This document shows positions 1-64,000 of a stretch of DNA of 64,000 bases, in pieces. The stretch is from positions 1 to 64,000 of the forward strand of contig JAAYNQ010000048.1 of the NCBI GenBank assembly GCA_012520725.1. The letters are read 5' to 3'. The notes beneath the pieces are model-generated. The model had not been told where the DNA came from and searched no databases. It saw only the letters and a list, made by a program, of their open reading frames with translations. This DNA is from Syntrophomonadaceae bacterium (GTDB lineage: Bacteria > Bacillota > Syntrophomonadia > Syntrophomonadales > Syntrophomonadaceae). Position 1 is the first letter of the stretch. Every line of letters begins with the position of its first letter. Both the position numbers and the translations under genes were made by a program.

Positions 1-180
1 CCTAGCCATTTTGTCTGGCTTGTTACTCTTTGTCCGTTTGAGCCGATTGGCTTGATATCTCTTTTACTAAAATACCAGTCCCAATCTTCTCCGCACTTTA
101 GTCTTGCTGTTCAGTTTTATCAGATCCTCTCCCGGCTAACCGGGACTTGAATGTCTGCTTCGGCTTCCCGCCGTGCAAGA
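1..180 (-). other. 5' leader of a leftward transcript that leaves the window
   Basis: No convincing ORF lies here. Read leftward from the promoter at 185-213, this would be the transcribed leader of a gene beyond the left edge. It contains a perfect 7-bp hairpin at about 130-145 (TCCCGG-type arms around CTAA). I could not match it to a riboswitch family I know (no S-box, TPP, FMN or T-box signature seen). The start of the downstream gene is not visible, so its role is unknown. Confidence 0.4.
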
Positions 181-184
181 GTAA

Positions 185-213
185 TGTTACCATCCACCAG
201 GATAATTGTCAAG
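185..213 (-). promoter_or_regulatory. SigA-type promoter, leftward
   Basis: On the minus strand TTGACA (213-208) is followed after exactly 17 bp by TAACAT (190-185). The -35 is a full consensus and the -10 has 4 of 6 matches to TATAAT. Transcription would start near 178 and run off the left edge. Confidence 0.65.
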
Positions 214-382
214 CCGGGATCAGATTTTTTTCCTGCCATTTTAATCCATCCAACTGGGGTAAGCTGACTTCAATTCTTGGTCCCCTTATTATATATACTG
301 CTTTTGCTTTCCTGCATTATCCCTTCTACCTCAAAAGCCTATCTTTTAAATAATAGAGGTGTCCTGACCCGACTTACTGCCC

Positions 383-1039
383 TTAATTACTAAGCATTGG
401 ATAAATGAACCCCGATTCTCCTTTGAAATTTACATAGGTACCCGGTACCTCACCAACAATTATGGTATCGGTGATGGGAATAACCGCTGAAACTTGGGTT
501 TCTTTTTTCATCAATGGTACTGCTACCTTTATATCGCTTTTTACTTCAATATATATAAGATGCCTGGTCTGATTTATACCGGCTTGCTGAAATTCATTCA
601 AGACATTTACCTTAACTTGCCCGGCTGGAATCACTTGCACCTGAATCCTGGGACCCTTGGCAGCCAGTAAATCGATTCCCGACATTTGACCTAAGGGTAT
701 TTCTACGGTGCTATCTTTCATCTGTCCCAAGGTCTGTGCCACCTCGGCTATAGTACTGCTAATAAGCTGGTTAATTAGCATGGTATTGGGCTGAATCAAT
801 ACAATTCTACCCTGGGCATCCTTGTGCACCGCCACTATATCTTCATATTCAAGCTTTGATACTACCTTATGGTTAATTATATTATTGATAGTTTCTGCGC
901 TGGATGCCTGGACCTGGGCACTGGCCAGGTCCAACAGGCTATTTTTTATACGCAGATCTATCATTAAAATCGGCGTAATGATCATAATAATAAGGACTAT
1001 ACCCAGCACCGGTATCAACCTGAATCTGGGTCCATACAT
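383..1039 (-). CDS. yunB: Sporulation protein YunB
   Basis: Protein of 218 aa with one N-terminal membrane segment (about residues 8-28, rich in I/L/V/M) and an extracytoplasmic domain. The overall pattern fits the YunB family of mother-cell sporulation proteins: a short cytoplasmic tail, a TM helix, then a region beginning with an Asn-Asn-Ile-Ile stretch and ending in a beta-rich Ile/Val section. Length is near the family norm. The start is supported by a GGGGGTGG ribosome site 4 nt before ATG. In Bacillus it belongs to the late mother-cell regulon; its biochemical role is not established. Family assignment is by recognition, not by search. It is divergent from the aminotransferase gene to its right. 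Confidence 0.8.
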   Translation of the reverse strand: MYGPRFRLIPVLGIVLIIMIITPILMIDLRIKNSLLDLASAQVQASSAETINNIINHKVVSKLEYEDIVAVHKDAQGRIVLIQPNTMLINQLISSTIAEVAQTLGQMKDSTVEIPLGQMSGIDLLAAKGPRIQVQVIPAGQVKVNVLNEFQQAGINQTRHLIYIEVKSDIKVAVPLMKKETQVSAVIPITDTIIVGEVPGTYVNFKGESGFIYPMLSN

Positions 1040-1154
1040 TGAACCACCCCCGTACCCTTATAATATGAAAAGTGTATTCATTTGGTTCACACCATTAACA
1101 AAATAGGTATCAGCAGTCCATACTTATAATTTCCTCGTTAGTTTATAATAGTAC

Positions 1155-1221
1155 TTGGGATAGGGTGCCCAATTCGGGTCGGGACTGGCAATTGATCATA
1201 AAGTTTCCATACCTATCCCAA
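1155..1221 (+). repeat. Inverted repeat in the leader of the aminotransferase gene
   Basis: TTGGGATAGG (1155-1164) and CCTATCCCAA (1212-1221) are perfect 10-bp complements. The right arm abuts the AAAGGAGG ribosome site (1220-1227) of the gene starting at 1236. A possible -10 (TATAAT, 1144-1149) lies just before the left arm, so the hairpin would form at the 5' end of the mRNA and could limit ribosome access. Confidence 0.5.
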
Positions 1222-1235
1222 AGGAGGAAGTATAG

Positions 1236-2087
1236 ATGGAAAAATGTATAGGAAGCTATTTTTTTAAAAACTATCAGCTTATGCCCACTTCAAGTTTTAC
1301 AGAGCATTTGACTGATATATCCAATGGTATTTATGAAGTAATACGAATCATTAATAAGGTACCTTTATTCTGGGAAGAACATATGCAGCGGCTAAATGAA
1401 TCCTTGGCTCTTAAGCAGCTCCCTTTGGAGTTATCTCCTTCTCGTATATTGAAAGCTGTGGAGCAGTTAGGTACAGCCAATGATATAATTAACGGTAATA
1501 TAAAGCTGCTTATTATAAGCAAAGCCAATAATGCAGATAATCCATGGGACCATTTCCTATATTTCACACCTCACCATTACCCCCAACCCCGGGATTATAC
1601 AGAGGGAGTCAAAGTAATATTATTTAAAGCCGAACGGTCTAATCCCAATATAAAAATAGCCGATGTGGACTTGCGTAGGGTCATAGCAGAGCAATTAGAA
1701 AAGCAGTCGGCTTATGAAGCCCTACTGGTAGACCCTCGGGGGATTATAACCGAAGGCAGCCGATCCAATGTTTTCTGGATAAAGGAACATTGCTTGTATA
1801 CCTCCCCACGCTGCCGCATCTTGCCTGGAATTACCCGCCAGGCAATTGTACAATTATGCATGGAGAAAAACTATCCGGTGCTGGAAAGGGAAGTATCCCT
1901 GGATCAGATTTCGGAAATGGATGCTGCATTCCTAACCGGTACTTCTCCCAAAGTACTGCCGATAAAAATCATTGAGGATAAGCTTTACCAGTCAGCTTCC
2001 CATCCATTAGTGCAGGATATAATGAAAGCATATGATAAAATGATCGATGATTATCTGGAGCAATACCTTATAAATAAATGGAGTTAA
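1236..2087 (+). CDS. Class IV aminotransferase (branched-chain aminotransferase / aminodeoxychorismate lyase fold)
   Basis: PLP-dependent fold type IV enzyme, 283 aa. Lys140 in the NPNIK segment is the likely Schiff-base lysine. The following EALLVD segment and the ITEGSRSNVF motif (about 172-182, phosphate/carboxylate binding) are diagnostic, as is the LPGITR motif near 200. Members are D- or branched-chain amino acid aminotransferases or PabC-type lyases; the sequence alone does not decide which. The start is fixed by AAAGGAGG about 8 nt before ATG. It lies 60 bp upstream of gltX in the same direction and may be cotranscribed with it, although a metabolic link to glutamate is only suggestive. 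Confidence 0.85.
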   Translation: MEKCIGSYFFKNYQLMPTSSFTEHLTDISNGIYEVIRIINKVPLFWEEHMQRLNESLALKQLPLELSPSRILKAVEQLGTANDIINGNIKLLIISKANNADNPWDHFLYFTPHHYPQPRDYTEGVKVILFKAERSNPNIKIADVDLRRVIAEQLEKQSAYEALLVDPRGIITEGSRSNVFWIKEHCLYTSPRCRILPGITRQAIVQLCMEKNYPVLEREVSLDQISEMDAAFLTGTSPKVLPIKIIEDKLYQSASHPLVQDIMKAYDKMIDDYLEQYLINKWS

Positions 2088-2147
2088 ATTACTGTTCCAT
2101 TGTTAAAAGCATTTTCATGTGAAGCATTTTAGATAGGAGTGATATTG

Positions 2148-3596
2148 GTGGACAAGATAAGGGTACGCTTTGCCCCCAGTCCGACTGGAACTTTACATAT
2201 AGGCGGTGCTCGCACTGCTTTGTTTAATTGGCTTTTTGCCCGCAAGTATAATGGAAAAATGATCTTGCGTATCGAAGACAGCGATGTTCGCCGGTCCAGG
2301 GAAGATTCTGCCCTGGGTATAATAGACGGATTACGCTGGCTGGGTTTGGAGTGGGATGAGGGGCCGGAAGCGGGGGGAGCTTTTGGTCCCTATCGTCAGA
2401 GTGAGCGCCTGCACATCTACAGTCAATACCTTAGGCAATTATTAGAGCAAGACCAGGCTTATTATTGTTTCTGTACGGCAGAACAATTGGCTGCCGAACG
2501 GGAAGCCGCCCGTCAATCCAAAAAAGATTACAAGTATGGGGGACATTGCCGTCATATTAGCAAAAGCGAAGCAAAAGAGAGAATCCGCAATGGTGAACGG
2601 CCGGTGATCAGGTTTAAGGCACCTGCCCTTGGGAAGGTAGTTGTAAATGACCTAATCCGAGGGGAAGTGGAATTTGACAACCGCCTGCTGGATGATTTCA
2701 TCCTGGCCAAATCCGACGGTGGTCCTACTTACAATTTTGCGGTGGTGGTTGATGATCACTGTATGGCCATCTCTCATGTGATAAGAGCGGAAGAACACTT
2801 ATCCAACACCCCCAAGCAGATTCTATTGTATCAAGCCTTGGGATGGAGTATACCACAATTTGCTCATGTTTCCATGATACTGGCCCCGGATCGCAGCAAA
2901 TTATCCAAACGACATGGGGCTACTTCGGTACAGGAGTTTCGCGATGCGGGCTATCTGCCCGAGGCTTTAATAAATTACCTGGCTCTCCTGGGATGGTCCA
3001 GCAAAGAGGACCGGGATTTTTGGAATAGGGAGGAACTATTGGAACGCTTTACTTTGGATGGCATTTCCCGTTCCCCAGCTATATATGATATGGAAAAGAT
3101 GAGCTGGATGAATGGTCACTATTTGGCCCAGGCAGCCCCCGAACGCATTGCAGGCCTGCTTTTGCAGGATGCTGAAAAAAAGGGCTACCTTGGCTCCACC
3201 GAGCAATTAATTCCAGTAATAGAGTTGCTTAAAACCCGGGTAAGAACTGTCCCGGCTATCCTGGAAGAAGGGGCTTATTTTTTTGAAGCTCCGGCTGAAT
3301 ATAATGAAAAAGGTAGTCGCAAATACTTTGGGCAGGAAGATTCACTTAAACTGCTGGAGGAATGTCTCTCACTATGCCAGGCGAGCGATTTTGAATCAGC
3401 GGAAAAACTGGAACAGGAACTCAGGCAGAGGGCAAGTGACTTAAAACTTAAAGCGGCTAATCTGATCCATCCTATCCGCCTGGCTATATCTGGCCGTACT
3501 GCGACCCCGGGGTTGTTCGAGGTCATGATGATACTGGGAAAAAGTGAATGCATAGAGCGCATTAGCAAGGCTATACTATATGTGAAAAGTCTATGA
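2148..3596 (+). CDS. gltX: Glutamyl-tRNA synthetase
   Basis: Class I aminoacyl-tRNA synthetase charging tRNA with glutamate. The signature PSPTGTLHIGG (HIGH motif) lies at residues 9-19 and the KMSKS equivalent reads KLSKRHG near residue 255. A CFC...GGHC cluster around 110-135 matches the Zn-binding insert of GluRS. The helical anticodon-binding domain fills the C-terminus; total about 482 aa is typical. I prefer GTG at 2148 (giving MDKIRVRFAPSP) over the GTG at 2139, because TAGGAG at 2134-2139 is the ribosome site and needs the spacing. The gene is followed directly by tRNA-Gln and tRNA-Glu, which fits a non-discriminating GluRS working with GatCAB, but discrimination cannot be read from the sequence. 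Confidence 0.96.
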   Translation: MDKIRVRFAPSPTGTLHIGGARTALFNWLFARKYNGKMILRIEDSDVRRSREDSALGIIDGLRWLGLEWDEGPEAGGAFGPYRQSERLHIYSQYLRQLLEQDQAYYCFCTAEQLAAEREAARQSKKDYKYGGHCRHISKSEAKERIRNGERPVIRFKAPALGKVVVNDLIRGEVEFDNRLLDDFILAKSDGGPTYNFAVVVDDHCMAISHVIRAEEHLSNTPKQILLYQALGWSIPQFAHVSMILAPDRSKLSKRHGATSVQEFRDAGYLPEALINYLALLGWSSKEDRDFWNREELLERFTLDGISRSPAIYDMEKMSWMNGHYLAQAAPERIAGLLLQDAEKKGYLGSTEQLIPVIELLKTRVRTVPAILEEGAYFFEAPAEYNEKGSRKYFGQEDSLKLLEECLSLCQASDFESAEKLEQELRQRASDLKLKAANLIHPIRLAISGRTATPGLFEVMMILGKSECIERISKAILYVKSL

Positions 3597-3625
3597 TTCC
3601 AATCGCAAAAAATTCAATTAGGCCT

Positions 3626-3654
3626 TTGACAAGAAAGGCACCCTGTATTATAAT
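3626..3654 (+). promoter_or_regulatory. Perfect consensus promoter of the tRNA-Gln/Glu unit
   Basis: TTGACA (3626-3631), a 17-bp spacer, then TATAAT (3649-3654): both hexamers are full consensus at optimal spacing. Initiation is expected near 3661, followed by a GC-rich start, typical of stable-RNA promoters. It lies 30 bp after the gltX stop, so the tRNAs do not depend on gltX transcription. Confidence 0.9.
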
Positions 3655-3683
3655 TATTTGCGCACGGGTATATTACCCATTGC

Positions 3684-3758
3684 TGCCGGTTGGTGTAAGT
3701 GGTAGCACGACTGACTCTGGATCAGTTCGCCAGGGTTCGAATCCTTGACCGGCAGCCA
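3684..3758 (+). tRNA. tRNA-Gln (anticodon CTG)
   Basis: Cloverleaf of 75 nt with encoded CCA. The acceptor stem TGCCGGT pairs with ACCGGCA, the anticodon stem ACTGA pairs with TCAGT, and the loop is CTCTGGA with anticodon CTG at 3717-3719. The T-loop carries GGTTCGAATCC. The anticodon reads CAG codons. Confidence 0.95.
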
Positions 3759-3769
3759 TTTATATTTCT

Positions 3770-3845
3770 GGCCCCATCGTCTAGTGGCCTAGGATGCCGC
3801 CCTCTCACGGCGGAGACAGGGGTTCGACTCCCCTTGGGGCTACCA
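3770..3845 (+). tRNA. tRNA-Glu (anticodon CTC)
   Basis: Cloverleaf of 76 nt with encoded CCA. The acceptor GGCCCCA pairs with TGGGGCT (first pair a G-U), the anticodon stem CCGCC pairs with GGCGG, and the loop is CTCTCAC with anticodon CTC at 3804-3806. It is 11 nt after tRNA-Gln and shares its promoter. It reads GAG codons. Confidence 0.95.
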
Positions 3846-3859
3846 TATAGGCCAAACGA

Positions 3860-3904
3860 GGCTGTGTCGAAACTTTGCTTTCGAACACAGCCCCTTTTAT
3901 TTTC
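3860..3904 (+). terminator. Intrinsic terminator after the tRNA pair
   Basis: GGCTGTGT-CGAAA and its complement (TTTCG, AACACAGCC) form a hairpin ending at about 3892, followed by CCTTTTATTTT. It ends the tRNA-Gln/Glu transcript. Confidence 0.85.
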
Positions 3905-4010
3905 CATAATATAAGCTTAAGGATTTGGGGATGATTTGTGTTGGCCGGCCTGGGCCCCACTATTTAATGGTGCGGGCAGTGGGCCGGTTTGCCAATCTAT
4001 TTTCATCTCG

Positions 4011-4775
4011 TTAAGCCCCCTTGTAGTTGCTTATTCTATTAATCATCATCCAAAACAGATATAAAGGTACGGCTTCCGCCATCTTTTCCTCACTCTGCCA
4101 TTGCTCCGGATTGTTTACCAGACCCTTTTGGGTCAATTCTTTTAGGGCTGTCTGGCCCCCTTCAGTCATCCATTTCTCCAATGCCACTACTATCAATTCC
4201 TTCTGAAGTTTTGCATAAAGATCGGGCCAGGGAAACTTCGGCCCCGGACACGCAGTAGCCATAAGGTCTTTGTGCCCTATAACCGGTAGATTGGGGTATC
4301 TTTCCCAAATATTCCTTATCAGTGTTATCAACTTTATTATCTGAGCTTCACTAGGCTTTTGATATTCAAAATTGCCGATGAGACATATAGCGATTCCATT
4401 GCTGTTGGCTTCATGGGCCGCATCCTGGAAAGCATGAGCACCTACTGCCCATTCTGGCCTACCAATATATATATTACCATTATTATAAATGAGATAATGA
4501 TAACCTATGCCTATCCATCCTCTACTCTGATGCCAGTGATGAACATCATTTATTCTGGTATCAATGCTACTGGCTGAATGGTGAATAACTATCTTTTCAG
4601 TTTTGGCTCTTACTTGGAAGCTGCCTTTAAACGAAAGTTCGGCATCAAGTATTTGCATAAATATTTTCTTATCCTCCATACTACTTGGGAGTAAACCAGC
4701 CGTTTTTCCCACGACTGGAGTTCCCTGGTAAGAATATATGCTGAAAATATCTTTTTGTGCTGTTGGGCAGCTCAT
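4011..4775 (-). CDS. N-acetylmuramoyl-L-alanine amidase (Amidase_2/PGRP fold)
   Basis: Zn-dependent cell-wall amidase cleaving the MurNAc-L-Ala bond. The Amidase_2 domain runs from about 60 to 190: IVIHHSA supplies the first Zn histidine (His65 or His66), GHKD supplies His168, and TACPG supplies Cys176. The WH(Q)SRGWIGIGYHY segment is the family's substrate-groove motif. No signal peptide is evident. The last 60 residues form a separate small helical region of the kind found in phage or spore endolysins. The N-terminal 60 residues are not part of the domain, and the start is uncertain because no good ribosome site precedes 4775; an internal Met33 (near 4679) is an alternative. It is divergent from the sigma-54 activator. 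Confidence 0.85.
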   Translation of the reverse strand: MSCPTAQKDIFSIYSYQGTPVVGKTAGLLPSSMEDKKIFMQILDAELSFKGSFQVRAKTEKIVIHHSASSIDTRINDVHHWHQSRGWIGIGYHYLIYNNGNIYIGRPEWAVGAHAFQDAAHEANSNGIAICLIGNFEYQKPSEAQIIKLITLIRNIWERYPNLPVIGHKDLMATACPGPKFPWPDLYAKLQKELIVVALEKWMTEGGQTALKELTQKGLVNNPEQWQSEEKMAEAVPLYLFWMMINRISNYKGA

Positions 4776-4869
4776 ATCAGCAAATATCCCAAAAGGATAA
4801 TTGAATGCTATAATAAAAATAGAGATGAATGGTCGGAAAAGTATATACCTATGGGGGGGATATGGGGAA

Positions 4870-7653
4870 ATGACTGCACCTTTATTGCTTCATCGTGATT
4901 CTACTGCCGCCCAGGCTTCAGATTTTTTACTCCAACATCAAATAGATGGGGTAAGGGTAATTGACGATAATCATGATGTAGTAGGCTTGATTGATTGTAA
5001 ACACCTGCTGAAAGTACTCTCAGGTGGCCTGCCTTGTGATACACCTATCCATAATATAATGTCCCGGGACAGGGAAAGCCTACGCATGCTGGATGAATTA
5101 CAATACACCCTGGACAAGTCCATTGATAGCGATGGAAACAATGGACTGGAAGAGGAAAACCGGGCTTTGTATAATCTCACCATTGCTTTTTTCGATATAC
5201 TGCAAAAGAAACAGCAGGAATGGGAGGTTTGTCTAAATTCTATATACAATCCCCTGGTAGCAGTGGATGATCAGGAACGAATCACCCTATTCAACCGATC
5301 CTTGGAAGAGGTATCGGGCATATCTGCTGAAGATGCTTATGGGAAAAAGATAAACGAAGTCTTTGATATGAGCGGATTGGGCAAAATTCTTAAAAGTGGT
5401 GAGAAAGAAAAACTGCAAAGAATTAAATACCAGGGAAAGACTCTGCTGTCCAATCGAGGGCCCATTACAGTAGATGGCAAGATTACCGGTGCGGTAGCCT
5501 GTTTACAGGATATATCCGAATTGGAAAGCGTTGTACAAGAACTGGAAGTAACCAAGAAACTCAATCAACAGTTGGATGCAATTTTTGAATCTTCCTACGA
5601 TGGTTTATATATAACTGATGGTGAAGGCAACACCCTGCGTCTGAATAAGGCCTTTGAGCGCATAATGGGAGTTTATGCGGAAGAATGCGTAGGACGCAAC
5701 ATGGCTGACTTGGTTAAGGAAGGCTATTTCACCAGATCTGGAACTTTATTGGTAATGGAAAGAAAACATTCGGTTACTATACCATTGCAATCCAAAACCG
5801 GCAAGAATGCCCTGGTTACCAGCAATCCCATTTTTGATGATGAGGGCAATATTGTTTTAATAGTTACCAATGTACGGGATTTAACTGACTTGATTAAACT
5901 GGAGCAGGAGCTAGAAGATGTAAAAGTATTGAGGGAACGGGAGTTTGAAGCAATATTGGAATCCTCCTTCGATGGATTATATATAACCGATGGTCAAGGC
6001 AAAACACTAAAGGTAAATAAAGGCTTTGAACGCATTACCGGCATAATGAACGAAGATATATCTGGACGCTATATGCAAGATTTGGTTAGAGATGGTGTCT
6101 ACACTGATTCCGGCACTTTGCTGGCTATAGAAAAAAGGGGAACAGTTACCCTTCCGCTTAAGGCCAATAATAAAGATATACTGGTTACCAGCACCCCCAT
6201 TTTTGATGACGATGGGCAAATAATGATGGTGGTTACCAATGTTAGAGACATGACGGAATTAAAGACTTTAGAACATCAACTGGAGCAGGTCGAAGGATTA
6301 AGACGCAAAGAACTGGATGCCATCATAGACTCATCCTATGATGGGCTGTATATCACCGATGGGAGCGGTAATACCTTGCGACTCAACCAGGCTTTTGAGC
6401 GTATTATGGGAGTTACCTCTGACGAATGCGTCGGGCGCAATATGGCTGAACTGGTCCGGGAGGGTGTATTTACCCGTTCTGGAACCCTCCTGGCTATAAA
6501 ATCCAGGCAGACAGCAACTATTACTTTACAGTCCAAAACCGGTAAAAGTGCACTGGTTACCAGTAATCCCATTTTCGACGAGGATGGCTGCATTATACTG
6601 GTAGTTACCAATGTGCGTGATATTACCGAACTGAATGACCTGCAGGGCAAAGTTGAACAATTGGAAGGTTTGAGCCGTATGTACCAGGTGCAGCTCAATC
6701 AATTAAAAAGCTCCAAAAGCTGCATACTGCACTCTGACAAAATGAGAAATCTCTTGAAAATGGTCAATCATGTATCAACGGTTGACTCTACTGTACTTAT
6801 CCTGGGTGAATCGGGAGTAGGAAAAGAGGTCATCGCAGACACCCTGCATGCCAGCAGTCCCAGGGCCAATAAGCCATTTATTAAAGTCAATTGTGGTGCC
6901 ATTCCTGGTAATTTACTGGAATCAGAATTGTTTGGCTACGAACCTGGGGCCTTTACTGGAGCCAGTAAAAGCGGCAAAGCCGGTATGTTTGAATTGGCTG
7001 ATGGTGGTATTCTGTTTTTGGACGAAATAGCGGAAATGCCGATGGACCTGCAGGTCAAGCTTTTACGAGTATTGCAGGACAATAAGATTATGCGAATCGG
7101 AGGAACCCGTGAAATAACAGTAGACGTGAGGATCATCGCCGGAACCAACCGTAACATGCAGGACATGGTTGCTAAACAATTATTCCGCAAGGACCTGTAT
7201 TACCGGCTTAATGTGGTACCTATTTTCGTACCTCCCCTACGGGAACGTAGAGAAGACATACCCGTTTTGAGCAAGCATTTTTTGGAAAAATTTAATCGCC
7301 GGCACGGTATGAATAAGCGGCTTTCAGCTGAGGTGTTGAAGAATTTTATGTCCTATGATTGGCCCGGCAATGTAAGGGAATTAGAAAACCTCATTGAACG
7401 CCTGGTGGTAACTACTCAGCATGATATGATCAGTGTTGATGACCTGGCAGCCTGGTCAGAATTGGAAGCTGCCTCTAAACCCCGGGTAGAGATTGTGCCT
7501 TTACATATTGCCCTGGAAAATACTGAGCGTAGCCTTTTGCAAGAAGCTTTTTCATTATATAATTCCACCTATGCTGTAGCTAGAGTATTAGGGGTTAGCC
7601 AGCCTACTGTGGTACGAAAGGCGGCCAAATATGGAATCGCTAAGGCCAAGTAG
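4870..7653 (+). CDS. Sigma-54-dependent transcriptional activator with CBS and four PAS domains
   Basis: Bacterial enhancer-binding protein. Order from the preferred start: a CBS-like region (residues 1-65), a divergent PAS (about 115-220), then three closely similar PAS domains whose equivalent points lie at 5587, 5959 and 6328 (123-124 residue period). An AAA+ domain follows with Walker A GESGVGKE (from about 6805), the sigma-54 contact loop GAFTGA (about 6950) and Walker B LFLDE (about 7010). A Fis-type helix-turn-helix ends the protein (VARVLGVSQPTVVRKA). There is no receiver domain, so control is presumably by small-molecule or redox signals at the PAS/CBS part. ATG 4870 is chosen because GGGGGGA precedes it; upstream in-frame codons (4801 TTG, 4825 ATG) lack a ribosome site. 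It is convergent with the butyrate operon, whose promoter at 15.2 kb looks sigma-54 dependent. Confidence 0.93.
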   Translation: MTAPLLLHRDSTAAQASDFLLQHQIDGVRVIDDNHDVVGLIDCKHLLKVLSGGLPCDTPIHNIMSRDRESLRMLDELQYTLDKSIDSDGNNGLEEENRALYNLTIAFFDILQKKQQEWEVCLNSIYNPLVAVDDQERITLFNRSLEEVSGISAEDAYGKKINEVFDMSGLGKILKSGEKEKLQRIKYQGKTLLSNRGPITVDGKITGAVACLQDISELESVVQELEVTKKLNQQLDAIFESSYDGLYITDGEGNTLRLNKAFERIMGVYAEECVGRNMADLVKEGYFTRSGTLLVMERKHSVTIPLQSKTGKNALVTSNPIFDDEGNIVLIVTNVRDLTDLIKLEQELEDVKVLREREFEAILESSFDGLYITDGQGKTLKVNKGFERITGIMNEDISGRYMQDLVRDGVYTDSGTLLAIEKRGTVTLPLKANNKDILVTSTPIFDDDGQIMMVVTNVRDMTELKTLEHQLEQVEGLRRKELDAIIDSSYDGLYITDGSGNTLRLNQAFERIMGVTSDECVGRNMAELVREGVFTRSGTLLAIKSRQTATITLQSKTGKSALVTSNPIFDEDGCIILVVTNVRDITELNDLQGKVEQLEGLSRMYQVQLNQLKSSKSCILHSDKMRNLLKMVNHVSTVDSTVLILGESGVGKEVIADTLHASSPRANKPFIKVNCGAIPGNLLESELFGYEPGAFTGASKSGKAGMFELADGGILFLDEIAEMPMDLQVKLLRVLQDNKIMRIGGTREITVDVRIIAGTNRNMQDMVAKQLFRKDLYYRLNVVPIFVPPLRERREDIPVLSKHFLEKFNRRHGMNKRLSAEVLKNFMSYDWPGNVRELENLIERLVVTTQHDMISVDDLAAWSELEAASKPRVEIVPLHIALENTERSLLQEAFSLYNSTYAVARVLGVSQPTVVRKAAKYGIAKAK

Positions 7654-7700
7654 TGGTTTAAATCTGGGTTGGATTCCAAGCGGTGCTAGATTATAATTGA

Positions 7701-7735
7701 ATAAGGAAGCCGGCTTTGTATGCTGGCTTCCTTAT
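7701..7735. terminator. Bidirectional terminator between the activator and the CoA-transferase gene
   Basis: The arms ATAAGGAAGCC and GGCTTCCTTAT (7701-7711 and 7725-7735) form a long stem with an 11-13 nt loop in the gap between the convergent genes. The flanks are AT-rich on both sides, so it can serve both the rightward activator gene and the leftward butyrate operon. Confidence 0.7.
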
Positions 7736-7773
7736 TCATAAGAATGCTTGAAAAAACTATCTGCTTACTACAG

Positions 7774-9120
7774 CTAAGCTTTTTTGTTGATTTTGCGCCA
7801 GATATTCATCTTCTCAGCTTCTTTAATCAGCTCATCCCTGAATTCCGGATGGGCTATTTCAATCAAAGCTTCGGCTCTTTGCCAGGTGCTCTTCCCTTTC
7901 ATATTAGCTATTCCATATTCGGTGACTATCATATGAGTAGCGGTTCTGGGATCAGTTACAATGGCACCGGGACTTAATATGGGCCGAATCCTGGAATTGA
8001 CTTGACCATCTTTAGAGGTAATGGTAGAAGGTAGGCAAATAAAGCTCTGACCACCTTTGGATTTGTAAGCTCCTTCGACAAAGTCCAATTGTCCACCGGT
8101 ACCGCTTATATGCCTGGTACCTACACTCTCTGCGCATACCTGCCCAAATAGGTCTATTTCAATACAGGCATTGATGGAAACAAAGTTATCCAGTTGAGCT
8201 ACCACCCAGGGGTTGTTGGTATAATCCACTGAGTATGAGGCACAACCGGGGTTGTTATCCAAAAAGTCATACAATTCCTTGCTACCCATGGCAAAAGAAT
8301 ATACTTGTTTATACTTGTCCAGGTTTTTCTTGGCTCCGGTAATTTTACCGGCTTTGGTCATTTCCAGATAGGCATCTACGTACATTTCAGTATGAACACC
8401 CAGATCCTTCAAATCTGAGTTTGCTACCATGGTTCCAACTGCATTAGGGATGCCCCCAATTCCTAACTGAACGCAGTTGCCGTCGTACATTTTTTCAATG
8501 ATATATGAAGCTATTTTTTGGTCGGTTTCACTGGGAGGCGCTGCACCCAATACCAGCAGGTCAGGATTGCTGCCTTCAATAATGTAATCCACCTGGGTTA
8601 CATGAACGCATTCCTGATTGCCACCCAAGCAGCGGGGCATTTTCTCATTGACTTCAATAACTACATAATCGGTATTTTCCATGGCCGCCCAAGTGGTAGC
8701 CGCACTGGCTCCAAAATTGAAGTAGCCATTTCTATCCATGGGGGTACACATCACTACGGTTACGTTATTAGGAATTATATCCTTCCGGGTCATCATGGGA
8801 TTTTCATGGAACTTCATGGGTATATAATACAGGTTTTTACCTATAAAGTTCTTGTCGTGAGCTGCTACATGCCAGCTGTTCCAGGTAAAGATTTCTCCAC
8901 TGGGATCTGCTTCCGCAGTAAAATGCTGATAGGCCCCAATATCGCATTTGATTTTTACATCATATAGTTCATCTTTTCTTTGAGCTAGAGCCTTATCAAA
9001 ATCATAGGAACAGTTAACTCCAAAGGCGTATTCTACCCAATCTCCTGGTTCAACTAATTTAGCTGCTTCTTCAGCACTTACTAATTTGCTTTTATACTCT
9101 GCCAACCACTTTTGATACAT
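7774..9120 (-). CDS. Acetyl-CoA hydrolase/transferase family CoA-transferase (butyryl-CoA:acetate or 4-hydroxybutyrate type)
   Basis: Family I CoA-transferase-like protein, 448 aa, full length for the butyryl-CoA:acetate / 4-hydroxybutyrate CoA-transferase group. The GIGGIPNAV motif is at 221-229, the catalytic glutamate is most likely Glu245 in HTEMY, and the SGTGGQLDF motif lies near 340. In a butyrate oxidiser it would activate butyrate with acetyl-CoA at the start of the pathway; substrate specificity is inferred from context. It is the last gene of the leftward operon, with ribosome site GAAGGGGG upstream. It follows a truncated paralogue by 48 nt. Confidence 0.88.
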   Translation of the reverse strand: MYQKWLAEYKSKLVSAEEAAKLVEPGDWVEYAFGVNCSYDFDKALAQRKDELYDVKIKCDIGAYQHFTAEADPSGEIFTWNSWHVAAHDKNFIGKNLYYIPMKFHENPMMTRKDIIPNNVTVVMCTPMDRNGYFNFGASAATTWAAMENTDYVVIEVNEKMPRCLGGNQECVHVTQVDYIIEGSNPDLLVLGAAPPSETDQKIASYIIEKMYDGNCVQLGIGGIPNAVGTMVANSDLKDLGVHTEMYVDAYLEMTKAGKITGAKKNLDKYKQVYSFAMGSKELYDFLDNNPGCASYSVDYTNNPWVVAQLDNFVSINACIEIDLFGQVCAESVGTRHISGTGGQLDFVEGAYKSKGGQSFICLPSTITSKDGQVNSRIRPILSPGAIVTDPRTATHMIVTEYGIANMKGKSTWQRAEALIEIAHPEFRDELIKEAEKMNIWRKINKKA

Positions 9121-9168
9121 GAGCTTTCCCCCTTCATGGTAATAAGTGATTATCCTTTTACGAGAGCA

Positions 9169-9816
9169 TTATACTGCCCAACTTCTTGTTATAACGCTTT
9201 GCTCTTCGTAGCGAGGGTGTTTACCGGGTTCATTAACTCGTTGTAGTAATTCGTCATTATTGCTGCCTACAATCATATCCACCTGTGATATATGAATACA
9301 CTCTTGATTTTTATTTCTGCCTTCCAGAATACGCTCATTAATTTCCAGAATGACATAATCAGCTTTTTCATAGTACGGCCTGAAATGGTGCTTCTGAGAT
9401 ACCCTACTGTCAAACCAAAAGTATCCATCTTTATCCATGGGACTGACGGTAGCCATAAAGATATGGTGAGAACTATCCTTTTTCTGCGAACTGGCGAATT
9501 TAGAATAGCTTCTCCCTTTTGTTCCTCCTTCATGAACTTTTTCTCTTTCCTTTTTCCCCGGATACATACCCTCATAAAATCTGAAGTGCTCCTCGCTAAA
9601 GTCTGCATCCATAGTGTAATAACCGCAGCTAAGATCATTACAGATTATGTCCACTCCCAGCAGTTCATCTTTCCTCATAGCCAGGGCACGATCAAGTTCA
9701 TTTATACTGCATATTCCAAAAGCATAGATCACTCGATCACCAGACTTGACTACTTTAACTGCTTCTTCGGCGAAAGTAAATTTACGGGCGTATTCATCTG
9801 TATATTTCAAGGTCAT
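9169..9816 (-). CDS. Truncated CoA-transferase paralogue (N-terminal domain only)
   Basis: 215 aa, aligning by eye with the first ~195 residues of the 448-aa neighbour: AEEAVKVVKSGDRVIYAFG against its PGDWVEYAFG region, SPMDKDGYFWF against TPMDRNGYFNF, and NQECIHISQVD against NQECVHVTQVD. It stops where the second domain, carrying the catalytic Glu and the GTGGQ motif, would begin. Only 48 nt separate it from the next gene, so no frameshifted remainder is hidden. The ribosome site is strong (GGAGGT 9 nt before ATG). The middle has a lysine-rich divergent stretch (about 85-110). It is either a decaying duplicate or a non-catalytic partner; it cannot be an active transferase by itself. Confidence 0.75.
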   Translation of the reverse strand: MTLKYTDEYARKFTFAEEAVKVVKSGDRVIYAFGICSINELDRALAMRKDELLGVDIICNDLSCGYYTMDADFSEEHFRFYEGMYPGKKEREKVHEGGTKGRSYSKFASSQKKDSSHHIFMATVSPMDKDGYFWFDSRVSQKHHFRPYYEKADYVILEINERILEGRNKNQECIHISQVDMIVGSNNDELLQRVNEPGKHPRYEEQSVITRSWAV

Positions 9817-9866
9817 TTCTAAGCTACCTCCATAATATAACCGCTCAGGCTAAGGTTTTCTTATTA

Positions 9867-9899
9867 GGGATGGAAGCAGGCTGCTTCCATCCCCTTTTT
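9867..9899. repeat. Strong intra-operon hairpin (T-tail on the + strand)
   Basis: GGGATGGAAGC and GCTTCCATCCC enclose 5 nt; CCTTTTTC follows on the + strand. In the direction of the operon (leftward) the tract lies before the stem, so it is not a standard terminator for that transcript. It could shield or process the mRNA between acd and the CoA-transferase genes. Confidence 0.6.
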
Positions 9900-9959
9900 C
9901 AGTTCCCAATATTTATGATGGATTTGGATTTATACCTTGATACTCCACCCTTTATCTAG

Positions 9960-9984
9960 CCCGGCTTTTTCAGGGCCGGGTTTT
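9960..9984. repeat. Second intra-operon hairpin after acd
   Basis: CCCGGC and GCCGGG enclose about 9 nt and are followed by TTTT on the + strand only. It is 25 bp beyond the acd stop codon. Like the neighbouring hairpin it would terminate rightward, not operon, transcription, and may stabilise the upstream acd message. Confidence 0.5.
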
Positions 9985-10009
9985 AAGCGAGAACCGAGTG
10001 TTTATGAGT

Positions 10010-11842
10010 TTACATTAACGCAGCTTCCGGTACGTCAATGGCACTTCTGTCGCCGGCCTTCATAGCCTTCTCGAATGCAAAGACGTCGGTCACATGGTTC
10101 ATGATATAGAACTTGGCACTGGCAATTTTGCCTTTGTAGAAATCAGCATCATAATGGTCATCGCCTAGTTCAGCCAGCTTCTTGGCTGCCAGAATGGCCT
10201 GGGAAAGCATAAGCTTGCCACAGTAGACTCTGGCCCCTGAATGCATGGTCCGAGTGGCAAAAAGCTGTCTCATTTGCTTATCGCCGGCGGTCCAGGCAGC
10301 ATTCATTTCAACAATATTCTTGAATGCAGCCATGGCTTCTGTCATCATATCAAATTCAGCTGCGAATTCATCAGTTCTCGCATTGCTTATGAAATCATCG
10401 ATTTCTGCTAACCATTTTCTGAAGGGGGCTCCGTCTTTCATGGTGAATTTGCGTCCGATATAGTCCTGGGACTGGATGAAGTTGGTGCCTTCCCAGATGC
10501 CGTGGATAACACAATCTCTGTATAGCTGGGCCGGGGCATACTCTTCCATAAAGCCATAGCCCCCGTGACACTGGATGGCTTCTCCGGTGAGGATCCTGGC
10601 CATATCAGAGGAGTAGGCCTTGCACAAGGGGTTGTTGATGGCGAACATATCACCATAAAATTCTCTCTCTTCTGGGGTTGCAGCATCTACTTCCAGGTCA
10701 CGGTATAGATAGGAAGTATATATCAAAGCTCTTATAGCTTCCATTCCAGCTTTCTGGTACATCAGCATGCGGCGTACGTCTTCGTGTTCAATAATACGAA
10801 CGCTGGGGCCTTTGGGATTGGTGGAATGTTTGCTCTGTACCCGAATTTTGGTGTAGTCCAGAGCTGCGTAGTAGGCAGAAGTTATGCAGCCCAGGGTGAA
10901 CAGACCGGTATTCAGACGCTCTTCGTTCATATAGGCGAACATCTGTGACATACCTACACCACGTCCATCTACCGGTTCTTTTTCTCCTACTATCCAGCCA
11001 TAACAATTGTCGTTTTCACCCATGGCCAGGGTCAGGGTGGAAGAACCATGGATACCCATCTTGTGTTCAATACCCACGGAAGTTACATCATTCCATGCTC
11101 CCATGGATCCATCTTCATTAACCCAGAATTTGGGCACGATGAACAGAGAGATACCTGCAGTGCCTTCCTTTGCACCCGGGGTCTTGGCCAACATCAGGTG
11201 GATAATATTTTCTGCCAGATCATGGTCACCTGAGGTTATAAAGCACTTCTGGCCTTTGAGCTTATAGAGACCGGGAGTATCGGTGGGGAAGGCCTTACTT
11301 TGTACCGCACCCACTTCAGATCCTGCTCCGGGCTCGGTCAGACCCATGGTTCCGCCCCATTCACCAGTGAACATCTTGGGCAGGAACATATCCTTTTGTT
11401 TTTGAGTGCCATAGTCCTGCAGCACGGTGGTAGCACCCTGAGTCAGACACCAGAACATTACTATTGCCGGTGATGCAGCAGATTGCATCTCCAAAATGGG
11501 AGCATACCAGGCCAGAGGTATTTTACCCTCGCCCCGGAATCCGAACTGGGGTCCTAACTCGGCATCCATAACAGTTTTGTATACGTTCTTGAAAGAATCA
11601 GGAGTTACAACAGCATGCTCTTCGCCCCCTACAAAGGTAGCTCCGATCTCATCGGCATCTTTGTTGGCCGGGCACATAACGTCACGGCAGACCTTATAGT
11701 TTACATCCAGGAAATTATCGATATCATCGATAGCATAATAATCTTTATAGGCATCCAGGGACAGAAGCTTGTCCATAGGCAACCATTCTTTTATAACGAA
11801 CTTGATATCACGCAGATTCATTAGAAAATTGTTATGTGGCAT
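10010..11842 (-). CDS. Acyl-CoA dehydrogenase (large, ~610 aa type)
   Basis: FAD-dependent dehydrogenase for the butyryl-CoA to crotonyl-CoA step of beta-oxidation. Middle-domain FAD motif GLTEPGAGSEVG (about 160-172), C-terminal motif QCHGGYGFMEEY, and the IWEGTN segment whose Glu is the usual catalytic base. At about 610 aa it is longer than the ~380 aa short-chain enzymes; the extra C-terminal ~130 residues match the acyl-CoA dehydrogenase C-terminal-like extension. The start at 11842 (MPHNNF) has GAGGGGG at good distance; an in-frame ATG at 11857 has no such site. Electron transfer would need EtfAB, not encoded here. Butyryl-CoA specificity is inferred from the operon. Confidence 0.92.
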   Translation of the reverse strand: MPHNNFLMNLRDIKFVIKEWLPMDKLLSLDAYKDYYAIDDIDNFLDVNYKVCRDVMCPANKDADEIGATFVGGEEHAVVTPDSFKNVYKTVMDAELGPQFGFRGEGKIPLAWYAPILEMQSAASPAIVMFWCLTQGATTVLQDYGTQKQKDMFLPKMFTGEWGGTMGLTEPGAGSEVGAVQSKAFPTDTPGLYKLKGQKCFITSGDHDLAENIIHLMLAKTPGAKEGTAGISLFIVPKFWVNEDGSMGAWNDVTSVGIEHKMGIHGSSTLTLAMGENDNCYGWIVGEKEPVDGRGVGMSQMFAYMNEERLNTGLFTLGCITSAYYAALDYTKIRVQSKHSTNPKGPSVRIIEHEDVRRMLMYQKAGMEAIRALIYTSYLYRDLEVDAATPEEREFYGDMFAINNPLCKAYSSDMARILTGEAIQCHGGYGFMEEYAPAQLYRDCVIHGIWEGTNFIQSQDYIGRKFTMKDGAPFRKWLAEIDDFISNARTDEFAAEFDMMTEAMAAFKNIVEMNAAWTAGDKQMRQLFATRTMHSGARVYCGKLMLSQAILAAKKLAELGDDHYDADFYKGKIASAKFYIMNHVTDVFAFEKAMKAGDRSAIDVPEAALM

Positions 11843-11884
11843 TATAATCCCCCTCATTTTAATTATATTTCTCAGTAATTGGAT

Positions 11885-11915
11885 CCCGTTGGGCTAGATT
11901 AATTAGCCCGCGGGG
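11885..11915. repeat. Hairpin between thiolase and acyl-CoA dehydrogenase genes
   Basis: GGGCTA (11891-11896) and TAGCCC (11904-11909) with flanking CCCG/CGGG form a stem with a 7-nt AT loop. There is no T tract, so it is probably an mRNA processing or stability element between thl and acd. Confidence 0.45.
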
Positions 11916-11937
11916 ATTATTTTTAATCTGGAAACTG

Positions 11938-13131
11938 TTAATCAAGTATCTGCTCTATAATTAAGGTTGTACCCATGCCACCGCCGATACATAAGGTGGC
12001 TAAACCATATCTGGATTTTCTCCTCATCATTTCATAACAAAGGGTAACCAGTATTCTAGCTCCGGATGCACCGATGGGATGACCTAGGGCTACCGCACCA
12101 CCGTTAACATTGACCTTTTCCATGTCTCCCCATCCCATGTCGCGGCCTACTGCAATAGACTGGGCGGCAAAGGCTTCGTTGGCTTCAATTAAATCGATAT
12201 CATCAACGGTCAGTCCGGCTTTGGCCAGAGCTTTTTGACTGGCTGGAACAGGTCCTACACCCATGATCTTGGGATCAACCCCGCCGGAAGCATAGCTTAC
12301 TATTCTAAACAAGGGTTTTACTCCCAATTCTTTGGCTTTATCAGCGGACATAACTACAAACGCGGCTGCGCCATCATTGATGCCAGAGGCGTTGCCGGCA
12401 GTTACAGTGCCGCCATCCCGTTTGAAGGCGGGTCCCAATCTGCCCAGGGATTCTGGAGTGCTTTCCCGGGGGTCTTCATCGGTATCGAAGACTATTTCTT
12501 TCTTCTTTTGTTTTACCACTACAGGAACGATTTCATCTTTAAAGCGTCCTTCTTTAATAGCGGCCAAAGCTCTCTGCTGGCTTCTCAGTGCAAATTGATC
12601 CTGCTCTTCCCGGGTAATTCCGTATAATTCATTAACATTTTCTGCGGTAATTCCCATATGGTAGTTGTTAAAAGCTTCCCACAGACCATCCTTGATCATC
12701 AGGTCAATCAGGGTGCCATTGTTCATTCTATATCCATAGCGGGCATTGGGCAGGGCAAAGGGAGCCATGCACATATTTTCCACCCCACCGGCTACTACTA
12801 CATCAACATCACCGGCTTTGATCAGCTGGGCGGCCAGGCTAACTGCTCTTAAACCGGAACCACAAACTTTATTAATGGTAAAAGCAGTAGCGCTTTCAGC
12901 AGGAATGCCAGCTTTGATGGCACACTGCCGGGCTATATTCTGGCCCAATCCGGCCTGCAGAACGCAACCGAAGATTACTTCTTCAACTACTTCGGGGGCA
13001 ATGCCGGCTCTCTTCATGGCTTCTTCCATTACCAGAGCTCCCAAAACATGGGATGAAGTATCTTTCAGAGTTCCATTAAATGAACCCACCGGGGTACGGC
13101 ATGCGCTTACAATTACAACTTCTCTCGACAT
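11938..13131 (-). CDS. Acetyl-CoA C-acetyltransferase (thiolase)
   Basis: Cleaves acetoacetyl-CoA to two acetyl-CoA in butyrate oxidation. Nucleophile Cys90 in NKVCGSG, then the NEAFA motif, His351 in [10 protein letters not shown] and Cys381 in CIGGGMG complete the thiolase active site. 397 aa, typical. ATG 13131 (MSREVV) is preferred because GAGGGTGAAG precedes it; an in-frame codon 24 nt earlier would add an untypical leader. Third gene of the crt-hbd-thl-acd operon, 72 bp after hbd. Confidence 0.96.
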
Positions 13132-13203
13132 AAATTCTTCACCCTCTCTAATCATTTGGTTAATTATTAAAATGCAATAAGAATATAGTCCTAAACTGCA
13201 GAT

Positions 13204-14046
13204 CTACTTGTAGCTAAAGAATCCCTCTCCGGTCTTACGTCCCAGTTTGCCAGCCCGAACCATCTTAACCAGCAAGGGGCAGGGACGATATTTGGGATCG
13301 CCAAATTCTCTGTACAGAGTTTCCATGATACTGAGACAAATATCCAGTCCAATCATATCGGCCAAAGCCAAAGGCCCCATGGGATGCCCGGCTCCGAATC
13401 TCATGGAGGTGTCTATATCTGCAGCATTAGCTACCCCTTCCATCAGGGCATACATACCTTCATTTAACATGGGAATAAGTAAGCGGTTTACTACAAAACC
13501 TGGAGCTTCATTGATTTCTACCGGAGCCTTGCCCATTTTTTCTGACAGTTCCTTGATGGTGTCAAAAGTGGCTTGGCTGGTATTGGCTCCCCGGATTATT
13601 TCTACCAGTTTCATAGCTGGTACCGGGTTAAAGAAATGCATTCCAATTACCTTGTCCGCTCTGCCGGTGGCGGCAGCAATTTCGGTAACACTCAATGCTG
13701 AGGTGTTGGTGGCCAGAATACATTCTGGTTTGCATATAGCGTCCAGTTCCTTAAAGATGCTTTTCTTGATATCCATTACTTCCAGAGCTGCTTCAATTAC
13801 CAGATCACATTCTGCTGCTGCTGCCATGTCTACGGTACCTGAAATCCGTCCCATAATAGCTGCTTTATCTTCAGCGCTCATTTTACCTTTGTCAACGTTC
13901 TTGCCCAGGAGTTTATCAATTCCGGCTATACCCCGATCAACAAATTCCTGCTTGATATCCCGTACAATTACTTCGAAGCCGGCCTGAGCAGCAGTCTGAA
14001 CAATACCTGCTCCCATGGTGCCTGCACCAAGTACCATTATTTTCAT
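13204..14046 (-). CDS. 3-hydroxybutyryl-CoA dehydrogenase
   Basis: NAD-dependent oxidation of 3-hydroxybutyryl-CoA to acetoacetyl-CoA. The Rossmann motif GAGTMG is at residues 7-12. The [16 protein letters not shown] segment carries the catalytic His, and [12 protein letters not shown] supplies the conserved Glu-containing hinge. The C-terminal 3HCDH domain ends with TGEGFFSY. 280 aa is normal for the Hbd family. Lies between crt and thl on the same strand; operon gaps of 41 and 72 bp. Confidence 0.96.
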
Positions 14047-14087
14047 CTAAATACCCCCTATGGAAATATAATCCTCTTTTATCTAGT

Positions 14088-14870
14088 TTATTTACCGGTG
14101 AAATTAGCTTTGCGCTTTTCAATAAAAGCGCCCATTCCTTCTCTCTGATCCGCAGTGGCAAAGCAAAGGCCGAAGGCATCAGCCTCTATGGTCATACCGC
14201 GGTTAATATCGGTTTGCAGGCCTTCATTGGCAGCGGCTTTACAAAGTCTAACCGCTATCTGCCCTTTAGCCAGGATCCTTTTGGCAATAGCCTGGGCAGC
14301 GTTCAACAGTTCCTCCGGTGCCTGTACGGAATTCACCAAACCCACCCGTAAAGCTTCCTCGGCTCCTATGACATCAGCGGTATAGAGCAGTTGCTTGGCC
14401 ATACCAGCCCCAATTAAACGAGCCAGACGCTGGGTACCACCAAAACCGGGTATAATTCCTAAACCCACTTCTGGTTGTCCAAATTTAGCATTGCTTGATG
14501 CGATACGAAAATCACAACACATAGCCAGTTCGCAGCCACCGCCGAGAGCGAATCCATTTACTGCAGCGATTACAGGTTTTTCCATGGTTTCGATCATCAT
14601 AAATACCTGCTGCCCCAATGCCGCAAAATTTCTGGCTTCCATGGCCGACAAGTTTTGCATATAGGCTATGTCAGCTCCAGCCACGAAAGACTTATCACCA
14701 GCACCGGTAATAATCAGCACATCTATGGAGTCGTCTTGAGCAATGTTGCCAATAGCGTCTTTCAGCTCCAACAAGGTATCCTGATTAAGAGCATTAAGCG
14801 CTTTGGGTCTGTTGATGTACAATGTTGCTATTCTATCCTCTTTTTCAAGCAACAGATTCTCGTAGGTCAT
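14088..14870 (-). CDS. Enoyl-CoA hydratase / crotonase
   Basis: Hydrates crotonyl-CoA to 3-hydroxybutyryl-CoA. Crotonase-fold signatures: AGADIAYM (oxyanion region), NGFALGGGCELAM and QPEVGLGIIPGFGGTQRL, holding the two expected glutamates. 260 aa, standard length. First gene of the leftward butyrate operon; ribosome site GGGGGAGG just before ATG. Upstream lies a roughly 340-nt leader with two inverted repeats and a sigma-54-type promoter at 15219-15234. Confidence 0.96.
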   Translation of the reverse strand: MTYENLLLEKEDRIATLYINRPKALNALNQDTLLELKDAIGNIAQDDSIDVLIITGAGDKSFVAGADIAYMQNLSAMEARNFAALGQQVFMMIETMEKPVIAAVNGFALGGGCELAMCCDFRIASSNAKFGQPEVGLGIIPGFGGTQRLARLIGAGMAKQLLYTADVIGAEEALRVGLVNSVQAPEELLNAAQAIAKRILAKGQIAVRLCKAAANEGLQTDINRGMTIEADAFGLCFATADQREGMGAFIEKRKANFTGK

Positions 14871-15040
14871 AAACCTCCCCCCTCCAAGTATTGTTCAGAA
14901 CAACTTAGTCGGCTTAATCCGACTGTAGAATTTGCTTTCCTTTCTTTCCCCCCCTTTCCTCATTGATTTTCGTAATGTATATAAATATAATAGGAAATAT
15001 GCGACTGGCTATCCTTAAGTTAGTACAGGGACTCCTTCCA

Positions 15041-15080
15041 CTTTTTTTGACCAGGTCCAAATTTACCTGGTCAAAAAAAG
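15041..15080. repeat. Perfect 16-bp inverted repeat in the crt leader
   Basis: CTTTTTTTGACCAGGT (15041-15056) and ACCTGGTCAAAAAAAG (15065-15080) with an 8-nt spacer. The T run is in the 5' arm and the A run in the 3' arm on both strands, so it does not have the layout of an intrinsic terminator. It could be a protein operator or an RNA stem about 170 nt before crt. Confidence 0.8.
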
Positions 15081-15087
15081 AGGGGGT

Positions 15088-15152
15088 CTACTGTTATATA
15101 GCGAATAAAAGGGTGTGAGTGGTAAAGGGGCACGACCGCTTTATAACAGTAG
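15088..15152. repeat. 16-bp inverted repeat with 33-nt loop in the crt leader
   Basis: CTACTGTTATATAGCG (15088-15103) and CGCTTTATAACAGTAG (15137-15152) are complementary with one mismatch. It is only 7 bp from the neighbouring 40-bp repeat. In the leftward transcript it would be the first structure, starting about 55 nt after the predicted start site. Confidence 0.75.
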
Positions 15153-15218
15153 ATAATAATGAGAAAATGTGTTAATGGGATTATGATATAGTTATGTTGC
15201 GCATCTGCTTAATACTCA

Positions 15219-15234
15219 AGCAATAAACATGCCA
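15219..15234 (-). promoter_or_regulatory. Sigma-54 promoter of the butyrate operon
   Basis: Minus strand TGGCATG-TTTA-TTGCT: GG at 15233-15232 and GC at 15221-15220 are exactly 10 nt apart, as sigma-54 -24/-12 elements require, and the flanking bases match TGGCA and TTGC. Expected start near 15208, about 340 nt before crt. No comparable SigA promoter facing crt was clear, although an AT-rich stretch at 14975-14995 (minus strand) could hold a -10. Confidence 0.72.
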
Positions 15235-15319
15235 AGAGGACAAACTTATAGTTTTTTGTCCCCAGACGCCTAAAATTCGAGCTTCTTATATTCCACCGCT
15301 CCAGCTTCTTCCTGCTCGT

Positions 15320-15354
15320 GATTCATTATTGTATTGTTTTCCGATTCATTATTG
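15320..15354. promoter_or_regulatory. Direct repeats, candidate enhancer (UAS) for the sigma-54 activator
   Basis: GATTCATTATTG occurs at 15320-15331 and again at 15343-15354, 23 bp apart (about two helical turns). The second copy extends to ATTCA-N4-TGAAT, an inverted repeat. Their centre is about 130 bp upstream of the predicted start site, the usual position for enhancer-binding protein sites. Confidence 0.5.
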
Positions 15355-15636
15355 AATTACTCTCGTTTTTGGCCTGAGTTTTTCCCAATAATTAAGCTGC
15401 CGGACAGCTATGTTAAGCCTTTTTCCGTTCTGGCTGTCGATACAATATTGCATCATTAGAGCCTGGCTACTAAACTGTCATTATCTAATCACTCCTACCC
15501 ATCATTAAAATCTCCCCCAGGAGCAGATAATAGGAATAAGTACTTTACCTGTATTTGCCGACAGGTTAAAATTGTATGGTGTGCCCATTCATATAAGCGT
15601 AATTACAGTTTTTTTTGTGAAGACAGGAGTGAAAAA

Positions 15637-15882
15637 ATGAGAACATTGGTAGCTACTATGATGGCTAATTCGAAAGGAAAGAATATATTCTGCTCAAGCA
15701 GTAAGGTCAGCGAACAACAAATGAGGATAATTCGTAATACTGACTGGTCTGAACTTGAAGAAATAGGGTTTACCTTTATAAACCTCACTTCACCTGAATA
15801 TCCTAATATTAGGGGAAAAGCTATATTCTTTGAGGGACATCTGGATGAGATGGGAAGGGCCTTAAGGAGCATTGACAGGTAA
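15637..15882 (+). CDS. Small hypothetical protein, 81 aa
   Basis: Not recognised. The ribosome site AGGAGTG 6 nt before ATG supports translation. The protein is soluble, mixed alpha/beta by eye, with one Cys (about residue 19) and a C-terminal acidic/basic segment (EGHLDEMGRALRSID). It is divergently placed relative to the butyrate operon control region and followed by the dispersed repeat at 15.9-16.1 kb. It might be co-regulated from the same intergenic region, but nothing in the sequence shows a function. Confidence 0.6.
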   Translation: MRTLVATMMANSKGKNIFCSSSKVSEQQMRIIRNTDWSELEEIGFTFINLTSPEYPNIRGKAIFFEGHLDEMGRALRSIDR

Positions 15883-15904
15883 GTAAATTAGCAGACCTCA
15901 ACAC

Positions 15905-16120
15905 TGCGAGGCATAGGGGCGACCTGTGTCACCCGCAATGATTAACATTTTTCCGGTTGATAATTGATCTTTGGGTGAGCTCATGATCAGGGAACACCAG
16001 CGAGTATGACAGTTTTTGTCCATAACCGGCGGGCGGTCGAAGCCCGCCCCTACAATCCTGACCCGGACCTCAAATCCCGTTGTAAACTGTAGGGGCGACC
16101 TGTGGTCGCCCGCCTCGCAA
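15905..16120. repeat. Dispersed palindromic repeat, copy A
   Basis: Three modules: TAGGGGCGACCTGTGTCACCC (about 15913-15933), an inverted CGGTCGAAGCCCGCCCCTAC module (about 16031-16054) and TGTAGGGGCGACCTGTGGTC (about 16088-16107). CGCCCCTACA and TGTAGGGGCG are exact complements and could form a long hairpin. Related modules occur at 57.9-58.15 kb and, decayed, near 59.5 kb. Confidence 0.75.
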
Positions 16121-16170
16121 TAATTTCCGGTATTTCAGTGCTTAAAGCATTTTCACGTCTACCCCTGCTA

Positions 16171-17388
16171 TCAGTTGATTCTTATCCTTATAAACTTTCT
16201 CTTGCCCACTTGTACTACCATACCGTCCTTTAACTGCAGGTTCTCATCTTCATATTTTTCCCCGTCAACTCTTACCGCACCCTGTTTCAACATGCGGCGT
16301 CCATCACTGCTGGAACTGACCATATGGTTTTCCTGCAAGAATTTAGGCAACCAGACTTCCTGGGCCTTCATTTGCAGCTCAGGTATATCCTGGGGTATAT
16401 CCCCCTGGGAATAAACCAGTTTAAACCTGGCCTCAGCCTTTTCTGCTGCCCCGGCATCATGATACATGCTTATCAGTTCTTTGGCCAAATTCATTTTAGC
16501 ATCCCGTGGATTTAGCTCACCCCGATCCATTCTGACCTGCATATCTTCTATCTCTTCTATGGGTACTCGGGTAAGGAGTTCGAAATATCTACAGATTAAT
16601 TTATCACTAATGGACATGGTTTTGCCAAACATTTCATACGGATCATCATTGACCCCGATATAATTACCCAGACTTTTACTCATTTTCTGAACTCCGTCCA
16701 AGCCTTCGAGTATGGGCATCATTAAGGCAATTTGCGGTTCATGACCATATTCCCTCAAGAGGTGACGACCTACTAATAGATTGAATTTCTGATCTGTGCC
16801 GCCTAACTCTACATCGGCTTCCAATATCACCGAATCATAACCCTGCATCAAGGGATAGAGAAATTCGTGTACCCCTATGGGAAGACCCTCTTTATATCGC
16901 TTATCGAAATCATCTCTTTCCAGCATACGGGCTACGGTATATTTTCCGGCCAGCCTAAGTACCGCCTCTAAATTCATTTCCATCAGCCACTTACTGTTAA
17001 AATGTACTATAGTTTTCTGGGGATCCAAAACCTTAAAAATCTGTTCCTGATAAGTAGCGGCATTTACCCTAATTTCTTCTTCACTAAGCTCTTTTCTAGT
17101 TTCTGATTTTCCGCTGGGATCACCTATACGGCCAGTGGCATCTCCTATGATGAGGTGAACTTCATGGCCCAAATCTTGAAATTGTCTCAGTTTGTTCAAA
17201 ACTACAGTATGGCCCAGATGGATATCAGGAGCGGTAGGATCCAGCCCCAGTTTAGTCTTAAGGGGTTTATTCTCCTTTATAGATCTATACAGCTTTTGTT
17301 TTAGCTCTTCCTCAGGTACGATTTCTGCAACCCCACGCCGTATTAAGGCTAATTGTCTATCTACCTCTTGCATTATTCTATTATCCAC
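16171..17388 (-). CDS. tyrS: Tyrosyl-tRNA synthetase
   Basis: Class I synthetase charging tRNA-Tyr. HIGH equivalent HLGH at residues 57-60, the [17 protein letters not shown] segment typical of the TyrZ-like branch, and KMSKS in [11 protein letters not shown]. The C-terminal ~65 residues form an S4 RNA-binding domain (WLPKFLQE...[10 protein letters not shown]). 405 aa is normal. GTG start at 17388 with AGGAGG 7 nt upstream; the overlapping ATG is out of frame. No T-box was found upstream, unlike pheS here. Confidence 0.96.
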
Positions 17389-17561
17389 ATAATTACCTCC
17401 TTACCACAAAAAATCATAGCATAATAAGCGGAGTATGTGCAATAATTAGACGATTATACACGTATTACCTTTATGCAATGATTATATTCTGCGGGTATTA
17501 GGGCAGGAAAAAGTACTGTTCCTGTCAAATGATTAAATATATTAACTCCAGGAGGCTGAAT

Positions 17562-20012
17562 ATGAGGAAGAGTAATAAACGAAAGAAAAAAGCTATTAAT
17601 TGGAAAATATTTTCCCGCAAACTCATGGTCTCATTTCTTATTATAGCTATAGCTGGATTAGCTGGCCTAATAGGAGTATTCGCGGTAGCAGCCCGGGATC
17701 TGCCCAAGTGGGACCCGGAATTGCTATCAGGTGCCAAAACCACCATAATTTATGATGATAAAGAAGAGTTTGCAGCTGGACTGCATGCGGGCGAAAACAG
17801 AACCGAAGTAAGTTTGGATAAAGTTCCCCAGGATTTTATTGATGCTTTTATTGCTACTGAGGACCGGGGCTTTTATGATCACCATGGTATTAATTATCGA
17901 GGAATAATTCGTTCCCTGGTCAGTAATATTACTTCAGGAGATTTGAAAGGACAGGGCGCCAGTACCATTACCCAACAGTTGGCCAGAAATGCCTTTCTTT
18001 CTTTTGATAAAAAATGGGAACGTAAAATCAAAGAAATCCTGCTGGCCTTTAAGATTGAGTCAGCCTATTCCAAAGATGAAATACTCACTATGTATCTAAA
18101 CCTCATCAACTTTGGTTCCGGGGCTTACGGGGTTCAAGCAGCAGCCGAAACCTATTTCGGTAAAGATGTGAGCGAATTGAATTTGGCTGAGTGCTCCATG
18201 CTGGCAGGAGTCCCTAATGCTCCTTCCTTAAATCCTTTCCAGAATTTGGAGTGGTCAAAAAAACGGCAAAAAATCGTCTTGTACAATATGGTTGAAGCCG
18301 GGTATATTGACCAGGCTACCGCTGATGAGGCTTATGCGGTAGAATTGGAGTTTAGAAAAAGCCATCCTTCCAATAGCCAGTATGGATACTATATCGACGC
18401 TGTTATAGACGAAGCCATTGGCATTCTTAGCGCCAAGGAAATATATAATGACCCGGAGTATGCTTTTTATCGAACTGGTTTAAAGATCTATACTACAATG
18501 AATGCCGATATACAAAAATACGCTGAAGAATATTTTGCTGATCCGTCTCACTTCTTGCAGCAGAAAAACGAACAGGGTGAATCAGTGCAGGCAGCTATGG
18601 CCATAATTGACCATCAAACCGGTGGTGTAAAAGCCATTATGGGTGGCAGAACCTATGAACAAAGACGCGGTTTTAACCGGGCTACTAATGGCTATCGTCA
18701 ACCCGGTTCGGCGATAAAACCCTTAACAGTCTACTTACCTGCTCTGGAAGCCGGTTATATGCCTTTTTATATACTGGATGACTCTCCCTTGTCTTATAAG
18801 GTCTCCGGAGGTGTCTGGCAGCCCAAAAACTATGACGGGACCTACCGGGGACTCATTACCATGCGAACCGCCGTAAAAAATTCGGTCAATACCTATGCCG
18901 TGCAATTATTGGATCAAATTGGCATCCGCAATAGTTTTGACTACGGCTGCAACCTGGGTTTGGAACTGATAGACAAACCAGGCACCAATGATCTGGGTTT
19001 GGCTCCACTGGCCTTGGGAGGCTTAACCCGGGGAGCTACTCCACTACAAATGGCAGCTGCTTATGGAGCCATTGCCAATGGGGGAATCTACCAAAAACCT
19101 CACTTTATAACCCGGATAGTGGATGAAGATGGGGCCGAATTATATCGATACCAGCCCGAATCCCACCGGGCTATAAGTGAACAGGCCTCCTGGCTGATGA
19201 CTAGTATGATGCGAACCGTGGTAGAATCCGGTACCGGCACCAATGCCAGAGTTTCAGGGGTGGTTACCGCTGGTAAGACTGGTACTTCCGAAGAATACAT
19301 GGATTCATGGTTCTGTGGCTTTACCCCTGCTTATTCCATGGCAGTATGGATGGGTTTTGATAAGGAATATACTATGCGCAACTATCCACCTCAATACCCA
19401 TCTGAAACTGCTTACGGTGGTAATTGCCCGGCCCGAGCCTTTTCGTCCATATTAAACCGGGCTCACAAAGAATACAAACCCGCTGCTCTATCCATGCCCG
19501 GAGGCATAGTAAATGTTTCCATTTGTTCGGTTTCGGGCAAAAGACCTGGTGAATCCTGTCCAGATGACAAAATCCTTAATGAATACTGCTTAAAGGATCA
19601 GGTCCCTAGTGAAAGCTGTAATCTACACCAAATGGTATCTGTATGTACAGAATCGGGGAAAATAGCCGGGCCTCATTGCCCCCAGGTAGAAATGCGCTCA
19701 GTGGTAATTGGCCATGAGAATAGTTCCACCCCGGATAAAATGCCGGAAGATACTTGTGATATCCACACTCACCCAACTTTTCCCGGCATGTTCACCCAGG
19801 AGGTTTATATCTGCCGGGATCCGGGTCATGAAGGCAAACTCTACCGGGCTAATATTCCCAGGGCTATGGAAAACGGAGGCTGTCCCGAAGAGTATCTGGA
19901 CCAGATAATACTGGAACCGGGGCAAAACCTGCCTTATTGCCCGCTAAAAGATCACCAGACCAGTAAGAAGAAAGCCAAAGAAGTTATTCAGGATATAATT
20001 GACCGGGATTAA
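17562..20012 (+). CDS. Class A penicillin-binding protein (PBP1a type)
   Basis: Bifunctional peptidoglycan glycosyltransferase/transpeptidase, 816 aa from the ATG preceded by AGGAGG. One N-terminal TM helix (about 20-45) after a Lys/Arg-rich tail. GT51 domain with catalytic Glu100 in ATEDRGFYDHHG. Transpeptidase motifs: Ser383-x-x-Lys (SAIK), SVN at 441-443 and KTGT at 572. The C-terminal ~170 residues carry Cys-containing modules (CSVSGKRPGESCP, CTESGKIAGPHCP, and a looser third), which probably form disulfide-stapled or metal-binding segments outside the cell. Stands alone between tyrS and a weak hairpin. Confidence 0.95.
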   Translation: MRKSNKRKKKAINWKIFSRKLMVSFLIIAIAGLAGLIGVFAVAARDLPKWDPELLSGAKTTIIYDDKEEFAAGLHAGENRTEVSLDKVPQDFIDAFIATEDRGFYDHHGINYRGIIRSLVSNITSGDLKGQGASTITQQLARNAFLSFDKKWERKIKEILLAFKIESAYSKDEILTMYLNLINFGSGAYGVQAAAETYFGKDVSELNLAECSMLAGVPNAPSLNPFQNLEWSKKRQKIVLYNMVEAGYIDQATADEAYAVELEFRKSHPSNSQYGYYIDAVIDEAIGILSAKEIYNDPEYAFYRTGLKIYTTMNADIQKYAEEYFADPSHFLQQKNEQGESVQAAMAIIDHQTGGVKAIMGGRTYEQRRGFNRATNGYRQPGSAIKPLTVYLPALEAGYMPFYILDDSPLSYKVSGGVWQPKNYDGTYRGLITMRTAVKNSVNTYAVQLLDQIGIRNSFDYGCNLGLELIDKPGTNDLGLAPLALGGLTRGATPLQMAAAYGAIANGGIYQKPHFITRIVDEDGAELYRYQPESHRAISEQASWLMTSMMRTVVESGTGTNARVSGVVTAGKTGTSEEYMDSWFCGFTPAYSMAVWMGFDKEYTMRNYPPQYPSETAYGGNCPARAFSSILNRAHKEYKPAALSMPGGIVNVSICSVSGKRPGESCPDDKILNEYCLKDQVPSESCNLHQMVSVCTESGKIAGPHCPQVEMRSVVIGHENSSTPDKMPEDTCDIHTHPTFPGMFTQEVYICRDPGHEGKLYRANIPRAMENGGCPEEYLDQIILEPGQNLPYCPLKDHQTSKKKAKEVIQDIIDRD

Positions 20013-20074
20013 TTAAACTCCATAATTAATAATTAATGCAGCAAGCAAGTAAAAAGAAACCCTTATTGATGGTC

Positions 20075-20102
20075 TAAGACCCAGGCTTTTGCCTGGGTCT
20101 TA
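20075..20102. terminator. Hairpin after the PBP gene
   Basis: A perfect 12-bp stem TAAGACCCAGGC / GCCTGGGTCTTA encloses TTTT. No U-tract follows on the + strand, so termination strength is doubtful; it lies between the convergent PBP and mutS2 genes. Confidence 0.5.
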
Positions 20103-20255
20103 TGCGGAGGAGGAAGTTATCTTTATCAGTCTGGCTATCATGAGGGTGTATTAATTCTAGTATTCATTATACTTAAGTCCTTTTATTCTAAGACCTTTAA
20201 TTATTGCCAGCAATGTCTAATAAAACCAGGGATTAGCTGAGAAAGGAGGATTGAC

Positions 20256-22598
20256 CTATTTAAATACTACCACGGTTACTCCATGTCCTCCCTCTTCCGG
20301 CAACCCGTCTCTGAAGGCCTTAACCTGGGGGTGGGTTTTAAGATACTTTTGCACCGCATTCCTTAAGGCTCCAGTCCCTTTGCCATGAATTAGCCTGACT
20401 GAATCCAAACCTACCAAGAGAGCGTCAGCCAGATACTTATCGATCTCCATCACTGCGTCTTCGGACAATTTACCTCTTATATCTATCTCCTTGGAAATGC
20501 TCTGGGCTTTATGCAAAAAGCTCTCTCCTCTCCAGGGCTGGCCGGTGCTGACCGGTTGCTCCAATTTAACCAGGTTTTCCGGCCGCACATTGAACTTCAT
20601 GCTCCCCACTTGAACACTTAGTTCTCCCTGTGCCCCATGACTGCCCAATACATAACCTTTCTGCTTAATATTTTTTATAAGTACATAATCTCCTTCTTTT
20701 ATTATCCCGTTGGTTTCACGGGCTTCCATCTCCTCCCCAGCTTGATGGACCTGGATTTGCTTGATTTTTTGTCTTTTTTCTTCAATCTCATGCCATTTAG
20801 GAGTTTTTTCTTTGTCTTTCAGTAGTTCCTTGAATTCCAGTAGAGCCTGGGCTGCCTCCTGCTTAACCCGCCTTAACTCCCGCTGACCTTCTTCCCGAGC
20901 CCGGCTGATAACTTCCAGTCTTTCCTGTTCCAAATCCTTCCTGGCTTTATCCAACTGCTCTTTTTCTTTGATCAATTCTTCCTTTATCCGCATAACCTCT
21001 CTGCTCTCACGATCTAAAGCATAGTGACTTTCCTTTAACTGCCGGATCATATTGCCCACTTCCTTCTCCCGCTGGGGAACCAATTCCCGGGCTTGTTGAA
21101 CCAAACTCTGGTCCATGCCCAGCCTGATGGCTATTTCAAAAGCATTGCTTTGACCAGGCATACCAGTAGTAAGTTTGTAAGTGGGCTTGAGGCTTATCGG
21201 ATCAAACTCAACACAGGCATTTTCCACCCGTTGGGTATTATAGGCGTAATTCTTTAACTCGCTCTGGTGGGTGGTTACCACTACTTTACTTCCTTTTTGC
21301 CGTAATTGCTCTAAAATTACATGCCCCAAAGCAGCTCCCTCAACCGGATCGGTGCCGGCGCCTAATTCATCCAGGAGTACCAGCGATCGCCTGTTGGCTT
21401 CTCTAAGTATTCGAATGATGTTCTTCATATGGGAGGAAAAGGTACTAAGGGACTGTTCAATACTCTGTTCATCTCCAATATCTACATAGACGGAGTCAAA
21501 TATCGGTATCCGGCTTTTTTCCCGGGCTGGAACATAGAGGCCGCTCATAGTCATTAAGACCAGTAATCCTATAGTCTTTAGGGTAACAGTCTTGCCCCCG
21601 GTGTTAGGCCCAGTTATTACCAGGACATCAAAATCCTGCCCCAATTCCACATCCACTGGAACCGCTTCTTCCCCCAAGAGCGGATGCTTCCCCCGGTATA
21701 TTTGCATTATTCCTCTCCTATTAGTAATAGGCCGAAAAGCATTCATTTTATAAGCCAGACGAGCTCGGGCAAAAATAAAGTCCAACAAGCCCAGGAGATC
21801 CTGATTTCTTGCTAATTCCTGGGAGTATGATCCTACTAGTTGGGAAAGCTCTCTAAGTATCCGTTCTATTTCTCTTTTTTCTTCCATTTGCAGGGCCCGC
21901 ATCTGATTATTCAGTTCCACCACCGGCAGCGGCTCAATATAAACAGTAGCCCCACTGGCTGATTCATCATGTACTATACCCTTGACCATGGCCTTATGCT
22001 CTTGTTTCACCGGTACCACATACCGGCCATCTCTTTCAGTGACCAGAGCTTCCTGCAGAATCTTTTGATTGTCGCTGGAGCGAATAAAACTCTGCAGGTA
22101 TTCTCTGGTGCGGCTACGGACAGTATTAATCTGGTTCCTGATCTTCCTTAATTCGGGAGAGGCGTCATCTTTAAGCTGTCCATCTTCACCTACCGCCTCA
22201 TCAATCCTGCGCTCTAATTCCCGCTCTTCCATTAATCCAGCTAAAAGTTCGGACAATAGAGGATATTTGTCTTTGGCTACATATCTTTTGGCCATACGGG
22301 AGGCGTAGAGCAAGAGGTATATTTCCCTTAGTTCAGGGGCAATTAGAATTCCACCCATCCTGCTCTTGGCAAGTAAATGGTCAACTAAAGTGATACCACT
22401 TAGAAAGGTGGGCTCACCAAAGCGCAGTCTTTCCATGGCTTCTCCCGTTTCATCCAAGCGCCTGTTTACCGCTTCAAAGTTGTTGCTAGGATTCATGGCA
22501 TAAGCCCTGGCTTTACCTCCCTCAAAGAAGGCCAAAGCGGCTAACATACCCTGAATCTTATAATATTCCAGTTTATCCAGTACTTTCTTTTCAATCAT
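20256..22598 (-). CDS. mutS2: MutS2 family ATPase with Smr domain
   Basis: 780 aa. The N-terminal MutS core/clamp helices are followed by an ABC-type ATPase with Walker A GPNTGGKT (330-337), Walker B region LVLLDELGAGTDP and a TTH signature. A long coiled coil rich in E/K/R (about 515-640), a KOW-like segment and the C-terminal Smr domain (VRLIHGKGTGALR) complete it. Known roles of the family are anti-recombination and, in Bacillus, rescue/splitting of collided ribosomes. Ribosome site AAGGATGA before ATG. It is 32 bp downstream of the U32 gene in the same direction. Confidence 0.95.
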   Translation of the reverse strand: MIEKKVLDKLEYYKIQGMLAALAFFEGGKARAYAMNPSNNFEAVNRRLDETGEAMERLRFGEPTFLSGITLVDHLLAKSRMGGILIAPELREIYLLLYASRMAKRYVAKDKYPLLSELLAGLMEERELERRIDEAVGEDGQLKDDASPELRKIRNQINTVRSRTREYLQSFIRSSDNQKILQEALVTERDGRYVVPVKQEHKAMVKGIVHDESASGATVYIEPLPVVELNNQMRALQMEEKREIERILRELSQLVGSYSQELARNQDLLGLLDFIFARARLAYKMNAFRPITNRRGIMQIYRGKHPLLGEEAVPVDVELGQDFDVLVITGPNTGGKTVTLKTIGLLVLMTMSGLYVPAREKSRIPIFDSVYVDIGDEQSIEQSLSTFSSHMKNIIRILREANRRSLVLLDELGAGTDPVEGAALGHVILEQLRQKGSKVVVTTHQSELKNYAYNTQRVENACVEFDPISLKPTYKLTTGMPGQSNAFEIAIRLGMDQSLVQQARELVPQREKEVGNMIRQLKESHYALDRESREVMRIKEELIKEKEQLDKARKDLEQERLEVISRAREEGQRELRRVKQEAAQALLEFKELLKDKEKTPKWHEIEEKRQKIKQIQVHQAGEEMEARETNGIIKEGDYVLIKNIKQKGYVLGSHGAQGELSVQVGSMKFNVRPENLVKLEQPVSTGQPWRGESFLHKAQSISKEIDIRGKLSEDAVMEIDKYLADALLVGLDSVRLIHGKGTGALRNAVQKYLKTHPQVKAFRDGLPEEGGHGVTVVVFK

Positions 22599-22630
22599 TT
22601 ATGCTCATCCTTTTATAAACCCTTTCCCCA

Positions 22631-25117
22631 TCAAATTACTCCCCGATAATAATGGCCTCTGGTAAAGGGGGAAGGGGAGCTTTTCTCCAGGTCCTCCCGA
22701 TATGAGTGCAGCTGCCGGTGATTATTTTCGACTACATCTTCCAGGGCTTGACCATATAGTTTAACTACCTTTCTCACTTCTTCTTCTCCGCTGCGACGGG
22801 CTTCTATTCTAATTCCTCCCACCCCCAGGGCTATAATCTTATCCAAGTCATCAATCATGCACAGGGTACGGGAGTTGAATACATAAAACCTGCAATAACG
22901 GTCAGTCGCAAGGGGGAAAATATAACCCCTTTGATCTTTCAGAGCATAGCGATCCTGGTGACAGAGTCCTGGGCAAGCTCCGGAGTCCGGGTGTAACAGG
23001 CCTGGTAATACACAATATTGGGAGGTCATCAAAATAACTTCCCCATGAACTATTACTTCCGCTGAACTCAGGTCGGGCATGGCTTTTAAGCGACTGAAGT
23101 TTAGTTCCGGCGAAAGGCAGGCCTTTTCTACCCCTAAGTCTTGAAGCAAACGCAGGGTATAGGGGTTAAATATATTCATACTATAATCAGCTCTAGGCTT
23201 CAGCTCATTTTTCCCAGCCCAGTACATAGTGCCCAGATTACCTGCCAGTATTTCTTTAAAACCTGCTGCCTTAAGCTTATCGAATTCCTGGAACTCACAG
23301 CTGGATAGTATTCTGGGTAAGGCGGGGATCAATTGGCAATTATTTTCCCGGGCATATTCTTTTACTTCTCTCAATTGATCAGGGGTAAACCTACGCTCTG
23401 GGCCTATTCCGGCCAGATCCAGGTAAATAGTATCAGCACCGTTCTTAGCGGCTGCATAAGCTTGATTCAAGCCACTGAGTGCTATACTTAATTGAGGCCT
23501 GGTCGGGGCTTTAGAACCAGCTTTCACAGCCAGGAATTGTCCCCGGCCTTGACGGAAAGCATCCGTTTCCTGCCGGCCTGGCCGTTTAAGGTTCAACCTT
23601 AAGGTTTTTAATGATTCAACTGCCAGTCGTCTGGTCTCATTCAGTTCGCTGAAAGGTACCATTAAGTTGCCATCAGACTGGAGTTCAAAACTCCCCAGGT
23701 AAAAGGGCGTATTGCCCAGACGATCGATTTTGGACCTGATCGAAGCCTCATCCAAAGGTTGGTTTTTGGCCGGCTGGGCTGGGCTCTGACCGTATTCTGT
23801 AATTTCCTGGCCTTTTTCATCCCTCATTATCAGTTTCAATGGTTCCCCGGCTTTTAACACCACCTTAACGTCCACTCTGATTTTCTGGTTCTGGGCCTTT
23901 TCCATGCTCTTCCGGGCCTGGGCAATAATTTCTTCATCATGAGTTTTGAAAACCCGATCATGAGGATTTACCCGCTGCTCCAGTTTAAACTCTACTATCT
24001 CCCCGGCCTGGGCCAAAGATACCGGAACACCCTTAACCTTCATGCTCTTCACGATATAGCTGGGGTTTTTGCCATGTTTAACCCAGAACTCCAAACCATC
24101 TCCCAGAGCTATCCCATCACTGAGCTTTACTGAGGTGATCAAATTCTTATCCTGGGCTATGACCCGTCCCACATATACTCCCCTATTATTGGGACGCTTG
24201 CTGCTTAAAAACTTGCTGCGATCAAAGATAAAATATCCGCTGGAAAAACTGCGGTTGAAAATCTTCAAGAGTTTTTTCCTTACTTCTATTCCTGGCCGGT
24301 AGTTGTCTTTTTCCCGGATTAGATCCAGTATTTCGCGATAAGCTCCGGTTACCACAGCGACATACTCGGGTCTTTTCATCCTTCCTTCAATCTTTAAGGA
24401 CTTTACCCCAATGCTCTGCAGTTCCGGCAAGTAATCTATCAAGCATAAATCAGCGGGACTGAGTATATAAGGGCCAGCCTCCGGAGTATGATAAGCTTGA
24501 CCCGAATCAAGGGAATAAAGCTCATAGGGCATGCGGCAGGGTTGGGCACAGCGGCCCCGGTTCCCGCTTCTACCTCCTACCATACTGCTAAAGAGGCATT
24601 GTCCCGAATATGAAAAGCACAGTGCACCATGAACAAATACTTCTATTTCCAGTTCATTACTAGCTTCCTTAATCTCTTTTATTTGCTTCAGACTTAGCTC
24701 CCGAGCTAGAACCACTCGCTTTATGCCCTGTTGTTCCAGGAATTTGATGCCCTGGCTATTATGTACCGTCATCTGGGTGCTGGCATGGAGTCTTAAGCCC
24801 GGCAACAGTTGGCGCAAAGCCTGCATCAATCCCAGGTCTTGAACAATAAGGGCGTCAACCCCCATATTATACAAATTCCAGGCATAATCCAAAGCTGCCC
24901 TGAATTCCTCCTGATCAATGAGGGTATTTAAGGTTACATAGATTTTGCGCTCTTTGAGATGGGCATATTCCAGGGCCCGGACTAGATCTTCATCCCCAAA
25001 GTTCTCGGCTGACTGCCGGGCGGAGAAGCTCTTGCCCCCCAGATAAACCGCATCAGCTCCATTCTCAATTGCCGCCTGTAAAGCCTCCCGGTTGCCAGCC
25101 GGTGCTAATAGCTCCAT
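22631..25117 (-). CDS. U32 family peptidase-like protein (RlhA-like)
   Basis: About 828 aa from MELLAPAGNREAL, the canonical U32 start; AAGGAGGAAG precedes it. The TIM-barrel U32 domain covers the first ~300 residues, with the cysteine-bearing motif GNRGRCAQPCRMPYEL (about 190-205) and KIEGRMK. The length and the middle domain (DUF3656-like, about 385-500) match the RlhA/YdcP branch, which is required for 5-hydroxycytidine in 23S rRNA. A second barrel-like half follows (about 540-800, ending with HQDRYALKDQRG). RlhA equivalence is by architecture only; proteolytic activity is not expected. Confidence 0.85.
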   Translation of the reverse strand: MELLAPAGNREALQAAIENGADAVYLGGKSFSARQSAENFGDEDLVRALEYAHLKERKIYVTLNTLIDQEEFRAALDYAWNLYNMGVDALIVQDLGLMQALRQLLPGLRLHASTQMTVHNSQGIKFLEQQGIKRVVLARELSLKQIKEIKEASNELEIEVFVHGALCFSYSGQCLFSSMVGGRSGNRGRCAQPCRMPYELYSLDSGQAYHTPEAGPYILSPADLCLIDYLPELQSIGVKSLKIEGRMKRPEYVAVVTGAYREILDLIREKDNYRPGIEVRKKLLKIFNRSFSSGYFIFDRSKFLSSKRPNNRGVYVGRVIAQDKNLITSVKLSDGIALGDGLEFWVKHGKNPSYIVKSMKVKGVPVSLAQAGEIVEFKLEQRVNPHDRVFKTHDEEIIAQARKSMEKAQNQKIRVDVKVVLKAGEPLKLIMRDEKGQEITEYGQSPAQPAKNQPLDEASIRSKIDRLGNTPFYLGSFELQSDGNLMVPFSELNETRRLAVESLKTLRLNLKRPGRQETDAFRQGRGQFLAVKAGSKAPTRPQLSIALSGLNQAYAAAKNGADTIYLDLAGIGPERRFTPDQLREVKEYARENNCQLIPALPRILSSCEFQEFDKLKAAGFKEILAGNLGTMYWAGKNELKPRADYSMNIFNPYTLRLLQDLGVEKACLSPELNFSRLKAMPDLSSAEVIVHGEVILMTSQYCVLPGLLHPDSGACPGLCHQDRYALKDQRGYIFPLATDRYCRFYVFNSRTLCMIDDLDKIIALGVGGIRIEARRSGEEEVRKVVKLYGQALEDVVENNHRQLHSYREDLEKSSPSPFTRGHYYRGVI

Positions 25118-25242
25118 GAAAACATTCTTCCTCCTTATTGCCGGCATATTACAAAGCTGGTTTTTCAGACTAAGACCGGTCCAGCGAAAGCCCAATTTAT
25201 TCTCCTCTACCCCTATCTGCACTCAGCTCGCTTGTTTCAGCC

Positions 25243-26214
25243 CTAGCCTTTCAGACTATCCATCCCATCTCTTTTTACCCTTATTAAACCCGCAGCCGGA
25301 ATAATCTCCAATCCTCTTTTCTCCAATTCGTCCAAAAAGAAATTAAGACCCAGGGAGTCGCTGGCCATATGCCCGGCTATTATTACATTAATGTGGTTTT
25401 CCCGGGCTTCCTTGCGGTGATTGTCGGCCATGTGCATTCCTATTATGGTACCTACTCCGGCGGCAGCCAATTTCGCATAAGATTTGGGGGATCCTCCAGT
25501 GCCTCCCGTCATTTTGATGAACACTTTACCCGCCCGCCTATTCTTATCTCCGGCTACAATAGTAGGCCCAGCCTTGAGCTTTTTAGCCTGCTGATACTCA
25601 GGTATATCCATTAGTATATCCAACACATCCTGAACCGTTCTATATGGAGTACTGGCCAGGGTTTTCTCCAGATAGTGGCTGACCAGATTGTCAGCTGGTG
25701 AATGTACACACATAAATGGAAGGTCAAGGAGCCTGGCCGCATCTATGGCTCGTTGATGGTTGAGAGGCATAATGGCTCTTTTCACCTCAGCTATACGTTC
25801 TTCCATCAGAGCTTCGGCTATATTGATAGGGACCCCCACTCCAGCCATCATATCTGATTGTACTTGCATCACGTTGTATAAATCGGCCTGGGCCGAACCT
25901 TCCGGGTGATGGGCTATCACCAGGTCTATTTTGCGGCCTTTTTCCCGTAAACGGTCAGCCAGGATGATTTCAGGGGTCTCCATGTCTATACCACAGATCA
26001 GGGATTTCACCATTTCCTCCCCCAACCCGTAGAGTATACGAGTGTCGTTATAAGGATTGCTTAGAGTCTCCTTATCGAAAAAGTCCCGGTCATCATTACT
26101 CATTTTTTCGTATTCCTTTTGCCGGTCTTCTAACAACCGGTTGACTTCATCCCCCCGGGGGTCAAATTGCTTACCCATTTCAATAGCTAATTGATATATT
26201 TCCTTAAGTTTCAT
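25243..26214 (-). CDS. NIF3-like (NGG1p-interacting factor) metal-binding protein
   Basis: 323 aa. The DLVIAHHP motif (about 99-106) and GHMASDS near 275 are the bimetal-binding histidine motifs of the NIF3/YbgI family. The N-terminal ~70 residues are an extra helical, Glu-rich extension. Function of the family is unresolved (suggested metal-dependent hydrolase). AGGAGGG before ATG fixes the start. Between the U32 gene and a phosphomutase-like gene, probably one operon. Confidence 0.8.
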   Translation of the reverse strand: MKLKEIYQLAIEMGKQFDPRGDEVNRLLEDRQKEYEKMSNDDRDFFDKETLSNPYNDTRILYGLGEEMVKSLICGIDMETPEIILADRLREKGRKIDLVIAHHPEGSAQADLYNVMQVQSDMMAGVGVPINIAEALMEERIAEVKRAIMPLNHQRAIDAARLLDLPFMCVHSPADNLVSHYLEKTLASTPYRTVQDVLDILMDIPEYQQAKKLKAGPTIVAGDKNRRAGKVFIKMTGGTGGSPKSYAKLAAAGVGTIIGMHMADNHRKEARENHINVIIAGHMASDSLGLNFFLDELEKRGLEIIPAAGLIRVKRDGMDSLKG

Positions 26215-26250
26215 GTTTTTTGCCCTCCTGTCTTTAATTCTGTCTAAAGC

Positions 26251-27192
26251 TTATTTCCCCAACAAGTTCAAAACATAAGGGGTTACGTCAGTTAGAGAAG
26301 CAATACCCTCATAAGGGCTTGCCTGATAATGATCATTGATTATAATGGTGGGAACAGGATTTAGGGTATGCCCCTTTCGCTCAATATCCTCCAAATTTCC
26401 ATGATCACTTACTACCATCACTGTGGTATCATTCAAGTTCAAATGCTCTACACAGGAAGCTATCATCCTATCCAACTGCTGATAAACATTTATAGCCCGG
26501 GCCATATCCCTGGCATGACCGATTTTATCGCTCAAAAAGAATTCATAAAGAGTAAAATCATGCTCTTTGGCTAATTGAGCCAGGTTCTGACCTGCTTGCT
26601 CAGGAGTCAATTCCGGTACTTCATAACCCCAGTCGATTAACATGCGGTTGGTGAAATCCTGATAAACCGCATTGCTCAATTTAAGGTCCTCTATGTTGCG
26701 CAAAGCTCGTCCTGAACTCATGGCTACCCAGGTAGAAGTAGAATGATGAGCCTTTCGCTTTTCAACCAGATCGAAGTACTCTGGTCGATAAGCATTGGCA
26801 AAGGTTACTTTCTTGCCTCTTTCTGCCAGTACCTTCATAATGCTGAAGCTCTTTATAATCTCCCGTAGCTTGGGGGTGGGATAAGCATTTATATGACGCC
26901 CCACCGCTTGCGCCGCATTGATTCCAGTCCAAAGTGTTGTCTGACCGGTGGCACTCTGTGGTATTCCCGGTACTCCTAAACAGGCATCGGTGGGTATCAT
27001 AACCGCCCGGTCACCCTGCACTACCTGGCTATCTGCATAGAGTATATGCCCCCCTAGAAGCTGGTCAAAAAAAGGAGTTCGGGCAAAAAAATATGGGTTA
27101 TCATCTCTCCTGGCTCCCAACCCAAAACCATCTATAAAAATCATTAAGACTTTAGTCAAATCCATCGCCTGCCCAAAATCATATTTTGCCAT
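26251..27192 (-). CDS. Alkaline-phosphatase superfamily metalloenzyme (phosphoglycerate mutase-like)
   Basis: About 313 aa. The MIFIDGFGLG segment supplies the first metal Asp and VVSDHGNLED the DHG metal site near the C-terminus, both typical of the cofactor-independent phosphoglycerate mutase / phosphopentomutase superfamily. It is too short (313 against ~510 aa) for iPGM, so the substrate is unknown. The start is uncertain: ATG 27192 lies close behind the upstream gene without a clear ribosome site; ATG 27165 (MDLTKVLMIF) is a good alternative preceded by GGGCAGG. Confidence 0.75.
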   Translation of the reverse strand: MAKYDFGQAMDLTKVLMIFIDGFGLGARRDDNPYFFARTPFFDQLLGGHILYADSQVVQGDRAVMIPTDACLGVPGIPQSATGQTTLWTGINAAQAVGRHINAYPTPKLREIIKSFSIMKVLAERGKKVTFANAYRPEYFDLVEKRKAHHSTSTWVAMSSGRALRNIEDLKLSNAVYQDFTNRMLIDWGYEVPELTPEQAGQNLAQLAKEHDFTLYEFFLSDKIGHARDMARAINVYQQLDRMIASCVEHLNLNDTTVMVVSDHGNLEDIERKGHTLNPVPTIIINDHYQASPYEGIASLTDVTPYVLNLLGK

Positions 27193-27202
27193 CAATATTA
27201 TA

Positions 27203-27886
27203 TCATAAAGAGCCAGGCCTGGAATTGAGCCTTTCCATTATTAAGCCCATTTGCCGGTCAATAGTATGCAGACGCTCTTCTATAGACAACAGACATTCAT
27301 TTAGAGAAATTGGAGCTACTTCATTCCAAAGCTCCCGCGCTTCATTTTGAAAAAAATCATTTCTGTTAAGGGGTTGGGTGGTTAAGACCTCACTGCGCCT
27401 CAGTGGTTTTAGTCCCAAGTCCCTTCTGCTGACTGGTTCATCCTCCTCTTTCAGCAAGACACTAAAGCCACCGCAGGACTCCAGTATACCAATATCCACC
27501 TCATCCAGGTCCCTTATGCCCTTTTTGCGTAATTCCTGCATCAAATCATCTACATTGAATTTCTCCTTTTTCAAATTGTCTTTAATAATCCTACCATTCT
27601 TAATCAGTATAACCGGCTTGCCGGTAATAATATTAGAAAGGGTTTGGTTTTTTAAGGCCAGGTAACCCATCAGGTATTCCAGAGCAGCCAGGGTAGCTAA
27701 TATCACCATACCTTCCCAAAAGGGAATGCTCTTATCCAATGCCACTGACACTACGGTATGCCCTACTCCGGTCATAACCACAAAATCAAAAGGCCCCAGT
27801 TCTCCCAGGGCTCTTTTCCCCAAAAGCCTGATCATAAGCAGGGCTATAAAATACATGACGGCAGCTTTAAGTACAAAACTTAACAT
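27203..27886 (-). CDS. DUF421 (YetF-like) membrane protein
   Basis: 227 aa with three N-terminal hydrophobic segments (about 2-25, 35-55, 58-78) followed by a soluble C-terminal domain. The RLLGKRALGELGPFDFVV segment and VILIKNGRI are characteristic of the DUF421/YetF family, which is frequent in spore formers. The start at 27886 has GGGC about 9 nt upstream; ATG 27895 is too close to it. Terminates 11 bp before the phosphomutase-like gene. Function unknown. Confidence 0.82.
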   Translation of the reverse strand: MLSFVLKAAVMYFIALLMIRLLGKRALGELGPFDFVVMTGVGHTVVSVALDKSIPFWEGMVILATLAALEYLMGYLALKNQTLSNIITGKPVILIKNGRIIKDNLKKEKFNVDDLMQELRKKGIRDLDEVDIGILESCGGFSVLLKEEDEPVSRRDLGLKPLRRSEVLTTQPLNRNDFFQNEARELWNEVAPISLNECLLSIEERLHTIDRQMGLIMERLNSRPGSL

Positions 27887-28000
27887 TATCACCATGCCCT
27901 TTCATAAGCCTTGGAGTACATAGGCAGCAATTAGTTTTCTGCCCGAGGCTAAGGCCTTTCTTAGTTTTGTACTTGATTCACCTGCTTTATACCAGGAATA

Positions 28001-29677
28001 CTATTTATCTCTTTTTACTATCACCGGTGGATGGGGGGCTCTTCGTCGGATAGATCGAGTTTTGGAGTTAATGAGGAGTAGAATCAGAAATAAGCCGGCC
28101 AAGGAAAATACCCAGCAGGATTCGCTATGGAATTGGTTCACCCTCAAATAAGCAGCAGTGAGCATGGTAAAGCCAAAAGCCACCGCCCAGGTTAAGGCTT
28201 TGATACTACGGGTATTATTACTCATATGGAGGTTTATTTCCTGCAGAGGTATTCTAATTACCAGATCCCCCCGCTCAGTTTTTTGTAATACCCTTTCCAA
28301 GAGGGGAGGTAATTCTATAAATGCCGAACCCCAGGCTTCAGCTTTCTCTTTTACCAGCTGGAACAAGCCACCCCCATCACCCAGCATTTCATCCACATAG
28401 GGTCTGGCTACCTGTAGGAAATTTATCTCAGGATCCAGGCCCACACAGATACCATAGAGAGTGCCTAAAGCCCGTCCCAAAAAGGTGAAGCGAGCCGGTA
28501 CCTGAAAAGGTTGTTCATATAAAAGCTGTTCCAGATCCTGAAGAAAGCGGTTGATATCGGTTTCTGAAATGGACTGGGCATCCCCCAGGGTATGATCCAG
28601 GAATATGGCTACCGCACGGCTTATGGTATTCCTGTCGGCCCCATAATGGATAAAGCCCAATCGCATCAAGTATTCCACTACGCTTTCATAATCCCGGCGG
28701 ACCATAGCTTTGACCATGTCCACCAGTTGAGTACGCAGTTCCAAAGAAATAGCCCCTACCATGCCAAAATCCACCATAATGAGTTTGCCCTCTTCACTAA
28801 CAAAGAGGTTGCCCGGATGGGGATCGGCATGATAAAAGCCATCGATCAGTATTTGCCGCACATATATGCTTAATAAATGGGCCGCCAGTCCTTTGCGATT
28901 GATTCCGGCTGCCTCAATCTCATCATAGTTGGTGATTTTAATGCCCCGCATATACTCCATGGTAAGAACCCGGGTGCCGGTATATTCCCACACTATTTCA
29001 GGTATTAGAAGGTCTTGGTCCTCCTTGCTGTTGGCGGCTATAATCTGGGCATTGTGGCCTTCTTTGATATAATCCAGTTCATCCCGGAGGGTTTCCTCAA
29101 ATTCCTGGTAAATGGCATCCAGGTCCATGAATTTCTCCCAATCGGTGAAGACTTTAATTAACCCAATTACCTGTTTTATGGCCTTCAGGTCAATGGTGAT
29201 CAGTTCTTCTATACCCGGGCGCATTACCTTGACCGCTACTTCGCGGCCGTCCATCAATATGCCGAAATGAACCTGCCCCAGGGAAGCTGCGGCCACCGGA
29301 GTGGCTTCCAGATGCACGAATATTTCCTGCCAGGGCTTTTCCAACTCCGAGAGAATGATATTTTCAATGGCTTCAAATTCAACTGCTTGAACTTCATCCT
29401 GTAAACCGGATAATTCCCGAATAGAGGAACCGGGTAGTATATCTACCCGGGTGCTTATAAATTGGCCCAGCTTGATCAATAAACCACCCATATTTACCGC
29501 CGTTTCACGAAAAAGCCGGGCTTGAGAAATATATAATTCTTCCCTCTTCTGCTGCAGCCATCCAGGCCGGTGCAGGTATTTTTTAAACTTAAGGGTATAG
29601 AAGGCTAAGGCAATATTAATAAATAATCTTATAACGGTGAAGAAACGGCGTATAGCATTAATATCATACTTGAACAT
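28001..29677 (-). CDS. UbiB/ABC1 (AarF) family atypical kinase
   Basis: 558 aa. Hallmarks are the KxGQ motif (Lys69-Leu-Gly-Gln72), the Ala-rich loop AAAS (129-132) replacing the P-loop, VAVK with Lys150, and the metal-binding DFG near 318. Two C-terminal hydrophobic helices (about 500-540) anchor it to the membrane. The family supports ubiquinone or other prenyl-lipid metabolism; in an anaerobic Firmicute the partner is unknown, menaquinone-type lipids being possible. AGGAGA before ATG. Confidence 0.9.
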   Translation of the reverse strand: MFKYDINAIRRFFTVIRLFINIALAFYTLKFKKYLHRPGWLQQKREELYISQARLFRETAVNMGGLLIKLGQFISTRVDILPGSSIRELSGLQDEVQAVEFEAIENIILSELEKPWQEIFVHLEATPVAAASLGQVHFGILMDGREVAVKVMRPGIEELITIDLKAIKQVIGLIKVFTDWEKFMDLDAIYQEFEETLRDELDYIKEGHNAQIIAANSKEDQDLLIPEIVWEYTGTRVLTMEYMRGIKITNYDEIEAAGINRKGLAAHLLSIYVRQILIDGFYHADPHPGNLFVSEEGKLIMVDFGMVGAISLELRTQLVDMVKAMVRRDYESVVEYLMRLGFIHYGADRNTISRAVAIFLDHTLGDAQSISETDINRFLQDLEQLLYEQPFQVPARFTFLGRALGTLYGICVGLDPEINFLQVARPYVDEMLGDGGGLFQLVKEKAEAWGSAFIELPPLLERVLQKTERGDLVIRIPLQEINLHMSNNTRSIKALTWAVAFGFTMLTAAYLRVNQFHSESCWVFSLAGLFLILLLINSKTRSIRRRAPHPPVIVKRDK

Positions 29678-29893
29678 CCTATTTCTCCTATCGATAAAAA
29701 TCGCACTGGTGTCTTTCTCCTTGTCCTGATTCTGGAAAAATAATCAAGCAGCAGCTGATCTTGGCCTTGCATAGATCGAGCCTAGTATATTTATACCCAG
29801 CCTTTTATCCAGATACAATTTTTCCCTGATCTTTGGCATTTCGATGGCCTTGCGCTGTGCCCAGGACCAAGCAAACCTCACCCTGTTTTAGTT
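29678..29893. other. Intergenic stretch between polX and ubiB-like genes
   Basis: 216 bp. I see no ORF, hairpin with U-tract or clear promoter pair; it presumably carries the promoter of the UbiB-like gene, which starts at 29677. Confidence 0.4.
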
Positions 29894-31564
29894 CTAGCGG
29901 TGAAAATAGTCCATAATCCTCCCCAAGTCCCAGGTATTAATTACATCTTCTTGCTTTAACCAGCCCCTTCTGGCAGTCATTACCCCATATTTAAGAAATT
30001 TTAAATCTTTTCCATGGTGAGCATCGCTGTTTATGGCTATTTTGATCCCCATTTGAGCAGCCTTTCTGGCAATACTCTCATCTATGTCCAGCCGGTCCGG
30101 ATGAGCATTTATCTCCAGCACCTTATGGTGCTCAGCGGCCGCAGCCAGTATTTGATCTGTATCCAGCTCATAAGGAGGACGACGGTTTAAGAGTCGGCCG
30201 GTCAAATGACCGATGATGTGCACATGGGGATTTTCAATAGCCTTGATAATGCGGGCTGTTTGTTGCCCAGCCTCCAGTTTAAAATGGCTGTGAATGGAGG
30301 CAATAACCAGATCCAGTTGCTTAAGAATCTCATCATGATAATCCAGGGTTCCATCCTTTAATATATCTACTTCACTGCCTTTTAACAGGGTAAAACCTCT
30401 AAAATGCCGGTTGAGTTCATCTATAGCCTGCCCCTGATCCATCAAGCGTTGGGGAGATAAGCCCCCACTAATATGAAGGGACTGGGAGTGATCGGTTATA
30501 GCCAGAAAAGCATAGCCCATCTTTTGCGCCATGACCGCCATATCCTGCAGGCTATGAGCTCCATCACTCCAATCAGTATGAACATGCAATTCCCCCAGAA
30601 TATCAGAAAACTCAACTATTACCGGTAAGCTATTTGATATAGCCTTAGGTATCTCTCCCTTATTTTCCCTCATCTCCGGTGGAATATACTGTAAGCCCAG
30701 CTGCCTGAACACTTCTTCCTCGGATTTTAGTCCCTTAAGATGCTTTCTATCCCGGTCCTGAAAGACCAGTTCTCTAAACTCTTTGGATCCAGTAGTCCAG
30801 GTCAGGCTATGATAATAATCTTCTGGTTTGACTATAATCACTTCAAATTTCATATTAGGATGGAGCAGGCCTTGAATAAAGTCCTGGCCTACCCTCTTTA
30901 CATCTTGCACCTGGCTGTAAGACGCTACCTGAACCCGTACCTGCTTGAAATCCTCAGCTGCCACCAGAATGTCAATATCCCCTACCAGGGGCTTACCCCT
31001 TCTAATGCTGCCTACCGGTTCGGCAGCAATTACCCCCGCAGCTCCCTTGAGATGCAGGGAAAAGTCTTCAGCCACAGGAGCAGCCAGACCCAAAGTGATT
31101 TTCTCCCGGCTCTGTTTGAGTAAGTGGATACCCGCTAAAATATTGGATTCAGTCTTAGCCCCCATCCCGGGCAATCTTCGAATCTTTCCAGCTTGAGCTG
31201 CTTGTGCCAGTCCTTCTATGCTATCTATACCCAATCCCTGGTATATATTTCTAATAGTTTTGTGCCCCAAACCGGGAATTGACAACATATCCAGTAATCC
31301 TTGAGGTACCTCCTGCCGGAGTTGCTCAAAAAAAATACAGCTTCCGGTTTCCAGCATTTCCTCGATTTGATCTCGCATCCTGCTACCAATGCCTGGTATT
31401 TCACCAACTGCATTGCGCAGATACACATCCCGTAAATCTTCATCCAGGTGATAAACCGTGTGAGCAGCTTTGCGGTATGCCCTGACTCGATAAGGATTAT
31501 CGTTTTTTAATTCCAACATATCAGCCATGGCATTCAATATCCATGCTACTTCACGATTAGTCAT
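29894..31564 (-). CDS. polX: Family X DNA polymerase with PHP exonuclease domain (PolX)
   Basis: 556 aa repair polymerase plus 3'-5' exonuclease/AP endonuclease. Two helix-hairpin-helix motifs (GEIPGIGSRM and SIPGLGHKT, about 54-102), the palm motif VGSIRRG...GDIDIL with Asp196 and Asp198, and a C-terminal PHP domain with His327 and His329 in LHVHTD. At the position of the third palm carboxylate (Asp240 in Bacillus PolX) the sequence reads KFEVII, that is Glu241. ATG is 1 nt after the zapA stop codon, so translation is probably coupled. Confidence 0.94.
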   Translation of the reverse strand: MTNREVAWILNAMADMLELKNDNPYRVRAYRKAAHTVYHLDEDLRDVYLRNAVGEIPGIGSRMRDQIEEMLETGSCIFFEQLRQEVPQGLLDMLSIPGLGHKTIRNIYQGLGIDSIEGLAQAAQAGKIRRLPGMGAKTESNILAGIHLLKQSREKITLGLAAPVAEDFSLHLKGAAGVIAAEPVGSIRRGKPLVGDIDILVAAEDFKQVRVQVASYSQVQDVKRVGQDFIQGLLHPNMKFEVIIVKPEDYYHSLTWTTGSKEFRELVFQDRDRKHLKGLKSEEEVFRQLGLQYIPPEMRENKGEIPKAISNSLPVIVEFSDILGELHVHTDWSDGAHSLQDMAVMAQKMGYAFLAITDHSQSLHISGGLSPQRLMDQGQAIDELNRHFRGFTLLKGSEVDILKDGTLDYHDEILKQLDLVIASIHSHFKLEAGQQTARIIKAIENPHVHIIGHLTGRLLNRRPPYELDTDQILAAAAEHHKVLEINAHPDRLDIDESIARKAAQMGIKIAINSDAHHGKDLKFLKYGVMTARRGWLKQEDVINTWDLGRIMDYFHR

Positions 31565-31565
31565 C

Positions 31566-31844
31566 TTAGCCCATCCTGTTTCTCTTATCTTCTTCCATGT
31601 TTCTTACCAGTTGATCATAATCTTCCTGTAGCTTGTTAAGTTCATCAGCCAGGTTGAGAGCAGTCAACACTGCTACCCGCTGATTACTGAGGTTGGGATT
31701 GCGTTGCTTGACCATTCTCATTCTTCGATCTACATAGGCAGCCAGCATTTGAATATAATCGGAATTTTCTTCTCCCTTGACAATGTATTCTTCATTATAG
31801 ATTTCTACCGTAACCCGATTTATCTGGTCCTTCCTGTCCTGCAC
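31566..31844 (-). CDS. zapA: Cell division protein ZapA
   Basis: 92 aa. The N-terminal beta-strand segment (NRVTVEIYNEEYIVKGEE) and the long C-terminal helix with NQRVAVLTALNLADEL match ZapA, which bundles FtsZ filaments. GTG start with AGGAGG 8 nt upstream; an overlapping ATG lies in another frame. It overlaps operonically with polX, a common pairing in Firmicutes (zapA-polX-mutS2). Confidence 0.92.
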   Translation of the reverse strand: MQDRKDQINRVTVEIYNEEYIVKGEENSDYIQMLAAYVDRRMRMVKQRNPNLSNQRVAVLTALNLADELNKLQEDYDQLVRNMEEDKRNRMG

Positions 31845-32014
31845 TTAGCATGCCTCCTTTACCTCAACAGATTAAGTATTTCTATTATTATACTGTTTTT
31901 TCCTGCCGATACATATGGATCCTCAGCTTAGATATTCTGCAAGAGTATGGGCGCTGATGCTGAATACTGTTTAGACCGGAATAGGATCCCGCTAGCAAGT
32001 GGTTTGTAAACTGA

Positions 32015-32064
32015 TAAAAACAGGCCTTCGTCTTGCCGATCGGAAATAAAGACGGAGGTCTTAA
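32015..32064 (-). terminator. Leftward intrinsic terminator
   Basis: On the minus strand AAGACCTCCGTCTT pairs (two G-U) with AAGACGAAGGCCT, followed by GTTTTTATC. No gene ends immediately upstream of it, because the marR terminator already lies 125 bp before. Confidence 0.65.
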
Positions 32065-32175
32065 GTTTTATTGTTACTGGTGGACTGCTTCATTTATATC
32101 CTGGCCTAGGCCTTACTATGTATATTCCTGGTTTGAGCTTCATTAAATATTATGTATTAATCAAGTAAAGTAAGA

Positions 32176-32228
32176 ATAATAAACAGAAGAGACCTTCCTC
32201 AATCCATTTGGATAAGGAGGCCTCTTTC
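32176..32228 (-). terminator. Intrinsic terminator of marR
   Basis: A minus-strand stem of about 17 bp (AAGAGGCCTCCTTATCC against GGATTGAGGAAGGTCTCTT, one bulge) with loop AAAT and tail CTGTTTATTATT. It lies 35 bp after the marR stop. Confidence 0.8.
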
Positions 32229-32261
32229 TCATTAAGCAGGCCTGAAATAATTAAAGTTTCC

Positions 32262-32684
32262 TTATTGCACTTTTTCATCGATGGCTTTTAGCAGCTTTTC
32301 AAAGGTTTCTGCTCTATCTTCATCCAACAAGCTTCTCAAATACAAATTAAATTCTCTTCCGGTTGGAAACAGATCTTCGGCCAGTTGACGTCCCTTGGCA
32401 GTGAGATAGATATTCAAACTCCTGCGATCATTGGGGTCTTCTTCTCTTTTAACCAGCTCCTCTTTATATAGACGGTCGATAACTCCCGTAACAGCTGAAC
32501 TATCCAACTGCACCCGGGCCGCGATATCCTTGACATTGCTTCCTTCGTGGTCCAGCAAATCAAATAATACAAAGGATTGGGGAGCTGTTATTCCATATTC
32601 CAAACATTTACTATTATACTTACGGCTTATTTTCCTGGATAAAACATTTAAGCGAAAACACCAGAATTCTGTAAATTTCTCCAT
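32262..32684 (-). CDS. MarR family transcriptional regulator
   Basis: 140 aa winged-helix regulator. The recognition-helix region reads VKDIAARVQLDSSAVTGVIDRL, and the wing is LVKREEDPNDRRSLNIYLTAKG, both classic for MarR. GGAAGAG before ATG. An AGTAT-N5-ATACT repeat in its own promoter suggests autoregulation. No neighbouring transporter or enzyme points to a ligand; monocistronic, closed by its own terminator. Confidence 0.93.
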   Translation of the reverse strand: MEKFTEFWCFRLNVLSRKISRKYNSKCLEYGITAPQSFVLFDLLDHEGSNVKDIAARVQLDSSAVTGVIDRLYKEELVKREEDPNDRRSLNIYLTAKGRQLAEDLFPTGREFNLYLRSLLDEDRAETFEKLLKAIDEKVQ

Positions 32685-32711
32685 ATAATCTCTTCCTTTT
32701 AAAAGATTTCA

Positions 32712-32745
32712 ATTATACTTAATAGTATTTTAGATACTTTGTCAA
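32712..32745 (-). promoter_or_regulatory. marR promoter with palindromic operator
   Basis: Minus strand TTGACA (32745-32740) is followed by AGTAT-N5-ATACT (about 32738-32724) and then TATAAT (32717-32712). The TTGACA-TATAAT spacing is 22 bp; TATTAA at 32724-32719 gives 15 bp instead, so the exact -10 is open. The palindrome between the boxes is well placed for repression by MarR. Confidence 0.5.
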
Positions 32746-32753
32746 CCTTAAGC

Positions 32754-32828
32754 AGCGCCACCAGGACGCAACAAAATAACCGTCTCCTTGTTGCGTTTGA
32801 ACCAGAAGAACCGCCCTCTTGTGGCGCT
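32754..32828. repeat. Nested inverted repeats beyond the histidine kinase gene
   Basis: Outer arms AGCGCCAC (32754-32761) and GTGGCGCT (32821-32828); inner arms ACGCAACAA (32766-32774) and TTGTTGCGT (32788-32796). The word GCAACAA recurs once more at 32829-32835 (as TTGTTGC). No U-tract follows, and the structure fills most of the gap between the kinase and marR. Confidence 0.65.
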
Positions 32829-32836
32829 TGTTGCGC

Positions 32837-34612
32837 CTATTTTTTCTTCTTATTTTGTTTTTTGGGTAAGACGAAAAAGAAGTTGGATCCCTTGCCGGGG
32901 GAGCTCTCTACTCCGGTTATGCCGTTGTGGTTTTCCACCAGATGTTTTACTATGGACAGCCCCAGACCGGTTCCCCCGGTTTTCCTGGAGCGAGCTTTAT
33001 CTACCCGGTAAAATCGTTCAAATACCCGGTCCGCCTCATTTTCCGGTATACCTTCACCTTTATCAATTACCTGTATACGCACTCGATCCCCCTCATCCAT
33101 AAGAGAGATAGTTACTGTTTCGCCTTCCGGGCTATAGGCCAGAGCATTATCCAGCAGATTAAGCAAGATTTGAACAATTAAATCCTTATCACATTCAACC
33201 AAGACCTGTCCAGCTGGTTTGATGAAATTGATTCGGGCTGCCCTGTTATCAAGCTTAATCAATTCAATAGTATCCTCTATTAAACGAACTATGTTTACAT
33301 TAGTGATATTTAGGCCTGATTTCCCTGATTCCAAACGGGAAAGTTCCAGCAGGCGGTCAATTAACTTGCTCAATCTTATGGCTTCATCATATATGGTTTG
33401 GGAAAATTCTTTTACATTACGGGGATCACTTTCATTCATCAGGGTTTCGGCAAAGCCGCTTATACTAGCCACCGGAGTTTTCAGTTCATGAGAAACATTA
33501 GCCACAAAGTCCCTGCGCACTCTTTCCAAGCGCTTCAATTCACTGATATCATTGAGCACAACTAAAACTCCGCCCAGTTTTTGGGGCAGGTTTTTGCAAA
33601 TAGGTAAGACATTAGCTTCTATCTGTCTTTCGGCCGGCGTATATAGTTGAATTTCGCGTCGGACCGGCTGTAGCATTCTTCTTACTTCATCGATAGTCTG
33701 CAATAAATCATTATTATTGATTAGTTCTACGTGTTTTCGCCCCTGGTAATCATCACCTAAATCCAAAAGTTTAACCGCTTTAGGGTTGGCATAGCTTATC
33801 TTGGCATCAAGATCCACCATAAATATCCCATTTACCGTATGATTTAACACTAGTTCCAATTGGTCATTAACAGCTGAAATGTCAGTTAAGGTTTTATCCA
33901 TCTTGCTGGCCATATCATTAACTGCTGAAGCCAATTGTCCTAGTTCATCATCAGACCAGTAGGATATTCGCTTGTTCAGATTGCCCTTGGCTATTTCCCC
34001 CACGGCAGCAGTTAATTCACTTATGGGGCGGGAGAAATTAACCGCCAGCCGGGTACTAAACATAAAGGCAATAACCCCTATAAGAATGATGGCCAGGAGA
34101 ATAAGCAAGAGAACCTGGTAATGGACTGCTTCCACTTCCTCCATGGATCGGGCCAGTCTGACTACCCCCTGAGCATCCCCTTTATCAAAGGCCATGGCCA
34201 CATATAGCATCTGTTGCCCTTCGGTATCACTGAAGCGGGTAGATATCCCCGTCTCCCCTTGTAAGGCCTGGTATATTTCGGGCCTGCCCCCATGAGGCCC
34301 CAGTTCATCCACCAGGTATACAGAATCAGCCACCACCTTACCGCTTTTATCAACGATAGTTACTCTAGCTCCAATATTGTCGGATACGATTCTACTTATT
34401 TGACCCAGCTGTTCCTCATCGCCCCCATTTGTCTGCAGATAATCTTCAATCATGGAAGCGGCTAATCTGCTTTCCCGCTCCAGGTTATTCTTTACATTAT
34501 CCAGATAATACTGTTTCAAGCTCACACTTAAAATAGCCCCGGTAGCCAGGAGAATAAGCACTATTATTAATAAATAGTTTCCTATCAGTTGTTTTCCGAT
34601 TGATTTATTCAC
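32837..34612 (-). CDS. phoR: PhoR-type sensor histidine kinase
   Basis: 591 aa membrane kinase: TM1 (about 10-31), an extracytoplasmic sensor domain (to about 165), TM2 (166-187), HAMP (about 188-240), a PAS domain (about 250-355), HisKA with His375 in NVSHELKTP and an HATPase domain with N, G1 (DKGEGIPE) and G2 (GTGLGLSIV) boxes. The C-terminus is a Lys-rich tail. The order matches PhoR/WalK-type kinases. It starts 2 nt after the stop of the response regulator, so the pair is coupled. The phosphate role is a family inference; no pst genes are in view. Confidence 0.9.
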   Translation of the reverse strand: MNKSIGKQLIGNYLLIIVLILLATGAILSVSLKQYYLDNVKNNLERESRLAASMIEDYLQTNGGDEEQLGQISRIVSDNIGARVTIVDKSGKVVADSVYLVDELGPHGGRPEIYQALQGETGISTRFSDTEGQQMLYVAMAFDKGDAQGVVRLARSMEEVEAVHYQVLLLILLAIILIGVIAFMFSTRLAVNFSRPISELTAAVGEIAKGNLNKRISYWSDDELGQLASAVNDMASKMDKTLTDISAVNDQLELVLNHTVNGIFMVDLDAKISYANPKAVKLLDLGDDYQGRKHVELINNNDLLQTIDEVRRMLQPVRREIQLYTPAERQIEANVLPICKNLPQKLGGVLVVLNDISELKRLERVRRDFVANVSHELKTPVASISGFAETLMNESDPRNVKEFSQTIYDEAIRLSKLIDRLLELSRLESGKSGLNITNVNIVRLIEDTIELIKLDNRAARINFIKPAGQVLVECDKDLIVQILLNLLDNALAYSPEGETVTISLMDEGDRVRIQVIDKGEGIPENEADRVFERFYRVDKARSRKTGGTGLGLSIVKHLVENHNGITGVESSPGKGSNFFFVLPKKQNKKKK

Positions 34613-34614
34613 AC

Positions 34615-35310
34615 CTAATCAGCCTCCAACTTATAACCTAATCCTCTCACCGTTTTTATATATTGAGGATTCTTGGAATCCTGCTCAATCTTTTCTCTGA
34701 TTTTGCTGATATGAACATCCAAGACCCTGGTATTGACTCCTTCCGAGTAGTCCCATAGCAATTTCAGCAGATACTCTCGCTTTAATACCCGCCCCCGATT
34801 GCGAATCAAGGTCTCCAATAATTCGTACTCCTTTAAGGTAAGGTCTAGAAGCTTATCTTTAAAGTGAATTTCATAACTTTCTCCTTTGAGCAGGAAGGGA
34901 CCAACTTCCAAAGAAATGGGTTTACTTTCTTCTTCTACGGTCCCCGGAATGCGTCTTAATACTGCTTTAACCCGGGCTACCAGCTCCCTGACACTAAAAG
35001 GTTTGGTTACATAATCATCAGCGCCTAATTCCAGCCCCAGTACCCGGTCCAGCTCTTCAGCCCTGGCGGTTAACATAATGACCGGAATCTGATTGCCCTG
35101 GCTTCTAATCTCCCGGCAAATATCCAAACCGTCTTTGCCCGGAAGCATTAAATCCAGTATAAGCAAATCCGGGTTTTCCTCTTCAATTATCCTGACCACC
35201 CGGCTTCCATCGTAGGCATAAATGGTGTTAAAACCTTCTTTGTTGAGATTATAGGTGATCAAACGTACCAGTGCTTCTTCATCATCTACTACCAGTATTT
35301 TTCTTTTCAT
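34615..35310 (-). CDS. phoP: OmpR-family response regulator (PhoP/PhoB-like)
   Basis: About 231 aa. Receiver domain with acidic pocket VVDDEE, phosphoacceptor Asp53 in ILDLMLPG, conserved Thr in MLTARAE and Lys in TKPF, then an OmpR-type winged helix (LKEYELLETLIRNRGRVLKRE...YIKTVRGLGYKLE). Start at 35310 (MKRKILVVDD) chosen for GAGGAGAAC directly upstream. Operon with the kinase gene that follows. Confidence 0.93.
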   Translation of the reverse strand: MKRKILVVDDEEALVRLITYNLNKEGFNTIYAYDGSRVVRIIEEENPDLLILDLMLPGKDGLDICREIRSQGNQIPVIMLTARAEELDRVLGLELGADDYVTKPFSVRELVARVKAVLRRIPGTVEEESKPISLEVGPFLLKGESYEIHFKDKLLDLTLKEYELLETLIRNRGRVLKREYLLKLLWDYSEGVNTRVLDVHISKIREKIEQDSKNPQYIKTVRGLGYKLEAD

Positions 35311-35340
35311 GTTCTCCTCGATAGCAGGTATTATAAACAT

Positions 35341-35591
35341 GTTAATCCTTAATGGCCTTAATATAAATACCCCTTGCCCAAAATTTACAAAAAATAGTCA
35401 CTTTTTTAGTGAAAGCCTAATTTTCCTGACGAACCTCCCCGCCAAACAGCCTTGGATTCATAAATAATATAGGATCCGCTTGACCTAGCCTGGCAGTTCC
35501 CTTCGGGCAATATTGAGGTTCCACTTCGCTTCACAATTAAAGTGTCAACACATTGAGCCCAGCGACAAAGGGGGGTCAGAGGGCGGCCCTT
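35341..35591. other. Intergenic region upstream of the PhoPR-like pair
   Basis: About 250 bp with no ORF. It should contain the promoter of the response regulator and the 3' end of the nucleoside kinase transcript; no strong hairpin with U-tract was identified. Confidence 0.35.
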
Positions 35592-37262
35592 TTAATGGTG
35601 AAACCAACTGCCGCCGATAAATTCTCTCAATATAGAATTAGGTGGAATGGGCTCTGAGGGGATTTCCCGGAAGTAGCTTAAGAATTTGCTCAAGCGCTTG
35701 GCCTCAATAAACTCCGGTTCCCCCGGTCCAATATCCATTAAGAGGGGAGCAGCGTATTTTTTTATCACCCCTAGTTCATACACCAGAGAAGAATTAAACA
35801 TAACGTCAGCGTTCTCTTGAAAGGGAAAAATGTTTTTTAACTCCCCTCTTCTAACCGAAGGCCAGCGGTTTAAAGTTTCCCTGGTACCATGCCCCCTGGT
35901 ACGAGCATCCCTTATTATTCTTCTCAATAAACGGCAATCGGTAGTCGGTATCCTATTGGAAAAGTCTATATTCAACTGGGTTAAGGCACTGATATAAATC
36001 TTAAACTTTTGTTCTGCTGGTATACTCCAGGTCAATTGATCATTTAATCCATGTATGCCTTCTACAATTATAGGCTGACCAACCGGTATTTTCATGGGTA
36101 CTCCGTAGTCTTCACAGCGGCCGGCTTTGAAATTAAAAATCGGCACTTCTACCTCTTCGCCCCTGATCAGCCGGCTCAAATGATCGTTGAAGAGATCCAG
36201 CTTTAATGCATTTATGGATTCAAAATCGAAATCACCAAACTCATCCCGGGGTGTATCCTCTCGATCCACAAAATAATCGTCCATGGATATCATAACCGGT
36301 TTTAGTCCATTTACCCGCAAATGTATCATCAACCTCTGGGCAAAAGTAGTTTTGCCGGAAGAGGACGGCCCAGCTATCAGTATTAGACGTATCTTTCTAT
36401 TCTGGCAGATCATATCGGCAATAGAGGCAATCTTTTTCTCATGTAAAGCTTCGTTGATCCTGATTAGATCTACTATATCCCCGTTTTCAACAATGTCATT
36501 CAATGCTGCTACATGAGGAGTACCCATCATTTCTCCCCATTCCTTGGCTTCCGAATATATAGTGAAAATCTTTCTCTGATCAACAAAGGGTTCAATTAAA
36601 TTAGGGCTGTTTCTTTCCGGAGTCTGGAGTATTAAGCCGGGAGGATAGTTGATTACTCTAAAATTACTCAGCATTCCGGTATTGGGCACCATAGGTCCAT
36701 AAAAATACTCGTAAAACCCATCCAACTCATACATATGAACCATCTCTTTATCTCTGAACTGCAGCAGCTTAATCTTGTCCATCATGCCTTGCTTTTCGTA
36801 TATGTGGGCGGCCTGGTCCCGGTGCAACAAGACTTTCTTGATGGGTAAGTCAAGTACTGCCAATTCCCGCATCCGCTTCTGTATCTGGGCCACTTCCTTG
36901 TCTTCCAGGACCTTATCCGCCAGCTCGCAATACAGCCCATTGGATAAGGAATGTTTGACCAAGACCTGAGTTTCCGGATACAGTTCCCGGCAGGCCTTTA
37001 TGAGTAAAAAAACCACTCCCCGGCGGTAAACCCGAAAACCTATTTCAGTACTTAAATCCAGCAATTCAACCTGACAAGGCTTGGTGAATACATAATCAAG
37101 ATCTTTTAAATCGTTGTTAACCGACAGAGCTACTACCTGATAAGGCAATTCACTTTGCAGTTCTGTAACCAAATCATAGGCTGGAGTGTTTATTTCTACT
37201 GAATGATAACCCCGGCCTTTAATATTTATTTGCACTTTACTCTCTTCTAAAGCGATGCTCAT
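35592..37262 (-). CDS. TGS-domain nucleoside (uridine) kinase-like protein
   Basis: 556 aa. The N-terminal ~70 residues resemble a TGS domain and about 75-240 a ThrRS-like second additional domain (with HRDQAAHIYEKQG and HMYELDGFYEYFYGPMVPNTG). The C-terminal half is a uridine kinase/phosphoribulokinase P-loop domain with GPSSSGKTT (298-306) and MDDYFVDRE. This fusion is widespread in Firmicutes and annotated as nucleoside or uridine kinase; its physiological substrate is not proven. AGGAGG before ATG. Confidence 0.87.
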   Translation of the reverse strand: MSIALEESKVQINIKGRGYHSVEINTPAYDLVTELQSELPYQVVALSVNNDLKDLDYVFTKPCQVELLDLSTEIGFRVYRRGVVFLLIKACRELYPETQVLVKHSLSNGLYCELADKVLEDKEVAQIQKRMRELAVLDLPIKKVLLHRDQAAHIYEKQGMMDKIKLLQFRDKEMVHMYELDGFYEYFYGPMVPNTGMLSNFRVINYPPGLILQTPERNSPNLIEPFVDQRKIFTIYSEAKEWGEMMGTPHVAALNDIVENGDIVDLIRINEALHEKKIASIADMICQNRKIRLILIAGPSSSGKTTFAQRLMIHLRVNGLKPVMISMDDYFVDREDTPRDEFGDFDFESINALKLDLFNDHLSRLIRGEEVEVPIFNFKAGRCEDYGVPMKIPVGQPIIVEGIHGLNDQLTWSIPAEQKFKIYISALTQLNIDFSNRIPTTDCRLLRRIIRDARTRGHGTRETLNRWPSVRRGELKNIFPFQENADVMFNSSLVYELGVIKKYAAPLLMDIGPGEPEFIEAKRLSKFLSYFREIPSEPIPPNSILREFIGGSWFHH

Positions 37263-37655
37263 TGATAAAACCTCCTAACCCCGTGTATATATCATTATAT
37301 AATATAATTACCTTTTTAATATGACATTCTTGGTCATAAGGAGCATAAATTCCGAATTCTTCTCAATATAGCCCAATAGAGAAGAGGGCCTCGCGCCCTC
37401 TTTTACGGATGGAACCCAGTCCTTAAATCCGTGCCTTATTCTTGTGCTACTACAGAATATTCGACAAACAAAAAAAGTATTCCTGTTGGGAATTATTTCA
37501 TTATGGATTACCCCGGCAGGGGCTTATTGGTCAGTTTGGCAGGGGTAAACATCCGTCCCCGGATTCCCCATAGCCCAGCCGGCCCTGGATGCTCAGCCAA
37601 GTCCAGTCCCCCCAAAACGGAAAGGACAGTTTGCTGAAATAGACACCTCCCTGTC
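37263..37655. other. Intergenic region after the VanX-like gene
   Basis: About 390 bp. It contains a bidirectional terminator (37382-37402) and the promoter region of the nucleoside kinase gene. A 68-codon reading frame at 37431-37637 has no ribosome site or coding character. Confidence 0.5.
37382..37404. terminator. Bidirectional terminator of the VanX-like gene
   Basis: AAGAGGGC and GCCCTCTT enclose 5 nt. TTTT follows on the + strand and CTCTATT on the minus strand; the leftward VanX-like gene is the likely user. Confidence 0.75.
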
Positions 37656-38327
37656 TTATCGGCCAGGGAGTTCTTCCTCCTCTACTACCGGAAAGCTATC
37701 CCGCTTTTCATCGGCAAAGTGCCACCATTCGTAATAAATGCTTATAAAGCCATGTTTAAGCATAATCTCTTCCAGTAAGAGGGCATTAGCCTGCTGCTGT
37801 TTATTCACATCACTATAGTCTCGATCAGCCCGGGAGGAAAAATCATCGAATCCACTGGGCATCAAAAGTTCTTGCCCCTTTTCATCCACCAGGGTTAAAT
37901 CTACCGCTACTCCCCTGCTATGATAGGAAAAACCTTCATAAGGATTTACCACGAAACGACGATCGGGCATTATTTCCCATAGCCTGAACTGGGCTGATGG
38001 CGGGCGATAGGCATCCCACACCTTAAGACCTAATCCTTGAACTCGAAGCTCTTCCTGAACCTTTTTGAGTTTTTCTGCGCTTTCTTGTCTTAAGTATGCC
38101 TTATCGATGGAGTATACTGGTTGGCCAAAGACATTATCATTCGTTGCGTATTTTAAATCAACAATTATTCCCGGTATATACTCCTCCAGATCTACCATCT
38201 CGGTGCTGAGGTCTGGACTGTTAACCATTAAGTCAGTAGAGCAGAGCGAGACTATAATAGAGGCAATTAAAGCCACTATGGTCAAGTATAATATGCTTCT
38301 GCCCTTAAGCCTTTTTATTAAGTCCAT
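37656..38327 (-). CDS. D-alanyl-D-alanine dipeptidase (VanX/DdpX family, membrane anchored)
   Basis: 223 aa Zn peptidase of family M15D. An N-terminal hydrophobic segment (about 10-30) serves as signal or anchor; the VSLC stretch is not a good lipobox. Catalytic features: Arg108 in AYRPP, SYHSRGVAVD with Zn ligands His136 and Asp143, Glu200 and Zn ligand His203 in EWWHF. Start at 38327 (MDLIK) because AGGGGTG precedes it. There is no vanH/vanA nearby, so a wall-recycling or sporulation role is more likely than glycopeptide resistance. Confidence 0.88.
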   Translation of the reverse strand: MDLIKRLKGRSILYLTIVALIASIIVSLCSTDLMVNSPDLSTEMVDLEEYIPGIIVDLKYATNDNVFGQPVYSIDKAYLRQESAEKLKKVQEELRVQGLGLKVWDAYRPPSAQFRLWEIMPDRRFVVNPYEGFSYHSRGVAVDLTLVDEKGQELLMPSGFDDFSSRADRDYSDVNKQQQANALLLEEIMLKHGFISIYYEWWHFADEKRDSFPVVEEEELPGR

Positions 38328-38633
38328 CAGAAAAACACCCCTAATCAGATACCTGATCTTAGTATGCTTGGTCTTGGGAACATTATGTAAATCACTTGAG
38401 CTTTCCTGGATTCCGCCTATAAGCTGCATTACTGACCTATCAAAATCAGGTTTGGATATGAATATGGGGTGTTATTGGGTTAATCTTTATTTATATGTAG
38501 GAAGCCTCCCAGTCGATGCAGTATACCAGGTATTTTAATAAGCTTCATTATTCAACGCTAGGTGAAAAATACGCAATAACCTGAATTGCGAGTATTAATA
38601 CGGGGTTCTTGTCATACTTGCCGGAAATCCTGC

Positions 38634-39314
38634 TTACAACAGGGCTAAGAGCGCATTTATGAATACTTTGCTAAAAACGCCATTTTCCAGAGCCTGTTTG
38701 AACAAATACAAGAAGTCTTCTTCACTGATGCAAGGAGGGCTTAACTGCATACTACGAACTCCATGGTGATTCTTTTTCCCCATAGCCAGGCGAATGCAAT
38801 AAAGGTTCAAACCCGGAAAGAATATGCGCTCCATAGTGATTATATCATTGGCATGGCACAATTCTCCCCGACCATAGACCTCACAATAGGGGCTGGATTC
38901 AAAAGGCTTGGTGGCTAATGATGGGGCATCCGTGCACCTGATCACAGTTTTTAGACCAGCCTGTAATACAGGGGAAATTACCTGCCTTTCCACCCCCTGT
39001 TTTATCAGCTCATAGAAGTCATCTTCCACCAACTCCAAAGGTCTGGCAGCCCTATGAGAGAGCGGGCTGCTGTTTTCTTTATGAGCCAGCCGTATTTTTT
39101 CTTGACCCTGGCCATCTATGAGGACCTTTTCAATTACTATACTGCCCTGACCGATTGCGTTCATGCAAAGAGCCTGCCGCAGTACTATACAAAGCTGCTC
39201 TATGATCTTTTCCTCCCAGCCTGATAAAGATTGGCTTTTAGCATATTTATGATGCCTCGGGCCAGTATATACCTGGCTTAAACTGTATAATACGGGCAGC
39301 CACCAATAATACAT
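38634..39314 (-). CDS. Hypothetical protein, ~226 aa
   Basis: I do not recognise this protein. It reads from MYYWWLPVLYSL; the longer frame (to 39371) would start inside the pheT terminator and is unlikely. No clear ribosome site precedes 39314, so the start is weak. The protein has scattered Cys (about 5), pairs of similar alpha-rich segments (FYELIKQGVERQVISPVLQAGL near 100 and FLYLFKQALENGVFSKVFINALL at the end), which suggests an internal repeat. It follows pheT in the same direction, separated by a terminator. Confidence 0.6.
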   Translation of the reverse strand: MYYWWLPVLYSLSQVYTGPRHHKYAKSQSLSGWEEKIIEQLCIVLRQALCMNAIGQGSIVIEKVLIDGQGQEKIRLAHKENSSPLSHRAARPLELVEDDFYELIKQGVERQVISPVLQAGLKTVIRCTDAPSLATKPFESSPYCEVYGRGELCHANDIITMERIFFPGLNLYCIRLAMGKKNHHGVRSMQLSPPCISEEDFLYLFKQALENGVFSKVFINALLALL

Positions 39315-39329
39315 AATACAAGGGTTAGA

Positions 39330-39370
39330 AGACAGAAAACCTCCGGTCCCAAACTTAAGACCGGAGGCCA
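39330..39370 (-). terminator. Intrinsic terminator of pheT
   Basis: Minus strand CCTCCGGTC (39367-39359) and GACCGGAGG (39348-39340) with a 10-nt loop, followed by TTTTCTGTC. It closes the pheST operon 32 bp after the pheT stop. Confidence 0.88.
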
Positions 39371-39401
39371 ATTTCCTACCGGATAATTCAATTTATGGGT
39401 T

Positions 39402-41453
39402 TTATCTGAGCCGGGCTTTCAGCTCCTGGTCCAAGCTGGCCAGGATGCGGTCGATCAAGCTGTTAATCTCCTTTTCCTTCAAGGTCCTTTCCATGGATTG
39501 AAAGGTTAATCTGAAAGCTGCACTCTTATATCCTTCCGGCACCTGCTCACCGGTATAAATGTCAAACACTATTACCTCCTGCAGCAGTTCAGAGGCCGAG
39601 TCCTTTATTACCTTAATAGCTTCGGAAGCCTTGGTCTCCTCTTTTAACAGTACTGCAATATCTCTTTGGATGGCAGGATATTTGGCAATCTGTTCCACCA
39701 TACTTTTCTTCCCTTTTAGCTTAAACAGGGTATTTACATCCAACTCGAAAGCACAAGCTTTCTCGCCTATATCAAAATTCTCCAGCACCAGGGGATGTAC
39801 TTCTCCCATAAATCCAATTTCCTCACCCCGGCACATTATGCGTGCAGTTCGGCCCGGATGAAAATATGGCTTCTCAGCAGCAACAAAAGTATAGTCCCTG
39901 ATTCCCAGTTCATGGAAAAGTATTTCTACTATACCTTTCAGATAGTAAAAATCCATGGGCACTTCATTTTTTAACCAGTTCAGCTCTACTCGACCGGCCA
40001 CTATAGCCCCCAGTTTCAGTACTTCCCGGGGCAAGCGTTCAGGGGCAGGATAAAATACGGCTCCCATTTCAAAGAAATTCAAATTCTGATTGCGCCGGGC
40101 CAGATTTTTACTTACATTCTCCAGTAGCCCAGGCAACAGCAAAGTGCGCATAACACTTTGTTCCTCAGATAAGGGATTGGCCAGCCGAATATAATTGCGT
40201 AGATAACTATCCGCCGGCAGCATTATCCGGTCATAAAGCCCGGGACTGATAAAACTATAGTTTATAACCTCGTAAAGATAGGCGGCCATCACTTCTTTGA
40301 CCTGGTCCCGGAAACGCTGGTATTCGCTAAGCCCTCCACAATTTATGCTGCCGGGCATAGTAGACGGAACCTGGTCATAGCCATAAAGACGTGCTACTTC
40401 CTCAATTAAATCCGCTTCCATGGAGATATCCGGCCGGTAAGTAGGAATCTCTACCTCAACATATCCCTTTTTTTCCTTTATTTTAAACTGCAGCCGGACT
40501 AGAAAATCTTTTATCTCCTGGGGGCTCAGCTGGGTTCCCAGGAGATAATTGACCCGGTCAAAACGCAAAGGAACAAACAAAGGGTCTTTTTTCCCTGGAT
40601 ATACATCACATATGCCTTTTACTATTTCTCCCCCGGCCAATTCCTGCATAAGCTGAGCAGCCCGGTTCACCGCATAGATAACCCCATTGGGATCCACCCC
40701 TTTTTCAAAGCGAATCGAGGAATCGCTCCTTAGTCCCTGTTTCTTTGAAGTCCGGCGGATATTGGTGTTTAAGAAATTGGCCGATTCAATCAGAACGTTT
40801 TTGGTACGGTCTTTGATTTCACTGTTCAACCCGCCCATAATACCAGCCAGAGCTACCGGTTTGATACTATCGGTTATAACCAGGCTATCCAAATCCAGTT
40901 CTCTTTCCACTTCATCCAGGGTAGTAAAGTTTTCCCCATATTCTGCCTTGCGCACCAGTATGGTCTTGGCTGGACTCAGCAAATCATAATCAAAGGCATG
41001 AAGAGGTTGATTGCTTTCCAGCATAACATAATTGGTAACATCAACTATATTGTTGATAGGACGAATGCCTGCACTCAGAAGGAGCTTTTGCATCCATTCC
41101 GGTGATGGTTTAATCTCTACGTTCTTAATCATCCGTGCTGCATAACGAGGGCATAAATCAGGGGCTGCTATCTCAACCTTGATATAATCATTAATATTTT
41201 CCCGATTTTCCTTTATTTTTACCTGGGGTATCCTCAGTTCCTTTCCATTTAGGGCTGCTACCTCCCGGGCCAGATTTATCACCCCCAGGCAATCTCCACG
41301 ATTGGGGGTTAAATCCAGCTCCATGATGTAATCCGCATCTGACTCTTCCACCCCTTCAACGGCTATTCCGGCCATGGTCAGGCGATGGGCCAATTCCTCT
41401 GGTGTCCATTCTATATCTATATATTGTTTTAGCCAATTAATCGATACTCCCAT
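39402..41453 (-). CDS. pheT: Phenylalanyl-tRNA synthetase beta subunit lacking the EMAP-type tRNA-binding domain
   Basis: 683 aa against about 790-810 for typical bacterial PheT. The B1 segment (NWLKQYIDIEWTPEELAHRLTMAGIAVEGVEE) runs directly into ELDLTPNRGDCLGVINLAREVAALNG, so the OB-fold tRNA-binding domain (about 110 residues normally at 40-150) is absent. Editing (B3/B4), B5, catalytic-like B6/B7 and the C-terminal FDX-ACB anticodon domain are present. Ribosome site AGGAGG overlaps the pheS stop; operon with pheS. There is no frameshift, and the gene reads cleanly. Confidence 0.95.
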   Translation of the reverse strand: MGVSINWLKQYIDIEWTPEELAHRLTMAGIAVEGVEESDADYIMELDLTPNRGDCLGVINLAREVAALNGKELRIPQVKIKENRENINDYIKVEIAAPDLCPRYAARMIKNVEIKPSPEWMQKLLLSAGIRPINNIVDVTNYVMLESNQPLHAFDYDLLSPAKTILVRKAEYGENFTTLDEVERELDLDSLVITDSIKPVALAGIMGGLNSEIKDRTKNVLIESANFLNTNIRRTSKKQGLRSDSSIRFEKGVDPNGVIYAVNRAAQLMQELAGGEIVKGICDVYPGKKDPLFVPLRFDRVNYLLGTQLSPQEIKDFLVRLQFKIKEKKGYVEVEIPTYRPDISMEADLIEEVARLYGYDQVPSTMPGSINCGGLSEYQRFRDQVKEVMAAYLYEVINYSFISPGLYDRIMLPADSYLRNYIRLANPLSEEQSVMRTLLLPGLLENVSKNLARRNQNLNFFEMGAVFYPAPERLPREVLKLGAIVAGRVELNWLKNEVPMDFYYLKGIVEILFHELGIRDYTFVAAEKPYFHPGRTARIMCRGEEIGFMGEVHPLVLENFDIGEKACAFELDVNTLFKLKGKKSMVEQIAKYPAIQRDIAVLLKEETKASEAIKVIKDSASELLQEVIVFDIYTGEQVPEGYKSAAFRLTFQSMERTLKEKEINSLIDRILASLDQELKARLR

Positions 41454-41463
41454 ACCCTACCTC

Positions 41464-42486
41464 CTAAAACTGCTGCAAGAACCTGCGGTCATTGTCAAAA
41501 AACAGACGCAGATCGTTGATTCCATATTTGAGCATGGCTATCCGTTCGATACCCATGCCGAATGCAAAGCCGGTTACTTTTTCCGGATCATAACCACCGT
41601 ATTCAAGGACCCGGGGATTCACCATTCCCGCCCCTAGTATTTCCAGCCATCCGGTATGAGAGCATACCCGGCAACCCACACCCTGGCAGTTAACACAGGA
41701 AATATCCATCTCGGCGCTGGGCTCAGTGAAGGGGAAATAGCTGGGTCTAAAACGCACCTTTAAATCGGCTTCGAATATCTCCCGGGCGAAATTCATTAAA
41801 GTCCCCTTAAGATCAGCTAAGGTAATTCTGTCATCCAGCACCAGCCCTTCTACCTGCTGGAACATAGGTGAATGAGTAGCATCATCATCCTTGCGATATA
41901 CTTTGCCAGGTACGATAATGCGTACAGGTAAATGAGGAGCCATCTTCTCCATGGTGCGTACCTGCACCGGGGAGGTATGAGTACGTAACACTACTTCCTC
42001 GTTAATATAAAAGGTATCCTGCATGTCCCGGGCCGGATGGTCTCTGGGTACATTGAGAGCTTCAAAATTATAATAGTCAAGTTCAATTTCAGGACCTTCC
42101 GCTATATTAAAGCCCATACCCACAAAAATATCTCGAATTTCTTCGTAGACCCGAGTAAGGGGATGCTTGCTTCCTCTCATAAGAGGCAATCCGGGAAGAG
42201 TGACATCTATGGTTTCTGCTTGCAAGCGCTTCAGCAGCTGCTCCTGCTTCAATTCATCGCTTTTCTGATTAATCATCTCTTCCAGCTGCATTTTGAATTG
42301 ATTGGCAGCCTGACCCATTTGAGCTTTTATTTCCGGGCTCAAGTCTTTCAGGCTTCGGAGCATAACTGTGATTTCTCCCTTTCTACCCAGAGTCTTAACC
42401 CGGAGTTCATTTAGTTTTTCCAAACTGTCTGCCTCTTGCAGTATTTTTTCAGCCCGCTCCTTAATTTCGCTTAACTTGCTCAACAT
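41464..42486 (-). CDS. pheS: Phenylalanyl-tRNA synthetase alpha subunit
   Basis: 340 aa class II catalytic subunit. N-terminal coiled coil (about 1-85), then motif 1 ([14 protein letters not shown]), motif 2 ([21 protein letters not shown]) and motif 3 ([14 protein letters not shown]). The Zn-like [12 protein letters not shown] cluster (about 275-287) is an insert seen in some PheS. Start at 42486 (MLSKLSEI) with AAGGA upstream; the longer frame would run into the T-box terminator. Controlled by the T-box leader upstream. Confidence 0.96.
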
Positions 42487-42511
42487 ACTTACAACATCCT
42501 TCCTGGCAGAA

Positions 42512-42757
42512 AATAAAAAAAGCTTTGTCCCTAAGGGACGAAAGCCTGCTTCCGCGGTACCACCCAAATTAATCAGACTTCACCAGTCTGATTCACTCAT
42601 AGCTTTTAACGGTAGCCACCGGTTAGATCTACTCTAATTTCAATCCACTGCTCCCAGGTGAATTCTTCTGTGTCTTTCCCTAGCTGTACTTTCAGTCGCT
42701 GATACCGCCTCCCTGAAGGGAAAAGTAATCACAGTTTACTTGTCCTGTTCATCGCAT
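42512..42757 (-). promoter_or_regulatory. T-box riboswitch controlling pheST
   Basis: Minus-strand leader with a Stem I start of GATGAACAGGACAAGTA type (about 42757-42740), the T-box sequence TGGTACCGCG (42562-42553) and a downstream terminator: GCTTTCGTCCC / GGGACAAAGC followed by TTTTTTTATTTT (ending about 42512). The likely specifier is TTC (42662-42660, in GAATTCACC), matching Phe. Uncharged tRNA-Phe would stabilise the antiterminator and allow pheS transcription. Confidence 0.93.
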
Positions 42758-42932
42758 TTCTCATATTGCTACTGGGTAAGCAGCATTTTATACAATAAAT
42801 AGTAGGCGATGCATCCAGATGTTTCGAATAGCTGCCAGTATAAATCAGCTTGAGCTATCATCATGGGTTCACCCTCCGCTCTCATTACATGACTCTCAGT
42901 ATCCCGCTTCCATGGGCAATTATCAGACAGGT

Positions 42933-43715
42933 TTAATTTCCTCTTTGTTTCCCTGCCTCCCAAATTATTATACCACAGGCTACAGCAGCATTTAAAGAAT
43001 CTACTGCTGTAAATATTGGAATTTTAAAAGAACTATCACAGAACTTCAATACTTTACTGCTGATTCCTCGAGCTTCGCTGCCAATAATAATTATTACTGC
43101 TCCGCTAAAGTCAACCTCACTTATGTTAAGATCAGTGTTCAATGAACTGGCCAACAATCGATAGCCGCTTTTCTTGCTTTGAGCCAAGGTTTCGGGTGAA
43201 ACATCAAGCACTATGGGAACAGCGAAAACTGCTCCCATGCTGGACCTGACCACTTTGGGATTGAAGGGGTCTACACAGCCCGGGCCCAACATAACCCCGC
43301 TGACTCCGAAAGCCCAGGCAGTACGCAGAATAGTACCCATGTTACCTGGATCAGCCAATCCATCCAAATAGATCAATAAGCCTGATTCCTGCATCAAAGG
43401 CTTTAAATCCCATTGGGGAATCCGGGCTACCGCTACTATACCCTGAGGAGTCTGAGTATCGCATATGTATTTGATTAATGCGGGGTCAACTTTAATCCAC
43501 TCCACAGTTCTGCTTTTCCGGTATTCATCAAGGTATTGTTCGGCCCGGTCTTTATCCACAAAAATACGCAAGAATTCCTGCCCTCTTTGCACTGCTTCAG
43601 CAAACAGGGTTCTTCCCTCTATCAAAAACAATTGCTCCCGCTGTCGGTATTTGCCATCCTTCAAGCGGGCAGCTTCACGTATTTTATGGTTATCCCGGGA
43701 TTTTATTTCTTTCAT
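42933..43715 (-). CDS. SpoU (TrmH) family RNA 2'-O-methyltransferase
   Basis: 260 aa SPOUT enzyme. N-terminal L30e-like substrate domain (about 1-100), then motif 1 LADPGNMGTILRTA, motif 2 IIIIGSEARGIS and motif 3 VDSLNAAVACGI in the knotted C-terminal domain. It is of the RlmB/TrmH-like type with S-adenosylmethionine; whether it acts on 23S rRNA or tRNA is not decidable here. The gene lies between rplT and the pheS T-box, a common arrangement in Firmicutes. Its 5' end follows an rplT terminator, and AGGTGATG precedes ATG. Confidence 0.92.
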   Translation of the reverse strand: MKEIKSRDNHKIREAARLKDGKYRQREQLFLIEGRTLFAEAVQRGQEFLRIFVDKDRAEQYLDEYRKSRTVEWIKVDPALIKYICDTQTPQGIVAVARIPQWDLKPLMQESGLLIYLDGLADPGNMGTILRTAWAFGVSGVMLGPGCVDPFNPKVVRSSMGAVFAVPIVLDVSPETLAQSKKSGYRLLASSLNTDLNISEVDFSGAVIIIIGSEARGISSKVLKFCDSSFKIPIFTAVDSLNAAVACGIIIWEAGKQRGN

Positions 43716-43731
43716 ACTTTACATCACCTGT

Positions 43732-43768
43732 TTAAAACAAAAAGTATGGCCCCATCACCATACTTTTT
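43732..43768 (-). terminator. Terminator of the infC-rpmI-rplT operon
   Basis: AAAGTATGG (43741-43749) and CCATACTTT (43758-43766) form a 9-bp stem with an 8-nt loop; on the minus strand TTGTTTT follows. It lies 15 bp after rplT. Confidence 0.8.
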
Positions 43769-43780
43769 CTTCGCTGTTGA

Positions 43781-44140
43781 TTAATTGTTTACTGCGCTTT
43801 TTGAAAGTTCAGCCAGCTTCGTAAAACCCTGCGGATCACTGATAGCCAGTTCAGCCAGCATTTTCCGATTGATTTCTACCCCGGCTACTTTTAATCCATG
43901 TACCATCCGGCTGTAAGTAGTGCCGTTATTTCTGGCGGCTGCATTTATCCGGGCTATCCATAGTTTGCGAAAATCACGTTTTTTTAGCTTGCGGTGAATG
44001 TAGGCATATTGTCCGGATTTCATGACCTGCTGGTTGGCCACCCGATATAGCTTGGATTTAGCCCCCCGGTAACCTTTAGCCATTTTCAATATTTTTTTGT
44101 GTCTTCTATGTGAAGTCACGCCACGTTTAACCCTTGGCAT
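43781..44140 (-). CDS. rplT: 50S ribosomal protein L20
   Basis: 119 aa, highly basic. [26 protein letters not shown] is not quoted further, but the N-terminus is the invariant L20 start and [17 protein letters not shown] is the conserved core. GGGAGG before ATG. Last gene of infC-rpmI-rplT; L20 is the usual autogenous regulator of this operon. Confidence 0.98.
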
Positions 44141-44160
44141 CCTAACTACCTCCCACTATA

Positions 44161-44352
44161 TTACTGAATTAAATTGGCAATACGTTTATTTTCCTGATTG
44201 CTGACCAAGCCGGGTTTACGCAGTCTTCTCTTTCTCTTCGGGCTCTTGCCCCCCAAGAGGTGACTGGCATAGGCTTTGGCCCTTTTTATTTTACCGCTGC
44301 CGGTTTTTTTGAATCTTTTAGCAGCACCGCGATGGGATTTCATTTTAGGCAT
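44161..44352 (-). CDS. rpmI: 50S ribosomal protein L35
   Basis: 63 aa basic protein beginning [18 protein letters not shown], the canonical L35 start, with [16 protein letters not shown] in the middle. ATG 44352 overlaps the infC stop by 8 nt (ATGCCTAA), so translation is probably coupled; AGGAGGAAG lies inside the end of infC. Confidence 0.97.
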
Positions 44353-44893
44353 CTGTTTCTTCCTCCTTTTTGCTCTTTTCGGGTTCAAGTCTAGGCACCA
44401 GTATAGATACCATATTTCTTCCCTCAATTTTTGGATGTTTTTCTACCGAGGAAATATCCGACAGCTCTTCGGCTAATTTGATGCATAAGCGCTCACCCAG
44501 TTCGGGATGAGTAATCTGCCGCCCTCGAAACATTATGGTTACTTTGACCTTATCGCCGGAGGACAGGAATTTTCTGGCATTCCTGGCTTTAACCTGAAAA
44601 TCGTGTTCATCAATATTAGGCCGCATTTTAACTTCCTTGACCGAAACAATTTTCTGTTTTTTACGGGATTCCTTTTCCCTCTTGCTCTGCTCAAATTTAA
44701 ACTTGCCATAATCCATTAAGCGACATACCGGTGGTTTGGCCGATGGGGCTATCTCCACCAGGTCCAGCTGTTTTTGCTCCGATAATTCCAACGCTTCACG
44801 GAGGGGTACAATCCCCAACTGCTCACCTGCTTCGCTAATTAACCGGACCTCCCTGGCTCTAATCTCCTCGTTAACTCTCCAATCCTTGCTGAT
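44345..44893 (-). CDS. infC: Translation initiation factor IF-3, apparent AUC start
   Basis: 182 aa if started at ATC 44893. Codons upstream of the first ATG/TTG candidate (TTG 44818) read [19 protein letters not shown], which is the conserved IF-3 N-terminal domain start, so the real start must lie upstream. The only suitable site is ATC 44893, with GGGAGGTG 8 nt before it; no in-frame ATG, GTG or TTG exists there. Non-standard starts (AUU, AUC) are known for infC and allow IF-3 to repress its own synthesis. The rest ([13 protein letters not shown] linker and the C-terminal domain with [14 protein letters not shown]) is typical. Confidence 0.9.
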
Positions 44894-44904
44894 AAGAAGT
44901 TCAC

Positions 44905-44945
44905 CTCCCGAAAAATATAAAAGCAGGCTGCATAGCCTGCTTCTT
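44905..44945 (-). terminator. Attenuator hairpin in the infC leader
   Basis: Minus strand AAGCAGGC (44942-44935) and GCCTGCTT (44928-44921) with a 6-nt loop, followed by TTATATTTTT and then the infC ribosome site. This is an intrinsic terminator placed just before the gene, as in L20-type leaders, and lies in the thrS-infC gap. Confidence 0.8.
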
Positions 44946-45096
44946 AATCATTAACAATTAGCCAGAATATAATACCATCTATTATAAACCCTGGTTAGTT
45001 AAATCAATACCTTAACAACCACTGCTGTAAGGTGAGAAGCAAAGCTCCTGCTTAGTACAATAAGGAGTATAGCATAAATAATCCCTGGATGCAATC

Positions 45097-47007
45097 TTAT
45101 CGATTAAGCTTTTCTCTGATTTCAGCCAGCAGCCGGGCTTTAAAATCAGCGCGACTAGTGGGTCCTAGATCTCCTTCCCTCCGGTGCCTTACTGATACCG
45201 TACCAGACTCAGCTTCCTTATCTCCTACTACCAGCAGATAGGGAATCTTCTGCATCTGCCCGTCCCGGATCTTGTAGCCGGTTTTTTCGCTGCGCAGATC
45301 GGCTTCCGCTCTGATTCCTTCTGCTTTCAAATCTTCCACTACCTCCCGGGCATAGTCATGATGGCGATCAGTTATAGGCAAAACCCGGACTTGTACCGGC
45401 GCCAACCAGGCCGGAAAAGCTCCGGCAAAATGCTCGGTTAATATGCCGATAAAGCGCTCAATACTGCCGTAAATAACCCGGTGTATCATAGCCGGCCGGT
45501 GTTTCTCCCCATCTTCTCCTATATAGCTCAGGTCAAACTTCTCCGGCATCTGAAAATCCAGTTGGATGGTTCCGCATTGCCAGGTCCGGTCCAGTGAATC
45601 CTGGAGATGGAAGTCTATTTTGGGACCATAAAAAGCTCCATCGCCTTCATTTATGCGATATTCCATACCTTTTTCGTCCAGGGCCTGTATTAAGGCATTG
45701 GTAGCTATTTCCCACATCTCATCCGATCCCATAGCCTTTTCCGGCCTGGTAGATACTTCTACATTATAGGGAAAACCAAACAGAGAATAAAAGCGATCCA
45801 CCAGATTGATAACTCCTTTTATCTCATCGATAATTTGCTCGGGGAGCATGAAAATATGAGCATCATCCTGGGTAAAAGCCCTCACCCGCATTAAACCGTG
45901 TAAAACCCCGGACATCTCATGCCGGTGAACCAGTCCCATTTCTCCCATTCTCAAAGGAAGATCTCGATAACTATGGATGGTCTGTTTATAGACCAGCATC
46001 CCGCCCGGACAGTTCATAGGTTTGATGGCATAGTCGGCTTCATCAATCTGGGTAAAATACATGTTTTCCTGGTAATGATCCCAGTGGCCGGATTCTTCCC
46101 ATAAATGTCGTTTGAGTATTATGGGAGTTCTGATTTCCTGATATCCAGCCCGGGCATGTTCTTCCCTCCAGAATTTCTCCAATTCATTGCGTAAAATCAT
46201 GCCCTTGGGTAAAAAGAAGGGAAAGCCGGGACCTTCATCCAGAACCACAAACAAACCCAATTCCCGGCCCAAACGACGGTGATCCCGTTTTTGTGCTTCC
46301 TCCAGTTTATGCAGATAATCATCCAGCATACTCTTTTTAGGGAAGGAGGTGGCATATATCCTCTGCAGCATCTGCCGGTCCTCGCTGCCCCGCCAGTAAG
46401 CTCCGGCCAGACTCATAAGTTTAAAAGCTTTTAAGCGCCCAGTAGAAGGAATATGGGGTCCGGCGCAAAGGTCAACAAATTCGCCCTGCTGGTACAGGCT
46501 TATTATCTCATCCTCGGGCAAATCCTGAATCAATTCCACCTTATAGGGTTCATTTTTTTCTTTAAATAAATGAAGAGCCTCCTCCCGACTGAGTTCCTTT
46601 CTGATAATCGGATAATCAGCTTTAACGATCTTCTGCATCTCAGCTTCAATAGCCTGGAAATCTTCCGGGGTAAAGGTATGTTCACTATCCAAATCATAGT
46701 AGAAACCCTTATCTATGGCCGGGCCAATGGCCAATTGGGTTCCTGGCCACAATCTTTGTACTGCTTGAGCCATAACATGAGAAGAAGAATGTCGATAAAC
46801 AGCCATAGCTTCAGGATCAGTAAAATCCAGGAGTTCCAGCGTTCCATCTTCGGTGATCTCAGTATTTAAATCGCTTATTTGCCCGTTAAATCTAGCCACC
46901 ACAGCATTTTGAGCCAGTTTCTTGCTTATGTCTTCAGCTACCTGCAGCAAGGTGGTTCCTTTCGGATACTGACGCTGGCTGCCATCTTTTAGTTTAATTG
47001 TTACCAT
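45097..47007 (-). CDS. thrS: Threonyl-tRNA synthetase
   Basis: 636 aa. TGS domain (1-62), SAD/editing domain with HSSSHVMAQAV (about 73-84) and a YDLD segment, class II core with motif 2 LVHRHEMSGVLHGLMRVRAFTQDDAH, Zn-site MNCPGGM, and an HGTP anticodon domain (VRVLPITDRHHDYA). ATG 47007 has AGGAGG 10 nt upstream. No T-box was found before thrS in the short 31-bp gap, so it probably depends on transcription from the DUF445 gene. Confidence 0.97.
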   Translation of the reverse strand: MVTIKLKDGSQRQYPKGTTLLQVAEDISKKLAQNAVVARFNGQISDLNTEITEDGTLELLDFTDPEAMAVYRHSSSHVMAQAVQRLWPGTQLAIGPAIDKGFYYDLDSEHTFTPEDFQAIEAEMQKIVKADYPIIRKELSREEALHLFKEKNEPYKVELIQDLPEDEIISLYQQGEFVDLCAGPHIPSTGRLKAFKLMSLAGAYWRGSEDRQMLQRIYATSFPKKSMLDDYLHKLEEAQKRDHRRLGRELGLFVVLDEGPGFPFFLPKGMILRNELEKFWREEHARAGYQEIRTPIILKRHLWEESGHWDHYQENMYFTQIDEADYAIKPMNCPGGMLVYKQTIHSYRDLPLRMGEMGLVHRHEMSGVLHGLMRVRAFTQDDAHIFMLPEQIIDEIKGVINLVDRFYSLFGFPYNVEVSTRPEKAMGSDEMWEIATNALIQALDEKGMEYRINEGDGAFYGPKIDFHLQDSLDRTWQCGTIQLDFQMPEKFDLSYIGEDGEKHRPAMIHRVIYGSIERFIGILTEHFAGAFPAWLAPVQVRVLPITDRHHDYAREVVEDLKAEGIRAEADLRSEKTGYKIRDGQMQKIPYLLVVGDKEAESGTVSVRHRREGDLGPTSRADFKARLLAEIREKLNR

Positions 47008-47038
47008 AATTACATTACCTCCTGAATCTATCTTAATA

Positions 47039-47635
47039 TTAAAAGGGAAATACCAATAGTATTATGATTTGAATAATACCAATTATGAAGCCCAATACTC
47101 CACCCAATATCTCTATAAACCTTAACTCACTGGAAGAAACCTTTCTGAGCATATCTTCCAATTGCCCAATATCAAGCTGGTTAATCTTTTCTTCCACTAT
47201 ACCTTTAATCTTTATTTCTTCACTTAAATAAAGCTGACTGGCTTTCATTACCTGGCTGATAATATCCTCCGCTTCCTGTCGCAGAACCCGGTCCACACTG
47301 TTTCCTAGCAGATTAGCAATTCTACCCGGGACAAACCCGGGTACAGCATCTGCTACCCTTGTCCTAATGATCTCCATTATCTTATTTACCAGGGATTCCC
47401 GAACCAGAGGGGTATCAATATGGGCAAAAATATCTTCCAATGACAAAAGCTCTTCTTCTACAATGGCCCCAATACTCCTGGCCAGATCTTTTCGCCTTTT
47501 GGGCAATAGTCCATACAATTCAAAGGCCAAGCAATTAACGGGTTGACGGGGCCAAAAAAGCAGTTTGATAGCTACCACATTGGTAATATATCCGATAAAG
47601 GCACTGATGATTGGAATAGCTAATACTTGATACAT
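47039..47635 (-). CDS. DUF445 family membrane protein
   Basis: 198 aa with hydrophobic ends: an N-terminal helix (about 3-20) followed by GYITNVVAIKLLFWPRQP, the hallmark of DUF445/YheB, and a C-terminal helix (about 178-197). The helical middle is soluble and acidic. Family function is unknown. Located between ytxC and thrS on the same strand; AGGGGA before ATG. Confidence 0.82.
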   Translation of the reverse strand: MYQVLAIPIISAFIGYITNVVAIKLLFWPRQPVNCLAFELYGLLPKRRKDLARSIGAIVEEELLSLEDIFAHIDTPLVRESLVNKIMEIIRTRVADAVPGFVPGRIANLLGNSVDRVLRQEAEDIISQVMKASQLYLSEEIKIKGIVEEKINQLDIGQLEDMLRKVSSSELRFIEILGGVLGFIIGIIQIIILLVFPF

Positions 47636-47714
47636 TTTATTCCCCTATTGTCTATTAGAAAAAATATATCAAACTTTGACCCTAACCGCAAACCGGTACT
47701 TAGGGGCAAGACGA

Positions 47715-47742
47715 CAAAATCCCCTTGCCGGGCAAGGGGATT
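47715..47742 (-). terminator. Intrinsic terminator of ytxC
   Basis: CCCCTTGC / GCAAGGGG with a 3-nt loop (47721-47739), followed on the minus strand by ATTTTGTC. It lies 16 bp after the ytxC stop. Confidence 0.8.
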
Positions 47743-47757
47743 ATTAAAGCAAGTATT

Positions 47758-48726
47758 TTAATCAAGCCGGGGGTACTGTCGTTGCCTACCTGACTCTATT
47801 TCACATAAGAATCTGGCACAGCGCTTACAGCCACGACAGAATACGATTTTATCTTCAAAGACCTGTTTTATTATCTCCACTGATTCATTTCGAGGCAATT
47901 CCATGGCATTATGGATTATTATCTTTCTGGGAGCAATAGTAATCAGAATACTTACCAGCAAATCATCCAGACTCACATCATCCAGCAAGAGGTCATCCAG
48001 ATAGTGTTGCATATACTGCTCTTCAATTTTACAACCGGTATGATCCCACAGGTAGAATAATCCATTATTGCCCAGGAGCAGATTGACTTCTTTTATGCGA
48101 GGTGCCTGGGTATCCACAAAATAGCGCAGCAGATTTACAAAGTCATTGTATTCCTTTTCATTTTTCAGTTCTTCTGCTGCCACCTCCACCGCAAACTTGA
48201 TCTCGGTAAGATATTCTTTCATACAAAAATTAATAAACCCTTCCACCGCCAGAAAATCATTTTCATTGATATGCTCCAAAATACGATGGGATATTCGATT
48301 CTTGCGTCCAAAATTCATCAGCAGATTCAGGCTTTCATTTTGATGACACCGACGTAAGAAGTCACCTGCTTTCAAATATAGTGACTGCCTATCTTCGGGA
48401 CTTGACTTGCGGTAGGTTCTATAGATTTCCCGCCATAAGAGCTTTGATTCCCAATCATTCACAATATGTTCGGCTAATACTTCAGCCAACTGATGTTTGA
48501 ATATATAGATAATATCTTCATTCCGGAAAGTGGAATCGCTGTAGTCCTTGCCATGTAAACAAAAATGAAGAAGCTGGCTATCGGTTGGATATGGTACGGC
48601 TGAAATTGGAACTAAGCGGATTTCTAATTCATATCCTCTTTGCTTGATCCATCTTAAACGGTTATCCAGTTCTTGCAAAAAACTATCAGTATTATGGGCC
48701 GTTGCTATTGTAAACTCATAAATCAT
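47758..48726 (-). CDS. ytxC: Putative sporulation protein YtxC
   Basis: 322 aa. Overall layout, length and the location just upstream of thrS match the YtxC family of sporulation-associated proteins. The middle holds EGFINFCMKEYLTEIKFAVEVAAEEL and the C-terminus has CRGCKRCARFLC, a four-Cys cluster that could bind metal or an Fe-S cluster. TGGAGG before ATG. The molecular role is unknown. Confidence 0.78.
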   Translation of the reverse strand: MIYEFTIATAHNTDSFLQELDNRLRWIKQRGYELEIRLVPISAVPYPTDSQLLHFCLHGKDYSDSTFRNEDIIYIFKHQLAEVLAEHIVNDWESKLLWREIYRTYRKSSPEDRQSLYLKAGDFLRRCHQNESLNLLMNFGRKNRISHRILEHINENDFLAVEGFINFCMKEYLTEIKFAVEVAAEELKNEKEYNDFVNLLRYFVDTQAPRIKEVNLLLGNNGLFYLWDHTGCKIEEQYMQHYLDDLLLDDVSLDDLLVSILITIAPRKIIIHNAMELPRNESVEIIKQVFEDKIVFCRGCKRCARFLCEIESGRQRQYPRLD

Positions 48727-49351
48727 AATGCGGCCTCCATTGAAAAGTTAATATATTATATGTTTACCCTAAAATCATTATTCAATCATACAAGCCCTGA
48801 AAATACTGCTATTTCCGGTATATTTTCAAAAAAAGTGGGCAGCAAGCTGTCATTCTTTTGGTCTATAGAACCAATGATAATCGGCTTATGCTAATATAAT
48901 CCATTCTGCTTGAAAGTGTTCATGAGCCTGCTCTTGAAATAAAGCGACTTGCATTACCAGGCCCCAGAGATTACATTCGGACAATATCTCCCGGGGCCTT
49001 GATTATGATTATTGCCTTCTTGTCTGCGGGTAAACCCATAGTATGCCTTTTCATGGAGACTTTAGTAGTATTTGAGGAAAAAGGCAAGGATCAACCGTTA
49101 CCGCCAAGGGTTTTTCGCTACTAGCCAGCAGCTAAGCCACTTGCTTCTTCACTTTCTTCTGTTACCTTCAATACCCTGTGGCTAATAGCTAAGCTCCTAC
49201 TTTTTCATATTAGTAACGCTTTTTCCAAAGTATTTGCCTTTATACTTAAGCTGGACGCAAAAAAGAACAGGCTTACCGGCCTGTTACTAGCATCAGTCAC
49301 ATATTAACTGATTATGGGTTTATTCTATTTTATTGCATTAATCACCAAGTT
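48727..49351. other. Intergenic region right of ytxC
   Basis: About 620 bp without a credible gene. It holds a long imperfect hairpin (about 48959-48999, AGGCCCC.GAGAT against ATCTC..GGGGCCT) and the terminator of the small membrane protein (49250-49285). The ytxC promoter should lie near its left end. The rest shows no repeat or ORF. Confidence 0.45.
49250..49286 (-). terminator. Intrinsic terminator of the small membrane protein gene
   Basis: Minus strand AACAGGC (49285-49279) and GCCTGTT (49272-49266) with a 6-nt loop, then CTTTTTTGCG. It is 65 bp downstream of the 73-codon gene and supports its transcription. Confidence 0.8.
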
Positions 49352-49573
49352 TTATTGAATCCTATTGGATTTTATTTGATTGATCACAGATTGAATAAAA
49401 GCCATAATTATCGTTCCTAAACCTAAAGACCAGAGGGCAATTGATAAATAAGGGTTGGACTTAACTATAGGAAGTAAAAATATTATCATTACGGCTATCA
49501 ATACCAGTACCAAGGTTAATTTATTTTGAAACACCTGATTTAATCCCCCTCCAAAACCGGTGATAAAAGACAT
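49352..49573 (-). CDS. Small two-TM membrane protein, 73 aa
   Basis: Not assigned to a family. Two hydrophobic helices (about 18-36 and 42-64) joined by a short SNPYL loop, with a basic C-terminus. A dedicated leftward terminator lies 65 bp downstream, which argues for real expression. The ribosome site is poor (CAGGGA directly before ATG), so the start is not certain. Monocistronic. Confidence 0.55.
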   Translation of the reverse strand: MSFITGFGGGLNQVFQNKLTLVLVLIAVMIIFLLPIVKSNPYLSIALWSLGLGTIIMAFIQSVINQIKSNRIQ

Positions 49574-49883
49574 TCCCTGGTTACCATATTATTCAGAATA
49601 TACTAGGTTGTGGTTAAGCGATCACCTTCTCTGCTAATGTTTTTTCATACCATACCCCGTGCTTTGCTTGCTTGAATTTTTCGATTGCTTACTATTTATG
49701 ATTATTTTGATAGGTTACTTTATGATAACATAGCTGAGCTTTTTTAGAAATAGATAGTGCCTTTTATAGCAAGGCCTTATTCAGATTTGATTCTACTGCG
49801 AGGGGTAATCAAGACCTATAGCATTTCTATTGCCAAGGCATTTTCGTCGTAGAATATTAGCAAGAAAAGGAGGTTTTTTAAGT
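49574..49883. other. Intergenic region upstream of the HicB-like gene
   Basis: 310 bp, AT-rich. I looked for a HicA-like ORF (about 60 codons) on either strand and saw none. No clear promoter pair can be called. Confidence 0.45.
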
Positions 49884-50291
49884 ATGATGTACGTCTTTCC
49901 TGCGATTTTCACACCATGCGAGACTGGCTATGCTATTCGGTTTCATGATTTACCCGGAACAAATAGCCAGGGTAAAGATATGTCTGAGGCAATCTATATG
50001 GCTCGTGATGCTTTAGCATCTTGGCTTGACTATCTTTTAGACGAAAAACAAGCTATTCCAAATCCGTCAAAACCTAATGAGATTAGTTTAGAAGACGGTG
50101 AATTTGTAAGCATGATTGATGTAGATATGCAAGCCTATCGCCGCCGTAAAAATTCTAAGTCCGTTAAAAAGACTTTATCAATTCCATCCTGGTTAAACGA
50201 AGAGGCTGAAGCTCAGAATGTCAATTTTTCAGCCATACTTCAGGAAGCTTTAAAAGCTCATTTAGGAATTGATAAGCCGAAAAATCTTTAG
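49884..50291 (+). CDS. Orphan HicB-like antitoxin protein
   Basis: 135 aa. The N-terminal HicB fold reads MMYVFPAIFTPCETGYAIRFHDLPG with the SEAIYMARDALASWL helix; the C-terminal part (VKKTLSIPSWLNEEAEAQNVNFSAILQEAL) is a ribbon-helix-helix DNA-binding module. HicB normally neutralises HicA, but no HicA ORF lies on either side. AGGAGG 10 nt before ATG 49884 fixes the start. The context (mobile-looking fragment, tRNA-Val, terminator) suggests a leftover of a mobile or defence island. Confidence 0.82.
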   Translation: MMYVFPAIFTPCETGYAIRFHDLPGTNSQGKDMSEAIYMARDALASWLDYLLDEKQAIPNPSKPNEISLEDGEFVSMIDVDMQAYRRRKNSKSVKKTLSIPSWLNEEAEAQNVNFSAILQEALKAHLGIDKPKNL

Positions 50292-50334
50292 GAACGAACA
50301 TATAAATTTAGTAGCCGATAAGGCTTCTCTATAA

Positions 50335-50403
50335 ACAGCCCAGGAACGAGCCGCCGCTAAAATGGACGAGTTGTTCGCCAGCAGCATTACATCAGAAAAA
50401 TAA
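50335..50403 (+). pseudogene. Possible C-terminal gene fragment
   Basis: A 22-codon stretch after an in-frame stop reads like a protein end (it includes QERAAAKMDELF) and finishes at TAA 50401. It has high-GC, Ala-rich codons unlike its surroundings and no start codon. It could be the remnant of a deleted mobile-element gene; the source is not identified. Confidence 0.3.
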
Positions 50404-50416
50404 GCCTATAAATAGC

Positions 50417-50452
50417 AAAACGGCCATCTATAAATAAGGTGGTCGTTTTTGT
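50417..50452 (+). terminator. Intrinsic terminator after the HicB-like gene
   Basis: AAAACGGCCATC and GGTGGTCGTTTT (with G-U pairs) enclose 9 nt, followed by TTTTTGTG. It ends rightward transcription from the HicB-like gene. Confidence 0.65.
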
Positions 50453-50515
50453 GTCTAGTTTGAGCCTGTTTGAAATAGACTGTCAGCAATTCACTATTTT
50501 CTAGTTTTGTCCTCT

Positions 50516-50562
50516 TTGTCGGCAAATCTGTCGGCAAGCCTATTTTTTATCTGCCGACACAA
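50516..50562. repeat. TGTCGGCA repeats beside tRNA-Val
   Basis: TGTCGGCA occurs twice directly (about 50518-50525 and 50531-50538) and once inverted as TGCCGACA (about 50553-50560). They lie just beyond the tRNA-Val terminator and might be arm-type sites of a lost integrase element; no integrase is present. Confidence 0.35.
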
Positions 50563-50592
50563 AACAAGCGGGGCTTCAAAACCCCGCTATCA
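50562..50592 (-). terminator. Terminator of tRNA-Val
   Basis: Minus strand AGCGGGG / CCCCGCT with an 8-nt loop, followed by TGTTTTGTG. It is 15 bp beyond the tRNA 3' end. Confidence 0.8.
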
Positions 50593-50603
50593 CTTGCTTT
50601 TTA

Positions 50604-50678
50604 TGGTGGGCCGTATAAGATTCGAACTTATGACTTCTTCCGCGTCAAGGAAGCACTCTCCCACTGAGTTAACGGCCC
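50604..50678 (-). tRNA. tRNA-Val (anticodon GAC)
   Basis: 75 nt with encoded CCA. Acceptor GGGCCGT pairs with ACGGCCC, anticodon stem CTTCC with GGAAG, loop TTGACGC, anticodon GAC at 50646-50644. T-arm AAGTTCGAATCTT. Reads GUC/GUU valine codons. Confidence 0.95.
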
Positions 50679-50844
50679 ATTTCGTGCTATTTATTATATA
50701 ACGATAAAACAGTAAAATCAAGTCTTGTATTGTCGTATATACTTGCCCTGCTGCTGTATTATCCAGTTATTATAACACCCAACACCTCATAAACTAGCGT
50801 CAATATTAATAAAATGTTGTAGACTTTTATTTTAAGGAGTATTT

Positions 50845-51591
50845 ATGTTTATAGTTATGGAGCGAAGAACAGCTGGAGTGCTTTTTTTTGGTATTTTCTT
50901 CTTGGGTATAGGCCTGGGTTTTTACAATTTTGCCTTGCATCCCAATATGTTCAATTGGGAAAAGGAAGGTATATTGATTCGGGAGGTTAGAACCGATCAA
51001 AAAGTGATTGCTTTAACCTTTGATGACGGCCCGGACCCAGTCAATACCAAAGCTCTGCTTGAGGTGTTGGAAAAATATAAAATTCAGGCTACTTTTTTTG
51101 TCCTGGGTAAGCGAGCTGAAAAACACCCTGAATTATTGAAAAAGATGGTAGAAGCTGGGCATGAAATTGCTAACCATAGTTATAGTCATGCAGATTTTAA
51201 TGGTAAATCCGATGAGTTTATTCTGGAGGAAATCAAGAAAACCAATGCTATTATTAAGTCTGTCACCGGTCAAAATCCTGTATTCTTTCGCCCTCCGGGC
51301 GGGTATCTATCCCATGCTATGATAGATCTTGCCCAGGAACATAATCTTACTATTGGTTATTGGACCTGGCAGCAAGACAGTAAAGATTGGCGGGACGGCA
51401 TGACCGGAGAAAGAATAGCAAAACATATTTTGAATCATCTTTACCCTGGGCAGATTGTGGTGCTGCATGATGGAGCATCCAATGGGATGGAAACTGCTAA
51501 AGCCATGGATATCTTGATTCCACAATTAAAAAAGAACGGATATAAATGTGTGACCTTGAGTCACTTGCTGAATCACGAGAACCATGAATAA
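50845..51591 (+). CDS. Polysaccharide deacetylase (NodB domain)
   Basis: 248 aa, N-terminal membrane anchor (about 9-30). NodB motif 1 TFDDGPD (catalytic Asp plus metal Asp), motif 2 HSYSH (metal histidines), motif 3 RPPGG and motif 5 LHDG are intact, so it should be an active metal-dependent deacetylase of peptidoglycan or a related glycan. AAGGAG before ATG. It is followed 53 bp later by a second deacetylase, probably an operon. Confidence 0.92.
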   Translation: MFIVMERRTAGVLFFGIFFLGIGLGFYNFALHPNMFNWEKEGILIREVRTDQKVIALTFDDGPDPVNTKALLEVLEKYKIQATFFVLGKRAEKHPELLKKMVEAGHEIANHSYSHADFNGKSDEFILEEIKKTNAIIKSVTGQNPVFFRPPGGYLSHAMIDLAQEHNLTIGYWTWQQDSKDWRDGMTGERIAKHILNHLYPGQIVVLHDGASNGMETAKAMDILIPQLKKNGYKCVTLSHLLNHENHE

Positions 51592-51644
51592 TGTCGCTTT
51601 CCCCATAATATAATTGAACAAACAGATTCCGGGAGATGAATTTC

Positions 51645-52391
51645 ATGCCCAAAATCTTTGGTTTTTATCAGTTACAGCGGCGCGCTCTAATAGCCATAGC
51701 CGGTCTCTTCATCCTGGCCATTCTCAGCAGCGGTATAGCCTATGTGCAAGCCGTCAACACCCTTAAGCCCATATATGAAGTAAAAACCAACAAGAAAATC
51801 CTGGCCCTCAGCTTCGACATCAGTTGGGGTAATAAAACACCCCTGCCAGTCCTGGAGGTCCTTAAAGAAAACAACCTAAGGTGCACCTTCTTTCTGTCCG
51901 GCCCCTGGGTAAAAGAATACCCGGAAATTGTACAGCGTATCAAGGAGGATGGCCACGAGATAGGCAGTCATGGTTATCGCCACATTAATTTGAGCAATCT
52001 CAGCAAAACGGAAATAAAGGAAGAAATCAGTAAAACCCATCAGATTATTAATGAGATCGCTGGAGTTGAGGCCAAACTGATCAGAACCCCCAATGGGGAT
52101 TATAGCAATCATGTAATTGAGGCTATTCACGAAAGCGGCTATGAAGCCATTAAATGGGGGACCGACTCCCTGGATTGGATGAATCCAGGGGTAGACTCCA
52201 TTATTGAAAGGGTTTGCCAGCAAGCCCATGCAGGGGATATCATTCTTATGCATGCCAGTGATACCTGCCAGCAGACGGCAGCAGCCTTGCCTGTGATAAT
52301 TAAAAACCTCCAGGATCAGGGTTATGAAATGATTACCGTTTCCGAGTTGTTAAAGGAAGATCAAGCAGGTACGGGAACCAATAAGAAATAA
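51645..52391 (+). CDS. PdaB-like polysaccharide deacetylase family sporulation protein
   Basis: 248 aa from ATG 51645 (GGGAG 9 nt upstream; ATG 51636 is too close to that site). TM anchor about 15-38. The NodB motif 1 is FDISWG rather than FDDG, as in Bacillus PdaB, while HGYRH, RTPNGDY and MHASD follow the family pattern. PdaB acts during sporulation on cortex/spore maintenance; whether such proteins deacetylate is unclear because one metal Asp is replaced. Confidence 0.85.
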   Translation: MPKIFGFYQLQRRALIAIAGLFILAILSSGIAYVQAVNTLKPIYEVKTNKKILALSFDISWGNKTPLPVLEVLKENNLRCTFFLSGPWVKEYPEIVQRIKEDGHEIGSHGYRHINLSNLSKTEIKEEISKTHQIINEIAGVEAKLIRTPNGDYSNHVIEAIHESGYEAIKWGTDSLDWMNPGVDSIIERVCQQAHAGDIILMHASDTCQQTAAALPVIIKNLQDQGYEMITVSELLKEDQAGTGTNKK

Positions 52392-52398
52392 TCCAGGT

Positions 52399-53946
52399 TT
52401 AAGGGATCTCTTCCTGCTCTTGGCTGTCTAAAGCAGTAAATCTACGCAAAGGCTTTTCTATAGGAAAAGGGCTTTCCAATACTGAGCTGCTGGCAATGCC
52501 CATTTCTTTAAATTTTCTGGCCGTAACCAGTACCCTTCCTTCCAGAGAACCCACTGCCCGGTTATAGGCATCCACCGATCGATCCAGTCCCTTACGCATC
52601 TCCGCAAAATGCCCGGCCAGTACCCGTATCCGCTCATACAATTCTTTTCCCAACTCGCTTATTATCCTGGCGTTTTCACCTATCTGTTCCTGCTGCCAGC
52701 CATAGGCTACTGAACGCAATAAGGCAATCAGGGTAGTGGGGGTAGCAATAATAACCCGTTGCTGGGCTCCGTATTCAATCAGCTGGGGCTGCTGCTCCAG
52801 AGCGGCACTGAAGAAAGATTCCCCGGGTAGGAATAATACAACGAATTCGGGATGGGGCTCGAACTGCTCCCAGTAACTTTTACTGGCCAGGTTGCTGATA
52901 TGGCTTTTGACCTGCCGGGCGTGATCCTTTAGATGCCGGGTTTTTTCCTCTTCGTCAACACTTTCTATGGCTTCCAGATAAGCCTGAAGAGGGGCTTTGG
53001 AATCAATAACTACATTTCTTCCTCCCGGCAATTTTACTATCATATCCGGTCTCATTAATCTCTGCCCATCAGTATTGACACTGGCCTGTTCTACGAAATC
53101 ACAATACGGCAGCATTCCTGCCACTTCCACTACCCGCCTCAGCTGTATTTCCCCCCATCTCCCCCTTACCGCCGGAGTTCTCAGGGCTTTTACCAATGCT
53201 GCTGTCTCATACTGCAATTGTCCCTGGGCAGTAGCCATGGACTTTATTTGTTCACTCAAGGAAGCATAAGCACCTGCTCTTTCTTTTTCCAGAGCCTTAA
53301 TTTGTTCATTAACCTCTTGCAATGATTTTTGTAGAGGTTGCACCAGATGATCTATAGCCTTTTGGCGCATTTCCAGTTCACCCCGGGCTCCTTGCTGGTA
53401 TTTATCCAGGGTGTTTCGGGCTAACTCTAAAAAAGCCTGGTTATTGTTCTTTAAAGCCTCGGCAGACAAGGCCTGGAATGAGGTCAGCAGGTTCTCCCGG
53501 GCCTCTTTCAATAAGGCTATATTATCCTCCGCTTTTCTCTTCTCTTCCTCCAAATTTGCCTTTAATTCAGCTGCTAAAACCTGTAGTCGGCCATTCTCTT
53601 CCTGCATATGGACCAACTCTTTTTTCTGCCGCTGTAACTGCTCTTCCAGATAATTCAGCCAGGAATTTTTTTCTTCGGCCGCTGCCCGGGCCTGCTGCTG
53701 TTCTGACAATTCTAACCTTAAAGATTGAATTTCAGCCTCCAGTGCCAAATGAATATTCCTGCTTTCCTGCAGCTGCTTCTCTTTGTCCTCCCATCTCTGG
53801 CTCCAATTCTGTTCTTGAACTTGAAGCTCCATTTGATGTTGCTCTTGCTGTTTTTTAAAGAAACTGCGGTAAAAAGGCAAGGACAAGCCGATACCAGTAA
53901 TTATGGCTAAGAGTATAGTCAAAGCATATGAGTAATAATTGTCCAC
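52399..53946 (-). CDS. rmuC: DNA recombination protein RmuC
   Basis: 515 aa. N-terminal TM helix (about 8-25), a long E/Q/R-rich coiled coil (about 28-235), then the RmuC nuclease-like domain with [42 protein letters not shown] and FLPGE. RmuC limits DNA inversions/rearrangements in E. coli. GTG start with AAGGAAG upstream. Convergent with the deacetylase pair, with only 7 bp between stops. Confidence 0.94.
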
Positions 53947-54345
53947 TAGAACACTTCCTTTGACCTGATGCTTATCTGTCCTTATATCCTATTTATGGAC
54001 GGGTTGGCCTGGATATGACAGCCCCTCCTCCATTTTACAGGATAATAATCAGAATAAGGTAAAAAATATATTCTGCCTGGGTATATTCATGATCACCAAA
54101 CCACAAGCAGGAAGGGCAGATAAGATGTTAAGTAAAGATGGAGTACAGGCCAGATACATACTGGCTTTTTGTTGCTTTTTTCTATCCGGAACCGAAATGC
54201 TGACGGGGTCTGCAGCTACCATAAGCGGAATAATGGGTACAGTAGAGCTGGCTACTGCCTTGTTGCATTACTCACCTCTATACGAGCTTTACGATATCAT
54301 TAAAACCTACAGCCAGAGTTGAGAAGATTGCTGCTAATCACAGCT
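53947..54345. other. Intergenic region right of rmuC with a possible small gene
   Basis: About 400 bp; apart from the 65-codon candidate at 54125-54322 no feature was recognised. Confidence 0.4.
54125..54322 (+). CDS. Possible small membrane protein, 65 aa
   Basis: Reads MLSKDGVQARYILAFCCFFL onward, with one moderately hydrophobic helix (about 10-22) and a second helical stretch rich in Ala/Gly/Thr. GGAAGGGC lies about 10 nt before ATG. An upstream in-frame ATG (54089) lacks a ribosome site. It is sandwiched between divergent/convergent genes and has no identified family; coding status is plausible, not proven. Confidence 0.45.
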   Translation: MLSKDGVQARYILAFCCFFLSGTEMLTGSAATISGIMGTVELATALLHYSPLYELYDIIKTYSQS

Positions 54346-54738
54346 TTATGATTGTTCTTCCCATTTATCATCTTCCAGGCTATATACCTGGAATTTATTT
54401 ATCGGTAGCTGGATATTTTCCCAGCTTTCTTCCCGCGAGAAATCCAATGGGAGGTCGGACTCCGGGTCTTGATTTACTATTCGATATTTATCGGTATAGA
54501 ACTCAGGACCCTGGTAAACCGTTAAGTAAAAGACCTCTCCTGCCATTCCCCGGTAATCCTTAGGAAAATAGAGGATCAGCCGGTCCGGCTTATCATATTG
54601 GGCTGCCATCTGCTCCATAACTATTTCCTGGGGCATGGTGGCCATTTCCTCCCTTTTGTCATCTGGGGACAGGTTTTGCCAGCACCAAATAAGTATAAAC
54701 ATGACAAAAGCTATATAGAGAATTCTACGGTAATTCAT
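54346..54738 (-). CDS. Hypothetical membrane-anchored protein, 130 aa
   Basis: Starts MNYRRILYIAFVMFILIWCW with AGGAGG 7 nt upstream. One N-terminal TM helix (about 5-22), then an extracytoplasmic domain with several Tyr/Pro-rich strands (LILYFPKDYRGMAGEVFYLTVYQG) and an acidic C-terminus. No family recognised. It lies 80 bp downstream of the metallo-beta-lactamase gene on the same strand. Confidence 0.7.
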   Translation of the reverse strand: MNYRRILYIAFVMFILIWCWQNLSPDDKREEMATMPQEIVMEQMAAQYDKPDRLILYFPKDYRGMAGEVFYLTVYQGPEFYTDKYRIVNQDPESDLPLDFSREESWENIQLPINKFQVYSLEDDKWEEQS

Positions 54739-54820
54739 TTCAAGTCCTCCTATTAACCAAGGGCCGGCAACCAGCATTCCCCAGATGGAAATCAGCAGGG
54801 GTCAAACCTTAGTTCTCCTA

Positions 54821-55747
54821 CTATGAGTGTTGATAATAGGAATTTCCCAGTTTCTTCACTTGCCCGGTTTTTATCATATGTTCCAGGTGTTTGTGGGTCA
54901 TCATCTTGGCATAGAAAGTAGCATACTGACTGCGCCCTAAGCCAGGGAAATCTCCTATAGCACTTACAATGCCGTCCAAAGTTGCCGGGTGCTTTAATAC
55001 CTTTAAGATCCTGTCTTCCCGCTCTAAAACTATGTCCCGGTATTCCAATACCGCTTTTATTATATTATCTTCCGGTTTTTTAAAAACCCTGCGATGAGAA
55101 GTGACCAATATACGCGGATTGATTGCTATTATCCTGGCAATGGATTCCAACAGATCGCCTACATCCGAGCTCTCTCCTCCATACCAGGGGCCTTGAGGGG
55201 CTAAGTCCAAATCACCGGAAAACAACAGACCTTCCTCTTCTATATAAAATCCATAATGGCCTTTGGTATGGCCGGGTAGACGCAAAGCCTGAATACTGTT
55301 TTGGCCCAGATTGAATTGCTGTTTATCACTAAAACAGCCTTCTAGTTTTATGTTCTGAAAACCCGGCCTAACGGGAACATCATCCGGAAAATCCTGAGGT
55401 GATCGCAGTTTTTCCGTCTTGTCTTGTCCCATCAGTTCCCTCCAGCGGAAACGCCCGGTATGGGTAAAGTATTCTTCCGGACTGGAGTATACCAGTGCTT
55501 CTTCCTTACCAGTATATACAGAAGCTCGAGGGAAGAAAGGCCAGCCATTAATGTGATCAAAATGATAGTGGCTTAATAAAAGCAGCTCAATATGGTCTGG
55601 AGCAATCTCCTGATAGGCATTTCCACCTGCCCCAGCATCGATTATGGTTTTTATATTGTCATTTATGTACAGTGAATTGCTATAGGGATAAAGGGTTTTC
55701 CCTTCTGGTCTTACCAGTATTATCTGGGGAGTAATTCTGATCAGCAT
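54821..55747 (-). CDS. Metallo-beta-lactamase fold hydrolase
   Basis: 308 aa from ATG 55747 with TGGAGG upstream. The HYHFDH motif (about 59-64), GHTKGHYGFY and the FSGDLDL metal Asp define the MBL fold. The C-terminal ~90 residues form a winged-helix-like domain (ILKVLKHPATLDGIVSA...KKLGNSYY), as in LACTB2/SoxH-like MBL proteins that act on thioesters or nucleic acids; the substrate is unknown. Its ribosome site sits only about 8 nt behind the terminator of the preceding gene. Confidence 0.85.
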   Translation of the reverse strand: MLIRITPQIILVRPEGKTLYPYSNSLYINDNIKTIIDAGAGGNAYQEIAPDHIELLLLSHYHFDHINGWPFFPRASVYTGKEEALVYSSPEEYFTHTGRFRWRELMGQDKTEKLRSPQDFPDDVPVRPGFQNIKLEGCFSDKQQFNLGQNSIQALRLPGHTKGHYGFYIEEEGLLFSGDLDLAPQGPWYGGESSDVGDLLESIARIIAINPRILVTSHRRVFKKPEDNIIKAVLEYRDIVLEREDRILKVLKHPATLDGIVSAIGDFPGLGRSQYATFYAKMMTHKHLEHMIKTGQVKKLGNSYYQHS

Positions 55748-55760
55748 ATGTCCTCCAGCG

Positions 55761-55787
55761 TAAAAAAGCCCGGGCAAACCCGGGCTT
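55761..55787 (-). terminator. Terminator immediately before the MBL gene
   Basis: Minus strand AGCCCGGG / CCCGGGCT with loop TTTG, followed by TTTTTTAC. It ends the acidic-protein transcript 25 bp after its stop codon, and its U-tract directly precedes the MBL ribosome site. Confidence 0.88.
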
Positions 55788-55811
55788 CTTCTACTTCAGT
55801 CTAAAGAAATT

Positions 55812-56219
55812 TTACTCAAGTTTTTCCATCACATCAAGGATCATGTCAAAGAAATAGTTTATATCCTCTTTGTCGTTCATCCCAGCTTTAAAACCTACTT
55901 CCGGAAATCTGCCCGGACTATTGATTTTCACATTAACCATGTAAGTAGCTTGTTCCATCTCATCTTCTACGTTTTCAATATCCAAATCTATATCGTCAAG
56001 GTCATAGGAAAGCGAATTGTCGTTTTCATTAAATACTTTTTCGAAAGCTTCCGAATCAAATTCCTTACCATTATCAATAATCTGTGCAACAATCCACATC
56101 ACGTCGGTAGCGCTCATGTCTAATTCCTCGGTTAGATGCATAATTTCATTGGCAACTGGAGTAATTTTCAGCAGATCTGATAGATTTACCGGCTCACCTT
56201 TGCCCCATCTCTTTTTCAT
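55812..56219 (-). CDS. Hypothetical acidic protein, 135 aa
   Basis: Starts MKKRWGKGEPVNLSD with GGAGGTGAG upstream. Soluble, strongly acidic in the middle (SYDLDDIDLDIENVEDEME), without a TM helix. It ends in a helical segment (DINYFFDMILDVMEKLE). No family recognised. Monocistronic or the first gene before the MBL gene, which is separated by a terminator. Confidence 0.72.
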   Translation of the reverse strand: MKKRWGKGEPVNLSDLLKITPVANEIMHLTEELDMSATDVMWIVAQIIDNGKEFDSEAFEKVFNENDNSLSYDLDDIDLDIENVEDEMEQATYMVNVKINSPGRFPEVGFKAGMNDKEDINYFFDMILDVMEKLE

Positions 56220-56498
56220 AATCTCACCTCCGCATCTGGTCAACGCCTTTAACAATTAACATAAAAGATAACATCAACATTGCTTACTGGTATCTCTTAT
56301 TTGATTATATGTGAATTGTTATATAAAAAACAGTGATATTTACTGGGAATGCTTTAACAGCTTCGACATATTTTGCCAATAAACAAGGCTTTATTTATGC
56401 CTATGGTAGAAAACTATACCATGAAAAGCAACCCTTTGCAAGAGTTGAATAGAAATAAGGGCCGGTGTCCAATTACTACCCTTAACACCAGAATATTT

Positions 56499-56768
56499 TT
56501 AGCTTTCCCTTCTTTCCTGCCGGATTCTTTCCACCTCGGGTTTGATCGCTTTTCGCAAATGCTGACGTTCTTGACGTAAAAAATCCTCTAATTCCTGGGT
56601 ACTGACCCGAGTATCATGACGGCCTAACCTGATATTAAGGCAGTCATTACCCTGCAGGTAGAAAATGAACTCAGCCCGAACCTCTACATCACCGTATTCC
56701 AGGTAAGCATCTCCTCCCGCTTTGTTGCGGTCAATATGCCTAAAATTTTCGATCCTTAACAGGCGCAT
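56499..56768 (-). CDS. Hypothetical protein, 89 aa
   Basis: Starts MRLLRIENFRHIDRNK, AGGAGG 7 nt upstream. Beta-rich first half (YLEYGDVEVRAEFIFYLQGNDCLNIRLG) and a long basic C-terminal helix (LEDFLRQERQHLRKAIKPEVERIRQERRES). Unassigned. Divergent from the EamA transporter. Confidence 0.7.
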   Translation of the reverse strand: MRLLRIENFRHIDRNKAGGDAYLEYGDVEVRAEFIFYLQGNDCLNIRLGRHDTRVSTQELEDFLRQERQHLRKAIKPEVERIRQERRES

Positions 56769-56913
56769 AACTGAGCCTCCTTTTTCCTTGATATTATATT
56801 TCTATAAAGATATCTATTATACCTTTAAGTTGAAAAAATTAGCAGATTTATTTTTCCAAATCTTTGGCTTATACTTAGACCAGCAAATATAGTGTAGCAA
56901 CGAGGTAATAAAA

Positions 56914-57816
56914 TTGAGCCATTTATCAGATTCTATCCTGGGAATAATTTACATATTCATATCCGCCTTTGCATACGCCACCCAAACCATTTTAGGAAAA
57001 TATGCTTTTGCAGCCGGGCTTAGCCCGGAATCCCTTTTGATTTTGCGCTTTGCCTTTACTACTATCTTGCTAACCCCCTATCTCCTGATAAGAAAAATCC
57101 CGGTAATTGATAGATCGCCCCTGGTACTGATACAGACCATGCTCTTTGCTGTTGAGGGACTCTTGTTTTTTTATGCCTTGTCCCAGCTGGCAGCCAGTAT
57201 AACCATTGTAATTTTCTTCTGTCATCCGGTACTGGTGGCTATTATTGGTTCCATCATTTTTAAAGAGAAACTCCATTGGTATTTCATAGGGGGATTATTG
57301 CTGGCTGTGAGTGGAGTGGCCCTGGTTTCAGGACTAACAGGAGGGTGGGGACAATTATCTCCCTTAGGCTTGTTGTTAATAATTGGATCAGCCCTGGCTT
57401 ATACCACATATAGTCTAATTAGCCAGAAGAGTGTGATCAAGGTATCCCCCCTTAGCATAACCAACACCCTTACCCTGGGCAGTTTGTTAATTATATTGCT
57501 GCTATTTCACGATTTGAGCTTTATTTCGGCTTTATCACTCAAAAGCGTGGGCTTGGTCCTACTTATGACGGTATTAAATACTCTTATCGCAGTAGTTTTT
57601 TTTCTCAAAGCAGTCCAAAAAATTGGGGCGGCCAGGGCTACCTTGCTGGGAACCCTGGAACCTGTTTTAGCCATGCTACTGGCCTTTACCCTTCTAAAGG
57701 AATGCCTCACTCCGATTCAGCTTTTGGGAGCCGGACTGGTTTTCTTCAGTATTTTTCTAGCGGTATATCCTTCATCCAGCAAAGGTGGGCAATTAGAGCA
57801 AAAAGCCTCTGTTTAA
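56914..57816 (+). CDS. EamA/DMT family transporter
   Basis: 300 aa with ten hydrophobic segments in two homologous halves (each an EamA domain). Characteristic phrases are YATQTILGKYAF at the start and RATLLGTLEPVLAMLLAF in the second half. Exports or imports small metabolites; the substrate cannot be told. TTG start at 56914 with GAGGT upstream. Confidence 0.9.
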   Translation: MSHLSDSILGIIYIFISAFAYATQTILGKYAFAAGLSPESLLILRFAFTTILLTPYLLIRKIPVIDRSPLVLIQTMLFAVEGLLFFYALSQLAASITIVIFFCHPVLVAIIGSIIFKEKLHWYFIGGLLLAVSGVALVSGLTGGWGQLSPLGLLLIIGSALAYTTYSLISQKSVIKVSPLSITNTLTLGSLLIILLLFHDLSFISALSLKSVGLVLLMTVLNTLIAVVFFLKAVQKIGAARATLLGTLEPVLAMLLAFTLLKECLTPIQLLGAGLVFFSIFLAVYPSSSKGGQLEQKASV

Positions 57817-58170
57817 TCCTGCCAAACTGCAGTACAAGTGTTTTGGTGTATAAATATGAAAAGGGGCTGGGCCGGAACTCCCGTTCCGATACATCCCCGT
57901 ATTTGCTTCATATTTTAGTGATGTAGGGGCGACCTGCGCTAGCCTGGAATAACGTCACCACCCGTAGGTACGACCTGCGGTCCCCCGCCGGTTCATTCGC
58001 TGGAATAATGTTACTAACCCCCAACGGGTAAATAATACACATATTGGACACCAGGCCTGGGCAGGCGGTCAAAGACCGCCCCTACAATCCACGCCGGCAT
58101 CCCCTAAAATGCCCGTTATAAGCCTGTAGGGGCGACCTGTGCTTCCACGCCATCACCTTGAGATTGGAGC
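57817..58170. repeat. Dispersed palindromic repeat, copy B (several modules)
   Basis: TGTAGGGGCGACCTG at 57922-57936, a decayed GTAGGTACGACCTGCGGTCCC at about 57964-57984, an inverted GGCGGTCAAAGACCGCCCCTACA module at 58064-58086, and CTGTAGGGGCGACCTGTG at 58124-58141. The last two are complementary over CGCCCCTACA / TGTAGGGGCG. No ORF of its own. Confidence 0.75.
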
Positions 58171-58470
58171 TTAGTAAAGGTAGATCTCCATCAAGAGCAT
58201 TCCACCCTCTCTTATTTCAAATTTAGCCGTAGCATTTCTATCTGCCTCTTCCTGGTATATTTCGTTATTATCATTTATATAATAAGCATTATCCAGATCT
58301 TCTTTCAAAAAAGGAATACATACACCACCATCCCCATCTCTCTTCAGACTCATACCTTCCCACTCCACCTCGGTAGCACCAAGACCCATCTGGCCAAACA
58401 GGTAATAATTAATAACCGCCTTTTTACTACGGTTGATCCTCTCAATTAATTCATCCAAAGATACTTTCAT
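58171..58470 (-). CDS. Hypothetical protein, 99 aa
   Basis: Starts MKVSLDELIERINRSKKAV with GAGGGGG upstream. Soluble, acidic C-terminal half (EDLDNAYYINDNNEIYQEE) with a hydrophobic end. No family recognised. It is 41 bp downstream of the GIY-YIG-like gene in the same direction, so the two likely form a unit. Confidence 0.68.
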   Translation of the reverse strand: MKVSLDELIERINRSKKAVINYYLFGQMGLGATEVEWEGMSLKRDGDGGVCIPFLKEDLDNAYYINDNNEIYQEEADRNATAKFEIREGGMLLMEIYLY

Positions 58471-58511
58471 TTTATTCCCCCTCTTTTTACGCAGCTGCAG
58501 GTTTTAGCTAT

Positions 58512-59186
58512 TTAATTAAGGAGTATGGCCGACATGATCGCCAGGAATTGCCGGTCATATTTGAGCATGACCCCGTTAGTATTCCACAGGCCGGATCCCC
58601 TTACCAGAACATTACTGCAGTAATGCCCCAGCCATCCCGGCGAAGGCGGATCAATGGCTTCTTTGCCCCAATTACTCAATAAAGCGATAAGATTTTGCTC
58701 TACAAATTTTAATTTGTTGGCATCTGGATTTTTAACGGGTATAATTAAGACCTGCATTTGACTGATGACACTACTGACTATGGATTCCAATGGATGTTCT
58801 TTTTTCCTGACTGCAGCATTAGCCCGTTCTTCTTCCCAGCTATCACAGAAATCCTGATTCTTGTTCATCAAGGCAGTACCAATATGATGACGCAGTATTG
58901 ACTCCCGGTGATTGCCACCTCCCTTATATGCTCCGGCTATGGTACCTCGATGTTTAATAAGCTGACTATACATCTCGTCCTTATCCTTCCCCAGGGGATA
59001 AGACTCAACCCTTACGATCCGCTGTTTCGCCGGGTCTCCCCGCTTTTCCCCCGGCTCCCAATAAAGGCAGCAACCCCCCAGAGGCAAAGATGTTCTACTT
59101 AGCTCACTTAATGCTATCCTATTTACTGCTTTTTCTTCATAATCTTCCAGCATCCTGTAAAGGGTATCCAGATCTCTTTTTCTCAT
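58512..59186 (-). CDS. GIY-YIG-nuclease-related protein
   Basis: 224 aa. The order CCLYWEPGE, then RIVRV, KHRG, GGGNHRESILRHHIGTAL, an EQNLIALLS helix and WLGHYCSNVLVRGSGLWN matches, by recognition, a family often annotated as GIY-YIG nuclease-related, where RVVRVGTH and HRG...GNHRGS are typical. The GIY and YIG tripeptides themselves are not obvious, so nuclease activity is uncertain. GAGGT lies about 10 nt before ATG. It sits between dispersed repeat copies B and C with a 99-aa partner. Confidence 0.6.
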   Translation of the reverse strand: MRKRDLDTLYRMLEDYEEKAVNRIALSELSRTSLPLGGCCLYWEPGEKRGDPAKQRIVRVESYPLGKDKDEMYSQLIKHRGTIAGAYKGGGNHRESILRHHIGTALMNKNQDFCDSWEEERANAAVRKKEHPLESIVSSVISQMQVLIIPVKNPDANKLKFVEQNLIALLSNWGKEAIDPPSPGWLGHYCSNVLVRGSGLWNTNGVMLKYDRQFLAIMSAILLN

Positions 59187-60087
59187 AACTATGATACCTC
59201 ACTGCCTTAGTGCTGATGAAATTTTTCCATATGGATATAATTAATTCCTGCCCTAATACCTAATAAGAAGTCAGGAACCTTCTTACCAAGGCCCTATGAG
59301 CAGGAACCCCCAGAGAATTATGAAAATTTATGTCCGGAGGGCCAGACTAAAAAAGTAGCAGCTCGACCTCCTAAGTGGATGATGATGAACTATTTCAGGC
59401 CCAAAATCAAGTTCCAGCCCAATAAATGGAAATTTAACGGCATAATATGGGGCGATTACATACTAATCCATAGTTTTCGGACAGTCTCGGGCGGTCAAAG
59501 ACCTCCCCTATATATGACTGCATGAGATCCATATTAACGGTCCGAGTCTGAAACCTCCGGTGCCAGACCCCAACTTATCAACCACCATGATTAGGAAACA
59601 ACCCAGTATGAAAATGAGGTAGCGATCACCCGTACGGTATTCTCCTGATGATAATGTTACTAATTAATGAGAGCTGGCGCAATGCATAATATGGTAATAT
59701 ATGGGCAGCATATTTAATGGAGATATACGCTTATTACTCGTTAATGCTCGTAATATATGAAATGTACCTGGTAGAAAAACGGATACTGGGACCGTTATAT
59801 GAACTTTACGCGCAGGGGAATCAATAAAGAAGGTCCAGAAAAGCCTGACCCAGCAAAAACGAGGTGCTTTATGACTAGAAAAGATTTTCACATGCAAACC
59901 TTGTGGATCGATTTATATATGAGGATCTTCCAATGGTTTAGGAATCTATACATTGCGAAAACTTATGGCCTTAACAAATCAAGCCCATACTATGATAAAT
60001 AGGTACGGGCTTGATTTAGTCTCTTAATCGATGATGAGGCTTTTATTTGTCTCGCAGAAATATTCAATTCCCGGTATAGCTTGGGCA
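59187..60087. other. Non-coding, repeat-derived region
   Basis: About 900 bp with no convincing gene. It contains a decayed copy of the dispersed repeat (CGGGCGGTCAAAGACC near 59488; a GTAGCGATCACCCGT...ATAATGTTACTAA block near 59615-59665 that parallels 57970-58018) and a hairpin at 59979-60016. A 67-codon frame at 59799-60002 has no ribosome site. Confidence 0.55.
59979..60016. terminator. Hairpin downstream of the GLUG-repeat protein gene
   Basis: CAAGCCC and GGGCTTG with a partly paired AT loop (TACTAT.../...GGTA). TGATTT follows on the + strand. It could end the leftward giant gene, whose stop is 72 bp away, but the leftward U-tract is weak. Confidence 0.4.
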
Positions 60088-63000
60088 CTAAACCTGAATA
60101 GGCCTTCTTCTCAATTTGTACCGGTAAATCAAGTATAGGATACCCAGCAAGGTTACCATCAAAATCGGGTGATATATAGCATATACCAGGGCAATTACTG
60201 GGGCTAACAATACTCTGACCAAGATTTTTAGTGGCTCGCTAGAAGCAATCATAGCTGCTATGGGAGGCGAATGATGGTAGTAAAATTCTACCAAAGCCAT
60301 CCCTAATGAATTGGTCAACAAGTACTGGTCGCGAAAATGTCTCAAGAGTGACACCGGCCAATCAAACTTGGAGCCGAAGGCAGCGGTGGCTATAAAGCAT
60401 TCGTCGTAGATTGGGGCCGTCGCCGGGAACACTGCGGTAATGACCCCTGAATTGGCCGCATTGCTCACCGTATCTGCCCCTTCTACGGTGAAGAAGTTTT
60501 CACTCACTCCGGTTAAGGTGTAGCCTGCCTTGGCTGTCAGGGTGATAGTTGCCGTGTATACTGTCTCCGCCGCAAATTTATTATCAATAACTTCAGGGCT
60601 CCAGTTTATGGTTCCGGTGTATTGCTCAGTTTCGATTATAGTCGTGACCGGTACCGCATCCCTTACCGGCTCTGTCACGCCGCCTATGGCTGCAAGGTTA
60701 ATTACTGTGGCATAGGCCATGACGCTTTCAAGCGAGGCGCCACTGACCGTGCTGTCCTCGCTGTTGGCAAACACGGCCAGCTGGGGATAGAAAAGGGTTC
60801 CTGAGTTATTGGCTTCAGTCACAAATAAAGGCGTGCTGAAATCCAGTCCCGCCATACTGGTGGCTGCGTCTGTACCTGTCATTTCCCCCGTTGTCCGGCC
60901 AGTACCATAGAGAGTGGAGTTATCGCCGTGGCTCTTGGCGTTTTTCGTACTGTTCCAATAGGTATCGGTGATGGTTGCTTTATTCCTGTTTTTACCCACT
61001 AAACCACCCAATGCGGTGTTCTCACCACTCACTTGGCCAGCCGTATAGGACCTGTTGACTTTAACACTGCTCTCATAGATATAACCCAACAGACCGCCAA
61101 AATACTGACTGCCGGTACTGGCAATGTTGGTTCCCACCACATCGCCAGTGGCATAGGAGTCGTTTACAGTCCCAGAATTTAGATACCCAATCAATCCGCC
61201 CAAACAGGTGTTGCCGCTCACGCTACCGCAGTCCGTTACCAGAACATCACCGCTGGCAAAACAGCGCTCAACGACAGCCTCAGTTCTGACGTGTCCTACT
61301 AAACCGCCGGCGGAAGAGCGATTGGTTGCGTTGACCGCGCCAGTGGCATAGCAGTCCCTAATGGAAACCACCCTATTATACCCGACCAAACCACCGATAT
61401 ATGTTTCACTGCTTAAGTTGGCAGCAACCGTAATATCGCCGGTGGCATAGCTATTAGTGACATTGAATACGGGCGCGTTTGGATCGAGCCTGTTGCTGTT
61501 AAGTGTGGTATTGGTTCCTACCAGCCCTCCGATACCGGAATCAGCAAGGATGTTTGATGCCGACACATTGCCGGTGGCGCTGCAAGACTCAATTTCGGCT
61601 TTGCTAACCAGAGGCTGATCTTTGCTGCTGTTGACGCTGTAGTTGTATCCGACCAAGCCGCCGAGGTGAACCTTGCCCCCGGCTGCCGTCACAGAGGCAC
61701 TGGACGAGCATCCGGATATCTTGCCGTTATTCTGCCCGGCAAGAGCCCCAATGTACTGCTCTCCAGCAGAGCAGATTGCCGAAACGTTTCCATTCACGGT
61801 CAGGTTACTGACCTGACCTACGGTGCCGATAAAGGCGAAAAGGCCGACATGGGTGTCAGGGGAATTGGCAATGTTTACCGAGATGCTTTTACCGTTGCCG
61901 TCGAAACTGCCAACGAAGGGATTGGCAGCACTGCCAATCGGTGCAGTCAGGCTATCGGTGATATCTGCCTCCAGCCGGAAACAGGCATTGGGGTAATTAC
62001 CGACTGCCTCCATCTGGCCTCGGTTTGTGATGATAAAAGGTTCGTTTGAAGTGCCTGTCCCTTCAGAAAAAGCACTCGAGCTTTTTACTGTAACGGTTGC
62101 CGTTCCGGATTTAGAGCCATCTATGGTTGAGATTGCGGTAATTGTAAGGCTGGCTGCGCTTTCATCCATGGCCACCGACAGTATCCCGGAACTGCTGATG
62201 TACGTGCCGCTGCCCGTATGGCCTGTAACAGACCATACCACTGCCTGAGCCGGGGCATTATTTCCCGCAACAACTGCCGTGAAAGCCTGTTGTTTTCCTT
62301 TTTCAACTTCTGCCGTAGAAGGGCTTACCGTCACCGAGGTTACGGAAGGAGCCGCAAAAGATGCGCTGGTCAGTGACAGCGATTTGACCGTATCGTCGGT
62401 GCTGTCGGCAAACAAGGCCAGCTGGGGATAATACCAGTGGGATGCGTCGTTGGCGGTTGCCGTCCAAACCGGGGTTGTAAAATCAAAGGACATGTTGTCC
62501 TTGGCGGCATCTCCGGTCATTTGCACCGTTGTCAGTCCGGTACCTATGACGGTCGTACTGTTGCCAATGCTTTTGGCAGTTTTATCCGTATTCCAATAGC
62601 AGTTTGCGGCCGTTCCGTCCGCCCTGCCCAGAAAGCCCCCCGCATAGGCATTTGCCCCCTCCGCCGCTCCCCCGGAATAACAGTCCTGCAGGGCGCCGGA
62701 ATATAAATAACCTACAAAACCGCCCATATATGTATTGCTATCGCTTGCGACATCGATCCCCAACACGTCTCCGGTGGCATAACAGCAGTTGATTACGGCC
62801 TGACTCCGGTTATAGCCTACAAAGCCGCCTGCCGCAGAACCGCTGCTAGCGGACACGTCCCCGGCAGAAAAACAATACTGTATTGATACCGCCTGGTTGA
62901 ATCCGACCAGGCCACCGATGTAAGCCTCGCCTCCCGTTTCTGAAACACTGCCCGTGGCATAGCAATTGATTATACCGTAGGTTACATTCTGCAAGCTATC

Positions 63001-64000
63001 CGTATAGGTGGTGGAATTGGCTCCGACCAGACCTCCGATAGGACAGTCTTCAGGGTTAGACGTGGCTACAACATTGCCCGTCGCGTAGCTGTCGGTAATA
63101 GAAGCTAATATGGTCACAACACTGGTGCCGGACCCTTTCGTGTTCTCGCTGTAACTTTGTCCGGCCAGCCCTCCCATATAGACATAGCCTGCACCGGTAA
63201 CATTGCCTTCAGCATGGCAATTGCTGATGGTCCCATATTTGTTGTAGCCGGTCAAACCGCCGATGCGCGAAAGCGAGGAAACATCCGATTCCACAGCGCC
63301 CGTTGCATAGCAATTGTCTATGCCCGCTTCATAATTATATCCGATCAGGCCGCCTATGTCTGTTCCACCGGCAGATTGCCCTGACACAACTTGACCGGTT
63401 GCGAAGCACCCGCTTACATCGGCTTCGGTGTTATATCCGATTAAACCGCCGGCATATATGTTTTCAGAAGCTGCAGCCGCGGTTACGGTTCCCGTGGCGG
63501 AAGAATCCAAAACCCTTCCGGCATTATATCCAATTAACCCGCCGACAGATGAACGCTCGACCGTATCTCCCGAGGCGGAGACCGCGACAGCGGAAGTACA
63601 GCGTTCAATGGTACCTTCGCTATATCCGGCCAGGCCTCCTACGCCTACATTTGAGGCAGATCCCGCAGCACTGCCTTCTACCTTGAGATCATATACGGTT
63701 CCCCCGCTGCCGATAAAACTGAAAAGCCCCACGCCGTTGGCGGATGCGTCAGTGATTTCGATTTTTATTATTTTATTATTGCCGTTAAAGTTGCCGGTAA
63801 ATGGGCTGGAAGAACTGCACAGAGACTGGTCAAGGGCGTCGGTGTTGATGTCGGCGTCCAGCCGGAAATAGGCTCCGGGACAGTCGCTTACCGACTTCAA
63901 ATGACCCAAGGTGGAAATTAAGTAAGGATCATCCGGCAGGCCTAAGCCTCCGGCAAATTGTTGCTCGATTACCCCGGTATAGATGCTTTTTTGCGGGGCA
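60088..64000 (-). CDS. Giant GLUG-repeat surface protein with CFI-box C-terminus (5' end outside window)
   Basis: Open from the right edge, at least 1300 codons; the first in-frame TTG at 63909 is inside the protein, because the frame remains open and continues the repeat pattern (LPDDPYLISTLGHLKS). Contains many GLUG motifs (GGLVGYN / GGLIGYN followed by CYATG) forming beta-helix-like blocks in two homologous halves (about 1-500 and 630-1080 counted from 63909). Each half starts with DPYLIS or NEPFIIT and FRL-(D/E)-ADI. A Big_2-type Ig domain separates them (VTVSPSTAEVEKGKQQAF). The C-terminus has CFIATAAFGS, a helical stretch and two TM helices, then a basic tail, i.e. a CFI-box anchor. Probably a surface adhesin. 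Its base composition is richer in GC than its neighbours. Confidence 0.85.
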   Translation of the reverse strand, partial: APQKSIYTGVIEQQFAGGLGLPDDPYLISTLGHLKSVSDCPGAYFRLDADINTDALDQSLCSSSSPFTGNFNGNNKIIKIEITDASANGVGLFSFIGSGGTVYDLKVEGSAAGSASNVGVGGLAGYSEGTIERCTSAVAVSASGDTVERSSVGGLIGYNAGRVLDSSATGTVTAAAASENIYAGGLIGYNTEADVSGCFATGQVVSGQSAGGTDIGGLIGYNYEAGIDNCYATGAVESDVSSLSRIGGLTGYNKYGTISNCHAEGNVTGAGYVYMGGLAGQSYSENTKGSGTSVVTILASITDSYATGNVVATSNPEDCPIGGLVGANSTTYTDSLQNVTYGIINCYATGSVSETGGEAYIGGLVGFNQAVSIQYCFSAGDVSASSGSAAGGFVGYNRSQAVINCCYATGDVLGIDVASDSNTYMGGFVGYLYSGALQDCYSGGAAEGANAYAGGFLGRADGTAANCYWNTDKTAKSIGNSTTVIGTGLTTVQMTGDAAKDNMSFDFTTPVWTATANDASHWYYPQLALFADSTDDTVKSLSLTSASFAAPSVTSVTVSPSTAEVEKGKQQAFTAVVAGNNAPAQAVVWSVTGHTGSGTYISSSGILSVAMDESAASLTITAISTIDGSKSGTATVTVKSSSAFSEGTGTSNEPFIITNRGQMEAVGNYPNACFRLEADITDSLTAPIGSAANPFVGSFDGNGKSISVNIANSPDTHVGLFAFIGTVGQVSNLTVNGNVSAICSAGEQYIGALAGQNNGKISGCSSSASVTAAGGKVHLGGLVGYNYSVNSSKDQPLVSKAEIESCSATGNVSASNILADSGIGGLVGTNTTLNSNRLDPNAPVFNVTNSYATGDITVAANLSSETYIGGLVGYNRVVSIRDCYATGAVNATNRSSAGGLVGHVRTEAVVERCFASGDVLVTDCGSVSGNTCLGGLIGYLNSGTVNDSYATGDVVGTNIASTGSQYFGGLLGYIYESSVKVNRSYTAGQVSGENTALGGLVGKNRNKATITDTYWNSTKNAKSHGDNSTLYGTGRTTGEMTGTDAATSMAGLDFSTPLFVTEANNSGTLFYPQLAVFANSEDSTVSGASLESVMAYATVINLAAIGGVTEPVRDAVPVTTIIETEQYTGTINWSPEVIDNKFAAETVYTATITLTAKAGYTLTGVSENFFTVEGADTVSNAANSGVITAVFPATAPIYDECFIATAAFGSKFDWPVSLLRHFRDQYLLTNSLGMALVEFYYHHSPPIAAMIASSEPLKILVRVLLAPVIALVYAIYHPILMVTLLGILYLIYRYKLRRRPIQV

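Follow-up and report, generated by a model that had tools for sequence, protein, structure and literature searches.

What controls the genes of butyrate oxidation in a Syntrophomonadaceae bacterium, and does their control end with the initiation of transcription? The question is raised by a stretch of 64,000 nucleotides, referred to here as the window, from a genome of 2.64 Mb. Its minus strand carries an operon whose first gene is crt, encoding a short-chain enoyl-CoA hydratase (14088–14870). The genes that follow encode 3-hydroxybutyryl-CoA dehydrogenase (hbd, 13204–14046), acetyl-CoA C-acetyltransferase (thl, 11938–13155), a 615 aa acyl-CoA dehydrogenase (10010–11857), a 215 aa CoA-transferase paralogue comprising the N-domain only (9169–9816) and a butyryl-CoA:acetate CoA-transferase-like protein (7774–9120). 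The paralogue has a similarly truncated length (213–215 aa) in four relatives and is, therefore, not a recent pseudogene. The same operon is found in named Syntrophomonas and Syntrophomonadaceae genomes, which makes Syntrophomonas the probable genus of the host. In genome G059, which appears to be that of S. wolfei, it matches the Swol_1932–1936 cluster (PMC3582634). Published proteomics is mixed as to how strongly the orthologous genes respond: some of the S. wolfei enzymes were called constitutive on butyrate and crotonate (PMC3582634), whereas two of the set were detected only in coculture (PMC4324140).

Two other features of the window can be mentioned. An 81 aa open reading frame on the plus strand (15637–15882) has no Pfam or NCBIfam match, is 85–90% identical within the genus and is syntenic with tyrS in several genera; it is likely to be a genuine small gene that diverges from crt. 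A T-box leader (Rfam RF00230, 116 bits) is located at 42531–42761 on the minus strand.

Predicted promoter and activator-binding sites

A sequence-only reading of this DNA had placed a GG-N10-GC element on the minus strand, facing crt. The element, TGGCATGTTTATTGCT, is present at 15219–15234, has GG and GC 10 nt apart in a TGGCAYR-N4-TTGCW context and is the sole exact match to TGGCAYGN4TTGCW in the window. Its motif match and its conservation in orthologues identify it as a putative −24/−12 promoter of σ54, with transcription predicted to start at about 15208. The whole genome contains 12 matches to the strict pattern and a single match to the reversed-pattern control, so the strict pattern probably marks real promoters in most cases; the proteins downstream of some of them, read by eye, are CoA-transferases and an electron-transfer flavoprotein. 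The same reading had asked for rpoN in the genome and for conservation of the element in relatives, and both were found. There is one rpoN copy (PF04552, E = 7.9e-65), and the element is kept upstream of orthologous operons in the host genus (loci L078–L081) and in the family, always 250–430 nt from a first gene that is crt, a CoA-transferase gene or thl.

Farther upstream, the 12-mer GATTCATTATTG occurs at 15320 and 15343, that is, 23 bp apart and 110–145 bp before the start predicted from the −12 position, as the sequence-only reading had described. It had not been recognised that both repeats are ATNCA-N4-TGNAT palindromes, nor that the genus has a third copy, some 96 bp upstream of the pair. 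The proximal predicted activator site, ATACAATAATGAAT (15321–15334, minus strand), is centred at about −119 and the second, ATTCAATAATGAAT (15344–15357, minus strand), 23 bp from the first, at about −142; both centres fall within the 80–150 bp range expected for sites of σ54 activators. The distal site, ATGCAATATTGTAT (15440–15453, minus strand), lies at about −238 and is kept in the genus. The 23 bp spacing of the pair recurs in most species compared. Dinucleotide shuffles of the upstream region gave a pair at this spacing in 0 of 1000 trials, and shuffling produced three exact sites in 0 of 500. A pair with zero mismatches occurs once in the genome, at the crt promoter. The next-best pair has one mismatch and is of the ATGCA type; it belongs to contig C193, where the single other activator of the same subfamily is encoded nearby. 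As judged from these comparisons, a σ54 promoter with activator-binding repeats very likely drives the butyrate-oxidation genes.

The neighbouring activator

The gene converging on the far end of the operon (4801–7653, plus strand) encodes a PrdR-like σ54 activator. Domain searches and motifs give the architecture CBS-PAS(x4)-AAA+-HTH, with a PF00158 match of 235 bits, a GAFTGA motif, four PAS stretches and a Fis-type helix–turn–helix domain (HTH_50; VSQPTVVRKAAKYGI). The sequence-only reading had described a σ54 activator with CBS and PAS sensing domains; the AAA+ domain and the PAS stretches are present, and the CBS domain is marginal in this protein, just below the Pfam cut-off, and above the cut-off in two orthologues. 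The best NCBIfam match is PrdR (NF041552), the σ54 activator of proline reduction, and covers the C-terminal PAS-AAA-HTH part. Its score of 530.8 bits is below the cut-off of 795 bits, and the protein is, therefore, not PrdR; it also differs in having extra tandem PAS domains and other targets. The orthologues range from about 820 to 1074 aa in length, apparently because tandem PAS repeats have been gained and lost. The domains suggest that the signal sensed by the CBS/PAS part would be a ligand or a redox cue.

The linkage of activator and operon is conserved in relatives, and across genera the recognition helix of the activator changes in step with the type of palindrome. The helix reads SQP[TS]VVRK where the sites are ATTCA- or ATACA-like and NQST[VI]VRK where they are ATGCA-like; every locus that has ATTCA-type sites and a readable activator shows an SQPT helix. 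The rule emerged from a subset of the loci; L129, examined afterwards, combines ATGCA sites with an NQST helix, as predicted. The co-variation ties the neighbouring activator to the palindromes and constitutes the strongest computational evidence that it would be the regulator. The proposal of the sequence-only reading that this neighbour controls the operon thus gains support from synteny, from the uniqueness of the site pair and from the helix–site correspondence, including the L129 prediction. In the mechanism proposed, the activator would bind the palindrome pair some 120–140 bp upstream of the start, as well as the distal third site, and would open σ54 polymerase at the −24/−12 element; the crt-hbd-thl-acd-CoA-transferase message would then start at about 15208.

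A second activator paralogue, which has an NQST helix, is found close to an ATGCA-type palindrome pair of its own at loci L133 (genome G000, contig C193, 24821–24857) and L040. These probably represent a parallel σ54 regulon.

A conserved structured leader RNA

In the promoter alignment, conservation climbs sharply at the predicted start and lasts for about 135 nt. This block (15073–15208, minus strand), absent from the sequence-only reading, constitutes a leader which reads, from 5′ to 3′, as an unpaired and nearly G-free stretch, a 17-bp hairpin and a C/U tract. A covariance-model match extends over 15075–15208 (E = 1.1e-18, this sequence being a training member of the model). The hairpin (15087–15153), supported by covariation counts and by folding, has a stem of 17 positions and a 31-nt C-rich loop. 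It is followed directly by CCCCCTCTTTTTTT (15073–15086), a tract that takes the form of C4–5 plus U5–8 in the family. A second long hairpin, U7-GACCAGGT...ACCTGGTC-A7 (15042–15079, minus strand), is seen in the host genus; the two leader hairpins together have a fold z-score of −6.7.

Within the genus, the leader is 91–96% identical, compared with 49–80% for crt third codon positions and 39–73% for the flanks. For distant species pairs, the upstream region is 39–46% identical, the rest of the 5′ UTR 43–49% and crt third codon positions 49–55%; the crt coding sequence as a whole reaches 77–80%, and the leader stays at 91–96% with its unpaired and loop bases included. Conservation of the leader thus exceeds that of the downstream coding sequence. 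Outside the genus the leader has a different sequence, with a hairpin at the equivalent place followed by C4–5 and U5–8. What is conserved across genera is CCCCCUUA and the C/U tracts; the loop sequence is not conserved and the loop size varies.

For the assessment of covariation, 15 leaders from six genera were aligned by sequence only, without fitting to the structure. In this alignment, 92% of the cells of the stem can pair, and double-sided changes occur in 7 of the 17 pairs. The covariation score is 0.397; shuffled alignments give 0.192 and slid controls no more than 0.138, so the compensatory changes go beyond both, as expected of a structured leader. RNAalifold finds the same stem unprompted. 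On this comparative evidence there is little doubt that the leader forms a genuine structured RNA, and the predicted promoter, activator sites, activator–site pairing and RNA structure can each be regarded as well supported by sequence comparison.

Distribution of the leader

A covariance model built from the 15 leaders, of which the promoter was not a part, was searched over 54 genomes of the family. Beyond the training members, 14 new copies were fetched and read, and all 14 lie just downstream of a −24/−12 element; since the promoter was not in the model, this association is independent support. The genes after the new copies, read by eye, are crt, thl, hbd or those for a CoA-transferase or a hotdog-type thioesterase. 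In the S. wolfei-like genome, two copies are identified with confidence: the first precedes crt, the second a thiolase gene taken to be Swol_2051. An enlarged model of 29 sequences, with an alignment fitted to the structure, has double-sided changes in 11 of 17 pairs; a strict-filter search with it gave no match among about 290 other Bacillota genomes. A further match of the first model, at L162 (E = 0.87), lacks both promoter and hairpin and was dismissed as chance.

The hairpin is not a general feature of σ54 leaders: it is missing in the promoter-bearing relatives L024, L025, L112 and L129 and in the thl-acd paralogues L006, L007 and L022, and in the genome of the window the model finds one copy among the 12 strict σ54 sites. 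Rfam leader and riboswitch families resemble it as conserved structured 5′ leaders before metabolic operons; they differ in that none reaches its gathering score in this region, where the sole Rfam matches are to microRNAs and chance-like, so membership of an Rfam family was rejected. A limited search of the open-access literature returned no description of the leader, which appears to be undescribed so far.

Possible roles of the leader

The leader would exert its effect once transcription has begun: it may gate elongation or translation, or it may protect the message. That it controls elongation or termination is a tentative proposal. The leader contains little G and, apart from the hairpin, is mostly unpaired; with Rho and Hfq encoded in the genome, factor-dependent termination or protein binding is plausible. 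An intrinsic terminator at the hairpin was rejected: C4–5 stands between the stem and the U run, so that the arrangement of an attenuator, a G+C stem with an immediate U run, is not found there, and no terminator was called at this place. A small hairpin, AGTCGGATTAAGCCGACT (14907–14924, minus strand), lies upstream of the crt ribosome site. Its equivalent at L080 is followed by a T run and resembles a terminator, and an attenuator is, therefore, possible at this hairpin.

Two other candidates were discarded. Pairing of the leader 5′ end with the crt ribosome-binding site is seen in minimum-energy folds; within the genus it is no better than in shuffles (p = 0.34–0.62), and own partners pair no better than foreign ones, some support being present only in other genera. 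The second candidate is an upstream ORF, or leader peptide, that would follow the AAAGGGGGG tract. In 18 of 22 leaders, this G tract is found 56–101 nt upstream of the start codon, with a weak shuffle control; here it is represented by AAAGGGGGGG (14948–14957, minus strand), upstream of crt. Nearly all leaders of the family have such a tract, typically at some 80–100 nt, and these include leaders without the hairpin; no ORF follows it, and the leaders inspected have no conserved start codon.

The reading put forward, with somewhat less than even confidence, is that the leader represents an undescribed cis-regulatory RNA family, restricted to Syntrophomonadaceae and built into the σ54 promoters of β-oxidation operons, where it would provide a second layer of control after initiation, dependent on Rho or a protein or sensing a metabolite, over the enzymes of syntrophic fatty-acid oxidation. 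Its main rival is a leader that serves mainly as a passive 5′ stabiliser of the mRNA for very abundant enzymes, with no switch and with all control exerted by the activator. Such a role is plausible, if rather doubtful: the strong stem is close to the 5′ end, the S. wolfei homologues rank with the abundant proteins (PMC4324140, PMC3582634), and there is no riboswitch-like junction and no constant size of the hairpin loop. However, conservation above 90% of the unpaired segments and the loop in the genus exceeds what a protective stem needs, and so does the retention of CCCCCUUA and the C/U tracts across genera.

The block might also be a separate σ54-dependent small RNA acting in trans, with crt transcribed by read-through. 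Small RNAs of this kind exist elsewhere, Vibrio Qrr being an example, and conservation beginning at the start site, the C-rich unpaired loop and the presence of Hfq would suit one. This is unlikely, given that no canonical terminator follows the hairpin, the loop is not conserved between genera and all copies found precede genes of acyl-CoA metabolism.

Alternative routes of transcription

Expression mainly from a SigA promoter, with the σ54 site minor, is improbable. Two SigA-like matches are present on the minus strand (15416–15388 and 15011–14984), both weak, with 9 of 12 positions; the σ54 elements, unlike their surroundings, are kept across genera. Action of another σ54 activator at the crt promoter is highly improbable, since, of the 18 strong activator domains encoded in the genome, only that of the 4801–7653 protein is accompanied by the SQPT helix that goes with ATTCA-type sites, and it is this neighbour that keeps its synteny with the operon.

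Relation to known systems

Control by σ54 of a crt-first operon was predicted for Clostridium in 2019, with CrbR as the activator (PMC6615313). The two systems share a predicted σ54 promoter, multiple activator sites and a crt-first operon for C4 acyl-CoA metabolism. They differ in that the Clostridium pathway runs toward butyrate synthesis, and the available portion of that article mentions neither Syntrophomonas nor a leader RNA. The operon contents also differ, with a 615 aa acyl-CoA dehydrogenase and no etfAB or maoC here. A genome-scale survey reported σ54 enrichment at β-oxidation genes in Clostridia and Bacilli, with acyl-CoA dehydrogenase, thiolase and hydratase among the predicted targets (PMC12316311); it differs in naming no Syntrophomonas and giving no activator sites for a crt operon and no leader RNA. 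The predicted promoter adds a syntrophic oxidiser to the known σ54/crt theme, and here both the activator and its predicted sites are specified; the leader RNA is the new element.

In methane-forming ecosystems, the syntrophic oxidation of butyrate is a bottleneck step whose switching is poorly known. With a specific activator, its predicted sites, a promoter and a conserved RNA at the transcript start now named, this regulation becomes directly testable, and S. wolfei-like genomes carry two copies of the leader.
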